From: Haloplanus sp.
Lineage (GTDB): Archaea; Halobacteriota; Halobacteria; Halobacteriales; Haloferacaceae
Assembly (NCBI RefSeq): GCF_028275055.1
Contig: NZ_JAQCNJ010000021.1
Coordinates: 1 to 46,108 of the forward strand
DNA: 46,108 nucleotides
Direction: 5' to 3'
The notes beneath the pieces were generated by a model. That model saw nothing but the letters and a program-made list of their open reading frames with translations. It did no database searches and had not been told where the DNA came from. The position numbers were made by a program, and so were the translations under genes. Of the stretch, positions 1 to 46,108 are shown piece after piece (position 1 is the stretch's first letter; each line of letters starts with the position of its first letter).

Positions 1-223
1 CCTCGTCGGTTTCCTCGGAGCGAGGGATGCGTAGCCGCGGTCCGGTCGTGACGCGCCAACCGGGTGTCTGTGCATCGAACGGACCCACCCGATACACCGG
101 CCCATCGACCGTGCCGTCCGCTTACGTCCCCCGCGACACCGAGACCGGACGCCTGCCGTGCTTGCGACGCCGGCCCGGACGGCGGCCGAGCCGACCGGCG
201 CGACCGGCGACGATTTGAGTTGC
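1..223. other. Left edge, no assignable gene
   Basis: All open frames here are short and look like GC-rich background. One rightward frame runs in from the edge and stops at about base 35, so the tail of an upstream gene could lie there. A leftward frame opens at 105 and runs off the edge. Neither can be assigned. Confidence 0.3.
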
Positions 224-775
224 TCACGCGTCGACCGAGACGAGATGTGGCTCAAGCACCGTCGCCTCGTCGGGGTGGCTCGCGCTGTAGGCCGCCCACT
301 CCTGGCGGTCGAAGCTGAAACCGATCTCACACGGCCAGTCGACGCCGCCAGCCGCTTCGAGCTTCGACTGGAGGGTGGTTGCCTCCTCGGGACCGACGAG
401 TGCGTCGCTGGTCGCGTCGAGAAACCGCCGGAACGCCTCGTATGAGGCGATATCGAGGTCGGCACGGTAGCACTCGGCGGCAGCCTGTTCGCGCCGACCG
501 CCGTCCGACGATGCCCGCGTGGCCGGTAAACACGAGGCCTCGGGGCGGGTCCCCTGTCCGAAGTAGAAGACGAACCGGTCGCCCTCATACCGGAAGGGGC
601 CGTGCCCGCACTCGGGATCCGTCGGGAAGCACCGCCAGGCAAAGGTCGCCCGGCAGTCCAGACACCGGAACCGCGTGATCGTGCTCGTTCCGACAGGGTC
701 GTTCCGGTCGAATCCACCGGCCGGTTCCACGACTGCACACTGCGGGCAGTGTGCCGGCCCACGTTCGTCGCTCAC
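224..775 (-). CDS. Conserved hypothetical protein with N-terminal zinc ribbon
   Basis: A 183-residue protein starting at a GTG. The N-terminus carries two CxxC knuckles (C10/C13 and C38/C41), the spacing of a small zinc ribbon, as in many archaeal nucleic-acid-binding or protein-interaction modules. The rest is acidic, has no membrane segment or signal peptide, and I do not recognise a further domain. It lies 55 bases downstream of the HExxH-VWA gene on the same strand, so it may be the third member of that MoxR/VWA transcription unit. The high third-position GC supports real coding. The function is unknown; a role as an accessory or substrate of the neighbouring AAA+/VWA pair is only inferred from position. 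Confidence 0.75.
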   Translation of the reverse strand: MSDERGPAHCPQCAVVEPAGGFDRNDPVGTSTITRFRCLDCRATFAWRCFPTDPECGHGPFRYEGDRFVFYFGQGTRPEASCLPATRASSDGGRREQAAAECYRADLDIASYEAFRRFLDATSDALVGPEEATTLQSKLEAAGGVDWPCEIGFSFDRQEWAAYSASHPDEATVLEPHLVSVDA

Positions 776-830
776 ACTCCCTACTGTGGGAGCGACGGCT
801 ATCGGGGTTACGCTCCGGCTCGGTCGTCGC

Positions 831-3035
831 TCAGAAGAGCACCCGGGCGGCGAGTCGCCGGAGCCGCTGGTCGACCGTCGACCAGTCCGTGACGACCGCT
901 AGCCGGTGGAAGTAGGTCCGGTCGGACTCGACCGGCCGGGTGTCGGTCCCTTCGGGCCGGGTGAGATACACCCCCAGCACCGGGAACGAGACGGTGTCCA
1001 GTTCGGCCGTGTACGCCGCCTCGTCGTCGGGCAGGCCGTCGGTCACGACAAGCACGAACGGGTTCTCGGCGTCGATGAACCGTGCCCGTGCGAGCGAGAG
1101 TGCATCCGACAGCGGTGTCCCGCCGCCCGCTCGCCCGGTCAGGACGCGGTTCCGTGTCTCCCTGACGCCCTCCGTGCCGGTTTTCACCAGCCTGACCGTC
1201 GAGTCGTGGAGGTCGAGTATCGTCACCTCGACCCCGACGGACTCGAGCGCGAACGCGGCCGTCAGCGCGCCGGTCTCGGCCGCGTCGACGGCACCGCCGT
1301 CCATCGACCCGGAGCGGTCGAGGACGACGACACAGGTGTACCGCTTGTCCTCGCCCTCCTGTACCCGGGTGAACACGTCGGGATGGCCACGCGAGGCCGC
1401 AACGAGCCGTGATCGGTCGAGCGTGCCGCGTCGTTGTCGCCGGTGTTCCACGTCCCGTTGCTGCTCGCGAAGCCGATTCCGGAACCGTCTCGCGAGAGAC
1501 GTGCCGTCCCGCTGGACGGTCCGCCAGCGCTCGGTGTCGCCGTCGTTGTCGGCTGCGGTGACAACATCGAGACCCAGGCCTTCGGCCCCGGCGGCGTCGA
1601 GGGCCCGGACGTACGCCTCCAGTGCGTCGAGCCGGGCCTGTGCCTCCTCCAACTCCGTCACCTCCGTCGCCAACTCCTCGTTGTACCGCTCCCGGAACGC
1701 CGTCGCGAGCTCGCCGCCTTCGCTTCCGGCATCGGTCTCCGTCGGGGTCGGGTCGGGGTCCGGGTTTCCGTCGCTCTCGGTGTCGCCGGCGACGCCGGCA
1801 CGGGATTGTCCCGGGAGCCGTCCGGCGCCGGGGTGTGACTGTGCGTCGAGCCAGTCGTCCGTGGTGGCGGCGTCGAACCCGTCGGCCGGTGTCCCCTCGC
1901 CCGGCGACGTTCCCGCACCGCCTCCACCACTGTCCTCGGTGTCAGCAGGTGTGGCGGTGCGTTCGTGGTCGTCGGTCCCGTCGGCGTCGCTGCCGGTCGC
2001 ACTCGTTATCTGCCGGCCGACCTCCCGCCGGACGCTCTCGCGGGCGAGGTCCCGTGCCGGTTGGACGTGCTGGCCGAATCCACCGGCCGTGTCGTCGGGC
2101 TTGCCCGGGAGCGGTGCCCCGGCGCCGGTCTCCGGGAGGGTGGCGGCGTCAGTAACCCGGCGACCGGCCGGCTGGCGACCGGTCTGGCCGACCCTGACGG
2201 TGCCGTCGGCGTCGACGAGGTCGGCCAACTCGCTCGCTCCGGTGCCCGAAACCGTCGAGCCGTCCATCGCCTCAACGAGCGACCGCCAGAACGTCAGGAT
2301 TCGTTTGTTCCGGGCGGTCGGGTCCGGTTCGGTCACCACCTCGGCGACGGCCTCGTGCATCGTCGGGACAACGGTCTCGAGCACGCGTCTGTCCCTGAGC
2401 GACGCCATCCGGAGGCCCGTCGCGTCGTCTTGGAGGGCACGGAACCGGCCGCTGTCGTAGATTGCCATGTCGGCGAGGCCACAGACGACCGCGTGGAAGA
2501 AGCTGAACCGGCGGTCGTCGCCGTCGGTCATCTCCCGGCCGAACGGCCCCGGCTCGAAGAGGTTGGCGTTCAGTACCTCCAGTTCGGTCGCGACGGCGTA
2601 CCGACGGCGGAGCTGTCGTTCGACGGCCCCGTCCTCGAGCGTGTTCCAGATGCGTGAGAACATGCGCCGTCGCTCCGGGTCGACGGTCGCGAGCAGGTCG
2701 TGGAAGCCGTCGATGTCGGTGTAGCGGAGATGTCCCATCTCGTGGACAACGAGCGCTTCTTGGACCGCGAGGTCGAACGCACGCCGACGGAACTCGGTCG
2801 CGGGCTGGTCGAACGCGCGCGTCGTCACCGTGATTTCGGGCCGGTCACCGTCGTGGTCGGTCGTCGCCGTCCGGATATCCGTGGAGAATCGCACTCGCGG
2901 CCGCGACGTCGACAGGAGCCGAACGTACTTCTGGAGGTGTCGGCGTCGCTTCTCTGACTCACGGAGCGTCTCGGCGTCGCCGACGCCGAGCCGCTCCCGG
3001 ACCGACTGCAATGCGGTCGACGCGGTCAGTCGCAT
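831..3035 (-). CDS. HExxH motif plus VWA domain protein (CobT/NorD-like)
   Basis: A 734-residue protein. Near the N-terminus is a zinc-peptidase-like HEMGH motif (H98-H102), followed about 30 residues later by a conserved N-LED-G segment, an arrangement familiar from CobT/NorD-type VWA proteins. The middle (about residues 300-450) is a low-complexity, Gly/Asp/Thr-rich linker. The C-terminal third is a von Willebrand A domain with an intact metal-ion-dependent adhesion site: DRSGS at about 573-577, then GGTPLSD and VVTDG. Its start codon directly abuts the stop of the upstream MoxR-like ATPase, so the two are translationally linked. In this family such pairs act as an AAA+ remodeller and its VWA adaptor, often for cofactor or metal loading. 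Whether the HExxH site cleaves anything is unknown. Confidence 0.88.
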   Translation of the reverse strand: MRLTASTALQSVRERLGVGDAETLRESEKRRRHLQKYVRLLSTSRPRVRFSTDIRTATTDHDGDRPEITVTTRAFDQPATEFRRRAFDLAVQEALVVHEMGHLRYTDIDGFHDLLATVDPERRRMFSRIWNTLEDGAVERQLRRRYAVATELEVLNANLFEPGPFGREMTDGDDRRFSFFHAVVCGLADMAIYDSGRFRALQDDATGLRMASLRDRRVLETVVPTMHEAVAEVVTEPDPTARNKRILTFWRSLVEAMDGSTVSGTGASELADLVDADGTVRVGQTGRQPAGRRVTDAATLPETGAGAPLPGKPDDTAGGFGQHVQPARDLARESVRREVGRQITSATGSDADGTDDHERTATPADTEDSGGGGAGTSPGEGTPADGFDAATTDDWLDAQSHPGAGRLPGQSRAGVAGDTESDGNPDPDPTPTETDAGSEGGELATAFRERYNEELATEVTELEEAQARLDALEAYVRALDAAGAEGLGLDVVTAADNDGDTERWRTVQRDGTSLARRFRNRLREQQRDVEHRRQRRGTLDRSRLVAASRGHPDVFTRVQEGEDKRYTCVVVLDRSGSMDGGAVDAAETGALTAAFALESVGVEVTILDLHDSTVRLVKTGTEGVRETRNRVLTGRAGGGTPLSDALSLARARFIDAENPFVLVVTDGLPDDEAAYTAELDTVSFPVLGVYLTRPEGTDTRPVESDRTYFHRLAVVTDWSTVDQRLRRLAARVLF

Positions 3036-4091
3036 TCACTCCCACCGCGTCGACTCGACGGCCTTCGAGACGGCGCTTCGGTCCTCGGCCGTCGCGCGGG
3101 TCTCAAGCACCTGTTTCGCCGCCGCCGCCGGTGCCATGTCGAACTCGGTGACGAGACGGCCGATCTTGATGACCGTCCGGTGAGAGGTCGGTGTTGCGAG
3201 GTCGCGGTCCCGGTAGCTCGCACGGAGGTTCGCGGCCAGTTCGGTCAGTCGCTCGACGAGTCGCCTGTCGCGGTCGACGCCACCATCGAGCGCGGTCGTC
3301 TCGTACAACAACCGTTGTTCGGCCTCGGGGGCGAGGTAACCGAGTTCGAGCTCCCAGAACCGCGATCGGAAGGCGTCGTTGAGCGGGTTCGTCCCGGCGT
3401 ACCGGGGTGGGTTCATCGTCGCCACGAACCGAAAGGCCGGATGCGGGTCCAGCACCTCGGCGGTCGACTGGACGACCAGCCGGCCATCGCGCTCGGTCAG
3501 CCCGTGCAGCGGCATCGTCGTCGCCGGCCCGGCGGCGTTCAGTTCGTCGGCGACGAACGTCCACCCCTGCTCGACGGCCCGGTAGAGGATGCCCGGTGTG
3601 AAGCTGAACGCGTGTTCCGCACCGACGAGTTCGGCGGCCTCACCGAGGCGCAGGTCACGGTCGGCTGCGACCCGTTCGATCTCCGCGATGCGTTCTCGTC
3701 CCGCCGTCTCGTTGGGTGCGTACTCGCCGACGAGGTCGGTGTAGGTCGTCCCCGAGCCAAAGTTGACCCGGACCAGCGGCCGGTTGGTCCGGGCACAGAG
3801 CTGCCGCACCAGCCGGTCCTTGCCGACACCGGTCTCGCCGGTCAACAACAGGGCGTAGTCCTCGTCGGCGAGAAACCGCCCGGCCAGTTCCACGTCGGTC
3901 CGGCCGTCCCGGATGTCGCGCTCGACGTACCGGTGGTCCAGTTCGGGGACCAGCGGGTGGTCCGGGTCGTCCAGTACGTCCAGTCCGTGGAACGTCTCGC
4001 CGGACGGACTACCTGCCGGTCGCGTCAGGTCGGTGATCGCGGTCTCGTCGACACCGTCCGTTGTCGGTGATACCGCCCCGGAGTCGGTCAT
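3036..4091 (-). CDS. MoxR/CbbQ-type AAA+ ATPase
   Basis: A 351-residue AAA+ ATPase. Walker A is GETGVGKD (residues 85-92), Walker B lies in FVADELN (about 179-185), sensor 1 is ATMNP (224-228) and an arginine-finger region, FRSRFWE, follows at 241-247. This is the MoxR/CbbQ/NorQ branch, whose members hydrolyse ATP to remodel a client, usually with a VWA partner. That partner is the next gene, whose start is immediately adjacent. I chose the ATG at 4091, not the in-frame ATG at 4241, because a TATA-like element at 4113-4120 sits about 26 bases upstream, which fits a leaderless mRNA, and because the extra 50 residues are basic and unlike this family. Confidence 0.92.
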   Translation of the reverse strand: MTDSGAVSPTTDGVDETAITDLTRPAGSPSGETFHGLDVLDDPDHPLVPELDHRYVERDIRDGRTDVELAGRFLADEDYALLLTGETGVGKDRLVRQLCARTNRPLVRVNFGSGTTYTDLVGEYAPNETAGRERIAEIERVAADRDLRLGEAAELVGAEHAFSFTPGILYRAVEQGWTFVADELNAAGPATTMPLHGLTERDGRLVVQSTAEVLDPHPAFRFVATMNPPRYAGTNPLNDAFRSRFWELELGYLAPEAEQRLLYETTALDGGVDRDRRLVERLTELAANLRASYRDRDLATPTSHRTVIKIGRLVTEFDMAPAAAAKQVLETRATAEDRSAVSKAVESTRWE

Positions 4092-4112
4092 CGACCGTTC
4101 TATCGGGTCGGC

Positions 4113-4120
4113 GAATAAAT
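4113..4120 (-). promoter_or_regulatory. TATA box of the MoxR/HExxH-VWA operon
   Basis: On the minus strand this reads ATTTATTC. It is centred about 26 bases before the ATG at 4091, the position expected for a leaderless haloarchaeal transcript. Confidence 0.6.
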
Positions 4121-4460
4121 CATGCGTGGAAGCGGCCAGTGTGTGCCCGGCTATCGGAGCCGCCGACGGTGTCAGCCCACCCAACCTCCGGCGTTGATAT
4201 CGGTGTCCACGTCGCCGGCGCCACCGGGAACACAGTTCCATCTACGCGGGGTACCGGTGTCGACATCCGCAGTCGGCAAAGAACTGTCTCGTAACTACGG
4301 ATTTCGACCTCACGTCTCCGACCGCCGGTTGAGCCGGAGTCATCGCAGTCTTCCAATTAGCCCAGACGACGCGCCGCCATACACCGGAGTTGAGTGGCTT
4401 GTGAACGGCGTATATCGCTCCCACTAGTGTATAACCACCCGAACGCCGTCCCCGAGGTGT
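4121..4460. other. Intergenic, no gene seen
   Basis: No frame here has convincing coding character, and the base composition drops compared with the genes to the left. This is the left boundary of the looser, lower-GC segment. No repeat or tRNA-derived sequence was recognised. Confidence 0.4.
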
Positions 4461-4613
4461 TCAGTCAAGTCGGCTGAACCACGGCGTGAGGCCGCCACCC
4501 GCCGCCATCTCGACCACGCCGAACGCGACGGCCGGCAGCGAGGCGGTCGTCGGAACCAGCCGAAACGTCGCGCTCGCTCGCGGCCCATCGGACACACCGG
4601 TTGTTACTCGCAT
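4461..4613 (-). CDS. Possible 50-residue small protein
   Basis: A short frame with strongly GC-biased third positions, in contrast to the surrounding lower-GC DNA. The product begins MRVTTGVSDGPRAS and ends LTPWFSRLD. It has a hydrophobic middle (about residues 26-38) with alternating Ala/Val/Gly, too weak to call a membrane helix. No CxxC or other motif is present. Only a poor TATA-like match lies upstream near 4634-4643. The call rests on codon use and uninterrupted frame; the function is unknown. It could also be the retained tail of a longer, lost gene. Confidence 0.45.
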   Translation of the reverse strand: MRVTTGVSDGPRASATFRLVPTTASLPAVAFGVVEMAAGGGLTPWFSRLD

Positions 4614-4649
4614 GCTCTCCACCCACTCAGGAGGGTAACCTTCGCCGCG

Positions 4650-5561
4650 TTACTCCCGTGTGAGCTGGGTCGTTGCACCGTCTCTCACGGCTGTCACGTC
4701 GTTTTCAAACACCGCTGTCGCTTGCGTTTCGAGCGTCTGCTCGTCGCCTTCGTGTCGCGGGGAGATGTGGGTAAGCCAGAGCCGTTCGCTTCCCGATTCA
4801 GCGGCAACCCGTGCTGCCTCCGCGGCGGTCGAATGCCCAGTCGAACGGGCCCGGTGGGCGTGTTCCTCGGTGAACATGGCACTGTATATCAGCAGTGAGG
4901 CGTCCGATGCGGCATCGACGACACCGGCGGTCGGTCTGGTGTCGCCGGTGTACACTACTTTCCGCCCGGACCGTGGCTCCGACAGCACGTCACCCGGTTC
5001 GACAGTCGTTCCGTCGTCCGTCTCGACGGGTTGCCCGTTCTGTAGCATCCCGTACTTCGGTCCCGGATCGAGACCGAGTGCCCGTGCCTTCTCCGCGATG
5101 AACTCCCGTCTGTCCGTCTCCTGGAGAACGAATCCGTGTGAGTGGTCCGTGTAGGGCGTACCGAAGGCTCGGACGGTGTAATCGTCGGTCTGTCTTACCG
5201 GTTCGTTTTCGCTGTACCCGTGTACGGTGACCGTGTAGCTGGGCCATCTGTACGCACCTTCGATCATCTCGTGTGCCCGCCGGGTCCGCTGTTCCGGGAC
5301 ATAAATATCGAGTGGCTTATCACGCCCGTTCATCTCGAGCGCTTGAACGAGACCGGGTATCCCGAGCGTGTGGTCCGCATAGAAGTGGCTGACGAACACG
5401 GCATCGACGTTCGGAGAGGCGTCGTATCGCATCAGACGCTGTCGGGACCCTTCACCACAGTCGAACAGTATCTCATCGCCGAACAACTGCAGGTGGATGC
5501 AGCTGGTTCCGTACCGTGACGTCGGGAGGCCGCCGCTGGTCCCGACAGCAGTTACGTGCAT
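4650..5561 (-). CDS. RNase Z-like metallo-beta-lactamase protein with altered active site
   Basis: A 303-residue protein of the tRNase Z family (metallo-beta-lactamase fold), whose active members cut the 3' trailer from pre-tRNA. Family marks include the N-terminal GTSGGLPT, ADHTLGIPGL, YTGDTRP, a GHSTAAEAAR segment and LTHISPRH near the C-terminus. Two sites are abnormal. The HxHxDH metal motif reads HFYADH, with Tyr for the second His. The HEATF motif reads YSAMF, losing both His and Glu. It may be a non-catalytic or re-purposed paralogue, so I give no gene symbol. The ATG at 5561 is preferred over 5579 because a TATA-like CTAAAA complement at 5586-5591 is centred 27 bases before it, and the shorter N-terminus matches the family. 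Confidence 0.82.
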   Translation of the reverse strand: MHVTAVGTSGGLPTSRYGTSCIHLQLFGDEILFDCGEGSRQRLMRYDASPNVDAVFVSHFYADHTLGIPGLVQALEMNGRDKPLDIYVPEQRTRRAHEMIEGAYRWPSYTVTVHGYSENEPVRQTDDYTVRAFGTPYTDHSHGFVLQETDRREFIAEKARALGLDPGPKYGMLQNGQPVETDDGTTVEPGDVLSEPRSGRKVVYTGDTRPTAGVVDAASDASLLIYSAMFTEEHAHRARSTGHSTAAEAARVAAESGSERLWLTHISPRHEGDEQTLETQATAVFENDVTAVRDGATTQLTRE

Positions 5562-5585
5562 GCGTCGGTGTACGGCCACACGCGG

Positions 5586-5591
5586 CTAAAA
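5586..5591 (-). promoter_or_regulatory. TATA box for the RNase Z-like gene
   Basis: The minus strand reads TTTTAG, centred 27 bases before the ATG at 5561. It supports the shorter start and a leaderless message. Confidence 0.5.
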
Positions 5592-5806
5592 CGTACGTAC
5601 CGGGACGACCTTTCGGCGCTGACGATGACCGCTTTTTTTGAACGCGTGGAGCGGTGACCACGGACCCGAGGCCGTCGGCTTTGTCCTCCTCCAGTTCGGG
5701 CCGTCCAGACCGTGCGTCTGAACCTCCCCGGCGGCCGGTGCTAGCAGTGTGCTGTCTGTGAGCGCCTTTGTCGACAATGACACCGACCGTCGGCGTACCG
5801 GTCGGG

Positions 5807-7282
5807 TCACACCACCCCGCGCAACGTTCCACGGGACAGTTCCACTACCCGGCGAGCAACCGCACGGGTTGGTGACGAGATACCTAGGAGCACCCCCAGA
5901 AACCCACAAAGACAGACGAAAGCGGCAATAATCGCTACCTCTGTCGGTGACAACGGCGTTGGACCCCCGACGGAAACGACTCCGATGGTGAGGAGAAACG
6001 AAACCACACCGCCGACGGTCAGATGTACCGCGGTGGTCGTCTCGACGGGAATCTGTCCGAATACGTCGCGGGCGTAGTAACACACGTACCCGAAGATGAC
6101 GAGGTTCATCACGCCATAGCCGGCCGCCCCGGCTACCGCACCGTACTCCGCGCCAAAGAACGCCGGTACGGGCACGCTGAGTATGAGGCCGTACAGCTTC
6201 GTTCGAAAGCTCACGCTCGGCTTGCCGAGGGCCTCCATCGCGTGTGAAGTGAGCGTCCAGAACCCACGGAGGATGTTAACCCCGCCGACAACAAGCACAG
6301 TCGTTGAGAACGCCGTCCGTGCGCTGGCGAAGGCGACCCGTGCCACGACATCGTGTGCACCGAGGAGGTAGCCGAACACGACGAACGTTACCCCCGTCCC
6401 GCCGGTGATCGCCCCGTTGAGATAGGCGGCATAGTCGTTTCCCGCGGCGGCGTCGCCGCTGACCTTCGTGAGCAACGGCGAAGAAAGCCGCCAAGAGATG
6501 GTCGCTCCGAAGTCCGCAAAACGATCCGCGGCCTCATACACACCCACCGCCGTCGGTGTGGCCACGACGCCGAGAACGAACACCGGCATATTGTACGAGA
6601 AGCGGTCAACCACCTGGTCGGGGATACTCCACCTGGCGAACGTCCACGCCGACCGGAGTTCACGACGCCCAGGAACCTGTGGAAGCACACCGAGGTAGAC
6701 GGCGACCGGCAGGAACAACGCGACCCGGACACCGGCGCTCACGAGGAGGAGTTCGGTCGCTGAGGTCACGCGCGGGCTTAAAAGTACCATCGCTGCCAGC
6801 CCCACGCCGGTTTGTGTACCGCCGAGCCACGTCTGAGCGCTCGGGTACCCGATTGCGCCGACCAGGCTCAGGACGATCATCGAGAGCGCGAGCGACGCGG
6901 CGTACACTCCCGCGGGAGCGAGCAGATCCGCGGTAAAAACGGTTCGGCGGGTGAGGCTCTCGGCCAACAGGGTTGCAGCCCCGCCGCCGGCCACGAGATA
7001 TCCCGCCGCGAATACGACCGCCAACCCGAGGTACGCGCCGACGCGCTCGCCGGGTTCGCTGCCGAGTTTCTGAAGCGTTTGGCTGATCCCCCGCACCGGC
7101 CGGAGAACGAGTGCCGCGACAATCGAGACGAAAAAGAACGTCCCGGTGGCCGCCGGCGACGTTACGAGCGCGTAAACAACACCGCTGAGAACGTACAACG
7201 GCGTTGAAATCACTGCCCCTCCGGCGGTCCGGATCGACGAATCGAGGAGGGTAACTTCGTCGCCGTCGCGCCGTTGAACCAT
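5807..7282 (-). CDS. Oligosaccharide/polysaccharide flippase (Wzx/AglR-like)
   Basis: A 491-residue integral membrane protein with about 12-14 hydrophobic segments spread over its whole length. The pattern resembles the polysaccharide biosynthesis/flippase family (MATE-like superfamily), with short charged loops such as the PGRRELRSAWTFARWSIPDQ stretch near the middle. Such proteins move lipid-linked sugars across the cell membrane for S-layer glycosylation or exopolysaccharide. No glycosyltransferase lies next to it here, so it stands apart from a typical agl cluster. A TATA-like ATTTTG complement at about 7306-7313 lies about 28 bases before the ATG, which fits a leaderless start. The family is fairly sure from topology; the substrate is unknown. 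Confidence 0.82.
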   Translation of the reverse strand: MVQRRDGDEVTLLDSSIRTAGGAVISTPLYVLSGVVYALVTSPAATGTFFFVSIVAALVLRPVRGISQTLQKLGSEPGERVGAYLGLAVVFAAGYLVAGGGAATLLAESLTRRTVFTADLLAPAGVYAASLALSMIVLSLVGAIGYPSAQTWLGGTQTGVGLAAMVLLSPRVTSATELLLVSAGVRVALFLPVAVYLGVLPQVPGRRELRSAWTFARWSIPDQVVDRFSYNMPVFVLGVVATPTAVGVYEAADRFADFGATISWRLSSPLLTKVSGDAAAGNDYAAYLNGAITGGTGVTFVVFGYLLGAHDVVARVAFASARTAFSTTVLVVGGVNILRGFWTLTSHAMEALGKPSVSFRTKLYGLILSVPVPAFFGAEYGAVAGAAGYGVMNLVIFGYVCYYARDVFGQIPVETTTAVHLTVGGVVSFLLTIGVVSVGGPTPLSPTEVAIIAAFVCLCGFLGVLLGISSPTRAVARRVVELSRGTLRGVV

Positions 7283-7695
7283 TGTCAGCTATTGTGGTGT
7301 GGCGCTCAAAATCTTGGTGTGTTCCCGGTCAGTTGTGGTGACAGGCACATCCCTGCGGTCTCGGATCGCTGGTCCCCCGAACGCTCAGTCGGGCTGGACA
7401 TGCGTTTATGATAACAGCCGTACCGAATCAACGAACGGGAGTGTAATCTCGGCGTTTCGCGGAACCGTGACCATCGTCGCTACTATCGAGTAGCGTAGCT
7501 GAATCCCGAAGACAACGTCGCACCGGCGATGGGACCGCCACCGCCCAACATGGGGCCATAGTATCAGTTGCACGATGGTTCGGTGTCATGAAACCCCTCA
7601 CAATCGGTTGCTCTCACTGGTTTCCCTGTGGGTTATCCGAACGACGAACCCGTAGTTATCGTACAACAATCCAAACACCACCGATACACGAGAGC
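7283..7695. other. Intergenic region, nothing coding recognised
   Basis: About 400 bases of mixed composition between two divergent genes. Only short frames are present (the longest, 64 residues at 7299-7493, has no coding character). The flippase promoter is at the left end and the kinase promoter at the right end. Confidence 0.4.
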
Positions 7696-7699
7696 AAAC

Positions 7700-7716
7700 C
7701 TATATCACGCGTGATA
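7700..7716 (+). promoter_or_regulatory. Promoter and palindromic operator of the sensor kinase gene
   Basis: A TATA-like CTATAT at 7700-7705 sits about 27 bases before the ATG at 7730. It overlaps a perfect 14-base palindrome, TATCACGCGTGATA, at 7703-7716. The palindrome lies between the TATA box and the transcription start, where a bound dimer would block initiation. Confidence 0.6.
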
Positions 7717-7729
7717 GCCAATTTGTCGT

Positions 7730-10700
7730 ATGACTCTGGGTAATACACCTGCCGGTATCCTATGGAACCCCAATACAGTTCGCTGGAGGCTCATTCTTTT
7801 GTTTATCGCGGTTGCTATCGGATGCTTGATCGGTGCTGTATACGGGTCACGATTACGCAGACGCGATACGCAACTCGGACTCAGAGCAGTATTACTCACC
7901 AACGGGTTGTGGCTGGGGTTTCAATCACTCGGATTGGCAATCACCGACGAGACGCTCAGTAGTGCGATCTATATCGGTGGTCTCATCTGCGGACTTACGG
8001 GGGTTGGTGCGTGGATGTACTTCGTCTCCGCGTACACCGGCCGATCGTACCACCGTGACCGACGCTATCGTGGACTCGCTGTTAGTGTCTATGTCGGGCT
8101 ACTCATAATCAAACTCACAAACCCGTTGTACGGGTTGTACGTCTCAACGGAACTACAACGGAGCCCGTACACACACCTCGTCGTCGAGCCACAGTTGTTC
8201 TACTGGGTGTCCTTTTCGCTCACATACACACTCGTGGCAATCAGTTTCTACTGGGTAATCAAGACGCTGCGTCGGTCACCGTTCCCGAGCGGAAGTGTCA
8301 GCGCACTCGCAGTCCTAGCGTTGTTACCCATCGTACCGCGGGCAGCTATCAGCGCGCTGCCAGAGGAGGCACTACCGCCGATCATGTTGGGATTGAGTTT
8401 CGAGCCGCTCGGCGTGACTGCGTTTCTCGCTGGGGTGTTGGTGTTCGTCGGAAAGCCGTTCCGCCAGTTCGAACACTCAGCCCGCTCAAAGGTGTTCGAG
8501 GATGCCGACGATGCGACGTTCGTCTATGATACTGACGGCAGACTCGCCGAGATGAACACCCAAGCACAGACATTGGAGACGAATGTGTCTGTCACGTTCG
8601 AACGCATCGAGACGCTTGAGCAGGCGTTTGGCCCCGTTAGCCAGCTCAGCGCCACGGACACCATCCCTATCGAACTCAACGGAACACCCCGATACTTTGA
8701 GATCACGGCTAATCGGATGGCCACCGGGTCCGAAGTCGTCGGCACGGTCGTCACCGTCCGTGATATTACCGAGCGCCGGGCGCGAAAGCGTGATCTCGAA
8801 CTGAAAGAGAACGCGATGGACGAGGCAAACGTCGGGATCACCATCAGCGACCCGACCAGCGACGACAACCCGCTGGTGTACGTCAACGACGGCTTCGTCG
8901 AGCAGACCGGTTACAGCCGTGAGGAGGCAGTCGGGCGGAACTGTCGATTCCTCCAGAACGACGACAAAGACCAACCCGCACTTACCGACCTCCGTGAGGC
9001 GATCGCTGCCGACGAGGACATCACCGTCGAGTTACGCAACTACCGGAAGAACGGCGAACGGTTCCGGAACCGCCTTTCCGTGACACCGATTTTTAATGAG
9101 GCCGGCGAACTCGTCAACCACGTCGGCATCCAGCAGGATGTGACAGCGGTACGAGAAAGCCAACGCGAGCTGCGCGCGGAGCGCGAACGGTTCGAACTGC
9201 TGATGGAGAGTATCGACGAGTACGCCTTTCTGACCGTCGATGAGGAGGGATTGATCCGGACGTGGAACGACAGCGCAACGAATCTCTTTGGATACGACGA
9301 AACAGCCGCGCTCGGAATGCCGATACGGAACCTCCACCCTACCGCTGAGCGTGAGGCGGGGCGTCCGGGCCGATTGCTCCAACAAGCCCGCCATGCCGGC
9401 GAGGCCAGCGACGACGGCTGGCGCGTTCGGGTCGACGGATCGGAGTTTTACGCTGACGTCCGCTACACGCCCCTCCGAGACGACAACGGCGATATAGACG
9501 GCTATGGGCTGATCGTCAACGATAGGACCGAGCAACGTCGCCAGCAGCGCCGGACCGAGCGGTTCGTCGAAGAATCCGAGGACGTCGTGACCATCGTCGA
9601 TCCCGATGGGACGGTTACCTACGCGAGTGGGTCCACAGAGCGGGTGTTTGGCTACGACCCCGACTCCCTCGTCGGTGAGAACTTTTTCGACTACCTGCAC
9701 CCGAGCGGGCGAGACCAAGCGATGGAGACGTTCTTCAGTTGCGTCGACGGTTCACGGAGCGCCACGACCGAATGCCGGCTCAAATCTCCCGACGGCGATT
9801 GGTTTAATATCGAAACTCAGTATCGCAATATGCTCGATGACGACGCCATCGAAGGGATACTTGTGTATCTCCGGGACGTGACCGAGAGAAAAAAACGTAC
9901 CCGACGGTTCAAGAGCATCTTCAACCAGACGTTCCAGTTCACCGGTCTGTTGGAACCCGACGGAACGATCATCGAGGTCAACGATACCGCCCTTGAGTTC
10001 GGCGGGTTCGAGCGCAACGATATCGTTGGGACGCCGTTCTTCGAAGCAGCGTGGTGGACCCACTCCGAGGCGGTCTACGACGACGTTCGGGAGGCCATCG
10101 AGCGGGCTGCGAGCGGGGAGTTCGTCCGCCACGAAACCGAGGTACGTGGCATCGACGGCTTAGCAGTCATCGACTTCTCCGTGAAACCCATTACCGACGA
10201 GGATGACGACGTATCGCTACTCGTCGCCGAGGGGCGTGACATCACGGCCCGTCAGCGACACAGACAGCACCTGGAGGTCATGCAACGTGTGATGCGTCAC
10301 AACATGCGAAACGACCTGACGAAGGTGCGTGGCTGGACCCAGGTGATGTGTGAGGAGCCGGACGCCGAGACGCGGGCCGAACAGTTCGAGACGGTCGAAG
10401 CGGTCCTCGACAAGTGGGACTCGATGACGGAGAAGATGAAGCAGGTGAAACAGGTGCTCCAGTCCGGAGACGGTGAGTTAGCAACGACAGCGCTCGGTCC
10501 GCTGATCGAGGATGTGGCCGGTCAGATGCGTGAGGAGCACGACGACGCAACAATTCTTACCGAAGGGACGGACAGCGAGTCAGCACAAGTGCCAACAACG
10601 TTCCGCCAAGCGGTCCATGAGTTGGTGGAAAACGCTATCAAGTTGGAAGGGACCACCACCGTCGAGATCACCGCCCGTTCGGGGGATGACTGGGTCGAGA

Positions 10701-10909
10701 TCAGCGTGACAGATGACGGCCCGGGACTGCCGGAGATGGAAGCAGAGGTTCTGGAAACCGGCGAAGAGGACCCACTGAACCACGGGAAGGGACTCGGCCT
10801 GTGGATGGTGCGGATGATCGTCACGCAGGCCGGTGGCAACGTGTCGGTCGAATCGACGACCGATGGAACGGAAGTGCGGCTACGGTCACCGACCATACTG
10901 CCACATTGA
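7730..10909 (+). CDS. 7TM / LOV / multi-PAS sensor histidine kinase
   Basis: A 1059-residue membrane sensor kinase. Residues 1 to about 245 form seven hydrophobic helices like the histidine-kinase 7TM sensor module. Five PAS-type units follow, at about 260-350, 362-475, 485-600, 605-720 and 725-850. The second is LOV-like: it holds GRNCRFLQ with the photo-reactive Cys at 405, then NYRKNG, FRNRLSVTP and GIQQDVT, so the expected flavin-contacting Asn and Gln residues are present. The phosphoacceptor box is RHNMRNDL (H857), and the ATPase domain has HELVENA, TDDGPGLP and GKGLGLWMV. It should autophosphorylate in response to a signal, perhaps blue light. No response regulator is adjacent, as is common in haloarchaea. 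The start is supported by a TATA box 27 bases upstream. Confidence 0.93.
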   Translation: MTLGNTPAGILWNPNTVRWRLILLFIAVAIGCLIGAVYGSRLRRRDTQLGLRAVLLTNGLWLGFQSLGLAITDETLSSAIYIGGLICGLTGVGAWMYFVSAYTGRSYHRDRRYRGLAVSVYVGLLIIKLTNPLYGLYVSTELQRSPYTHLVVEPQLFYWVSFSLTYTLVAISFYWVIKTLRRSPFPSGSVSALAVLALLPIVPRAAISALPEEALPPIMLGLSFEPLGVTAFLAGVLVFVGKPFRQFEHSARSKVFEDADDATFVYDTDGRLAEMNTQAQTLETNVSVTFERIETLEQAFGPVSQLSATDTIPIELNGTPRYFEITANRMATGSEVVGTVVTVRDITERRARKRDLELKENAMDEANVGITISDPTSDDNPLVYVNDGFVEQTGYSREEAVGRNCRFLQNDDKDQPALTDLREAIAADEDITVELRNYRKNGERFRNRLSVTPIFNEAGELVNHVGIQQDVTAVRESQRELRAERERFELLMESIDEYAFLTVDEEGLIRTWNDSATNLFGYDETAALGMPIRNLHPTAEREAGRPGRLLQQARHAGEASDDGWRVRVDGSEFYADVRYTPLRDDNGDIDGYGLIVNDRTEQRRQQRRTERFVEESEDVVTIVDPDGTVTYASGSTERVFGYDPDSLVGENFFDYLHPSGRDQAMETFFSCVDGSRSATTECRLKSPDGDWFNIETQYRNMLDDDAIEGILVYLRDVTERKKRTRRFKSIFNQTFQFTGLLEPDGTIIEVNDTALEFGGFERNDIVGTPFFEAAWWTHSEAVYDDVREAIERAASGEFVRHETEVRGIDGLAVIDFSVKPITDEDDDVSLLVAEGRDITARQRHRQHLEVMQRVMRHNMRNDLTKVRGWTQVMCEEPDAETRAEQFETVEAVLDKWDSMTEKMKQVKQVLQSGDGELATTALGPLIEDVAGQMREEHDDATILTEGTDSESAQVPTTFRQAVHELVENAIKLEGTTTVEITARSGDDWVEISVTDDGPGLPEMEAEVLETGEEDPLNHGKGLGLWMVRMIVTQAGGNVSVESTTDGTEVRLRSPTILPH

Positions 10910-10936
10910 ATATCGGAGCGGGTTGTAGAACCCATC

Positions 10937-11336
10937 TCACAGTCTGTATATCTCACCGCTCAAAACGGCAATAGCAACGATCACTCGGGGACACAGCGCA
11001 TGGAAGCTCCGTTCGTGCGTGGACGCGGCCTCCGGCGTAGAGGTGCCCGAGACCGCAGTTCTTCGCCACACCGTGGCTCGTTCGACGCCTGTCCGGATGG
11101 CACACGTCTCGTTCAACAGCGACCGTTCCAGGTGCACGTTCTCGCCGTGTTCCTCGGTTCGGTCTTCGACCCTGTATTCGATGTCTTTCGGGTCGTTAGC
11201 GTTTTGAGAACTGTATGGAGCGATTGGCACGACCCCTGTGGCCACCAGGTGGTCGTGCCGGCCGGGGATATCGTAGGCGCTGTTTCCAAGCATCCAGACC
11301 GGTGTATCGACTGCGAGCGCATCAGATGTGGAAGAT
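10937..11336 (-). pseudogene. Transposase C-terminal remnant (haloarchaeal DDE type)
   Basis: The leftward frame from about 11336 reads TPVWMLGNSAYDIPGRHDHL, then VVPIAPY, DPKDIEYRVEDRTEEHGENV and LNETCAIRTGVERATVW. This matches from memory the C-terminal part of haloarchaeal IS4/IS5-like DDE transposases, including the region with the last catalytic Glu. The frame opens after a stop at about 11337, has no N-terminal half, and its tail is degenerate. No terminal inverted repeats were found. It is a decayed fragment and cannot transpose by itself. The exact IS family is unsure. Confidence 0.7.
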
Positions 11337-11421
11337 TACTTCGGGATTTTTACTACGATTAAGACGCGTGTACAACCGATCACGCCCTCATGCCCGGTAA
11401 CACACCTCGGTTCAGCCGATT

Positions 11422-12168
11422 CTACGCCTCGACAGCCTCGGTGAACCGGCGGCGCGACGCCTCGAGGTAATACGCGTCGTCGGTAAACACCTCGATGGTA
11501 GCGGTCGCATCACCGGCGACGTCGGCGAGCGCGCTCGAGAGGTCAGCGAGCGGGAGATCGCCGTTGCCGAGCGCAATATGTGTGTCGTTGCGGCGGCGCA
11601 CGCCGTGGACGTGCAGATGTTCGACGACATCCCCATAGGAGTTCAGGAACGACTTCACACCCGAGGCATCCGTCTCCAAGTACGCGTAGCCCACATCGAG
11701 ACAGACGGCCGCATCGGCTGCGACCGCAAGGTGGCCGACCCGGTCGAGTGACAGCCCACCGGCGTAGCCAACAGTCTCGAAGCAGACGGTGATGTCACGA
11801 TCCCGGCCCGCTTCCGCCAATGTCGATAGTCGGTCGATCACGGCATCCGATGTCGGGTCAACACCGCGTGTCCGCGGGTGGGCAACGGCGATTTCGGCAC
11901 CGATCGCCGCGGCCAGGTCGAGCAGTCCCGTGAGATACGTTGTCGTCGCATCGTCGAGCACCGGGACCGGTGTTGCGAGCGGTTGTCGATAGGGCAGATG
12001 GACGGTCGCGCCGAGGTCGGCAGCTGTTAATCGCGACCGGAGAGTGTCCGGATCCACCGCGTCGGCCGGCCGCTCCCCCTCACCGACGGCCAGTTCCGCG
12101 AATTCGAACCCGACCGGGAGGTCGCCAAGTCGGTCATGGTACGGACCGACAGCGGCACCGATCTTCAT
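11422..12168 (-). CDS. Sugar-phosphate isomerase/epimerase-like TIM-barrel protein
   Basis: A 248-residue protein resembling the xylose-isomerase-like TIM-barrel / AP-endonuclease-2 superfamily, which binds divalent metal through His, Glu and Asp at strand ends. Visible candidates are VHLPYRQP, AVAHPRTRG, CFETVGYAGG, CLDVGYAYLE, HLHVHGVRR and a late IEVF. These fall in the order expected for the fold. Members isomerise or epimerise sugars and inositols, and a few cut abasic DNA; the substrate cannot be told here. It is a single gene beside the transposase relic. A TATA-like TTTTTC complement at about 12190-12198 lies roughly 27 bases before the start, which fits a leaderless mRNA. Confidence 0.82.
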   Translation of the reverse strand: MKIGAAVGPYHDRLGDLPVGFEFAELAVGEGERPADAVDPDTLRSRLTAADLGATVHLPYRQPLATPVPVLDDATTTYLTGLLDLAAAIGAEIAVAHPRTRGVDPTSDAVIDRLSTLAEAGRDRDITVCFETVGYAGGLSLDRVGHLAVAADAAVCLDVGYAYLETDASGVKSFLNSYGDVVEHLHVHGVRRRNDTHIALGNGDLPLADLSSALADVAGDATATIEVFTDDAYYLEASRRRFTEAVEA

Positions 12169-12385
12169 ACACGGTGGAGGCGAGGGGCGGTGAAAAACTG
12201 CCCGCTACACGGGCATCCGCTTGCGTTACTGCAGTCGGTATCACGTTACAGACTGACCTACCACCACCATCTACATCTATCATCAACCGCCGACGAAGCG
12301 ACGCGTCCGTTCCACACTGAAGATCGGGCCGACCGAGACCGGGTCCTCCGGCGTTCCGTTTCGTTCAGACCCACACGGTGTACCG
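12169..12385. other. Intergenic, promoter of the isomerase gene only
   Basis: No coding frame of any quality was seen. The isomerase TATA-like element is at the left end. Confidence 0.4.
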
Positions 12386-12631
12386 TCACTCATCGCTCTC
12401 GAAGGCGTGGTCGGCACAAAAGGTCATCTCCGCCGTCGTCACTGGCAGGTCGACAGCCATGCTACCGTTACGATCTCGTACGGTTGTGCGTACCGACCAA
12501 TCACCGCGTGCGCCGATCATAGCAGGGCACGTGATGTGACCGCCTGCAAACCACGCAACGGCACTCGATGCATCCGACCAACAGGGGCAAACGGGGGTAT
12601 CGCCGGATATCAGAGACGCCGTGAGAGACAT
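12386..12631 (-). CDS. Doubtful 81-residue protein
   Basis: The last 25 codons (MAVDLPVTTAEMTFCADHAF and a short acidic tail) have strong third-position GC and look coding. The first 55 codons are less convincing, although they contain a CPC and another CP. If real, it may be a small Cys/His metal-binding protein, or the true start could be the internal ATG at residue 57. No promoter was recognised. Its family is not known to me. Confidence 0.3.
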   Translation of the reverse strand: MSLTASLISGDTPVCPCWSDASSAVAWFAGGHITCPAMIGARGDWSVRTTVRDRNGSMAVDLPVTTAEMTFCADHAFESDE

Positions 12632-12736
12632 CGGCGGGCCGTCGTCCGGGTGGTTCGGGTTCCCGTCCGGATCATACTAGTCCTTGTGCCGGCGATCAGA
12701 TCCTCGGGTTCGAGACAGGGGCGGACGTGTCTACGG

Positions 12737-12919
12737 TTACTGACGCTCGGCTTCGGTGATGCTCTCAACGAGTTGCTTTCCGACAGACCGCGAGTTGCCG
12801 TCAGGTAGTTCGAGACTGTACATACTCCCATAATCATCGTATCCACTGATGATCAGCGTCCGGTCGTCGCCGTCGGTGAGAACGTGTGGGTCGGCGAACT
12901 CCACGATGTATTGTGTCAT
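12737..12919 (-). CDS. Small acidic protein, 60 residues
   Basis: A 60-residue acidic soluble protein, MTQYIVEFADPHVLTDGDDR onward, ending in an amphipathic helix (SVGKQLVESITEAERQ). Codons have haloarchaeal bias throughout. I chose the ATG at 12919 over the in-frame one at 13003 because the extra segment is basic and has poor codon use, and a weak TATA-like CTATTG lies about 31 bases upstream. It has no Cys, signal peptide or membrane segment. No neighbour suggests a role, and I do not recognise the family. Confidence 0.55.
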   Translation of the reverse strand: MTQYIVEFADPHVLTDGDDRTLIISGYDDYGSMYSLELPDGNSRSVGKQLVESITEAERQ

Positions 12920-13250
12920 GGCAAACAGGTGTACACCCCCGACGGACAATAGACCGTCGGTCACCGTGCGTCGCACAGCGAGCGTTCGTCCATCCACACT
13001 CACAGGAACCTACCTCACCCCCGACCGTCGGCTTCCGCCGTATGGTCGCCTCCCGTGACATCCGCCACGTACTGCTTGTAAGCACCACCGTTCGAGTGTG
13101 TCCCAACCCGCACGACGGAACGACGATGACCAAGACCGGGGTCGTCCTGTCCGATCACACCCCACCCCACCCCGCCTGACGGGTTCAGACGCGCTCCCCG
13201 GCCGGCGAGCGATGTCCCCGCCCGTTCTGTAGAACGGCCGCGTAACCGGA
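12920..13250. other. Gene-poor stretch
   Basis: Several overlapping short frames exist on both strands, but none has consistent codon bias. There is a C-rich run (CCCCACCCCACCCCG) at about 13160-13176. No RNA gene was recognised. Confidence 0.35.
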
Positions 13251-13361
13251 TCAGCCACCGTTGTCGTCACGATTCGACCTTACGATCGCCACCAGAATGA
13301 CAACCGACAGAGCGATCATTACCACCGCAAAGAGCGTATCGTCGTCTGTTTCGCGTGCCAT
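13251..13361 (-). CDS. Single-span membrane micro-protein, 36 residues
   Basis: The frame encodes an acidic N-terminus (MARETDDDT), one hydrophobic helix (about residues 10-27, LFAVVMIALSVVILVAIV) and a short polar tail, RSNRDDNGG. The layout is typical of small membrane proteins. A TATA-like TTTAGATA on the minus strand, 13388-13396, is centred about 30 bases before the ATG, so a dedicated leaderless promoter is plausible. No family was recognised. It may modulate a larger membrane protein, but nothing here names the partner. Confidence 0.5.
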   Translation of the reverse strand: MARETDDDTLFAVVMIALSVVILVAIVRSNRDDNGG

Positions 13362-13526
13362 CGTACGTGATGGTAACGGTCCGTTGGTATCTAAATCCGT
13401 TCGGACACGGACGTACACGGGAAACCGATTGGGAGACGCGGTAGATCCAGACCCATACGTGTGACCGTGAGAACACGAAAGCTCAGCACCGTCGTTCTCG
13501 GCTTCCCGACGCCACGTGCCGGTAGC

Positions 13527-13673
13527 ATGACTGGAATGAATACGGACACAGGACTGGTACTCGCGGGGGCCGTTCTCACTCTCATCGCCGCGCTAAAGTT
13601 CACCCCGGCGTGGAAACGAGTCCGTGACCGACGTCTCAACGGCCGAGTCACGTACTGGGGTGGCGAGAACTAG
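13527..13673 (+). CDS. Small membrane protein, about 48 residues
   Basis: The frame gives one hydrophobic segment (TGLVLAGAVLTLIAALKF) followed by a basic, aromatic tail (AWKRVRDRRLNGRVTYWGG). Codon use is good from at least the ATG at 13527. The frame stays open upstream to a GTG at 13461, so the start is uncertain. It is divergent from the 36-residue membrane micro-protein, and the pair may belong together. The function is unknown. Confidence 0.4.
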   Translation: MTGMNTDTGLVLAGAVLTLIAALKFTPAWKRVRDRRLNGRVTYWGGEN

Positions 13674-13985
13674 GTCTGTCGCCACGAGTTCCGACCAAAC
13701 GTACTCTCACAACAACGACGATACCTGCCCGCCGGACGGTCCGTTTCACCCACGTTCCCGCAGCGCCGTGGTTACGTATCGGCAGGTCCCGGTGGCTTTC
13801 ACCGAGCGCGGGGACCTCACAGCGCCGCGTGTGTGGAGAACAGACACCGATAAAGATAGAACCGAAAAGTGAAATCGCATCCGTGATGACCGCGCCGGTT
13901 GGCACATCCTCCGTTCCTCGTGTGCCGGCTACGTCGGTCGGGGGACGGTCATCTCCCACACATACAGGCACCGTACGCCCCGAAG
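13674..13985. other. Intergenic, no gene seen
   Basis: Short frames only, with no codon bias. The right end leads into the S9 peptidase promoter. Confidence 0.4.
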
Positions 13986-14019
13986 ACTAAATCGACGGCC
14001 AATCGAACAGAATGTAATG
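13986..14019 (+). promoter_or_regulatory. S9 peptidase promoter with overlapping start-stop ATGTAATG
   Basis: A TATA-like ACTAAATC at 13986-13993 lies about 28 bases before the ATG at 14017. An extra ATG at 14012 is followed at once by TAA, and the last A of that stop is the first base of the real start codon. Confidence 0.55.
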
Positions 14020-15882
14020 ACCTCCGAGTATCCGGTCGACGAACTGGCGAGTCTTCCGAGTTTCTACCACCCGGCGGCCTCGCCCAGCGGAGACGACATC
14101 GCGATATACTACGACGGGAGCGGACGGAACGAACTCTGTGTTGTCGACCCGACGACGGGGGAAAAGACACAGCTCAGCAACGGCACCGTCCCTCGGGACG
14201 CACGGTATCCGTTCCGATGGGCTCCTTCCGGTGACAGACTGTACTTCCATCGAGACCAGAGCGGCAACGAACAAAACGACATCGTGGCCATCGGCCGCGA
14301 TGGAACCGTTACGCCGGTTGTGGAAAACGACGGTCAGATCGTCCTCTCGGACATCTCCGCGGACGGTCGGTATCTGTTGTTCGTCAGCGATGCCGGCCAG
14401 CAGATGAACCTGTATGAACACGACCGCGACACGGGTACCACGACACGCCTCACCGAGTACCGCCAACCGGTCCGTGGGGGTGTGTACACTCCCGACGCGG
14501 ATCGGGTCGCCTACACCACGAACGAGTCCGAGGATCTCGACAACCGGGACGTCTACGTTGCGGAGATCAACCGGGACACCGACGCCGACAACCACGCCGT
14601 ACTCACTGCCGCCCGCAACCTGCGGGTTGGTCGCGAGGGTGCCGAGGCAGGGGTGAGCGATACCGGTCCTGATGGGGATCGACTCCTGCTCTCGGACAAT
14701 ACGCCGGATAAGCCTCGGGTCGGCGTCTACGATCTGACCGATGAGACCGTCACCTGGCTCACCGACGCGGAACACGTCGAGTCGCCAACCGCCTTTCTCC
14801 CCGACGGCGAGGGGGTTCTCGCGACCCGCACGCGACAGTGTGCGGTTGTACCGGTCGTTCACGAGTTCGACGGCGAGAGCCGGGAGCTCGATCTGCCCGA
14901 CGGCGTCGCCTCGACCCCCGACTATGGCGATGCTGCGGTGCTTTCCGGCACCGAGGTGTTGGTCACCCAGCAGACGCCTACCGACCGCCCGACGCTGCTC
15001 GGTGTGGATCTCGAAACCGGCGATACGCACACCATTCTTGAACCGGAGTACGGTTCGCTCGATCCGGACGGGTTCATCGACTGCTCGTATGAAACGTTCG
15101 AGTCACACGACGGGCTGGAGATCGAGGCGTTGGTGTACGACTCCGGACGCCGGCCTTCCCCAGTCGTGGTGAACGTCCACGGGGGGCCACCGGCACAGGA
15201 TCGAAAGCAGTTCGATCTGTACACGCAGTTTCTTGCGACGCGTGGATACAGCGTGCTCCAGGTGAACTACCGTGGCTCGACCGGGCGCGGACGGGAGTTC
15301 AAGAACCTCATCAACGGCGACTGGGGTGGCGCAGAACAAGGTGACATCGCCGCAGGAACCCGTTGGCTAGCCGAGAAAGACTGGACCGACGAGGACCGTA
15401 TCGTTGTTATGGGCGGGTCGTACGGTGGGTATTCGACGAACATGCAACTGGTGCAGTATCCCGAACTGTACGCTGCGGGGATCAGCCAAGTGGGTATCAC
15501 CGACCTCAACGCACTCTACGAGGAGTCGATGCCACACTTCAAAACGATGCTCCGGCGATACCTCGGCGACCCGGCGGAAAACGAGGCGCTCTACGAGGAG
15601 CGCTCAGCAGTCACACACGTCGAGAACCTCGCCGCGCCGTTGTGTATCGTTCACGGAGTCACCGATCCGCGGTGTCCCATCTCACAGGCGCGGTTGTTCC
15701 GTGACGCCCTGCTCGATGCCGGATACGAGGAGGGCGAGAACGGTGACTTCGAGTACAACGAACTCAGCGCGGAGGGGCACGGCTCGACCGATATCGACAA
15801 CAAAGTTCGCTCGTTCGAAATCGTCGCCGACTTTCTTGATCGACGCGTGCCAGTTGGGGGACCCCCCGGGGCGAACGACTGA
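14017..15882 (+). CDS. S9-family prolyl oligopeptidase / acylaminoacyl peptidase
   Basis: A 621-residue serine peptidase of the S9 family. Residues 1 to about 350 form a beta-propeller with repeated blades (for example YHPAASPSGDDIAIYY and FRWAPSGDRLYFHRD). The C-terminal part is an alpha/beta-hydrolase with the oxyanion-region segment VVNVHGGPPAQD, the nucleophile elbow GGSYGGY (Ser468), an Asp in GVTDPRCP (about 550) and a His in EGHGSTD (about 588). The triad is complete. No signal peptide is present, so it should act in the cytoplasm on short peptides or N-acylated ends. It stands alone with its own promoter. Confidence 0.92.
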   Translation: MTSEYPVDELASLPSFYHPAASPSGDDIAIYYDGSGRNELCVVDPTTGEKTQLSNGTVPRDARYPFRWAPSGDRLYFHRDQSGNEQNDIVAIGRDGTVTPVVENDGQIVLSDISADGRYLLFVSDAGQQMNLYEHDRDTGTTTRLTEYRQPVRGGVYTPDADRVAYTTNESEDLDNRDVYVAEINRDTDADNHAVLTAARNLRVGREGAEAGVSDTGPDGDRLLLSDNTPDKPRVGVYDLTDETVTWLTDAEHVESPTAFLPDGEGVLATRTRQCAVVPVVHEFDGESRELDLPDGVASTPDYGDAAVLSGTEVLVTQQTPTDRPTLLGVDLETGDTHTILEPEYGSLDPDGFIDCSYETFESHDGLEIEALVYDSGRRPSPVVVNVHGGPPAQDRKQFDLYTQFLATRGYSVLQVNYRGSTGRGREFKNLINGDWGGAEQGDIAAGTRWLAEKDWTDEDRIVVMGGSYGGYSTNMQLVQYPELYAAGISQVGITDLNALYEESMPHFKTMLRRYLGDPAENEALYEERSAVTHVENLAAPLCIVHGVTDPRCPISQARLFRDALLDAGYEEGENGDFEYNELSAEGHGSTDIDNKVRSFEIVADFLDRRVPVGGPPGAND

Positions 15883-16190
15883 TTTCTCCGAGCTATGCCG
15901 CTGTCTGTTGCTCCGTCAGTTTAGGCTCCGACTGCACGCTCGTTGTCTGTTCGGGTGTACGTGACGGGGGTGTGCTAGACGCTGACAGGTGCAGCCACAT
16001 CGGCTGGATTCGGCTTGCCACCCGATTGACATTGTGGGCGCTGCTTGACCGCCGGTCAACGTGTTCCGGCCACCTCCGTTCCACCCTCCTCTCGCCCGTG
16101 TCCGAGGTGTTATTAATCGGGTATCGTGTGAGAATCGTAATTTTTTATCAGATACACCGGTGAGGTGTTTCGTCGACAGAGCATCATCGC
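15883..16190. other. Intergenic with an inverted repeat and an AT-rich promoter
   Basis: About 300 bases without a credible gene. An exact inverted repeat TTGACC-GCC-GGTCAA lies at 16045-16059. AT-rich patches at about 16111-16117 (TTATTAA) and 16138-16147 could drive the next gene. Confidence 0.4.
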
Positions 16191-16685
16191 ATGCCCTCCA
16201 TCAACTCCTTTCAGACAAAACGCGGGACAGCACGCTTCACCGAGACACATGTACAGTTTGATGAGTCGTTTTTAGGGTACATTCGGTCGCTTTATCAGGA
16301 GTATTGGCAGCGCGGGACATGGTGGCACAACGGACTCTTTGTCGGGTATCTGCTTGCGTTTCCAATCGGGGGCTTGTGGGTTGTCAGCGCGGTTCTCGGT
16401 GGCAGTTTTCTATCGTTGGGTGCGGTTGTTGGGGTGCTAGTTATACTCCGGTTGATGGATTACGTGCGTGGATTCCGATCCCCGGATCGGATTCGACGCG
16501 ACTCGATCGAGAGGATCTCTGCAACCAACGGTACAAAAGGACTGACGCGCCCTCGGATCGTTATCGCGTACACCGACGGCAAAAGGACATATAAACGCCG
16601 TGTGAACCTCCCGTCGTTTTACACAAGTGACGGTGAGACGGCATACGAACGGGCACAAGCAGCGTTTGCGGAGCGCGGATTTTGA
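16191..16685 (+). CDS. Membrane protein with PH-like segments
   Basis: A 164-residue protein. Residues 1-35 contain a short beta-like segment (TARFTETHVQFDESFLGYI). Two adjacent hydrophobic helices at about 47-66 and 70-88 form a hairpin. The C-terminal half (RIRRDSIERISATNG, then PRIVIAYTDGKRTYKRRVN) reads like the second half of a bacterial-PH/GRAM-type domain interrupted by the membrane hairpin. The base composition is less GC-rich than in core genes, which fits the accessory segment. It is a single gene whose likely TATA at 16140-16147 would leave a leader of about 20 bases. The function is unknown; the PH-like reading is tentative. Confidence 0.65.
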   Translation: MPSINSFQTKRGTARFTETHVQFDESFLGYIRSLYQEYWQRGTWWHNGLFVGYLLAFPIGGLWVVSAVLGGSFLSLGAVVGVLVILRLMDYVRGFRSPDRIRRDSIERISATNGTKGLTRPRIVIAYTDGKRTYKRRVNLPSFYTSDGETAYERAQAAFAERGF

Positions 16686-16863
16686 ACCGATCCCCTCTCG
16701 GGCGGGACCCGCTTTCCTCCGGGGTGACGATGCCGGGCATCCGTCCTGTGCCCGACACCACCGCCGAACTCCATCGCCGGTTGCGGATTCGTATGGACCC
16801 GACGACCCGGGACGGCCACGCTCCCGATAAGCGGCCGTGTAACACCCGTTTCGCCGTGCCGGA

Positions 16864-18501
16864 TTAGAACTGCCGTTCGAAGGCGTTGATCGCCTCGTCG
16901 GTTCCGACGACGATGAGCACGTCCTCGCGCTGGATCGTGGTATCCGGGCCGATATCGCTGATGACATCCCCGTCGCGCTTGATCGCAATCACGGTACAAC
17001 CGGTTCGACTCCGGATATCGGCTTCCTTGATCGTCACGCCACCGAGTTCCGGCACCTGTGTCCGGATGGTCTCGACCTGCTGCTCCAACGACACCACGTC
17101 GTGACTCCCGACGAGCTGTGAGGCGGACATCCGGCCGGTCACCCTCGCCAGTGACAACACGTAGTCGGCCCCGGCGCGATACGTCTTCGAGATGTTCGCC
17201 TGCGCCTCAACCCTGGCGAGGATCTGTGTGTCGGGTGCGAGGTCACGGACCACGAGCGTGACGAACTCGGTCATCGTGTCGTCCGGCAGCGCAAGAACCA
17301 CGGTCTCAGCCCCCTCGACACCGGCGGCGGTGAGAGTTTCCGGCTCGGTCGCGTCGCCAACGACATCGACATCGTCGGTGTCCTCAAGATCGATGACCGT
17401 GTACGGAAGCCCCGCATCATCGAGCTCAGCGGACACGGTCTGACCGACCTGCCCGCATCCGACGATGATCGTCCGGCCGGCCGCGAAACCGCGAACCGAT
17501 GTCTGTGTCATGTCGGCGAGCTGATCCAACTGATCGGCATGGCCGGAGGCGAGCAGAATGCTCCCCTCGACCAGCTCCGTATCGGGTGGCGGTGCTGCAA
17601 TAAACTCGCCGCGGACCCACAGCCCGATGACGTTTGCTCCCGACCGTTCGCCGATGCCGCTATTGGCTAGTGACATGCCCGCGATCCGGCTCCCGCGTCG
17701 GATCGAAATCTCCGCTAACTGCAGGCTCTCCCCGATTTCGATCACCTCGGTCATGCGGGTTCTCGCAGCCGCCGATACCTTTGCGGCGAGGCTCTCGCCC
17801 AGCAACGACCGGGGCGAGAGAACGGTGTCGGCCCCGGCCAACCGGTGGTACCGCTCCGTCTCCGGACTCTCGATGACGCTGATAACGGGCACGTCGTCGG
17901 TAAGCTGCTTTGCGGCCAAGACGATGCTCGCGTCGACCTGGTCGGACTGGTCTGCAAACAATGCACGGGCCGAAGGCAGGCGGGCAGCCTCCAGCCCGTC
18001 CACCGATTCGGGGTTCGCCCGAATGACACGCTCTCCGGCCTCGTACAGCAGGCCAGCCCGCTCGCGGTCCGGTTCGACGATCACGTACGGCACATTACTG
18101 GCCTCGAGTTCCCCGATGAGTTCGTCCGCACGTGTCGTATCCGAACAGATCACGACATGGTCGGTGAGTGACGTCTCCAGTTTCTGTGGCGTCGTCGTAG
18201 ACAACGCGTTCTCCACGACCGGCGCCACAAACACCGGTAGCGCGCCAACCAGTAACGCCATCCCGACCAGATCGGCGACGGTGATGAACGCCTGCATCTC
18301 CGGGCTCTCCCACGGGGCATCCCCCCCGAATCCGGTCGTGGTGAACATCTCGACGGCAAACTGGATGGAGTCGAGAAGCGTTCGGGGTCGTCCCTCGTAC
18401 ACCCGCATCCCCGTCTGATACCCGATCGCGGTCAGGACAATCGCCGCGAGTAAAACGAACAGGTATCCGATTGCACGTCGTTTCCAAGTCTGAGCGACCA
18501 C
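16864..18501 (-). CDS. Two-TM potassium-channel-like protein with two RCK (TrkA-N/TrkA-C) domains
   Basis: About 545 residues from a GTG start. TM1 is at about 13-30, a pore loop with TTTGFGG at about 54-60, and TM2 at about 77-102. Two RCK units follow. The first nucleotide-binding region (HVVICSDTTRADELI) lacks the usual GxGxxG, while the second (TIIVGCGQVGQTVSAEL) keeps it. Each is followed by a TrkA-C-like region (QLAEISIRRGSRIAG and GGVTIKEADIRSRTG). Such proteins gate K+ flow in response to nucleotides or ions. The filter TTGFGG differs from the classic TVGYG, so the selectivity is uncertain. The frame is open up to 18699 but has no Met after the low-complexity start; GTG at 18501, just before TM1, is my best guess. 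Confidence 0.82.
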   Translation of the reverse strand: MVAQTWKRRAIGYLFVLLAAIVLTAIGYQTGMRVYEGRPRTLLDSIQFAVEMFTTTGFGGDAPWESPEMQAFITVADLVGMALLVGALPVFVAPVVENALSTTTPQKLETSLTDHVVICSDTTRADELIGELEASNVPYVIVEPDRERAGLLYEAGERVIRANPESVDGLEAARLPSARALFADQSDQVDASIVLAAKQLTDDVPVISVIESPETERYHRLAGADTVLSPRSLLGESLAAKVSAAARTRMTEVIEIGESLQLAEISIRRGSRIAGMSLANSGIGERSGANVIGLWVRGEFIAAPPPDTELVEGSILLASGHADQLDQLADMTQTSVRGFAAGRTIIVGCGQVGQTVSAELDDAGLPYTVIDLEDTDDVDVVGDATEPETLTAAGVEGAETVVLALPDDTMTEFVTLVVRDLAPDTQILARVEAQANISKTYRAGADYVLSLARVTGRMSASQLVGSHDVVSLEQQVETIRTQVPELGGVTIKEADIRSRTGCTVIAIKRDGDVISDIGPDTTIQREDVLIVVGTDEAINAFERQF

Positions 18502-18776
18502 AAGTCGTACTATGATAGACTGATGTATGAACGGTGTTATCTTTGTCGGTACTTCCGGCGCAGGAAACGCCAACACGTCGATAACCCCTGTACGCCCCCG
18601 ACTCGCAACCGGCACAACCCCGGGGGTGGGGGGCGAACAGTACTGCGGAGGCTTCCCCGCCGCGGACGAACGGCCTACTGCACAGCACACACAGCACATC
18701 CGCCTCGGAGGTCAACCGCGCCGAGCCGTCACGCGGGCGTGAATCAGGTAGCAACTTTGTTCGGATGTAACACACT
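18502..18776. other. Intergenic between divergent genes
   Basis: No coding frame was accepted. It includes a G-run (CCCCGGGGGTGGGGGG) at about 18618-18633 and the upstream regions of both flanking genes. Confidence 0.35.
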
Positions 18777-18799
18777 CTTTACTGTAAAGCACGTTTTAC
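18777..18799 (+). promoter_or_regulatory. TATA box inside inverted repeats, likely operator of the XRE pair
   Basis: CTTTAC-T-GTAAAG at 18777-18789 is an exact inverted repeat, and a third half-site TTTTAC follows at 18794-18799, giving GTAAA-6-TTTAC. The TTTACTG part is also correctly placed (about 28 bases upstream) to be the TATA box for the ATG at 18808. A protein bound here would hide the TATA box. Confidence 0.6.
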
Positions 18800-18807
18800 A
18801 ACCCACG

Positions 18808-19245
18808 ATGAGCGAGGAACTCACCGCGTCGACACGGGTCGAGAAGCGCAGGTGGTACAGAACGTGGATACACAGGTCCGTCGGAGTCGGGTGTATCGGG
18901 TTCTTTTTTGCAACCGCGGTGTGGATGTTCACCGAAGATCCGCTGGCCCTCTATGCGGGGCTTGGGGTGTACTGGCTGGGATGTCTCGGCATGGGACTCG
19001 GATACTGGGCCTCACCGGTGTCGCTCAGCGACGAATTCGAAAAACAACTACAATGGGACGCAACACAACTGTCGTCTACGGTCATTGTCGTCGCCGTCAT
19101 CGTCGGGATTCCGGCAGACACCGTTCTCAGCGTGACCGGCACCTACACCGCCCCTGCCGCCATCCGGGGCGCAATCTGGGGATATCTCCTGTTGGTGCTT
19201 CTTTTCGGAGCCAGCCACTGGTACGTCAAACGAACGTACGAGTGA
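18808..19245 (+). CDS. Four-TM membrane protein paired with XRE regulator (DUF2178-like)
   Basis: A 145-residue membrane protein with four predicted helices: about 24-42, 46-66, 83-104 and 112-135. It resembles the DUF2178-type proteins that often sit directly upstream of a tiny XRE repressor in archaea and Firmicutes. A short basic N-terminus (VEKRRWYRTW) precedes helix 1. I chose the ATG at 18808, not the one at 18523, because the TATA/operator lies just before it and the longer frame encodes a Cys/Arg-rich non-family segment. It is followed 13 bases later by the regulator, so they are one transcript. Its biochemical role is unknown. Confidence 0.75.
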   Translation: MSEELTASTRVEKRRWYRTWIHRSVGVGCIGFFFATAVWMFTEDPLALYAGLGVYWLGCLGMGLGYWASPVSLSDEFEKQLQWDATQLSSTVIVVAVIVGIPADTVLSVTGTYTAPAAIRGAIWGYLLLVLLFGASHWYVKRTYE

Positions 19246-19258
19246 GCGCGGAACGTCG

Positions 19259-19468
19259 ATGAACAACGAGATCACCACCTACCGTGAACACGAAGGGCTG
19301 AGTCAAGGGGAACTCGCAGAGAGTGTTGGTGTGTCACGACAAACGGTGAATGCGATTGAGCGTGATCGGTACGACCCGTCACTGGAACTCGCGTTCAAAC
19401 TGGCGGTCTACTTTGATTGTCGGATCGAGGATCTGTTCCAACCTGACATCGAACCGGTCGGCGAGTGA
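19259..19468 (+). CDS. Small XRE-family helix-turn-helix regulator
   Basis: A 69-residue single-domain HTH protein: the start MNNEITTYREHEGLSQGELA, then VGVSRQTVNAIERDRYDPSLELAFKL, the classic helix 2-turn-helix 3 of the Cro/XRE fold (YozG-like). It ends with the short VYFDCRIEDLF tail typical of the group. It likely binds as a dimer to the inverted repeats at 18777-18799 and controls its own operon. This is inferred from the usual autoregulation of such pairs and the operator overlapping the TATA box. It is co-transcribed with the membrane protein 13 bases upstream. Confidence 0.88.
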   Translation: MNNEITTYREHEGLSQGELAESVGVSRQTVNAIERDRYDPSLELAFKLAVYFDCRIEDLFQPDIEPVGE

Positions 19469-19955
19469 GCGATTCGCGCTTTTGCGTGCCGGAGTCCTTA
19501 CGAGTCGTAAACGCGAACCCACCACCCCGGCATCGAGAGAGGTATCCGGCGGTTGTTCACCCGTAGACACCGATCAAGATTCGGAAATGGACCCGTCGAG
19601 CGGACCGCTTCAAACGATCTCATACCACATAAGTGAGCCACACGAGCGTCGAAACTGTCGATCGGAGCATATCCGTGGAGCCTCGATACGCGCTCCACTC
19701 ACACCCTGTCGTGTGCCTCCTGTCGACGATGAGCGTCGTTGTCTCCCCCGTGCGGTGTAACCGCGGTCATCCCTGACTCCGAATCGTGGCAGATCGACTG
19801 GCCGAGACACGGTTCTTCTAAAAGCGATCGAGAACGGTAGTACGGCGACCGTTGTCGGTCTCTACGCTCCTGTGATGCGTGAGGAGGGCGTGAGCGAACC
19901 GTCGACGACGGGCGACCCCGGGGCTGTCGGCAGACGGTGACCGACTATACGCCGG
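19469..19955. other. About 490 bases without a gene
   Basis: Short frames on both strands lack codon bias, and no RNA or mobile-element remnant was recognised. It lies downstream of the XRE gene and of the convergent DUF1102-like gene, so it may hold both terminators, but no clear T-run is present. Confidence 0.35.
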
Positions 19956-20609
19956 TCACGGACTGATCCGAGTGCCGTCCAACCGTCTGAGGTCCTGCCC
20001 GCGACCCCGACCGAACTGGCCGTCCGCGTCGATGGACGTCTGACTCCCGACGTCGTCCAAGTTGTCGGCCGCGACGACGGCGAAGCGTCCCTCGTAACTC
20101 CGTCCGGTGTTTGGCTCGTCCTGTTCGAGGCCGACGGTGACGGACTCGCCGACCGGGATTTTCAGCACGGTTTGTAGGGTCGAGTCGAGGAACGTACCAC
20201 TCGATCGAGGACTCTGGAATAGGAGCCGCTTGCCGGCGACCTGCGCGTAGAAGGCGCCGTTAGCGGTCGTAGACGTGTCGTCTCTGATGATGGTGAACAC
20301 GTCGCTGGTTCCTTGGTTCGTGACGACGAACAGGTCGTCGATGGCGGTGGCCGCGTTCCTGTTGATCCCTTGGCCGCCGGCGTCGGTGTTCGACACATCG
20401 ACGGCGATGGTGCCGCCGGTGTTGGTGACGAACGCGTCGGCGTTTGCGGAGTCGGCGGCTTCGAGTCCGAGGAAGGCGTTGGCGTCGTCCGCCACCTCGA
20501 CCGCGATGGACCGATTCGCGCTGACACTCGTGAACGCACCTGTCCCGGTCACAGCGGCCGCGCCGGCCGCGAGCGATCCCACACCTGCGATGAACTTTCG
20601 TCGTTGCAT
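19956..20609 (-). CDS. Secreted DUF1102-like protein with Tat-type signal
   Basis: A 217-residue exported protein. The N-terminus MQRRKFIAGVGSLAAGAAAV has a twin-arginine signal, followed by a GAFTSVSANRS segment where cleavage is likely. The mature part is acidic and beta-rich (AVEVADDANAFLGLEAAD and similar strands), as in the haloarchaeal DUF1102 family, which is often linked with surface structures. The tail is rich in Gly, Arg and Asp. It is a single gene; DUF1102 genes are often clustered with a signal peptidase and further DUF1102 proteins, which are absent here. The family call is from sequence style; the role is unknown. Confidence 0.75.
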   Translation of the reverse strand: MQRRKFIAGVGSLAAGAAAVTGTGAFTSVSANRSIAVEVADDANAFLGLEAADSANADAFVTNTGGTIAVDVSNTDAGGQGINRNAATAIDDLFVVTNQGTSDVFTIIRDDTSTTANGAFYAQVAGKRLLFQSPRSSGTFLDSTLQTVLKIPVGESVTVGLEQDEPNTGRSYEGRFAVVAADNLDDVGSQTSIDADGQFGRGRGQDLRRLDGTRISP

Positions 20610-20985
20610 TGTCGATTTTGTTTCGTCGCGCCCCGTGCCACAGCCCGATGCTGGGTCGGACGCGCTTGGTTACATATTTGTCCCTGTCCATATTGTTGTG
20701 TGGCAGTTGACCGTCCTCTATAACTGATTGCCCCGTCTTCGCGCCCTTCAAACGGTGATTGAAGCCGGATGGCCCGCGCTGACCGACCCGACACGTCGGC
20801 ACGTGGCCGCTGGAGCGACCGTTGAACGACCCGTCGGAGACCGATTGCGCGAACCCTGGGCGCGTCCGACAACGGCAGTGTCACCCTTCGAGCCGTCACC
20901 TTGCGGTGGGCACCGCCGAGTTTCGCACTGAACCCTCCCGCCGAACGTCGAAAGAAGAGCAGTCAACCTCAGGGGCACCGATGAT
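20610..20985. other. Upstream region of the DUF1102-like gene
   Basis: Contains AT-rich spots near 20671-20697 that may serve as promoter elements. There is no convincing coding frame. Confidence 0.35.
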
Positions 20986-21110
20986 TACACTCAGAGATGG
21001 CTTTTATCCGATTATCTGGACTCTTATCCAACACAAATAGCATATATTCGATAATAGTCATGTATTTATCCAACAAATTTTTATATCAAGAGTTAAACGT
21101 AATATTGAGG
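20986..21110. repeat. AT-rich island with phased TTATCC repeats
   Basis: This is the most AT-rich stretch of the window. TTATCC occurs at 21004, 21024 and 21066, spaced 20 and 42 bases apart, that is about two and four helical turns. The last two copies extend to TTATCCAACA. No gene starts within a leaderless distance. It could be a protein-binding array, a replication-type iteron relic or only AT-rich mobile-element border DNA. Confidence 0.45.
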
Positions 21111-21253
21111 CGGTCGGGGTCGGCAGGCTCCCACAGTGGGTGACAGCCATAATTGCGACATGCCATTCCAACCCGCCCACGAAAGTTCCGTTACCGCCTC
21201 GGTCTCATACCCCGTAGTTGCAAGGCCCGGCCTCAGGGACCCTCAACGACGGG

Positions 21254-21372
21254 ATGACAGAGGAGATGCCCAGCGACCGGGCCGACATGTCGTCCGAGGT
21301 GCTACAACACTGCAACGCACAGACCGAGGCGGACAGGTGAGAGTTTCAGCGGGAGTTTTTGAACAACATGTA
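21254..21372 (+). pseudogene. Integrase (tyrosine recombinase) C-terminal remnant
   Basis: The frame reads MTEEMPSDRADMSSEVLQHC, then NAQTEADR, an in-frame TGA, and EFQREFLNNM. This pattern (SDRxDMS-EVL, a few residues, then an E/R-rich end before LxN) is how I recall haloarchaeal phage-type integrases ending. Only the tail survives: a stop closes the frame at about 21215, the YDxRTEEE-like part is eroded and one codon is a stop. It lies between the AT-rich island and the HNH gene, within 1.6 kb of tRNA-Ala. The identification is from a short match and is moderate. Confidence 0.5.
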
Positions 21373-21379
21373 GCGGCGG

Positions 21380-22537
21380 TCAAAATCCGTGCAGTTCGCG
21401 GTGTTCCTGTAGATACGTCGGATGTGGTTCCACGCTACCTTCCTCGGGAAGAACCAGCGAGTTCCCATCTAACTGCTTGAACTCGTAATACCCCTCGCGT
21501 TCGGGTACATCCTTCACCAGAATCTCGTGGTCGTCAGTAAACGCGAGCCAGCCGGTATCGAACGCCCAATGGTGGAGTCGGCACAGAGCGACGCCGTTAC
21601 GAACGTCGTCCGCACCACCCTCTGACTTCGGATAGATGTGGGCGGCCTCGACCTCGGGTTGTCCGTCGGGAGCCTCCCGGCTACTGCCACAGACCACGCA
21701 GGTCCGATTGTACGCTTCTCTGACGGCCTCGATGAACTCGGAATCGCGTGCCCGACGGCGAGTTTCGGTAACGCGTTTTTGTTCCCCGGTCAGTTGCGGT
21801 TCCGAGTCAGGGTCCGGTGTACGTGACTCATCGGCTGCCGAACTCTCTCGGCTCAGTTCGGTGTTGAGATCCACGTCGTTGATTCGGTAGGTCCCATCCT
21901 CGTCCAGAAAATCGACTTCCCCCCTATCACGCAGTCGCTGAAGTGTCTGCCTGATTTTTGCTCTTACACGGTCGTTTTCGGGAAACTTGGATGCCAGTCG
22001 TTTCTCCGAGAACTCGTAGAGTTCTCCGAGATGGACGACCCGTCCATCGTGCTGTTTCCGGTACTGTGCAAGTTCCTTTCTTACAGCATCGAGCCAATCT
22101 TCGGCATCGCGTGTCATCCCGGTGTCCCGATGTTTCATGATGAACACAAGAACATCCCGACCGTCCCGCTCCACGAACTCGTAGTCCAACACGTCAACTA
22201 ACCCCTGATACTCCCACTTGTCGTCGCTCTCGGATTGGTAGAAGAAGTGGACTGGGATGCCCCCGCCGATGGCGTCGATGAGAGTAGAATTTCCGGGCGA
22301 TGTTTCGCTCTGGTCGCCTGACAGTCCCTCTCCGACGTACTCGAACCGGCCCTGTGTTACGGAGTCATCGTAGGGTCCGTCCTCGTTTGCAAACACCAGT
22401 ACGTAACGCCTGTCCTGCTGGTCCCGTCGCGGATTGATGCCGGAGATTCGGTATCCAAATCCCGTATCGAACGCCTCCTCGATTTCCTCTTGTGTGAGGC
22501 GGTCCCTGACGGAAACTCCCTCCGGAGGCGTGTTCAT
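21380..22537 (-). CDS. SRA-like / winged-helix / HNH nuclease, probable type IV restriction enzyme
   Basis: A 385-residue three-part protein. Residues about 25-135 (GYRISGINPRR, then GRFEYVGEGLSGDQ, PGNSTLID and a WEYQGLVDV strand) match the SRA/YDG-like domain of McrA-type enzymes that read modified bases. Residues about 165-220 (LASKFPENDRVRAKIRQTLQ, RLRDRG) look like the winged helix of Dam-replacing/DpnI-type nucleases. After an acidic linker, residues 280-330 form an HNH site with CVVC (280-283), AAHIYP (H300), RNG (N314) and CRLHHWAFD. A likely role is cutting modified foreign DNA. No methylase is nearby, as expected for a type IV enzyme. It lies between an integrase relic and tRNA-Ala. 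Confidence 0.88.
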   Translation of the reverse strand: MNTPPEGVSVRDRLTQEEIEEAFDTGFGYRISGINPRRDQQDRRYVLVFANEDGPYDDSVTQGRFEYVGEGLSGDQSETSPGNSTLIDAIGGGIPVHFFYQSESDDKWEYQGLVDVLDYEFVERDGRDVLVFIMKHRDTGMTRDAEDWLDAVRKELAQYRKQHDGRVVHLGELYEFSEKRLASKFPENDRVRAKIRQTLQRLRDRGEVDFLDEDGTYRINDVDLNTELSRESSAADESRTPDPDSEPQLTGEQKRVTETRRRARDSEFIEAVREAYNRTCVVCGSSREAPDGQPEVEAAHIYPKSEGGADDVRNGVALCRLHHWAFDTGWLAFTDDHEILVKDVPEREGYYEFKQLDGNSLVLPEEGSVEPHPTYLQEHRELHGF

Positions 22538-22774
22538 GTGCGTCTGCCATCCGCCCCCAAGAGCATCAAAGCACCGTCAACTCCGATGAGGGAGTGGGGA
22601 GCGACGAGACGCAGTTGAACTGATCGACAGACTGGAAGGAGGCGGCTTCCGAGACAGAAGCAAATGGGACCGGACGCGATTGCCGGTTCTCAGCAGCAAC
22701 TGCCCTCTGTGGTACAGGGGTAATCGCATGACGTAGATGCGGCGATAGATACGTGTTGAAGACGCAACCAGAAG
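22538..22774. other. Spacer between the HNH gene and tRNA-Ala
   Basis: No gene. A CAGGGGTA octamer at about 22714-22722 resembles part of the tRNA D arm, but the similarity does not extend, so it is not called an attachment-site copy. Confidence 0.35.
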
Positions 22775-22846
22775 TGGACTCGCCGGGATTTGAACCCGGG
22801 GCCTCTCCCATGCCAAGGGAGTGATCTACCCCTGATCTACGAGCCC
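22775..22846 (-). tRNA. tRNA-Ala(GGC)
   Basis: A complete 72-base cloverleaf. The acceptor stem GGGCTCG pairs with CGAGTCC and includes the G3:U70 wobble that identifies alanine tRNAs. The anticodon arm CTCCC-TTGGCAT-GGGAG shows anticodon GGC, and the T arm is CCGGG-TTCAAAT-CCCGG. The discriminator base is A and CCA is not encoded. tRNA genes are common integration sites; here the lower-GC segment and an integrase relic lie at the 3' side of the tRNA. Confidence 0.97.
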
Positions 22847-22874
22847 TGACGCATCGATTCGTACCGCGGTCCCG

Positions 22875-22881
22875 ATAATAA
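22875..22881 (-). promoter_or_regulatory. TATA box of tRNA-Ala
   Basis: The minus strand reads TTATTAT about 30 bases upstream of the mature tRNA 5' end, a good archaeal TATA box in otherwise GC-rich DNA. Confidence 0.6.
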
Positions 22882-22940
22882 GGGCTTCGACTCGTCGGTG
22901 TGTGGGTCGATCCACCCACGCTTTCGACGGCTTCGAAACG

Positions 22941-22963
22941 GTTTAGTGCCCGATTCGCGAATC
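22941..22963 (+). promoter_or_regulatory. rps15 promoter with 12-base palindrome
   Basis: GTTTAG at 22941-22946 may be the TATA box. It is followed by a perfect palindrome, GATTCGCGAATC, at 22952-22963. If used, transcription would start near 22970 and leave a leader of about 120 bases before rps15, long for a haloarchaeal gene. Confidence 0.4.
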
Positions 22964-23087
22964 AACGACTGGGAACAGCACGACCGCAACTCTGACTCGC
23001 CCGTCTGGGCTTGGGATTGCGGTAGTGCGCGACCGACAGTCGCTGGTCGCGGATTCGCTTCTGCGGTCTGTGCGGTTCCAACCAACT

Positions 23088-23555
23088 ATGGCACGAATGC
23101 ACACCCGCCGCCGAGGCTCGTCCGGGTCGGACAAGCCGGTGGCAGACGACCCCCCCGAGTGGAGCGACGTCGACGAACAGGACATCGAGGCCCGCGTGGT
23201 CGAACTCGCGGACCAGGGCCACGACCCGAGCGTCATCGGGATGAAACTGCGCGACGAGGGCGTGAAGGGGACGCCGATCCCCGACGTGACGCTGGCGACG
23301 GGCAAGAAGATCACCGAAATTCTCGACGACCACGACGCCGGTCACGACCTGCCCGAGGACCTGCGCAGCCTGATGGAACGGGCAATCGGTCTCCGCGAAC
23401 ATATGGCGGACAACGCCCAGGACCACCAGAACAAGCGCGCACTCCAGAACACCGAGTCGAAGATCCGTCGCCTGGTCGACTACTACCGCGGCGACGCCCT
23501 CGACGAGGAGTTCACCTACAACTACGAGGTCGCCACCGAGCTGCTGGAGGAGTAG
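23088..23555 (+). CDS. rps15: 30S ribosomal protein S15 (uS15)
   Basis: A 155-residue archaeal S15, longer than bacterial S15 because of the archaeal N-terminal extension (MARMHTRRRGSSGSDKP, then PPEWSDVDEQDIEARVVELA). The C-terminal part has the conserved helices with HQNKRALQNTESKIRRLVDYY. It binds the central domain of 16S rRNA early in small-subunit assembly. The ATG at 23088 is chosen because MARMH is the family N-terminus; the longer frame from 23025 is not. It is the first gene of a four-gene operon. A leader of up to about 120 bases precedes it. Confidence 0.97.
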   Translation: MARMHTRRRGSSGSDKPVADDPPEWSDVDEQDIEARVVELADQGHDPSVIGMKLRDEGVKGTPIPDVTLATGKKITEILDDHDAGHDLPEDLRSLMERAIGLREHMADNAQDHQNKRALQNTESKIRRLVDYYRGDALDEEFTYNYEVATELLEE

Positions 23556-24734
23556 ATGGCCACCGCGCCCGCCACCACTGACACCGATGCCGACGCCGGT
23601 GAGGTCGCCGCCGCTCTCCGTGACGCCCCATTCGTCCGGGTCGTCGCGGCCGCAAACGGCGACTCGCTGGCCGCGAGCGGCGTCCTCGCGCGGGCGCTCA
23701 GGACGGTCGCCGTCCCGTTTCAAATCCGTGTCGACCCGATCCCCGATCCGGCGTCGACGATGGCCAACGGTGAGGACTTCGTTCTCGGCGTCGGTCCCGG
23801 AGCGACCGGTGGCGACCACGGCATCGGCGGTGCGCGCCCGGCGAGTCTCGCGGCCGCGGAGGTGGTTCGCGCGCTCGGACTCGACCCCGACCCCGTTCTC
23901 GCACTCGCGGGCGTCGCCGCCGCCGGCCACCCGGTCGACGCCGGCGACGCGGCGGCGTTGCTCGACGCCGCCTCACGGCAGACGACCGTCGAGCGCCGCC
24001 CCGGTGTGGCCGCCCCGACGGCCGACCCGGCCGACTGCCTCGCCCACTCGACGCTCGTTCACGCGTCGGTTTCCGGCGACCCCGAGGCGGCACGGGCCAC
24101 CCTCGAGTCGCTCGAGTACCCGGCAGACCCGGCGGACGACGACCGCCGGCGTCTGGCCTCGTGGTTGGCGGTCGAGTCGACCGCATCGTCGGCGCGGGCC
24201 GTCGACGCGGTCGAGCGGGGTCTTCGCCCGTACGCGACGCCCGATGGCCGGTTCGCAACGGTCGCGGGGTTCGGGGACGTTCTCGACGCGGTCGCCCGAG
24301 AACGACCCGGAACCGGCGTTGCACTCGCCGTCCGTGACGGCGACAACGACGACACGACACGGACGGCCGTAGTCGAGGCGTGGCGGACCCACGCACGGGC
24401 CGTCCACACGGCCGTGGCCGAGGCGACGACGGGACGGTACGACGGTGTCCTCGCGGTGCGAGTCGACACCGACGCCGATCCCGGGCGACTCGGGACGGTC
24501 GCCCGACTTTGTCGTGACTTCCGATCGCCGGAACCCGTCGTGCTCGTTGTTGCCGACCGGGCGGCCGCCGCCGCGGCGCCGGGCGACGCCGACATCGGGT
24601 GCGCGACGGCCGAGGCGGTGCGGGCGGTTGAGGCCGGCGGCAAGAGCGCGGGCGACGCGCAGCGGGCGACGGCAGGATTCGACGACAACGTTGCAGTATC
24701 GCGGTTTATCACGGCGTTCAGGGAGGCGCTATGA
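23556..24734 (+). CDS. RecJ-like / DHH-superfamily protein with eroded catalytic motifs
   Basis: A 392-residue Ala/Asp-rich protein, its ATG directly after the rps15 stop and its TGA overlapping the pcc1 start (ATGA). In haloarchaea this locus carries a protein usually called RecJ-like exonuclease, related to the DHH phosphoesterases and to Cdc45/GAN replisome partners. The expected nucleotide-motif order is only faintly visible (RVVAAANGDSLAASGVLARA for the first motif; FVLGVGPG; a later GCATAEAVRAVEAGGKSAG near the end resembling the DHHA1 GG motif). A clear DHH triad is missing. It may therefore be a structural partner, not an active nuclease. The family assignment rests mainly on conserved gene order. 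Confidence 0.7.
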   Translation: MATAPATTDTDADAGEVAAALRDAPFVRVVAAANGDSLAASGVLARALRTVAVPFQIRVDPIPDPASTMANGEDFVLGVGPGATGGDHGIGGARPASLAAAEVVRALGLDPDPVLALAGVAAAGHPVDAGDAAALLDAASRQTTVERRPGVAAPTADPADCLAHSTLVHASVSGDPEAARATLESLEYPADPADDDRRRLASWLAVESTASSARAVDAVERGLRPYATPDGRFATVAGFGDVLDAVARERPGTGVALAVRDGDNDDTTRTAVVEAWRTHARAVHTAVAEATTGRYDGVLAVRVDTDADPGRLGTVARLCRDFRSPEPVVLVVADRAAAAAAPGDADIGCATAEAVRAVEAGGKSAGDAQRATAGFDDNVAVSRFITAFREAL

Positions 24735-24967
24735 GGCGCGCCTGTGTCGAGACGACACACGACGACGCGGCGACAATCGCGGCCGCACTCCGGCCGGACA
24801 ACACGCCTTCGCTGTCGACGAGCGTGACGGACGATGTCGTCCGGACGACCGTCGACCGCAGGACCTCGGGCGGATTGGGGTCTACCGTGGACGATTACGT
24901 GGTGAACCTGACGGTCGCGGAGACCGTCGCACGAACGGCACGCGAACACAGACACACTCATGAGTGA
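24731..24967 (+). CDS. pcc1: KEOPS complex subunit Pcc1
   Basis: A 78-residue protein of the Pcc1 family, the small dimerisation subunit of KEOPS, which makes the t6A37 modification in ANN-decoding tRNAs. The sequence shows the typical two-strand/one-helix pattern (ACVETTHDDAATIAAALRPD, LSTSVTDDVVRTTV) and ends VVNLTVAETVARTAREHR. It overlaps the preceding stop by 4 bases (ATGA) and the following rps3ae start by 8 bases, so translation of the three genes is coupled. Its presence between two ribosomal protein genes fits the known archaeal arrangement. Confidence 0.9.
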   Translation: MRRACVETTHDDAATIAAALRPDNTPSLSTSVTDDVVRTTVDRRTSGGLGSTVDDYVVNLTVAETVARTAREHRHTHE

Positions 24968-25604
24968 ACGTTCAGTATCCAAGCAGAAACGCGGCAAGCG
25001 CTGGTACACCATCTTCGCCCCGGAACAGTACGACCGGGCGGAACTCGGCCAGACGGTTGCCGACGAACCGGAGAAGATCATCGGACGAACGATCGAAACG
25101 ACCCTCGGCGACCTCACCGGCGACTCGGGGGCCAACAACACCAAGCTCACGTTCAAGATCACGGACGTGGGATCGGACTCGGCCTACACGGAGTTCATCA
25201 AACACGAACTCACGCGGGACTACCTGCGGAGTCTCGTTCGCCGCGGCGCCTCGAAGGTCGACGCGACGGTGACGGTGCTGACGACGGACGACTACCGCGT
25301 CCGTGTCCAGCCCGTCGCCTTCACCACCAAGAAGGCAGACCGGAGTCAGGAGCAGGCCATCCGGCGGGTCATGATCGACCTCGTCAAGGAGGCCGCCGCC
25401 GAGCGCGACTTCATCTCCTTTGTCGAGGGCACCGTCAAGGGCCGACTCTCATCGGCCATCTACGGCGAGGCAAAAACGATCTACCCGCTCCGGCGGGTCG
25501 AAATCCAGAAGCTCACGCTTGAGGCGCGACCCGAAGAGGTCGCCGCCGAGGAGGAGGCGTCCGTCGACGTGGACGAAGAGGACGTCGCCGTCGACGAGGG
25601 CTGA
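24960..25604 (+). CDS. rps3ae: 30S ribosomal protein S3Ae (eS1)
   Basis: A 214-residue eS1/S3Ae protein, found in archaea and eukaryotes. Diagnostic stretches include KQKRGKRWYTIFAPEQYDRA at the N-terminus, IGRTIETTLGDLTGD, KLTFKITDVGSDSAYTEF, and VEGTVKGRLSSAIYGEAKTI. The C-terminus is a haloarchaeal acidic tail. It sits on the 30S platform near the mRNA exit. It is last in the rps15 operon, and its start lies inside the end of pcc1. Confidence 0.97.
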   Translation: MSERSVSKQKRGKRWYTIFAPEQYDRAELGQTVADEPEKIIGRTIETTLGDLTGDSGANNTKLTFKITDVGSDSAYTEFIKHELTRDYLRSLVRRGASKVDATVTVLTTDDYRVRVQPVAFTTKKADRSQEQAIRRVMIDLVKEAAAERDFISFVEGTVKGRLSSAIYGEAKTIYPLRRVEIQKLTLEARPEEVAAEEEASVDVDEEDVAVDEG

Positions 25605-25629
25605 GAACGCGCCACAGTGGGTTGCGGAC

Positions 25630-25634
25630 TTTTT
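25630..25634 (+). terminator. T-run terminator after the rps15 operon
   Basis: A five-T run 26 bases after the rps3ae stop, in otherwise T-poor DNA. This is the usual form of archaeal intrinsic termination. It is short, so only moderate support. Confidence 0.4.
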
Positions 25635-25692
25635 CACCGTGCCCCGACCCCGACCAACGGGTACCGACACCCGGCCGGATCGCCCGAGCACG

Positions 25693-26112
25693 TTACTCCT
25701 CGACGACGACGGTGCCGATCATGCCCGCTCGCTCGTGTGGAATGCAGAAGTAGCTGTACTCACCGGGGGTCTCGAACCGGTGACTGTAGGCCTCGTTGCT
25801 CTCCAACGCGCCGTTCAGCCCGTCCCACGCCTCTCGGGCGGCGTCCTCGGAGTCGTAGCCGCCACTCGCCCAGTAGTCCGCTCCCTCCGGAACACCGGAC
25901 TCGTAGGCCGTGACCGAGTGGGCGCGGGCGCTGTTGTTGTACCAGACCACCTCGTCGCCGACACGCACCGTGATGGAGGCGGGAACGAACGCCTCCGAGG
26001 TCATCCCCACGTCGCCCTTGGTGGTGCCACCGGACGATCCGACGGCGGCACAGCCAGCGCTCGCGGCTACGAACCCGGCACCGAACGTCGCGAGAACGCG
26101 GCGTCTACGCAT
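25693..26112 (-). CDS. Halocyanin-type blue-copper lipoprotein
   Basis: A 139-residue exported copper protein. The N-terminus MRRRRVLATFGAGFVAASAG is a Tat signal with a lipobox ending at C21, so it should be lipid-anchored outside the cell. The cupredoxin part provides H65 (ARAHSV) and the C-terminal cluster C123-IP-H126-ERAG-M131, a complete type 1 copper set. Such proteins shuttle electrons to or from the respiratory chain. The start is at 26112, since the TATA-like TTTATCC complement (26134-26140) is about 26 bases upstream. It is divergent from pssA with only about 97 bases between starts. Confidence 0.92.
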   Translation of the reverse strand: MRRRRVLATFGAGFVAASAGCAAVGSSGGTTKGDVGMTSEAFVPASITVRVGDEVVWYNNSARAHSVTAYESGVPEGADYWASGGYDSEDAAREAWDGLNGALESNEAYSHRFETPGEYSYFCIPHERAGMIGTVVVEE

Positions 26113-26133
26113 AGCCTCGTTTCGGTGCGCGAC

Positions 26134-26177
26134 GGATAAATGCGGCGTGGTTCGACGATCGAATCGGCCGATATAAA
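26134..26177. promoter_or_regulatory. Divergent promoters of halocyanin and pssA
   Basis: TTTATCC on the minus strand (26134-26140) suits the halocyanin ATG at 26112. GATATAAA on the plus strand (26170-26177) serves pssA, leaving about ten bases of leader with a GGGGGGAG purine run just before its ATG. Confidence 0.55.
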
Positions 26178-26209
26178 GACGTAAATCCTCGGTCGCAGAC
26201 GGGGGGAGT

Positions 26210-26887
26210 ATGCAACCGCGGTTCGTGGGCCGACTCGGCCTCGCGGACGCCGTTACCGTCGGCAACGCGATGCTCGGCTTTATCGCCGCCTTTGCCGCCA
26301 CGCGTGACGCCAGTTTGGCCGCACGGATCCTGCTCCTCGCGGCCGTCGCGGACGGCCTCGACGGCGTTATCGCCAGAAAGCGCGGCGGGTCCCTTGCCGG
26401 CCCGTATCTCGACTCGCTGGCGGACGTGGCCTCTTTCGGTGTTGCGCCGGCCCTGCTGATCGCCTCCCGGGCGGCCGACGCGTGGACGCTCGCGGACGAC
26501 CCCGTCGCGCATCTTCTCGGCCTTCTCCTGCCTGCCGTCTACGTCGCGATGGCGGTGACCCGGCTCGGCCTCTACACTGCCTACGACAGCGACGCGTCCG
26601 AGACAAAGGGTGTACCGACGACGCTTGCGGCGACGGTGCTCTCGGCGGGTGTTCTCGCCGGCCTCGTCGGCCCGATCCTGTTGGTCGCGCTTTCTGGTGT
26701 CCTCGCGGCGCTCATGGTGACGCAGGTGACGTATCCGGACCTGCATCCACAGGATGCCATCGTGATGGGAACGGTACAGGCCCTCGCAATCGTTCTCCGG
26801 GGACGTCCGGGCGAGGCCTTTGCGTTCGCGCTGCTCTTTCTGGCACTCGCCTACCTCACGCTCGGCCCGCGGTTCTACTGGACGTGA
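26210..26887 (+). CDS. pssA: Archaetidylserine synthase (CDP-alcohol phosphatidyltransferase)
   Basis: A 225-residue multi-span membrane enzyme with the full CDP-alcohol phosphotransferase signature: D-GL-DG-VI-AR, then G-PYL-D-SLA-D at about residues 47-72. It opens MQPRFVGRLGLADAVTVGNA, which I recognise from the haloarchaeal PssA linked with the archaeosortase (ArtA) protein-sorting and lipid-anchoring pathway. It swaps CMP on CDP-archaeol for L-serine. The decarboxylase partner (pssD) is not adjacent in this window. Seven or so hydrophobic helices fill the rest. A purine-rich GGGGGGAG precedes the ATG. Confidence 0.9.
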   Translation: MQPRFVGRLGLADAVTVGNAMLGFIAAFAATRDASLAARILLLAAVADGLDGVIARKRGGSLAGPYLDSLADVASFGVAPALLIASRAADAWTLADDPVAHLLGLLLPAVYVAMAVTRLGLYTAYDSDASETKGVPTTLAATVLSAGVLAGLVGPILLVALSGVLAALMVTQVTYPDLHPQDAIVMGTVQALAIVLRGRPGEAFAFALLFLALAYLTLGPRFYWT

Positions 26888-27154
26888 CTACATCCCCATG
26901 TCGCTTGCCTCCTCGGGCACCGGCAGGTCGCCGACCCGAACGCCGAGGAGTTCGGCCGCGTGGTCAAGCGCCATATCGAAGCCGTAGTATCGCTCCAGTT
27001 CGTCGCCGTCGACGCTCGGCCGGACCATCACCATCGCGTAACCGTCGCTGTTCTGGGCGACCACCGCCGTCCGCTCCCCGCGTTCGAACGCGAGCACTCG
27101 CTCCTCTTCGGTCTCGTAATACCGCGCGGTGACATCGTTATCCGTCTTGGACAT
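26888..27154 (-). CDS. Conserved haloarchaeal hypothetical protein (DUF7111-like)
   Basis: An 88-residue acidic soluble protein: MSKTDNDVTARYYETEEERV, then RTAVVAQNSDGYAMVMVRPS, DELERYYGFDMALDHAAELL and a PEEASDMGM end. I recall this as a strongly conserved haloarchaeal family with no known role. The ATG at 27154 fits the family N-terminus; 27217 would add an arginine-rich extension. It converges tail to tail with pssA, whose stop overlaps or abuts it. There is no Cys, signal or membrane helix. Confidence 0.8.
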   Translation of the reverse strand: MSKTDNDVTARYYETEEERVLAFERGERTAVVAQNSDGYAMVMVRPSVDGDELERYYGFDMALDHAAELLGVRVGDLPVPEEASDMGM

Positions 27155-27398
27155 ACCGATTCGTAGGGGCCCGTCCTGTCGAATGTTCCGGTCGACGCGC
27201 CTGATGGTAGCACCCACGCTGGCACCTGACCCGTGCCCGTCGGCGGTGGTGTCTCATGACACCTCGGGTCCGTACGTGTGTTTCGGTGCGGTTGGCGCCG
27301 CGACAGCGCCGCTCGGCCGGGCGGTCACCGGCGCGTACCCGTTGGCTCCGGGTCTACAAAGTCGAATGAGCTAAGTGGACTCCGGCGAAGGAAGGCGT

Positions 27399-27581
27399 AT
27401 GGCACACGACGCCCCGACGACCGACAAGGGAGTCGGGTTCGGCGTACTCTTCTCGATTCTGGCCGCCGTCGGAGGGATTGCGATGCTGCTTGCCCCCGGC
27501 CAGTTGGGGAAGGCGTGGGGTTTTGCCGCCGCCATCGTCGCGGCCATCGTCGCTGTGGCGGCCGTGCAGGCGTACGCCTGA
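27399..27581 (+). CDS. Small two-span membrane protein
   Basis: A 60-residue protein with two hydrophobic helices (about 12-32 and 39-58) joined by a GQLGK turn, resembling a conserved haloarchaeal small membrane family (DUF7525-like, from memory). The ATG at 27399 is chosen because a GCTAAGT TATA-like element lies about 27 bases upstream. Downstream, 51 bases on, is a wHTH protein; they may be co-expressed. The role is unknown. Confidence 0.7.
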   Translation: MAHDAPTTDKGVGFGVLFSILAAVGGIAMLLAPGQLGKAWGFAAAIVAAIVAVAAVQAYA

Positions 27582-27632
27582 CCGGATGGCTTGAAAGAGT
27601 TAAGACGCTGAGTCACGTACTAGCAATGAACG

Positions 27633-27857
27633 ATGACCTCTTTGACCGAAGAGGAGCGGCGAATCCTCGCGTATCTCCATGACAGCGTCTCCCGGGGGGA
27701 GCGTTACTTCCGCGCGAAGAACATCGCCGACGCCATCGGGCTGACCGCGAAGCAGGTCGGCTCCCGACTTCCCAAACTGGCGGAGAAGTCCGAGGATGTC
27801 GAGATCGAAAAGTGGGGACGCGCACGGTCGACGACGTGGCGCGTCACACAAGGGTAA
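27633..27857 (+). CDS. Small winged-helix protein (DUF7123-like)
   Basis: A 74-residue protein: TEEERRILAYLHDSVSRGER, then YFRAKNIADAIGLTAKQVGS, RLPKLAEKSEDVEIEKWGRA and a TTWRV end. The helix pattern is a winged helix close to MarR/Lrp-like DNA-binding folds, and the family is widely conserved in haloarchaea. The TATA-like GAGTTAAG at 27598-27604 would place transcription initiation at about 27626, where an out-of-frame ATG lies 7 bases before this start. It is probably a regulator or nucleoid factor; the targets are unknown. Confidence 0.8.
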   Translation: MTSLTEEERRILAYLHDSVSRGERYFRAKNIADAIGLTAKQVGSRLPKLAEKSEDVEIEKWGRARSTTWRVTQG

Positions 27858-27894
27858 CCCTGCAGTTTTTGATGATCCGGCGGGAGCTTAACGT

Positions 27895-28320
27895 ATGACT
27901 GTGCGTGTTCAGCGGACGTTCGAGTTCGAGGCACTACCGGACCGTGTCTGGGCGTTTATCTCGGATCCCGGCAAGCGCGCCGAGTCGATCAGCGTCGTCC
28001 GTGACTACGAGGTCGACGGCACCGAGGCGACGTGGGAGATCGATCTGGATCTACCGATGATCGACCGCACCGCGACCGTCGAGACCGACGATATCGACGT
28101 GGACGCACCGACCTACGTCAAATTCGTGGGTCGGTCGAGCGTGATGCGCGTGACCGGCGAACACCGTATCGAGGAGACCGAGGCGGGCTGTTACCTCCAC
28201 AACGAGTTCGTCGTCGACGGCCGCCTCCCGGGCGTGGAGCGGTTCTTCAAAAGCCGCCTCGATGACGAACTCGACAACCTCGAAGCGGCGCTCAGGCGTG
28301 ATCTCGAACTCCCGGCCTGA
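27895..28320 (+). CDS. SRPBCC (START-like/CoxG-type) protein
   Basis: A 141-residue protein of the SRPBCC helix-grip fold. It begins with the typical TVRVQRTFEFEALPDRVWAF, followed by ISDPGKRAESISVV, a beta-sheet core (FVGRSSVMRVTGEHRIEETE) and a long C-terminal helix FFKSRLDDELDNLEAALRRD. Members bind hydrophobic ligands or act as adaptor proteins (CoxG type). It ends one base before the start of the nitrilase-like gene, so the two are translationally coupled and may share a pathway. Confidence 0.85.
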   Translation: MTVRVQRTFEFEALPDRVWAFISDPGKRAESISVVRDYEVDGTEATWEIDLDLPMIDRTATVETDDIDVDAPTYVKFVGRSSVMRVTGEHRIEETEAGCYLHNEFVVDGRLPGVERFFKSRLDDELDNLEAALRRDLELPA

Positions 28321-28321
28321 G

Positions 28322-29131
28322 ATGCGGATCGCACTGGCTCAACTCGACCAGGAGGCCGGCGACGTCACGGGTAACCTCGACCGGGCTACGACTGCCGTCG
28401 CCGACGCCGCCGACCGTGGGGTCGACCTCGTCGTGCTCCCGGAACTGTTCACGGTTGGCTACTTTGCCTTCGGTGCTTACGACCGCGCCGCCGAGGGACT
28501 CGACGGACCGGTCTTCGCCCGTCTGTCCGACCTCGCGGCCGACCACGGCGTCGGGCTGGTGGCCGGAAGCCACGTCGAGGACCTCGCCGCCAGCGCCGCC
28601 GCCGGCGCCGACGTGCCGGCGTCCGAGGGCCTCGCGAACACCTGTGTCTTCTACGATCGCGGGGGGACCAGACGGGGCGTCTACCGGAAACACCACCTTT
28701 TCGGCTACGGGTCGGCCGGGACGGAACTGTTCACACCCGGCGAGACGCTCCCGACCGTCGAGTTTGAGGGTGTCACCGTCGGCATGACGACCTGTTATGA
28801 CCTCCGGTTTCCCGAACTCTACCGTCGGCTGGTCGACCGGGGCGTGACGCTTGTCTGCGTGCCGAGCGCGTGGCCCTACCCCCGCGTCGAACACTGGGAG
28901 ACGCTCGGCCGCGCGCGCGCAATCGAGAATTTGACCTACGTCGCGGCGACGAACGGGGCGGCCACGTTCGACGATGCGACGCTTCTGGGGCGGTCGACCG
29001 TCTACGATCCGTGGGGTACGGCCATCGCGAGCGCCGGCGACGACCCGACTCTCGTCGTCGGCGATGTCGATTCCGGCCGGGTCGCCGCGGTGCGTGAGGA
29101 GTTCCCCGCGCTCCGCGACCGGCGGGACTGA
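28322..29131 (+). CDS. Carbon-nitrogen hydrolase (nitrilase superfamily)
   Basis: A 269-residue enzyme with the full Glu-Lys-Cys triad: E41 in VVLPELF, K123 in VYRKHHLF and C158 in GMTTCYDLRFPELYRR. The last block, with CYDLRFPELYR, is typical of the omega-amidase / deaminated-glutathione-amidase or carbamoyl-putrescine branches, not true nitrilases. It hydrolyses a C-N bond of a small amide; the substrate is not clear. It begins one base after the SRPBCC stop. The frame is open to 28262, but the start at 28322 (MRIALAQLDQ) is the family N-terminus. Confidence 0.92.
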   Translation: MRIALAQLDQEAGDVTGNLDRATTAVADAADRGVDLVVLPELFTVGYFAFGAYDRAAEGLDGPVFARLSDLAADHGVGLVAGSHVEDLAASAAAGADVPASEGLANTCVFYDRGGTRRGVYRKHHLFGYGSAGTELFTPGETLPTVEFEGVTVGMTTCYDLRFPELYRRLVDRGVTLVCVPSAWPYPRVEHWETLGRARAIENLTYVAATNGAATFDDATLLGRSTVYDPWGTAIASAGDDPTLVVGDVDSGRVAAVREEFPALRDRRD

Positions 29132-29305
29132 CCGGGGTCGGTGGGTTTATACGGTAGAGGACAGTATCGGCTGGTGCCGACGCATCGACGCTTTTCTCGT
29201 CGAGACTCGGCACATTCGACTCCACCACGTCGTCGCCCGCCGCGGAACGGACCGCCCTCGCCCGGCAGGGGGGTCCTCCCCTCGGCTCCCGTCCACCCTT
29301 CCGTT

Positions 29306-30103
29306 TCAGGCCGCTCGCTTTTCTACCTCGCCTTTGAGCGCCGCGGCGTCGCAGTCGTGATCAGGGCGGATGTTGACGAAGTCGAGAAAGTCAAGCGCCC
29401 CAAGCAGTTCCTCGGCCGGGTACGCCGTTGTGGCCGCCTCGACGGTCGGTCCCGCGCCGATCAGAGGTTCGAGCGCCGCCAACCCGCAGGCGATGTCGTA
29501 CGACCGGGCGGCGTCCCCACCGGTCTCACCGACGTTCGTCGCGTCGATAAAGTAGAGGTCGTCGTCGAGGATGAGAACGTTCTCGGCACGCAGGTCACCG
29601 TGTGCGAGGCCGTGGTCGTGGAGCGTCCACAGCGCGCCGAACAGTTCGGGCGCGAGTGCCCGTTCGGTCTCCCGGTCGAGTTCGTCGAGCGGGCGAAACT
29701 CCGGAAGGTACTCGAGAACGACAACGCCAAGATCGTCGATTTCGAGTGCTTCGAGCGGCTCCGGCGCGTTCAGCCCGATCCGCCGCATCTCCTCGGTCGC
29801 AGCCAGCTCATGGGTGGCCATCCCGTACGGCGTTCCGAAATGTTCGAAAAACCCCTCCGTCCCCGACGAAAAGACGCCGAGGTTCCGGCCGGTCGTGATG
29901 AGCGCGTGGACCAGCGAGTTGCGCCGTGAGATGACCTTCACGAAGAGGTCCTCGTCGAGAACGAGCGGGGTCGAAAGCCAGTTGTCGGCGTCGAGACACC
30001 GGACCGAAGGGTCCTCGCGGCCGTACCGCGCCGCGATTTCGGCGGCTACCCGGTTCAGTCGGTCGTCGCCGATCCGACCGCGGACGAGTCGCCTGACTTC
30101 CAT
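29306..30103 (-). CDS. RIO-like atypical protein kinase
   Basis: A 265-residue protein-kinase-like enzyme. The ATP-site Lys is in EDLFVKVISRR, a conserved Glu in THELAATEEMRRIG, the hinge-like VVVLEYLPEFR follows, then the catalytic loop HGDLRAENVLI and metal-binding Asp in YFIDATNVG (place of DFG). This is the RIO/lipopolysaccharide-kinase style seen in archaea, where such kinases act in ribosome maturation or unknown signalling. All key residues are present. The ATG at 30103 is chosen because TATATC at 30129-30136 lies about 29 bases upstream. Transcribed alone. Confidence 0.85.
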   Translation of the reverse strand: MEVRRLVRGRIGDDRLNRVAAEIAARYGREDPSVRCLDADNWLSTPLVLDEDLFVKVISRRNSLVHALITTGRNLGVFSSGTEGFFEHFGTPYGMATHELAATEEMRRIGLNAPEPLEALEIDDLGVVVLEYLPEFRPLDELDRETERALAPELFGALWTLHDHGLAHGDLRAENVLILDDDLYFIDATNVGETGGDAARSYDIACGLAALEPLIGAGPTVEAATTAYPAEELLGALDFLDFVNIRPDHDCDAAALKGEVEKRAA

Positions 30104-30128
30104 CGCAGTTCCGTACGCCGCGTGGGGG

Positions 30129-30136
30129 GATATATC
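30129..30136 (-). promoter_or_regulatory. TATA box of the RIO-like kinase
   Basis: The minus strand reads GATATATC, itself an 8-base palindrome, centred about 29 bases before the ATG at 30103. It lies 11 bases beyond the stop of the upstream gene. Confidence 0.6.
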
Positions 30137-30146
30137 ATTGGTCCCG

Positions 30147-30818
30147 TCACCCATCCGTCAGCGCGTCCGAGAGCGTCGATGCCGCCCGTTCGCCGTCGGT
30201 TCGGGGCGCGGGGAGCCGGACGGGGGCTTCGCCGAAGCGGTCGACGACCAGCGCCGGATCGCGTGTCCGAAGATACCGGCCAAGGAGTCCGACTGCGACA
30301 ACGAGAAGGCCGATGCCGCCGAAAAGTAGCACCGTCGCGAGGGTCGCGACGGCGCCGGCGACGGCGTCGGTCACCGCGAGAACGCCCCCGACCGGTGCGT
30401 CGCGGGCCGCCTCTCCTACCGACAGCGTGCCGGCCACGTTCAGCGCCCGGAGGGCACCCCCGCCACCGAGTCCGACGAGCCCGTAGAGGAGCGCACGAAG
30501 CCCCCACCGAAGATGCCGTGGGTCGCCCGAGGCGTCGACATCGATTCCACACACGTTCGGCCGGTCGACCGCCTCGAACCGCCGACCGGCGGCGGCGGGG
30601 TTGTACGCCAGCACCCGGTGGGTGGTGACGGCGGCCCAACCGGCCCCGAGCGGTGCGCGTTCGACGACCTGTTCGCCGCCGTAGCAGAACGCCTCGGGGT
30701 CGGAGCCAACGCTCTCCCGGCCGGCTATCGGGCGCCCGGTGTCGAACACCCGGTCACCGGGCGTGGTCGCGCTCCCGTTTCCCCCCGTGCTCGACGGTCG
30801 GTCGTTCCGGTCGTCCAT
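30147..30818 (-). CDS. Membrane protein with PH-like N-terminal segment
   Basis: A 223-residue protein. A disordered N-terminus rich in Gly, Thr and Asp is followed by a segment with VVERAPLGAGWAAVTTHRVL and AYNPAAAGRRFEAVDRPN, which looks like the strands of a bacterial-PH domain (the T-HRVL strand is typical). Two hydrophobic regions lie at about 108-128 and 150-182. The polar C-terminus (RTRDPALVVDRFGEAPVRLP) may complete the PH fold. No catalytic residues are apparent. It is divergent from the NCS2 permease. The function is unknown. Confidence 0.7.
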   Translation of the reverse strand: MDDRNDRPSSTGGNGSATTPGDRVFDTGRPIAGRESVGSDPEAFCYGGEQVVERAPLGAGWAAVTTHRVLAYNPAAAGRRFEAVDRPNVCGIDVDASGDPRHLRWGLRALLYGLVGLGGGGALRALNVAGTLSVGEAARDAPVGGVLAVTDAVAGAVATLATVLLFGGIGLLVVAVGLLGRYLRTRDPALVVDRFGEAPVRLPAPRTDGERAASTLSDALTDG

Positions 30819-30879
30819 CGGCCGTTCTGACGGGCGCCCGCACTGTCACCGTTTCGGCCCGACCGGGACGATCCGGGCG

Positions 30880-30937
30880 ATTTTAGAGGGTCGGGTGGCG
30901 AACTCGCCTCATGCATCACGGGGCGATGACGGCATGA
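30880..30937 (+). promoter_or_regulatory. Permease promoter with 8-codon leader ORF
   Basis: GATTTTAG at 30879-30886 is a TATA-like element. About 28 bases on is an ATG at 30911 that opens MHHGAMTA and stops with TGA at 30935-30937. That stop overlaps the permease ATG at 30934 (ATGA). A leaderless message would begin with this mini-ORF. Confidence 0.5.
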
Positions 30938-32442
30938 GTGGCGAGGACGAGCGATCCGGTTTCGTTGAGTACGGCATCGACGACAAGCCACCCCTCCTCA
31001 CGTCGGGGCTGCTCGGGGTCCAACATTACCTCACGATGGTCGGAGCGAACGTCGCGGTGCCGCTGATCCTCGCGGGGGCACTCGGCATGCCCGACGCCAT
31101 CGTCCCGCGGTTCGTCGGCACGTTCTTCGTTGTCTCGGGCATCGCCACCCTCGCACAGACCACCTTCGGCAACCGATATCCGATCGTGCAGGGCGCGCCG
31201 TTCTCGATGCTCGCGCCGGCGCTCGCCGTCATCGGCGTCGTGCAGGCGAGCAACCCCGCCGGACCGGCGTGGCAGGCCGCGCTTCTCCAGTTGCAGGGCG
31301 CCATCGTCGTCGCCGCCGTCGTTGAGGTGGCGGTCGGGTATCTCGGACTGCTCGGCCGCATCCGGGCGTACATCTCGCCGGTCGTTATCGCACCGACCGT
31401 CGCGCTCATCGGCCTCGCGCTGTTCAACGCCCCGCAGGTGACGGCCGCCTCCGGCAACTGGTGGCTGCTCGGCCTGACGCTCGGGTCGATCGTTCTGTTC
31501 TCGCAGTACCTCGGTGATCGGTCCCGGGCGTTTCAGTTGTTTCCGGTCCTTCTCGGTGTGGTCGTTGCGTGGGTCGTCGCCGCCGTTCTCTCTGTTACGG
31601 GTGTTTACACCCCCGATACGTCCGGGTTCGTCGACCTGGCGTCGGTGGCCGCCGCGCCGGCGCTGATGCCTATCTACCCGCTCCAGTGGGGGATTCCACG
31701 GATCGAGACGGCGTTCGTCATCGGGATGCTCGCCGGCGTCGCGGCGTCGATGCTCGAGTCCTTCGGCGACTACCACGCCGTCGCCCGCCTCTCCGGGATC
31801 GGCGCGCCGAACGAGGAACGGATCAACCACGGCATCGGCATGGAGGGGCTAATGAACGTTTTCGCCGGCCTCATGGGGACGGGCGGGTCGACCTCCTACT
31901 CCGAGAACATCGGTGCCATCGGGTTGACGGGTGTTGCCTCCCGCTATGTCGTCCAGATCGGTGCCGCCGTGATGATCGTCATCGGCTTTGTCGGCTACTT
32001 CGGCCAACTCATCGCCACCATCCCCGATCCCATCGTTGGCGGGCTTTACGTCGCCATGTTCGGACAGATCGTCGCCGTTGGCCTCTCGAACCTGGAGTAC
32101 GTCGACTTGGAGTCCTCCCGGAACGTCTTCATCGTCGGCATCGCCCTCTTTGCTGGCCTCGCGATTCCGGCGTACATGGGGAACGTCGGGAGTGCCGCGG
32201 CCTTCCGCGAGGGAATGGCCGCCGTCGCCGTCGTCGGACCGATCCTCGGAACGCGCGCCGTCGCAGACACGGTCTACGTCATCGGGTCGACCGGGATGGC
32301 GGTCGGCGGTCTCGTCGCCTTCGTTCTCGACAGCACCATCGAGGGGACGCGCGCAGAGCGGGGGCTGGTCGAGTGGGAACGGGCGACGGAGGAAGACGCC
32401 GCGTTCATCTCCGCGTTCGACCGGTTCGTCCGGGGCGACTGA
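30934..32442 (+). CDS. NCS2-family uracil/xanthine permease
   Basis: A 502-residue permease with about 14 membrane segments. It shows family marks such as LLTSGLLGVQHYLTMVGANV near the N-terminus, QTTFGNRYPIVQGAPFSMLA, MLESFGDYHAVARLSG (the central Glu-containing motif) and GLMGTGGSTSYSENIGAIGL with the NxG signature. It imports a nucleobase with a cation. Uracil and xanthine cannot be separated by eye. The ATG at 30934 is the only Met before the conserved part in a sensible position. A tiny leader ORF overlaps its start. Confidence 0.92.
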   Translation: MSGEDERSGFVEYGIDDKPPLLTSGLLGVQHYLTMVGANVAVPLILAGALGMPDAIVPRFVGTFFVVSGIATLAQTTFGNRYPIVQGAPFSMLAPALAVIGVVQASNPAGPAWQAALLQLQGAIVVAAVVEVAVGYLGLLGRIRAYISPVVIAPTVALIGLALFNAPQVTAASGNWWLLGLTLGSIVLFSQYLGDRSRAFQLFPVLLGVVVAWVVAAVLSVTGVYTPDTSGFVDLASVAAAPALMPIYPLQWGIPRIETAFVIGMLAGVAASMLESFGDYHAVARLSGIGAPNEERINHGIGMEGLMNVFAGLMGTGGSTSYSENIGAIGLTGVASRYVVQIGAAVMIVIGFVGYFGQLIATIPDPIVGGLYVAMFGQIVAVGLSNLEYVDLESSRNVFIVGIALFAGLAIPAYMGNVGSAAAFREGMAAVAVVGPILGTRAVADTVYVIGSTGMAVGGLVAFVLDSTIEGTRAERGLVEWERATEEDAAFISAFDRFVRGD

Positions 32443-32711
32443 GTCGACCACGACCCGGCACCGGACGCCGGTACCCGGACGACCGACGGCGTTTCTCACG
32501 ACTGTGGCGCATCCGTTCTCGGTGATATCCGGACGGTCGGACCGGTCGCTCGGGAGACCGACGCACCCTTAGGCCACCACAGCGTGGCTTGAACCGGTCT
32601 CGATGGTGTGACGGCCGTCGTCGTGGCGTGATCGGCTCCCCGATACCTCCCTCCTGCTGTGAGCCGAAAGCTTCTGGTCACCGCCCGGAGCATAATGGAT
32701 CGCCTCACGTC
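32443..32711. other. Intergenic between the permease and DUF457-like genes
   Basis: No credible gene. A CATAATGG near 32691-32698 is close to the next ATG but not at the usual distance. Confidence 0.35.
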
Positions 32712-33200
32712 ATGTACAGACGCGGTCATCTCGGCGTCTCGCTTCTCGTGTTCGCGCCGGTCGGTCTTACGCTCGTCGTGTACGGCCGGCCCGACCTCGC
32801 GTTCGTCGCCGGCGCGGTCATGATCTGGCTGTCGATGCTCCCCGACCTCGACCATCGCGCCCCGCTGATCTCCCACCGCGGGCCGACCCACACGCTCGCC
32901 TTTGCCGTTCTGGTCGGCGGCATCGGCGGCGGCGTCGGCTTCGGTCTTACGCCCACCCTCGGCGGCGATCCGACGACCGTTGCCGCCTTCGGCTTCGGTG
33001 TCGGCGCGGCCGCGGTGCTCGCACACCTCCTCGCGGACGCGCTGACACCCGCGGGCGTCCCGCTCCTGTGGCCGTTGTCGGGTCGCGACTTCTCCGTCCG
33101 GCTCACCCGTGCCGACAACACCTTGGCGAACTACCTTCTCCTCGCTGCCGGCGTCTGTGCCACCGCGGTCGCGACGGTCGTCGCCGTGCAGGTGTCGTGA
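32712..33200 (+). CDS. DUF457 / YdjM-type membrane metal-binding protein
   Basis: A 162-residue membrane protein with four to five helices. It has the family's His/Asp pattern: MYRRGHLGVSLLVFAPVG, MLPDLDHRAPLISHRGPTHT and HLLADALTPAGVPLLWP. These match the YdjM/LrgB-neighbour group called membrane-bound metal-dependent hydrolases; the His and Asp residues would hold the metal on one face. The reaction is unknown. The ATG at 32712 is chosen as the first Met at the family N-terminus. No operon partner. Confidence 0.87.
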   Translation: MYRRGHLGVSLLVFAPVGLTLVVYGRPDLAFVAGAVMIWLSMLPDLDHRAPLISHRGPTHTLAFAVLVGGIGGGVGFGLTPTLGGDPTTVAAFGFGVGAAAVLAHLLADALTPAGVPLLWPLSGRDFSVRLTRADNTLANYLLLAAGVCATAVATVVAVQVS

Positions 33201-33378
33201 GCAGACGGCCGCTCCGACCGCGGGGGACGGCCGAGCGACGCGATCCCGTGATCCGCCGTGAAACAGACGCTAACGGGTGCTCAGGCGCTCAAAACCCATC
33301 TCGACTGCCGAAACCGCATCACGAACCCGGTGGATACCCGGAAACCTTATGTCGCTGGTTTTCGTCGTGCGTTACGCA

Positions 33379-33573
33379 ATGACGACAGGTACGGTTGCGT
33401 TCTTCAACGACACCGGCGGTTACGGGTTCATCGAGACCGAAGATTCCGACGAAGACGTGTTCTTCCACATGGAGGACATCGGCGGCCCGGACCTCGAAGA
33501 GGGACAGGAAGTCGAATTCGACATCGAACAGGCCGACAAAGGCCCCCGAGCGACCAACCTCCAGCGACTGTAG
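33379..33573 (+). CDS. cspA: Cold-shock-domain protein CspA
   Basis: A 64-residue single cold-shock domain. RNP1-like GYGFIETE and RNP2-like VFFHMEDI are present, and the loop residues [12 protein letters not shown] replace the bacterial Lys/Trp pattern, as usual in haloarchaea. It binds single-stranded RNA or DNA and is probably an RNA chaperone. The ATG at 33379 opens [10 protein letters not shown], the family N-terminus; upstream Met codons in the frame do not fit. A CCTTATG element at about 33342-33348 may be the TATA box. Confidence 0.95.
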
Positions 33574-33621
33574 GTCCGGGCACAGACCCGACCGCTCGAA
33601 CGGCGCTGGACGAGCACTCCC

Positions 33622-33626
33622 TTTTT
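33622..33626 (+). terminator. T-run terminator after cspA
   Basis: Five T residues (CCCTTTTTCACC) about 50 bases after the cspA stop, similar to that after rps3ae. Confidence 0.35.
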
Positions 33627-33668
33627 CACCCGCTCGAAGCGGCCGCTACAACGTCCCGGTCGCCCGTT

Positions 33669-34316
33669 CTACCGCCGGGATTCGATGGCCGTGGAGATGG
33701 CGTCGTAAGTCGGGTTGACCGGTCGACCACCGACGAACACGCTCGGTGTCCCCTTGACCCCGCTGTCGATCCCCGACTGGCGGTCGGACTCCAACACCGG
33801 TCGGTAGGTCCCGTTGAGCGCGTCGGCTTGAACCGCACATCCCGGCGCGCCGACCTCCTCGGCGAGGTCGGTGATAAGCGCCGGCGAGTAGTCGCCTTGG
33901 TTTTCGAACAACGCGTGGGCGTACTCGAAAAAGGCCTCGTCGCCGACCTCGTCCTGTACCCCACGGGCGGCGCTCCCGGCCTGCCACGACCACCGTTCGT
34001 CGACCGGGATCGGGAAGTCGCGGTGTTCGAACCGGGCCACGCCCGGGTCGACGTAGTCGGATCGAAGCTCCGGGAGCACCTCGAGACTGAACGTCGCACA
34101 GTGGGGACAGGAGAAATCCTCGAACGCCGCGACGGTCACGTCGGCGTCGTCCGGCCCCACGCCCGGCGCCGGCAGTTCCGACACCGTCGGTCCATCTTCG
34201 ATGTCGCAGTCCTCGGTTCCGCCGCCTCCACCTCCTCCACCGCCACCGAGACACCCCGCCGAGAGCCCGACGAGTCCTGCCGTCGCCACGAGACACGCGC
34301 GTCTGGTGTGTTCCAT
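33669..34316 (-). CDS. DsbA-like thiol oxidoreductase lipoprotein
   Basis: A 215-residue exported thioredoxin-fold protein. The signal MEHTRRACLVATAGLVGLSA ends at the lipobox Cys (C22), so it is lipid-anchored. Ten glycines in a row follow (24-33), then an acidic linker. The active site is SCPHCATF (C70/C73), CPHC as in DsbA. The typical inserted helical domain and the cis-Pro loop (KGTPSVFVGGRPV) are present. It likely oxidises or isomerises disulfides in exported proteins. A GGCTAAGTC element about 25 bases upstream supports the ATG at 34316. Confidence 0.92.
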   Translation of the reverse strand: MEHTRRACLVATAGLVGLSAGCLGGGGGGGGGGTEDCDIEDGPTVSELPAPGVGPDDADVTVAAFEDFSCPHCATFSLEVLPELRSDYVDPGVARFEHRDFPIPVDERWSWQAGSAARGVQDEVGDEAFFEYAHALFENQGDYSPALITDLAEEVGAPGCAVQADALNGTYRPVLESDRQSGIDSGVKGTPSVFVGGRPVNPTYDAISTAIESRR

Positions 34317-34401
34317 GCGGGCGCATCCGGGCGGCGCCGACTTAGCCCTCCCGATCCCCGAAACCGGCCGCGGCTGTGGTGTCGCCCGGCGAATCAGCGC
34401 G

Positions 34402-34408
34402 TTTTTAT
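34402..34408 (+). promoter_or_regulatory. TATA box of the DUF1918-like gene
   Basis: TTTTTAT centred about 27 bases before the ATG at 34432, consistent with a leaderless transcript. Confidence 0.55.
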
Positions 34409-34431
34409 GCGCTCCGGCGGAACACCGTATT

Positions 34432-34626
34432 ATGAGCTTCGAGAAGGAAGACGAGGTGGTACTCCACGACAAACACAGCGAGTACGACGGCGACGCGGGG
34501 ACGATCACGCAGGTGATGGAGACGATGTTCGGCGACGCCACCTACACGATCAGCTTCGAGGACGGACAGGAGACCGGCGTCCCCGAGGACGCGCTCGAAC
34601 GCGCCGGCGACGCGGACGACGAGTAA
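34432..34626 (+). CDS. DUF1918-like small protein
   Basis: A 64-residue very acidic, beta-rich protein: MSFEKEDEVVLHDKHSEYDG, then GTITQVMETMFGDATYTISF and GVPEDALE. This resembles the DUF1918/SH3-like family found across haloarchaea. The KOW-like GxITQV may bind nucleic acid or protein. It has its own promoter and is followed 16 bases later by an RNA-binding-type protein on the same strand, so co-expression is likely. The function is unknown. Confidence 0.82.
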   Translation: MSFEKEDEVVLHDKHSEYDGDAGTITQVMETMFGDATYTISFEDGQETGVPEDALERAGDADDE

Positions 34627-34642
34627 TCCGCGACCGCCCCGT

Positions 34643-35074
34643 ATGTCGAGTGTCCCCTTCCACTACGTCGATCTGCGGACGTTCTGTTACGCCACCGAGG
34701 ACGAGAAGCGCGTCGAAGGGGCGCTCCGAACCTTTCTCCCCGAGGACCACGGACTCGAGCGGCAGGTAACCGAGGGCCACCACGGCGACCGGATCGCCAT
34801 CCTCTCGGCGCGACTGGAGAACGCGGACGACGTGCGGTACGTCCTCGGCCGACTCGCCGACCTCCCCGGCTACGACGCGTTCGTGGATGAACTCGATGAT
34901 CGGGTGTCGGAGGACTGCTCGTTGTATCTCACCCTCGACAAGCAAGCGGCGTTCGGCGGCGTGGCCCGGCAAGGTGACGGCATCACCCTCCGCGGAAAGG
35001 TCGAGGCCTACCCTGCCAAACGCGAGGCCGCAGTCGAGAACGCCCGCGAAGCGTTCGAGACCGCCCGCGACTAA
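34643..35074 (+). CDS. RNA-binding-domain protein of the COG1325 type
   Basis: A 143-residue protein: FHYVDLRTFCYATEDEKRVE, GALRTFLP, then HHGDRIAILSARLENADDVR, LYLTLDKQAAFGG and a GITLRGKVEAYPAKREA end. This layout matches the archaeal exosome-associated RNA-binding (COG1325) proteins related to the RNase P/L5-like fold. It probably binds structured RNA. Its stop overlaps by four bases the stop of the convergent thioredoxin gene. It lies 16 bases downstream of the DUF1918-like gene. Confidence 0.85.
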   Translation: MSSVPFHYVDLRTFCYATEDEKRVEGALRTFLPEDHGLERQVTEGHHGDRIAILSARLENADDVRYVLGRLADLPGYDAFVDELDDRVSEDCSLYLTLDKQAAFGGVARQGDGITLRGKVEAYPAKREAAVENAREAFETARD

Positions 35075-35406
35075 CGCAGTCGTTCGACCACACGATCCGC
35101 GCCGACGAACTCGTCGTCCAACCGGTCGATCTGTGTTCCGTTCTCGAAGATCACGAGCGTCGGCACCCGAGTGATGTTGTAGTCCCCGATCAGCGTCGGA
35201 TCGTCACGCGGGTTGATGAGCGCCACGGGCACGCCGGTCTCCTCGGCGACGAGACCGAGCACCGGTTCCATGGCGGCGCAGGCGCCACAGCCAGCGGTGT
35301 AAAACTCCACGAGGGCGCGGTCGTGGTCGGCGACGAACCGGTCGAGGGCCGTCGCGGTTTCGAGGCGAACGGGTGCCGGCGCGTCGGTCGAGTGGGTGTC
35401 GGTCAC
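35071..35406 (-). CDS. Thioredoxin-like protein with CGAC site
   Basis: A 111-residue thioredoxin. The active site is AGCGACAAMEP, with CGAC (C40/C43) in place of the classic WCGPC; the Trp is also missing. The cis-Pro loop TRVPTLVIFENG is intact. It should be a cytoplasmic thiol-disulfide carrier, though loss of Pro should change its redox potential. It converges with the RNA-binding gene, ends overlapping by 4 bases. It lies in a run of redox genes (33.7-36.4 kb). Confidence 0.9.
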   Translation of the reverse strand: MTDTHSTDAPAPVRLETATALDRFVADHDRALVEFYTAGCGACAAMEPVLGLVAEETGVPVALINPRDDPTLIGDYNITRVPTLVIFENGTQIDRLDDEFVGADRVVERLR

Positions 35407-35453
35407 GACGATCGATACGCGCCCGAAACGGGTGAGTCGTTCGGCGTTGCCCG

Positions 35454-35747
35454 TTACTCGACGCTTGGCGCGTCCTCGTCGCTTCGCCCCGGCAGAAGGA
35501 GTTCGACCTCGAGTTCAGGGTCGCCGACACCCTCGAAGTCGATCTCGAGTTCGACCGGTTCGCCGAAGGCGAAAGGGAGTTCCCACTCGTCGTCGGCGAT
35601 GGTGAGTTCGTTGTCGTCTCGGAGTTGTTCGCCGAGGGCGATCAGAAACTCGCCGGCCTCGCTGGCGCCGACTCGGTACTCCCGTTCGAACTCCCGCCCC
35701 ATCCGGATCGTCGTCCGTTCCTCGTCCGTGTCTATGGTCTCGGACAT
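35454..35747 (-). CDS. Amphi-Trp domain protein
   Basis: A 97-residue acidic protein of the haloarchaeal amphi-Trp family: RTTIRMGREFEREYRVGASE, AGEFLIALGEQL, then a WELPFAFGEPVELEID strand region. The group is named for a conserved Trp in an amphipathic strand; its role is not known. The ATG at 35747 is preferred to 35777 since MSETIDTDEE is family-like and a GGCTATGA element sits about 30 bases upstream. It lies 48 bases beyond the thioredoxin start on the same strand. Confidence 0.82.
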   Translation of the reverse strand: MSETIDTDEERTTIRMGREFEREYRVGASEAGEFLIALGEQLRDDNELTIADDEWELPFAFGEPVELEIDFEGVGDPELEVELLLPGRSDEDAPSVE

Positions 35748-35856
35748 CGTGTCTTCGCGAAGGGGTGCCGGGGTCATAGCCTCCTCGGTTTCGTCCGCTG
35801 AGGCGGCTTCCTACCGTCACGACGACGTCACGGCCGACGAGACCGAACGCCACGGG

Positions 35857-36408
35857 TCAGGGCCACTTGATTCCACAACCACGCGACGGCCCGGGGTCGA
35901 GGTCGACCGCCTCACCGGCTTGGACCGCGTCGATGGCCTGCCGGATGTAGAACTCGGTCGCCGTCTCATCGGGGCCGAGGGCGTCGTCGAGGCGGCCGTG
36001 ATACGCCAGTCGGTAGGTGTCGCCGTCGCGGCGGAAGAGAAATGGATCCGGCGTACAGACCGCGCCGTAGGCCCGTGCCACATCGGCCGTCTCGTCGCGG
36101 AGGTAGGCGTCGTAGGCCACCCGGCCCTCGTCGACGAACGCCTGCATCTTTTCGACGGAGTCCTCGGGGTACTCCTCTGTGTTGTTCGCGTTGACGCCGA
36201 CGACCGCCACGTCGTCCTCGGCGGCGATGTCGTTCAACAGGTCGAACTTCGCCTGTGCGTACGGGCAGTGGTTGCAGGTGAACACGACGAGAAGGGCGTC
36301 GGTGTCGAAGTCCTCAAGTGTGTGCGTCTTCCCGTCGACGCCGGGGAGTTCGAACGCCGGTGCGGGGTCGCCGGTCTCCAGTTCCGAATCCGACTCTTGG
36401 AGTGCCAT
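35857..36408 (-). CDS. Redoxin / thioredoxin-fold peroxiredoxin-like protein
   Basis: A 183-residue protein of the AhpC/TSA-redoxin type. PAPAFELPGVDGKTHTLEDF opens the fold, followed by VVFTCNHCPYAQAKFD with two Cys (C45/C48), and the conserved YGAVCTPDPFLFRRDG segment with a third Cys. This CNHCPY variety is found in cytoplasmic thioredoxin-family proteins of unknown substrate. A C-terminal CGIKWP tail adds a fourth Cys. A GTATTTC element (36432-36438, minus) lies about 27 bases upstream, so the message is probably leaderless. Confidence 0.9.
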   Translation of the reverse strand: MALQESDSELETGDPAPAFELPGVDGKTHTLEDFDTDALLVVFTCNHCPYAQAKFDLLNDIAAEDDVAVVGVNANNTEEYPEDSVEKMQAFVDEGRVAYDAYLRDETADVARAYGAVCTPDPFLFRRDGDTYRLAYHGRLDDALGPDETATEFYIRQAIDAVQAGEAVDLDPGPSRGCGIKWP

Positions 36409-36431
36409 AGGCGCCGTAGCGACCGAGCGGT

Positions 36432-36502
36432 GAAATACTGTGGGTCGGCGGCAACGAAGAAAAAAACATTTTTATAGAACCGCGTGCAAGTACTCGATGT
36501 AA
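36432..36502. promoter_or_regulatory. Divergent promoters of redoxin and Hsp20, with an ATG-TAA
   Basis: The minus strand GTATTTC (36432-36438) serves the redoxin gene. The plus-strand TTTTTATA (36469-36476) follows an A-rich run and would start transcription near 36497, exactly where an ATG followed at once by TAA lies (36497-36502). The Hsp20 ATG is 21 bases further on. Confidence 0.55.
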
Positions 36503-36517
36503 CATCAGTGATCAGCC

Positions 36518-36889
36518 ATGGCGCTTCCGACCAGTCCAGCCAGTTCGTGGCTCCAGCGCACAGGCTTCCCAAGTCAGTTGTTCGAATCCGGACGCGACGA
36601 CTACGAACTGTACGAGGAGGACGGCGAGTTCGTCCTGAGCGTCGAGATGCCGGGGTTCGACCCCGCCGAGATCGACGTGACGTGGGACGACGGGATCCTC
36701 AACGTCGCCGCGGAACACGAGGATCAGAACCGCGCCGAGCGCCGGACCTACCACCGACGGTTCCGCTTCCCGAAGTCCGTCGGCGACGAGGAGATCACTG
36801 CCAGTTACAACAACGGTATCCTCGAGGTCCGACTGCCGGTGTCGGCGGGCGCAGCCACCCGGGGTACGCCGATCGAAATCGACGCCTGA
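36518..36889 (+). CDS. Hsp20/alpha-crystallin family chaperone
   Basis: A 123-residue small heat-shock protein. The alpha-crystallin domain runs from about residue 28: DYELYEEDGEFVLSVEMPGF, DPAEIDVTWDDGILNVAAEH, a basic middle RAERRTYHRRFRFPKSV and the end strand ITASYNNGILEVRLPV. The oligomer-locking C-terminal IxI is seen as TPIEIDA. It holds unfolding proteins as an ATP-independent oligomer. It is divergent from the redoxin gene; an ATG-TAA start-stop precedes it. Confidence 0.93.
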   Translation: MALPTSPASSWLQRTGFPSQLFESGRDDYELYEEDGEFVLSVEMPGFDPAEIDVTWDDGILNVAAEHEDQNRAERRTYHRRFRFPKSVGDEEITASYNNGILEVRLPVSAGAATRGTPIEIDA

Positions 36890-36934
36890 CGCGGTCGACC
36901 CGTGACGGCCCGGCCGGCACGTCCGGCCAACGGA

Positions 36935-37360
36935 CTACTCCGCCGAGACGAGGTAGATCCCGAGTATCGCACAACCGATCCCGGCGACCTTTCGGGCCGT
37001 CAGTGACTCGTCGAGAAAGGCGATTCCTGCAACCGAACTGACGACCAGAAAGGTTCCGAAGATGGGAACCACCGCACTCACCGGACCGAGCGACAGCGCA
37101 CGGTAGTACGCGAGGATGCCGACCGCCAGAAACAGTCCGGCCAGATAGAGGTACGGCGCCTTTGGGTGCCGGAAAAACGAGGTGACCGACTGCCCCTCGT
37201 AGAGAACGACCCCTACGGTCGCGATCAGCAGGATTCCGTTGGTGATGAGTGCGGCGACGAAACTCGGCACCTTCGGGTCGCCGGTCGTCGCAAAGCCGAC
37301 CAGCGGCGCAACCGCCGAGTACGCCACCAGCGCGACAAGCGCCCACTGGAGATAACCCAT
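36935..37360 (-). CDS. EamA/DMT-type half-size membrane protein
   Basis: A 141-residue membrane protein with five helices. It ends with FLDESLTARKVAGIGCAILG, the typical last-helix segment of EamA domains, and has a central AYYRALSLGPVSAVVPIFGT, also characteristic of the family. EamA transporters usually have two such units; a single unit would work as a dimer, as in EmrE-like proteins. The ATG at 37360 is chosen over 37369 because the GCTATACTG element at about 37385-37391 is 27 bases upstream of it. The substrate is unknown. Confidence 0.85.
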   Translation of the reverse strand: MGYLQWALVALVAYSAVAPLVGFATTGDPKVPSFVAALITNGILLIATVGVVLYEGQSVTSFFRHPKAPYLYLAGLFLAVGILAYYRALSLGPVSAVVPIFGTFLVVSSVAGIAFLDESLTARKVAGIGCAILGIYLVSAE

Positions 37361-37420
37361 ATCGAACATCGGGTCGAGTGAACAGTATAGCGTTTCGATC
37401 CCGGCGTCTCGGGCCGTCGA

Positions 37421-38281
37421 TCAGTCGCCGACCCACACGGCCCCAAAGGCGTCGAAAAAATCCTCGTCGGTCGCCACGAGCGCGTGTGTCACCCGGAGTT
37501 TCCGCGCCCGGTCGGCCACGTCGTCAACGAACGCATCGACACGCTCGCGGTACCGTTCGGCGAGTCGACCGCCGAAGTACGTCCGCCGGGTCAGCTCAGA
37601 CTCCACGTCCTCGAAGATCGTGTCACCGCCGGCCTCAGGGTCGAGTTCCGCCGGTGAGAGCGTCTGGACGAGTACCACCTCGTTGCGGGCGAGCGCCGCC
37701 ACGCCCGCCTCTAACCCGTCGAGGTCGCCGATACAGTCCGTAACGATGACCACCAACGACCGCGACCGGATCGATGCCGCGTACGCTTCAAGCGCCGCCT
37801 TGAAATCCGTCTCGCCCTCGGGGGTCGTCTCGTTGAGGCGGTCGACGAGCGCCAACACCTCCCCCCGCGTCGATCTGCCGGTGTCGAGCCGTTCGGTCCG
37901 GTCGGTGAACAGTGACAGCCGAAAGTCGTCGTGTTCCTCGGCGGTGAGGTAGGCGTACCCGAGGCCGAGTTTCGCGCTGAACTCGAACTTGTTGTGGTCG
38001 TCGTCGCCGTAATCCATCGACGCGCTCGCGTCTATGAGGACGTGGACGGTAAGATTGCGTTCTTCCTCGAACTGCTTGATAAAGTACTCCTCCGTGCGGG
38101 CGTAGAGCCGCCAGTCGATCAGGCGGGTGTCGTCGCCCGGCGAGTAGCGTCGGTAGTCGCTGAATGTCAACCCCTCGCCGACGCTCGGCGACTCCCGTTC
38201 GCCCTTTTTGACCGCCGTCGTCTGCTGGTCCAGCGACGCATCGAATCGGCCGAGTTCGTCGAGAAAGTCGGGATCGATCAT
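37421..38281 (-). CDS. DUF58 domain protein (VWA-like), last gene of the MoxR operon
   Basis: A 286-residue soluble protein. The DUF58 signature RRYSPGDDTRLIDWRLYART, EEYFIKQFEEERN is at about 44-75, followed by a VWA-like fold with DASASM (84-89). No membrane helix is seen, unlike the larger DUF58 proteins. DUF58 proteins typically work with a MoxR ATPase and VWA partners. Its start lies one base beyond the upstream MoxR stop. It is the sixth and final gene of the leftward operon. Confidence 0.93.
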   Translation of the reverse strand: MIDPDFLDELGRFDASLDQQTTAVKKGERESPSVGEGLTFSDYRRYSPGDDTRLIDWRLYARTEEYFIKQFEEERNLTVHVLIDASASMDYGDDDHNKFEFSAKLGLGYAYLTAEEHDDFRLSLFTDRTERLDTGRSTRGEVLALVDRLNETTPEGETDFKAALEAYAASIRSRSLVVIVTDCIGDLDGLEAGVAALARNEVVLVQTLSPAELDPEAGGDTIFEDVESELTRRTYFGGRLAERYRERVDAFVDDVADRARKLRVTHALVATDEDFFDAFGAVWVGD

Positions 38282-38282
38282 C

Positions 38283-39239
38283 TCAGACCTCGTCAACCAG
38301 CGTCGCGATCACGTCGTCGGCCGTCAGCCCTTCACGTTCCGCCCGGAAGTCGAGCAGGATGCGGTGGCGCAACACCGGCGGGGCCATCTCGGCTACATCC
38401 TCCCACGAGACGTGTGCGCGTCCACGGAGAAACGCCCGTGCCTTCGCCGTGAGGACGAGTCCCATGCTCGCCCGGGGACTCGCGCCGAACTCGACCGTCT
38501 CTGCCTCGCGGGTCGCCCGCACCAGTTCGATCGCCCGGTCGCGCACGTCGTCGGCGATGGGCATCTCGCGGGCCAGCGACTGGATCTGCCGGATCTCCGA
38601 GCGCGTCACCACCGTCTCCACCGGCGGGGCCGACCCCGATCCGCTCCCGGTGTAGAGGTTCACGATGTCGCGTTCCTCCTCCGCGGCGGGGTAATCGAGA
38701 ACGAGTTTCAACAGAAAGCGGTCGGTCTGGGCCTCCGGGAGCGGGTAGGTTCCCTCCTGGTCGACCGGATTCTGCGTCGCCAACACTAAAAAGGGCCGCG
38801 GGAGGTCGTATGTCTCGCCGGCGGCGGTTACCTGCTTTTCCTGCATCGCTTCCAACAGCGCCGCCTGTGTCTTCGGCGTTGCACGGTTTATCTCGTCTGC
38901 GAGAACGATGTTCGCGAAGATCGGCCCCTTGTCGAAGACGAACGCTCTGGTCTCGCCGGAGTCGCGGATGACCTCCGTTCCCGTGATGTCCGACGGCATC
39001 AGGTCCGGCGTGTTCTGCACCCGCGAGAAGTCCAGCCCGGTCACCTCCGCGACGGTCCGAACCATCGTGGTCTTCCCCAGTCCGGGGTTGCTTTCAAGCA
39101 GGGCGTTGCCGTCCGCGATGATACAGACCAGCAGGCGTTCGAGCACGTCCCGTTGGCCGATGATTCGCTTGCCGACCTCCTCGCGGACCTCGGCCAGTCG
39201 CTCCTGCAACACGTCGATGTCGGTGTTTGTCTCGGTCAT
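38283..39239 (-). CDS. MoxR-family AAA+ ATPase of the six-gene operon
   Basis: A 318-residue AAA+ ATPase. Walker A is SNPGLGKTT (50-58), Walker B in IVLADEINRA (111-120), sensor 1 in ATQNP (154-158), the family mark TYPLPEAQTDRF with the arginine finger at 164-175, and an IIGQRD N-terminus. This is the classical MoxR branch that works with DUF58 and membrane VWA proteins, different from the CbbQ-like ATPase at 3036-4091. The ATG at 39239 overlaps the preceding stop by four bases (ATGA); the longer frame to 39836 is read-through antisense to that gene's frame and is rejected. Confidence 0.96.
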   Translation of the reverse strand: MTETNTDIDVLQERLAEVREEVGKRIIGQRDVLERLLVCIIADGNALLESNPGLGKTTMVRTVAEVTGLDFSRVQNTPDLMPSDITGTEVIRDSGETRAFVFDKGPIFANIVLADEINRATPKTQAALLEAMQEKQVTAAGETYDLPRPFLVLATQNPVDQEGTYPLPEAQTDRFLLKLVLDYPAAEEERDIVNLYTGSGSGSAPPVETVVTRSEIRQIQSLAREMPIADDVRDRAIELVRATREAETVEFGASPRASMGLVLTAKARAFLRGRAHVSWEDVAEMAPPVLRHRILLDFRAEREGLTADDVIATLVDEV

Positions 39240-40165
39240 GAGTCGTCGTCCTCCCGGATCCGCAGGTTGTACTCGCGGATCAGGTCCGCATCTTCGAGTC
39301 GCTCGCGTTCGGAAAACCCTGCGCGCTGGCTCTCGACCGTTCCCGAGTCGTCGAATCCGCTCTCGTCGTACGCGGCCGCCGACTCGACGTCGGCGCCGGC
39401 GTCGTTGTCGCCGCTCCCCGAGCCCTCGGTGTCGATGGACGCGTCGAGATTCTCCTCGCCCTCGGGTACGCCCTCCGGTTCGCCGAGGATCGACGACCCG
39501 TCCTCCAACCCGGTGTACTCCGTATCGGTGCCACCGTCCGGTTCGGCCTCGGGCGCCCCACCGCCAGCAAGCGAGAGGTCGACGACGGCGAGTTGGATCG
39601 TCGCGATGCTGACGGCCGCGACGAGGACAACCGTCAGCGCGATCCGTCGGAGGTCGAGAAGGCCAACGCTGGAGGCCGCCCGGAGGTCGTCGAGAACATC
39701 CTCGTAGAGCCGACGCGCCATCCGGGAGCGGCCGCTCTCCCCGCGTTCGACGGCGTCGCGAGCCGTCCGCAAGGCCCCGCGTAGGTCCGGGTTTGCGGCC
39801 TCGAACTGCTCGATCAGCGGCCGGCGCACCCGCCACGCGACCTCCACGACGAGGATAACGACCCCGGCGACGAGACCGACGACGACACCGCTCGCCACCG
39901 TCGAGTCGGCGGGCGCGACGCCCGCGCCACGGAGCGCCGACAGCACGGCACCGGGCAACGAGAGGCGCGTGGGGAGTCCGGGTATGCCGGCGACCGTCGC
40001 GACGAGGTTCGTGAACAGTGTCGCAAGCGTCGCGTCGACAACGGCGTAGATGATCGCCACCTTCCAGCCCTCCCGGCGAATCTGGGTCAGCGCGCGACGG
40101 AGCTTGCGCTCCTCGGGCGGGGGGTCGCCGTCACCGGTGGCAGGGGTGGTCGTCGGCTCGGCCAT
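39236..40165 (-). CDS. Three-TM protein with acidic tail, MoxR operon
   Basis: A 309-residue membrane protein. TM helices lie at about 36-60, 89-110 and 174-196, with a basic helix-rich loop between the second and third (residues 111-173, RVRRPLIEQFEAANPDLRGA and more). The last 110 residues are a disordered acidic Asp/Glu/Ser/Gly tail, likely on the outer or salt-exposed face. No catalytic motif is visible. It starts two bases after the coiled-coil gene's stop and its own stop overlaps the MoxR start by four bases. It may anchor or scaffold the AAA+/VWA machine; I do not recognise the family. Confidence 0.8.
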   Translation of the reverse strand: MAEPTTTPATGDGDPPPEERKLRRALTQIRREGWKVAIIYAVVDATLATLFTNLVATVAGIPGLPTRLSLPGAVLSALRGAGVAPADSTVASGVVVGLVAGVVILVVEVAWRVRRPLIEQFEAANPDLRGALRTARDAVERGESGRSRMARRLYEDVLDDLRAASSVGLLDLRRIALTVVLVAAVSIATIQLAVVDLSLAGGGAPEAEPDGGTDTEYTGLEDGSSILGEPEGVPEGEENLDASIDTEGSGSGDNDAGADVESAAAYDESGFDDSGTVESQRAGFSERERLEDADLIREYNLRIREDDDS

Positions 40166-40167
40166 TG

Positions 40168-40821
40168 TCAGTTACACTCCGGCGGCGGGTCGTCGACCTC
40201 GGCACACACCGCCGCGAGGTCGCTCTCTGTTTCGCTGAGTTCGTCCCGAAGGTTTTGATTCTCCACGCGGAGGTTCTGGTTCTCCGTTTCTAAACTGCTG
40301 ATCTCGGATTCGAGTTGTGACACCTGATCGTTCAGCTCGTCGACGTCGGCCTGCAGTTCGTCGCGTTCCGTCCGGAGCTCATCGTTTTCGGTTTCGAGGC
40401 TCGAGACCTCCGACCGGAGCTGTTCGTTCCGGGTTTCCAGTTCGTTCGCCCGTTGTTGTAACTCCTCGACCCGGTTGCGAGCAGACTGGAGATCCTGCCG
40501 GGTCGAGGCGAGTTCCTGCTCGGTCGACTCCAGTTGCCCTTCCGTTTCTTCGAGGTCTTCCGACACCTGTCCTACGTCGCTTCGGGTGGTCTGTAGGCTC
40601 TCGTTGAGATCCTGCAGCCGCTGGCGGGTCTGCTGGAGTTCGCTCTCGGTCGACCGGAGGTTCTCCCGCAGGCGCTCGTTCTCCTGGCGGAGCTGGCTGT
40701 TCTCCGTATCGAGATCCTCGACCGACTCCTGATAGTACAACGTCGCGCCCGCGGTCCCGGCGACCGACAGGCAGATCAAAAGGGCGAGGGCGAGGTTGAT
40801 CGATCGGCCAATGAGGCTCAT
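40168..40821 (-). CDS. Membrane-anchored coiled-coil protein, MoxR operon
   Basis: A 217-residue protein with one N-terminal helix (about 8-30, INLALALLICLSVAGTAG) followed by roughly 170 residues of almost unbroken heptads, such as LRQENERLRENLRSTESELQ, EELQQRANELETRNEQLRSE and LESEISSLETENQNLRVENQ. The end has two Cys (AVCAEVDDPPPECN). It should form a long rod tied to the membrane. Its start overlaps the upstream VWA stop by four bases. A tether or spacer in the MoxR/VWA machine is the natural inference; I know no described function. Confidence 0.85.
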   Translation of the reverse strand: MSLIGRSINLALALLICLSVAGTAGATLYYQESVEDLDTENSQLRQENERLRENLRSTESELQQTRQRLQDLNESLQTTRSDVGQVSEDLEETEGQLESTEQELASTRQDLQSARNRVEELQQRANELETRNEQLRSEVSSLETENDELRTERDELQADVDELNDQVSQLESEISSLETENQNLRVENQNLRDELSETESDLAAVCAEVDDPPPECN

Positions 40822-43193
40822 GGGAGACCGCTCTCACGGGTAGTTCGGCCGTTGTACACTTGAAGCCGCCGGACAACCACCTCGGTCAGGAACAGGAGTA
40901 GGGCGGCGGTCAACAACGCCCAGTCCCACGACCGCCGCACATCGCGCACGCGGGTCGACTGCTGGCGGGCGAACGCGGCGATCTCCGTGGCGTCGTTGCG
41001 CCCGAACTGCTGGCCGCCGGTCGCCCGCACGGCCTCGGTGAGCGCCGCCGACGTGCCGAAGCCGGCGTACTCCGCGGGGTAGTTGGCGGCGTAGGTCGCG
41101 CCCGCAACCGTCCCGAACCCGACCGACTCGGGGGTCGTCTGTGCGCGGTAGACGTTCTCGTCGACGGCGCTGAACGTGAGCTCCGTCCCCTCGGGTGGCG
41201 AGACACCACGGTAGACGACCGTCGTCGGCTCCCCGACCCGCGTGTCGGCCACGTCAGTGACCCCCGTCGCTTTCCGCTCCGGATCGCCGATGGCGTAGTT
41301 GACGGACTTGGTGACCAGCAGGGAGTCCGGCCGTCGGAGCAAGCCGTCGAGCCCTCCGGTGTCGTCGTAGGCCGTGATCGTTGCGACCCGCCCGAGCCCG
41401 TACCGCCACGAGGCAACGGCGGGCGTGCCGTCCGAACCGGCGACGAGAAGGTCCGCGCCCGGCCGCATCGAGACGTCGTTGACACGGCCGGGGGTCGACT
41501 CCAGCGTGACGCCACTCGTGATGAAGTGTGTCGAGTCGACGACGGTCAGACCCTCGCCCTGGAACTGTCGGCTTCCACCGCCGAACAGGAGGCGCAGACG
41601 CTCGGTTTCGTCGGCGCGGAAGTAGTTGCCCCCGGACTCCTCTGCGATTCGCCGGAGAACGCCCTCGTTGACGTTCCGCCCGGCCCCGACGGCGATAACG
41701 CGGACCCCCTGTCGACCGAGCGCGTTCGCCACGACTGCCGACCGACTCGCGGTGTCACCGCCGTCACTGACGAGGATGACCGTCCCACGCTGCCCGCCGA
41801 GCATCTCCTCGGCCCCCCGGAGCCCGTTTGCGATGTCCGTCGCGCCGCCGGCCTGCAGGCGACGAATCCGGTCCTCGACGTCGGCGCGTCCCTCGCCCAG
41901 TCGAACGGGGTCGGCGACGCTGTAGGCCCGCTGGTTGAACCCGACGACGCCAACGGTGTTCTCATCATCGAGTTGTGAGAGGGCGTCGAGTGCGATGGCT
42001 TTCTGGATCCGCATCCCGTCATCGGCGCTCCCCGAAACGTCGATCAGCATGACGATGCGTGTACTCCCCGGACGCGACTCGCCGAACGTGACCGGGAGCA
42101 TCGAGGCAACCGAGGAGTTGGCGTAGTTCCCGTTCTCAAAACTGTCCGGGCCGCCAGCCATCAACAGCCCCCCACCGTCGATAACGAATCGCTGGAGTTC
42201 GTCGACGTTCCCCATGTCCCCGGCGGCGACGTTCTGGACGACCACCGCGTAGTACGGGTCGAGATTTTCGGGGACCGACTCGGCCGTCTCGACATCGTAC
42301 AACTGGTTCAGATACTCGCGGAGCGGGTACTCCCCGCGGGAGACATACAGCACGCGGGGTTGATCGACGACGCGGACGGTCTTTCGCGCCACGTCGTTGA
42401 CCTCGAACTCGTCGTCGCCGTCGATTTCGGCCGTGATCCGGTGGTCGCCCGTCGACTCGAACGTATGCGAGACGACAACGCTTCCCGTCCCCTCCGCGAC
42501 CCGTTCGCTCGTGACCTGTTCGCCGTCGACGGAGACGGTCACCTCGACCGGGTCGGTGGCCCGAACACCGGAAACCTGCACCAGATACTGGCTTTCGACG
42601 CCGACGCTCGCCTTGCTCGGTCCGGAGACGGCGACGTAGCGCTCGGTCCGCGTCGGGTCGGGAGAGACGGCGCTGATCGTGGCGTTCACGGAGCGTGCGA
42701 ACTCAGCCGTCTCGGCGAGGCGCCGCCCGTCGGTGACCTGGCCGTCGGAGACGACGACGACCGAGCCGTTCTTGCGGACGTTCGCGGCGACACCGTCGCC
42801 GATCCGCGAGTCGGTCCCCTGCCCGACCGTCGAGACGGTCACCGGCACCCCTTCGGCCTCGATGTCCTCGGCCAACCGCTCGGCGACCGCCGGCGAGACG
42901 GTCGTGCTGTCCGAGCGGTCGACCAGCATCGACACGCTCGGCTCTCCCTGCGTTTCGGTCGTGACGACGGTGAAGGGACCGGCGGCCGAGACGACGATCA
43001 GGGTCGCAACGACCAGTCTGGCGGCAAGCAGGAGTCGCCGACTCCGCCGTGAGGCCATCCCGGACGCCCGGTATCGGACGAGCAACAGAAGCGTGGCGAC
43101 GGCGGCCGGCAACGCGAGCAACGCCGCCGGCCGCTCGAGGCCGACGACCGCCCCCCCGACTGTCGTCCGGACCGACAAAAGCAGCCACATCAC
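40818..43193 (-). CDS. Large membrane VWA protein, MoxR operon
   Basis: A 791-residue membrane protein. Two N-terminal helices (about 20-40 and 52-75) precede a soluble region. The first VWA-like half has a weak MIDAS (VDRSDSTT, about 92), then a beta-sandwich (KASVGVESQYLVQVSGVRAT) and a glutamine-amidotransferase-like part (RFVIDGGGLLMAGGPDSFEN). A canonical VWA domain follows with DVSGSADDG (D385), TDIANGLRGAEEM and VSDGGD. A C-terminal helix lies near 762-778. This resembles BatB/BatD-like partners of MoxR. Its stop overlaps the coiled-coil start, and its start overlaps the upstream gene's stop, by four bases each. Confidence 0.92.
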   Translation of the reverse strand: MMWLLLSVRTTVGGAVVGLERPAALLALPAAVATLLLLVRYRASGMASRRSRRLLLAARLVVATLIVVSAAGPFTVVTTETQGEPSVSMLVDRSDSTTVSPAVAERLAEDIEAEGVPVTVSTVGQGTDSRIGDGVAANVRKNGSVVVVSDGQVTDGRRLAETAEFARSVNATISAVSPDPTRTERYVAVSGPSKASVGVESQYLVQVSGVRATDPVEVTVSVDGEQVTSERVAEGTGSVVVSHTFESTGDHRITAEIDGDDEFEVNDVARKTVRVVDQPRVLYVSRGEYPLREYLNQLYDVETAESVPENLDPYYAVVVQNVAAGDMGNVDELQRFVIDGGGLLMAGGPDSFENGNYANSSVASMLPVTFGESRPGSTRIVMLIDVSGSADDGMRIQKAIALDALSQLDDENTVGVVGFNQRAYSVADPVRLGEGRADVEDRIRRLQAGGATDIANGLRGAEEMLGGQRGTVILVSDGGDTASRSAVVANALGRQGVRVIAVGAGRNVNEGVLRRIAEESGGNYFRADETERLRLLFGGGSRQFQGEGLTVVDSTHFITSGVTLESTPGRVNDVSMRPGADLLVAGSDGTPAVASWRYGLGRVATITAYDDTGGLDGLLRRPDSLLVTKSVNYAIGDPERKATGVTDVADTRVGEPTTVVYRGVSPPEGTELTFSAVDENVYRAQTTPESVGFGTVAGATYAANYPAEYAGFGTSAALTEAVRATGGQQFGRNDATEIAAFARQQSTRVRDVRRSWDWALLTAALLLFLTEVVVRRLQVYNGRTTRESGLP

Positions 43194-44992
43194 AGATCAC
43201 CCCGGCGACGGAGAAAGGCCACCTCGCCGACGAGAACGAGCAACGCGACCAGCGCGACGAGGGGCGTCAGCGGGCGGGGAACCTGCCGTTCCTCCTCCCG
43301 CGCCCGGACACCGGTCACTCCCTCGCGCTCGTCGAGCGGCGCCGCGGCCACGTCCGACTCGGCCTCGCTGTACAACGACACACCGAGCAGGCGGTCGTCG
43401 CTGACGGCGTAGAACCCCGCCCTGTCGAGCGGAACCGACCGTGCCGAGACGGTTCTGTCGGGTGTTCTGACCTCGGTTGTGTCGGAAAACCGGAGTACCG
43501 ATCCGGTTTCACGGTTCAGGCTGTCGAGCGACTCCCGGCCGGCCAGATAGAACACCGCCCGCTTCCAGAAGACGGGGTATTGGTAGTTGAACCGGAAGGG
43601 GTCGGAGTCGGCGACGTAGCCGTAGTAGAGGACACGACCCGCTTCTCGTTGCTCCGTCGCGACGATCGGCGTTCCGTCTCCGGTGCTGACGAGGGCCGTC
43701 CCGGACCGGAGCGACCCCTGGAGGTAGCCCTCCGGCGGCGGGAAGTCGATCCCGCGGGTGAGTTCGTCGTTCGCCGTCCGTCCGATCGAGGGATTGGTTC
43801 CGGCACCGGTCGGCGAGAGGAGAAGAAGGTCGCCGTAGGCCTCCGGCGGCGACTCCTGTGCTACAACCCCGACACCGCCGCCCGCGTCGAGAAGGTCGCG
43901 GCCGGCCTCGACGTTACCCCGAAGGAGGCGTTCGCCCGCCACATCACCGTAGAGAACCACGTCGTAGCCGTTCTCGACCGTTGTCGGCGGTGCGTCGACC
44001 GTGAGTTGAACCTCGTCGATCACCGAGAGCGCGGTCGTGAGATACCGATTCCGATCGTTCGTCAACAACAGGACGTCGACCGTCGGGTCCGGCGGGGCGG
44101 CGACGTACGCCACGTCGTCCGTGGGAAAGGAGTCACCCGGCGTCACCCGCGCCTCGCCGCCGCCGGCGGGAACAGGCAGCGTTACCCGTTCGACGTCGCC
44201 GGGAGCGAGCGTGAGCGAGCGACGGCGGTCACCGAGAACCATCGACCGTGTCGTGGGCTCGTCGCCGAAGTTTTGCACGGTGAGCGTGACGTTACGTCCC
44301 GAAAAAGAACGGTCCACGATGCCGACGTTGTCCTCGCCGCCGCCGGCGAACTGCCGGAGGTCGACCCGCAAACCACGGGCGCGGGCCGACTGGACGGCCT
44401 CGGCCCACGCCGCGTCGTCGGCGAAGTCGCTGAACACGACGACCCGGGCGTTCTCGCCGGCGATGGAGGCCGCCTGCGAGATGGCACCGCCCAGATCGGC
44501 CGGTGTCTCGCTGACGGTCAGGCCATCGAGCGTCGACGCCACCTCCTCGTTACCGCCCGAACGGAGAACGATTCGGTTCTCGTTTCCGGCGAGCACGACG
44601 GCGTTGGTTCCGGTGGTCGCCTCGCGGGCCGCCGCCACGGCCGCGTCGAAGCGGGATCCGCTCCCGGTTTCGGCGGCCATGCTCGCGCTCCCGTCGAGGA
44701 CGACAACGGTCTCCTCGACGGTTTGGCTCTCGGAAACGGTGACGTACGGCCCGGCAAGCGAGACGGCCAGGGCAACGATGACGAACAGTTGCAGACACAG
44801 GAGGAGACTCCGCTTGAGGCGTTCGAGAAGGGGGTTCGCCGCGTCCTCGCCCTCCTCGTCGAACAGGTACCGGAGCGTCGGGAGTTCGACCCGACGGGGG
44901 TCGGGCTGGACGAGATACAGCACGATAACGGGAACGACCGCGAGGAGGGTGAGAAGCCCGAACGGGGAGAGGAAGGCGTCTGCGAGGGCCAT
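43190..44992 (-). CDS. BatA-like VWA membrane protein, first gene of the MoxR operon
   Basis: A 600-residue protein. An N-terminal BatA-type hairpin (helices 10-28 and 62-80 with LSPFGLLTLLAVVPVIVLYL and a basic loop) is followed by a VWA domain with DGSASM (100-105). After it come a beta-rich part and a DUF4159-like / glutamine-amidotransferase-like region (NGYDVVLYGDVAGERLLRGN). A last helix is at about 573-592. It should sit in the cell membrane with the VWA domain on one side. A GATATTTC element about 53 bases upstream on the minus strand may drive the whole operon, leaving a short leader. Confidence 0.92.
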   Translation of the reverse strand: MALADAFLSPFGLLTLLAVVPVIVLYLVQPDPRRVELPTLRYLFDEEGEDAANPLLERLKRSLLLCLQLFVIVALAVSLAGPYVTVSESQTVEETVVVLDGSASMAAETGSGSRFDAAVAAAREATTGTNAVVLAGNENRIVLRSGGNEEVASTLDGLTVSETPADLGGAISQAASIAGENARVVVFSDFADDAAWAEAVQSARARGLRVDLRQFAGGGEDNVGIVDRSFSGRNVTLTVQNFGDEPTTRSMVLGDRRRSLTLAPGDVERVTLPVPAGGGEARVTPGDSFPTDDVAYVAAPPDPTVDVLLLTNDRNRYLTTALSVIDEVQLTVDAPPTTVENGYDVVLYGDVAGERLLRGNVEAGRDLLDAGGGVGVVAQESPPEAYGDLLLLSPTGAGTNPSIGRTANDELTRGIDFPPPEGYLQGSLRSGTALVSTGDGTPIVATEQREAGRVLYYGYVADSDPFRFNYQYPVFWKRAVFYLAGRESLDSLNRETGSVLRFSDTTEVRTPDRTVSARSVPLDRAGFYAVSDDRLLGVSLYSEAESDVAAAPLDEREGVTGVRAREEERQVPRPLTPLVALVALLVLVGEVAFLRRRGDL

Positions 44993-45108
44993 ACCCGCTA
45001 CACGGCATCGTTGTTGATCGTTCTTTCGACACCAGAAATATCACCTTCGTTCGGGACGGATACTGACGCGTAAGCAAACCCTTTCATGGAGGGAGACAAC
45101 AGTATCGT
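44993..45108. promoter_or_regulatory. Divergent promoter region of the MoxR operon and the Lrp gene
   Basis: GATATTTC on the minus strand, about 45037-45044, may drive the operon. CCCTTTCAT at 45078-45086 lies about 26 bases before the Lrp ATG. Because the Lrp-type regulator is divergent, it could also control the operon. Confidence 0.4.
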
Positions 45109-45597
45109 ATGGCCGATAAGCTGGAGCTGCTCGACGTGCTTCTCGATAACGCCCGCGAGAGTTCCGACACCATCGCGCGACAGCTCGGATGTTCGGAGTC
45201 CGATGTCGAGACGATGATCGAAGAACTCGAAAACGAGGGTGCAGTACTCGGATACCAGGCGGTCGTCGACTGGAACCACGTCGACCGTGACCACGTCGAG
45301 GCCGAGGTGGAACTCAACCTCGAACTCGACCGCGAGACAAAGTACGCCGACGTCGCGGGCCGGATCGCGAAGTTCGACGAGGTGACCGCGCTCCGACTGG
45401 TCTCCGGCGACTACGACTTCGACGTGACCGTCGAGGGCGACTCGATGCGCGATGTCTCGATGTTCGTCTCGGAACAGATCGCGCCGATCCCCGAGGTGAC
45501 CCAGACGGTGACCCACTTCGTGATGAACACGTACAAGAACCGCGGACTCGATTTCACCGACCGAGACGAGGACGACCGGTTGTCGGTCTCGCCATGA
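45109..45597 (+). CDS. Lrp/AsnC-family transcriptional regulator
   Basis: A 162-residue regulator. The N-terminal HTH (MADKLELLDVLLDNARESSD, TIARQLGCSESDVETMIEEL) is followed by the typical linker YQAVVDWN and an Lrp-type RAM domain with AKFDEVTALRLVSGDYDFDV, which binds amino acids or similar ligands. The acidic C-terminal extension (RDEDDRLSVSP) is longer than usual. It overlaps the aminotransferase start by four bases (ATGA), so the two are coupled and it likely controls amino-acid metabolism. Confidence 0.94.
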   Translation: MADKLELLDVLLDNARESSDTIARQLGCSESDVETMIEELENEGAVLGYQAVVDWNHVDRDHVEAEVELNLELDRETKYADVAGRIAKFDEVTALRLVSGDYDFDVTVEGDSMRDVSMFVSEQIAPIPEVTQTVTHFVMNTYKNRGLDFTDRDEDDRLSVSP

Positions 45598-46108
45598 AGC
45601 TGTCAGATCGCGCCGAATCGACCCCGCCGTCGGGTATCCGTCGGTTCTTCGAACTCGCCGAGGAGATGGACGACGTGATCTCGCTGGGTGTGGGCGAACC
45701 CGACTTCACCGCGCCGTGGAAGTCGCGTGCCTCCGCGATCCACTCGCTGGAGCGGGGTGAGACGTCCTACACCACCAACCGGGGGATGTACGAACTCCGA
45801 GCGGCCATCTCGGAACACGTCCCACAGTACGGCCTGAACTACGATCCCGACGAGGAGATCCTCGTGACGACAGGTGCGAGCGAGGCGGTCGATCTGGCGC
45901 TCCGTGCGCTGGTCGATCCCGGCGACCCCGTTGCGATCCAGTCGCCGGCGTACATCTCCTACGGGCCGGGCGTGCGCTTCTCGGGCGGTGAGCCACTCCC
46001 GGTCTCCACCCGCGCCGAAAACGACTTCGTGCTCACGTACGACGATCTCGACCGCGCCGGCGCCGACGACGCCGAGGTGTTGATGATCTGTTATCCGAAC
46101 AATCCGAC
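45594..46108 (+). CDS. PLP-dependent aminotransferase class I/II, partial
   Basis: The first 171 residues of a fold-type I aminotransferase: MKLSDRAESTPPSGIRRFFE, VISLGVGEPDFTAPW (the substrate GEPDF motif), TTGASEAVDLALRALVDPGD, PVAIQSPAYISY, and MICYPNNP, containing the conserved PNNP before the cofactor Asp. The lysine is not yet reached. It would transfer an amino group between an amino acid and 2-oxoglutarate; the subgroup cannot be told. It starts by ATGA overlap with the Lrp gene. The window edge truncates it; there is no sign that it is broken. Confidence 0.93.
   Translation, partial: MKLSDRAESTPPSGIRRFFELAEEMDDVISLGVGEPDFTAPWKSRASAIHSLERGETSYTTNRGMYELRAAISEHVPQYGLNYDPDEEILVTTGASEAVDLALRALVDPGDPVAIQSPAYISYGPGVRFSGGEPLPVSTRAENDFVLTYDDLDRAGADDAEVLMICYPNNP

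Follow-up and report, generated by a model that had tools for sequence, protein, structure and literature searches.

MoxR/VWA membrane operons are widespread. The Bat operon of Bacteroides, Leptospira and Borrelia comprises MoxR, a DUF58 protein, BatA, BatB, BatC and BatD. Passages of PMC5700661 describe a Bat-like operon of Borrelia whose VWA protein has three transmembrane (TM) anchors and a VWA domain on the periplasmic side, and report that mutation of a related operon in Rhizobium leads to envelope and morphology defects. In archaea, MoxR/vWA secretion-like loci of arCOG01314 are described in the relevant part of Makarova et al. (PMC5898192), and a MoxR-vWA module that may or may not be the operon studied here is mentioned in part of a paper on hyphae- and spore-forming haloarchaea (PMC10067837). 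Literature searches found nothing on the archaeal six-gene operon analysed below, and a search on DUF7502, the Pfam name of one of its products, found no paper using that name.

The window, the whole 46,108-nucleotide stretch of DNA that was analysed, belongs to a haloarchaeal draft assembly in 102 contigs. From 44992 to 37421 its minus strand carries six consecutive open reading frames (ORFs), all in the places and of the kinds given in an earlier note on this DNA, in the order BatA, VWA2, rod, DUF7502, MoxR, DUF58:

43190..44992, minus strand: BatA-type protein P0001, 600 residues (Pfam BatA 4e-13, DUF7408 6e-73)
40818..43190, minus strand: large VWA protein P0002 (VWA2), 790 residues from ATG 43190 (Pfam VWA 3e-17)
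40168..40821, minus strand: membrane-anchored coiled-coil rod P0003, 217 residues (family alignment A2, heptad analysis)
39236..40165, minus strand: DUF7502 protein P0004, 309 residues (PF24334, E 2e-105)
38283..39239, minus strand: MoxR AAA+ ATPase P0005, 318 residues (AAA_3 1e-60)
37421..38281, minus strand: DUF58 protein P0006, 286 residues from ATG 38281 (DUF58 1.5e-38)

The tight coupling remarked on in that note was borne out: neighbouring genes overlap by 1 or 4 bases or stand 1 or 2 bases apart. BatA and VWA2 join at TGATG, a 1-base overlap when VWA2 starts at ATG 43190; with this type of start the same overlap is present in 53 of 57 haloarchaeal loci, and the alternative GTG at 43193, used in the listed ORF, makes the overlap 4 bases. 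VWA2 overlaps the rod gene by 4 bases, a 2-base gap separates the rod from DUF7502, DUF7502 overlaps MoxR by 4 bases, and MoxR is followed after 1 base by DUF58 if the latter starts at ATG 38281 (the listed ORF starts at TTG 38296).

Matches to DUF7502 over the cut-off were found in 97 of 391 haloarchaeal genomes, and the same 97 genomes had over-cut-off matches to DUF7408, a marker of the BatA-type protein; at E 0.001 the DUF7502 count rose to 100 genomes, spread over 23 of 86 genera. Because the other 294 genomes have no over-cut-off match, the haloarchaeal envelope does not in general depend on the six-gene set. The class was sampled through 60 regions, of which 57 came from 56 of the 96 other over-cut-off genomes and three (L091-L093) from DUF7502 matches below the cut-off; no operon surrounded these three, and they were rejected. 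Gene order, which the earlier note had singled out for comparison, was the same in the window and in all 57 other haloarchaeal loci, allowing for a contig edge right after DUF7502 (L080), a VWA2 gene split over two overlapping frames (L035) and one listing with DUF58 before MoxR, in which an alternative start choice restores the usual order (L040). Both proteins that the note could not name therefore recur at 57 homologous haloarchaeal MoxR loci. A profile search of the 60 named related loci recovered DUF7502 at 59, BatA at 57, VWA2 at 58, MoxR at 60 and DUF58 at 59. A chance arrangement is excluded, since all six genes are conserved together at the 57 other haloarchaeal loci.

The most widely shared flanking families (thioredoxin-like, EamA and others) occur at 16 or 17 of 58 loci. 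As the best-shared family reaches only 17, the sextet was taken as the unit and additional conserved operon genes were ruled out. The same counts weigh against the proposal that the locus matures a metalloenzyme or respiratory complex, in the manner of NorQ/NorD, CbbQ/CbbO and RavA/ViaA, through cofactor insertion or activation of one enzyme: they link no enzyme gene to the locus. PMC12657314 ascribes an enzyme-maturation role to MoxR/VWA pairs that have been characterised; we regard such a role as unlikely here.

P0005 matches AAA_3 with 203.8 bits and has no TM segment by hydropathy. Its Walker A Lys and Thr, the Asp-Glu of Walker B and the residues of the TQNP and DRF motifs do not vary across 56 rows from Haloarchaea and 35 others. 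P0006 matches DUF58 with 132.6 bits against a curated cut-off of 23.4, likewise has no TM segment and carries a VWA-like DxSxS whose Asp is kept in 56/56 haloarchaeal rows and 34/34 others. The DxSxS and the Asp of the metal ion-dependent adhesion site (MIDAS) are retained in DUF58; at the alignment column of the MIDAS Thr, a Thr stands in 17 of 56 haloarchaeal rows and 34 of 34 others, and the window's copy has it. Judged by hydropathy and charge, both MoxR and DUF58 are probably cytosolic.

P0005 also exceeds the Pfam cut-off of bpMoxR, the MoxR domain of one MoxR-vWA ternary conflict system, with 44.1 against 27 bits, a value far under its own AAA_3 score. Membership of the operon in such a conflict or defence system is highly improbable. 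No VMAP, iSTAND, FtsH, propeller or effector domain was found in Pfam, NCBIfam or PADLOC (for the rod, among the matches listed), and at E 0.001 PADLOC returned no match for five of the proteins and 43 for the rod, coil-type among the best 25. Defence is also at odds with a gene set that is invariant across 58 loci, although ternary systems of this kind are on record, as part of PMC7159879 sets out.

P0001 combines Pfam BatA, VWA and DUF7407/7408/7406, with two N-terminal TM helices (10-28 and 63-81) and a C-terminal one (575-593) by hydropathy. For P0002, hydropathy gives two TM segments plus one, a marginal fourth N-terminal segment being disregarded. A single-chain AlphaFold model of VWA2 (pLDDT 81.4), read by eye from its secondary structure, runs from two TM helices through a first VWA-like domain, an Ig-like domain, a Rossmann-like domain with a nested canonical VWA and a second Ig-like domain to a C-terminal TM helix; the closest PDB structure is BatB of Bacteroides, 3ibs (E 2e-10). 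The DxSxS Asp of BatA is present in 57/57 haloarchaeal rows and 34/34 other rows. In both VWA domains of VWA2 it is present in 57/57 haloarchaeal rows; among the other rows it is kept in 33/33 for the first domain and 30/33 for the second (two gaps, one Thr). In the haloarchaeal rows the DxSxS Asp and second Ser are kept in all four VWA-type domains, with one exception. The MIDAS Thr is present in the second VWA of VWA2 in all 57 haloarchaeal rows and at the aligned position of BatA in only 10 of 57. Since this residue is mostly missing from haloarchaeal DUF58 and BatA, metal binding in these two proteins may differ.

From hydropathy and positive-inside reasoning, the VWA domains of BatA and VWA2 would lie outside the membrane. 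Pairs of the NorQ/NorD, CbbQ/CbbO and RavA/ViaA types are not known to have such an outward VWA and rod arrangement, and the three VWA domains and the rod that the inferred topology places outside speak further against maturation of an enzyme.

The earlier note had presented the coiled coil and the three-TM protein as foreign to described Bat operons, which stands, and the latter as unnamed, which does not: P0004 matches PF24334, DUF7502, end to end (352.5 bits against a curated cut-off of 27; model 1-281 of 281). DUF7502 is an already named Pfam family with no assigned function. The protein consists of a two-TM hairpin, a helical domain carrying the motif FEaaNP..eaLRTARDa, a third TM, an acidic tail and a C-terminal helix, and its final 106 residues are 32% Asp plus Glu with a net charge of -28. 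The single-chain AlphaFold model (mean pLDDT 73.6, pTM 0.52) places helices at 17-59, 92-114, shorter ones up to 169, 172-202 and, at the C-terminus, 286-308; confidence is low in the acidic tail. A structure search of the PDB with this model gave no match (best E 1.4). Hydropathy and charge would put the middle domain in the cytosol and the acidic tail outside.

The rod family is characterised by an N-terminal MSxIGxxIN, one TM segment and a YQ motif. P0003 has, besides these, unbroken heptads and a C-terminal Cys pair; a Cys pair often sits at the rod tip. The coil is almost free of proline (3 Pro in 8013 residues). Pfam returned 181 families up to E 1, the best 25 of which are generic coil models, several of them over their own cut-offs, and in NCBIfam and PADLOC only coil-type models were among the matches listed. 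In the 67 rods of heptad-multiple length defined below, a selected set, Leu/Ile/Val/Met occupy 55-86% of residues at two heptad positions and 0-3% elsewhere, and the hydrophobic pattern does not differ between the first 42 residues, the middle of the coil and the last 42. Position a is L 39%, V 23%, N 15% and I 12%; position d is L 58% and T 20%. A core of L/V/N/I at a and L/T at d is the pattern of parallel dimeric coiled coils, and its composition indicates that the rod is probably a parallel dimer. By hydropathy and charge the rod probably lies outside the cell; if straight, it would be about 10 to 34 nm long, with a median of about 25 nm.

A motif search matched rods at 108 loci, 106 after removal of L136 and L137, which were false by eye; true rods that escaped it include L047, L051 and L173. 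A downstream Cys is present at 85 of the 106, and the distance from the membrane-proximal Gln to the first Cys is divisible by seven in 76 of the 85. As many of these loci come from a genome sampled twice, distinct sequences give the fairer figure: Gln to distal Cys amounts to whole heptads in 67 of 75 distinct rods, 16 further distinct sequences being without Cys. The range is 70 to 224 residues (10 to 32 heptads) in eleven lengths. The eight exceptions are L048, L067, L069, L073, L075, L080, L085 and L160. For the other moduli 3, 4, 5, 6, 8, 9 and 11, at most 33 of 75 sequences share one remainder. As controls, one pair of DUF7502 blocks gave 22 distances in 53 loci (top remainder 11/53) and a second gave 10 distances in 57 loci (top remainder 17/57); a BatA pair was found in 10 loci only. 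Heptad-multiple rod length is a new observation of this analysis.

In L085 the rod and DUF7502 share one 547-residue frame, and the Cys sits in the fused DUF7502 part. This fusion was set aside as proof of contact between the two proteins, its topology being awkward and its source one draft genome. A long VWA2-plus-rod frame in L145 was likewise rejected; it departs from the VWA2 sequence partway and looks like a frameshift.

Length changes were traced on a tree of MoxR, DUF58 and BatA built by a quick method from 58 rows, with 11 of 55 inner branches open. Rod distances were available for 41 rows, the 17 dropped being 14 without Cys, the pattern-missed L047 and L051, and L085. In one most-parsimonious reconstruction 18 of 24 length changes come to a whole number of heptads (P 3e-11 in a binomial test against 1/7), rising to 18 of 20 without the four basal rows (P 9e-14). 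The basal haloarchaeal rods break the rule, as does the one rod found outside Haloarchaea (L127; Gln to Cys 167, no multiple of seven), and the rule is for this reason assigned to the main haloarchaeal clade. Register is thus kept in these rods while length varies, and rods may become longer or shorter in the same rotational phase. This combination speaks against a ruler of fixed length and in favour of a rigid coil locked in phase.

That the rod measures a gap, the guess offered in the earlier note, is accordingly not favoured, Gln-to-Cys distances running from 70 to 224 residues with three values (154, 161 and 168) in Haloferax, and a fixed-length ruler was rejected as the main reading since the rods span 10 to 32 heptads. 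In the wider form of this explanation the rod would act as an S-layer spacer or ruler that sets or measures the distance from membrane to S-layer. The clustering of 52 of the 67 heptad-multiple rods at 21 to 25 heptads and the median of about 25 nm would suit it; the one-heptad differences within Haloferax and within Haloarcula, and the 168, 175 and non-multiple 164 in the window's own genus, do not, and we hold it to be very unlikely. The rod may nevertheless bridge some of the gap under the S-layer.

Heptad-locked coils also bring to mind a stress or aerotolerance sensor, in which an outer VWA domain would sense a ligand or damage and the rod and DUF7502 would relay the signal to a MoxR-DUF58 switch. 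Classes of chemoreceptor coils differing by paired heptads are described in part of PMC6628036, and oxidative stress is discussed for Bat-like operons in passages of PMC5700661. No signalling output domain appears among the Pfam and NCBIfam matches listed for the six proteins, however, and a divergent Lrp gene stands beside the operon at only 7 of 58 loci, which leaves a sensor a distinctly unlikely option.

A broader DUF7502 profile matched 98 of 392 phylum genomes at E 1e-8. In other families of the phylum the order DUF7502-MoxR-DUF58-BatA-VWA2, a rotation of the haloarchaeal one, was found in 33 of 40 regions, to which some genomes contribute two; L119 has the first four genes of the rotated set and then a contig edge, and six regions have DUF7502 without the rest. 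A crude filter for coils picked out a rod-like ORF next to DUF7502 in 1 of the 40 (L127, genome G600, from a family in which 1 of 40 genomes has DUF7502). The earlier note would have been refuted by absence of the two proteins from other MoxR loci, which the 57 haloarchaeal loci contradict for both; in the other families DUF7502 recurs in the 33 full sets and the rod at a single locus. With one occurrence among these 40 loci, the rod falls outside the minimal core. At 5 of 13 other-family loci inspected by eye, a prephenate dehydratase-like gene precedes DUF7502. The control genomes of Haloferax volcanii and Methanosarcina acetivorans both match DUF7502; the second match suggests that methanogens are among the other-family carriers, and with these two the operon reaches genetically tractable hosts.

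Taken together, the analysis gives roughly even chances that the six genes form one membrane-spanning MoxR/VWA machine for envelope proteins. In such a machine a cytosolic MoxR AAA+ ring would act with the soluble, VWA-like DUF58, and its ATPase cycle would be relayed to the membrane partner DUF7502 through the conserved middle domain; contact between MoxR and DUF7502 is our guess. DUF7502, together with BatA and VWA2, both three-TM proteins and with three outer VWA domains between them, would then act on extracytoplasmic proteins of the envelope to remodel, assemble or mature them. The rod, parallel, probably dimeric and held by a single TM anchor, would keep outer parts apart in a fixed rotational phase, or might guide substrate. 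Topology, complex formation, dimeric state, force direction, substrates and function are all elements that we infer. The envelope is favoured as the site of action because mutation of the Rhizobium operon damages envelope and shape (the passages of PMC5700661 cited above). The heptad rule offers a handle on mechanism, through rod length changes of whole heptads as against parts of a heptad.

A more specific idea concerns the origin of the two archaeal parts. In the MoxR-DUF58-BatA locus of Gemmatirosa (L196) the next ORF encodes a DUF4175-like protein of 1268 residues, just below the DUF4175 cut-off (E 3e-6; match at 507-671). Its TM segments lie at 38, 71 and 157, and about 1000 residues separate TM3 from the C-terminus. 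It resembles non-haloarchaeal DUF7502 in its three TM segments, its place beside BatA, a similar TM2-TM3 stretch and a C-terminal PPGYRALVDEYFKAL; the DUF4175 match itself lies outside the region compared with DUF7502. The stretch YVERHEPSLDAALVSALEA aligned with the DUF7502 block FEaaNP..eaLRTARD at hhalign P 0.013 and probability 3%, which is not significant. The last 20 residues ranked second among 675 ORFs in a search with the profile of non-haloarchaeal DUF7502 (E 1.5); in the search with the all-archaea profile the protein was absent from the best eight. The top match in both searches was a 22-residue stretch in another frame at the Gemmatirosa MoxR (E 1.3 with the non-haloarchaeal and 0.0015 with the all-archaea profile). 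Among DUF7502 members (alignment A3) 2 of 23 match DUF4175 (best E 0.21), and 0 of 10 non-haloarchaeal ones. A tblastn search in plasmids for more bacterial DUF4175-like proteins returned only Gemmatirosa itself. These similarities are suggestive of kinship between DUF7502 and the Gemmatirosa protein. The outward rod, with its drifting length and locked phase, might then be a rigid or torsional element of an AAA+ powered envelope machine and the split-out counterpart of the bacterial DUF4175-like extracytoplasmic region; DUF7502 would be the anchor half in shortened form. We consider this rather unlikely, and weight it lower because the top all-archaea-profile match is the chance-looking stretch in the MoxR frame; if true, one ancient MoxR-DUF58-BatA-anchor-coil machine would be common to bacteria and archaea.

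Other described loci share parts of the set. Those of arCOG01314 likewise combine a MoxR/GvpN ATPase with secreted vWA and membrane proteins, but their partners, as given in the part of PMC5898192 that deals with them, are a flavodoxin-like membrane protein and pfam07760 proteins; in the text of that paper the term DUF58 is absent and the single passage containing "coiled" concerns another locus. The alphaproteobacterial cmd-type operon, MoxR-DUF58-DUF4159/BatA (Sinorhizobium meliloti pSymB, L195; Rhizobium RL3499-RL3502), has in S. meliloti the same MoxR-DUF58-BatA order as the other families of the phylum, and it is the type to which the envelope phenotype in Rhizobium belongs. The S. meliloti BatA protein carries DUF4159, whereas P0001 is without it by Pfam, and no DUF7502-like or rod gene is annotated on pSymB, where annotation is incomplete directly after DUF4159. 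BatC (TPR) and BatD are absent from the Pfam matches of the six proteins (for the rod, the best 25 of 181). With the Bat operon the archaeal operon shares MoxR, DUF58, a BatA-type VWA protein and a second membrane VWA protein, the one whose model is closest to BatB; the difference lies in DUF7502 and the rod, the two conserved parts that the archaeal version adds.

The following gene lies divergent from the six-gene operon:

45109-45597, divergent from the operon, Lrp/AsnC-family regulator

A regulator of this family occupies the divergent position in only 7 of the 58 loci.

In locus L085 (7215-8858), one uninterrupted reading frame of 547 aa spans both the rod and DUF7502, with an internal methionine as the likely DUF7502 start; in this draft genome the frame may represent either a fusion or a lost stop. 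Very long N-terminal extensions precede TM1 in the DUF7502 proteins of L158 (8-2347; approximately 500 aa, Asp/Ala-rich) and L173 (8389-9837; Gly/Gln-rich repeats), a reading that depends in each case on one start choice. The DUF7502 match is reduced to a short C-terminal piece, through either decay or assembly error, in L191 (Haloferax massiliensis) and in genome G267 (C2:885956-886084), despite the presence of VWA2 and the rod in the former and of BatA in the latter.

The genome of the window carries a second MoxR gene outside the operon (L194:8899-10026, contig C56), and its sole DUF7502 match is that in the window. At L117 and L120-L123, DUF7502 is not surrounded by a complete MoxR operon. 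In G542, one of these five genomes, all MoxR matches were weak; the other four contain a strong match elsewhere, situated approximately 7 kb downstream in G433 (L123).
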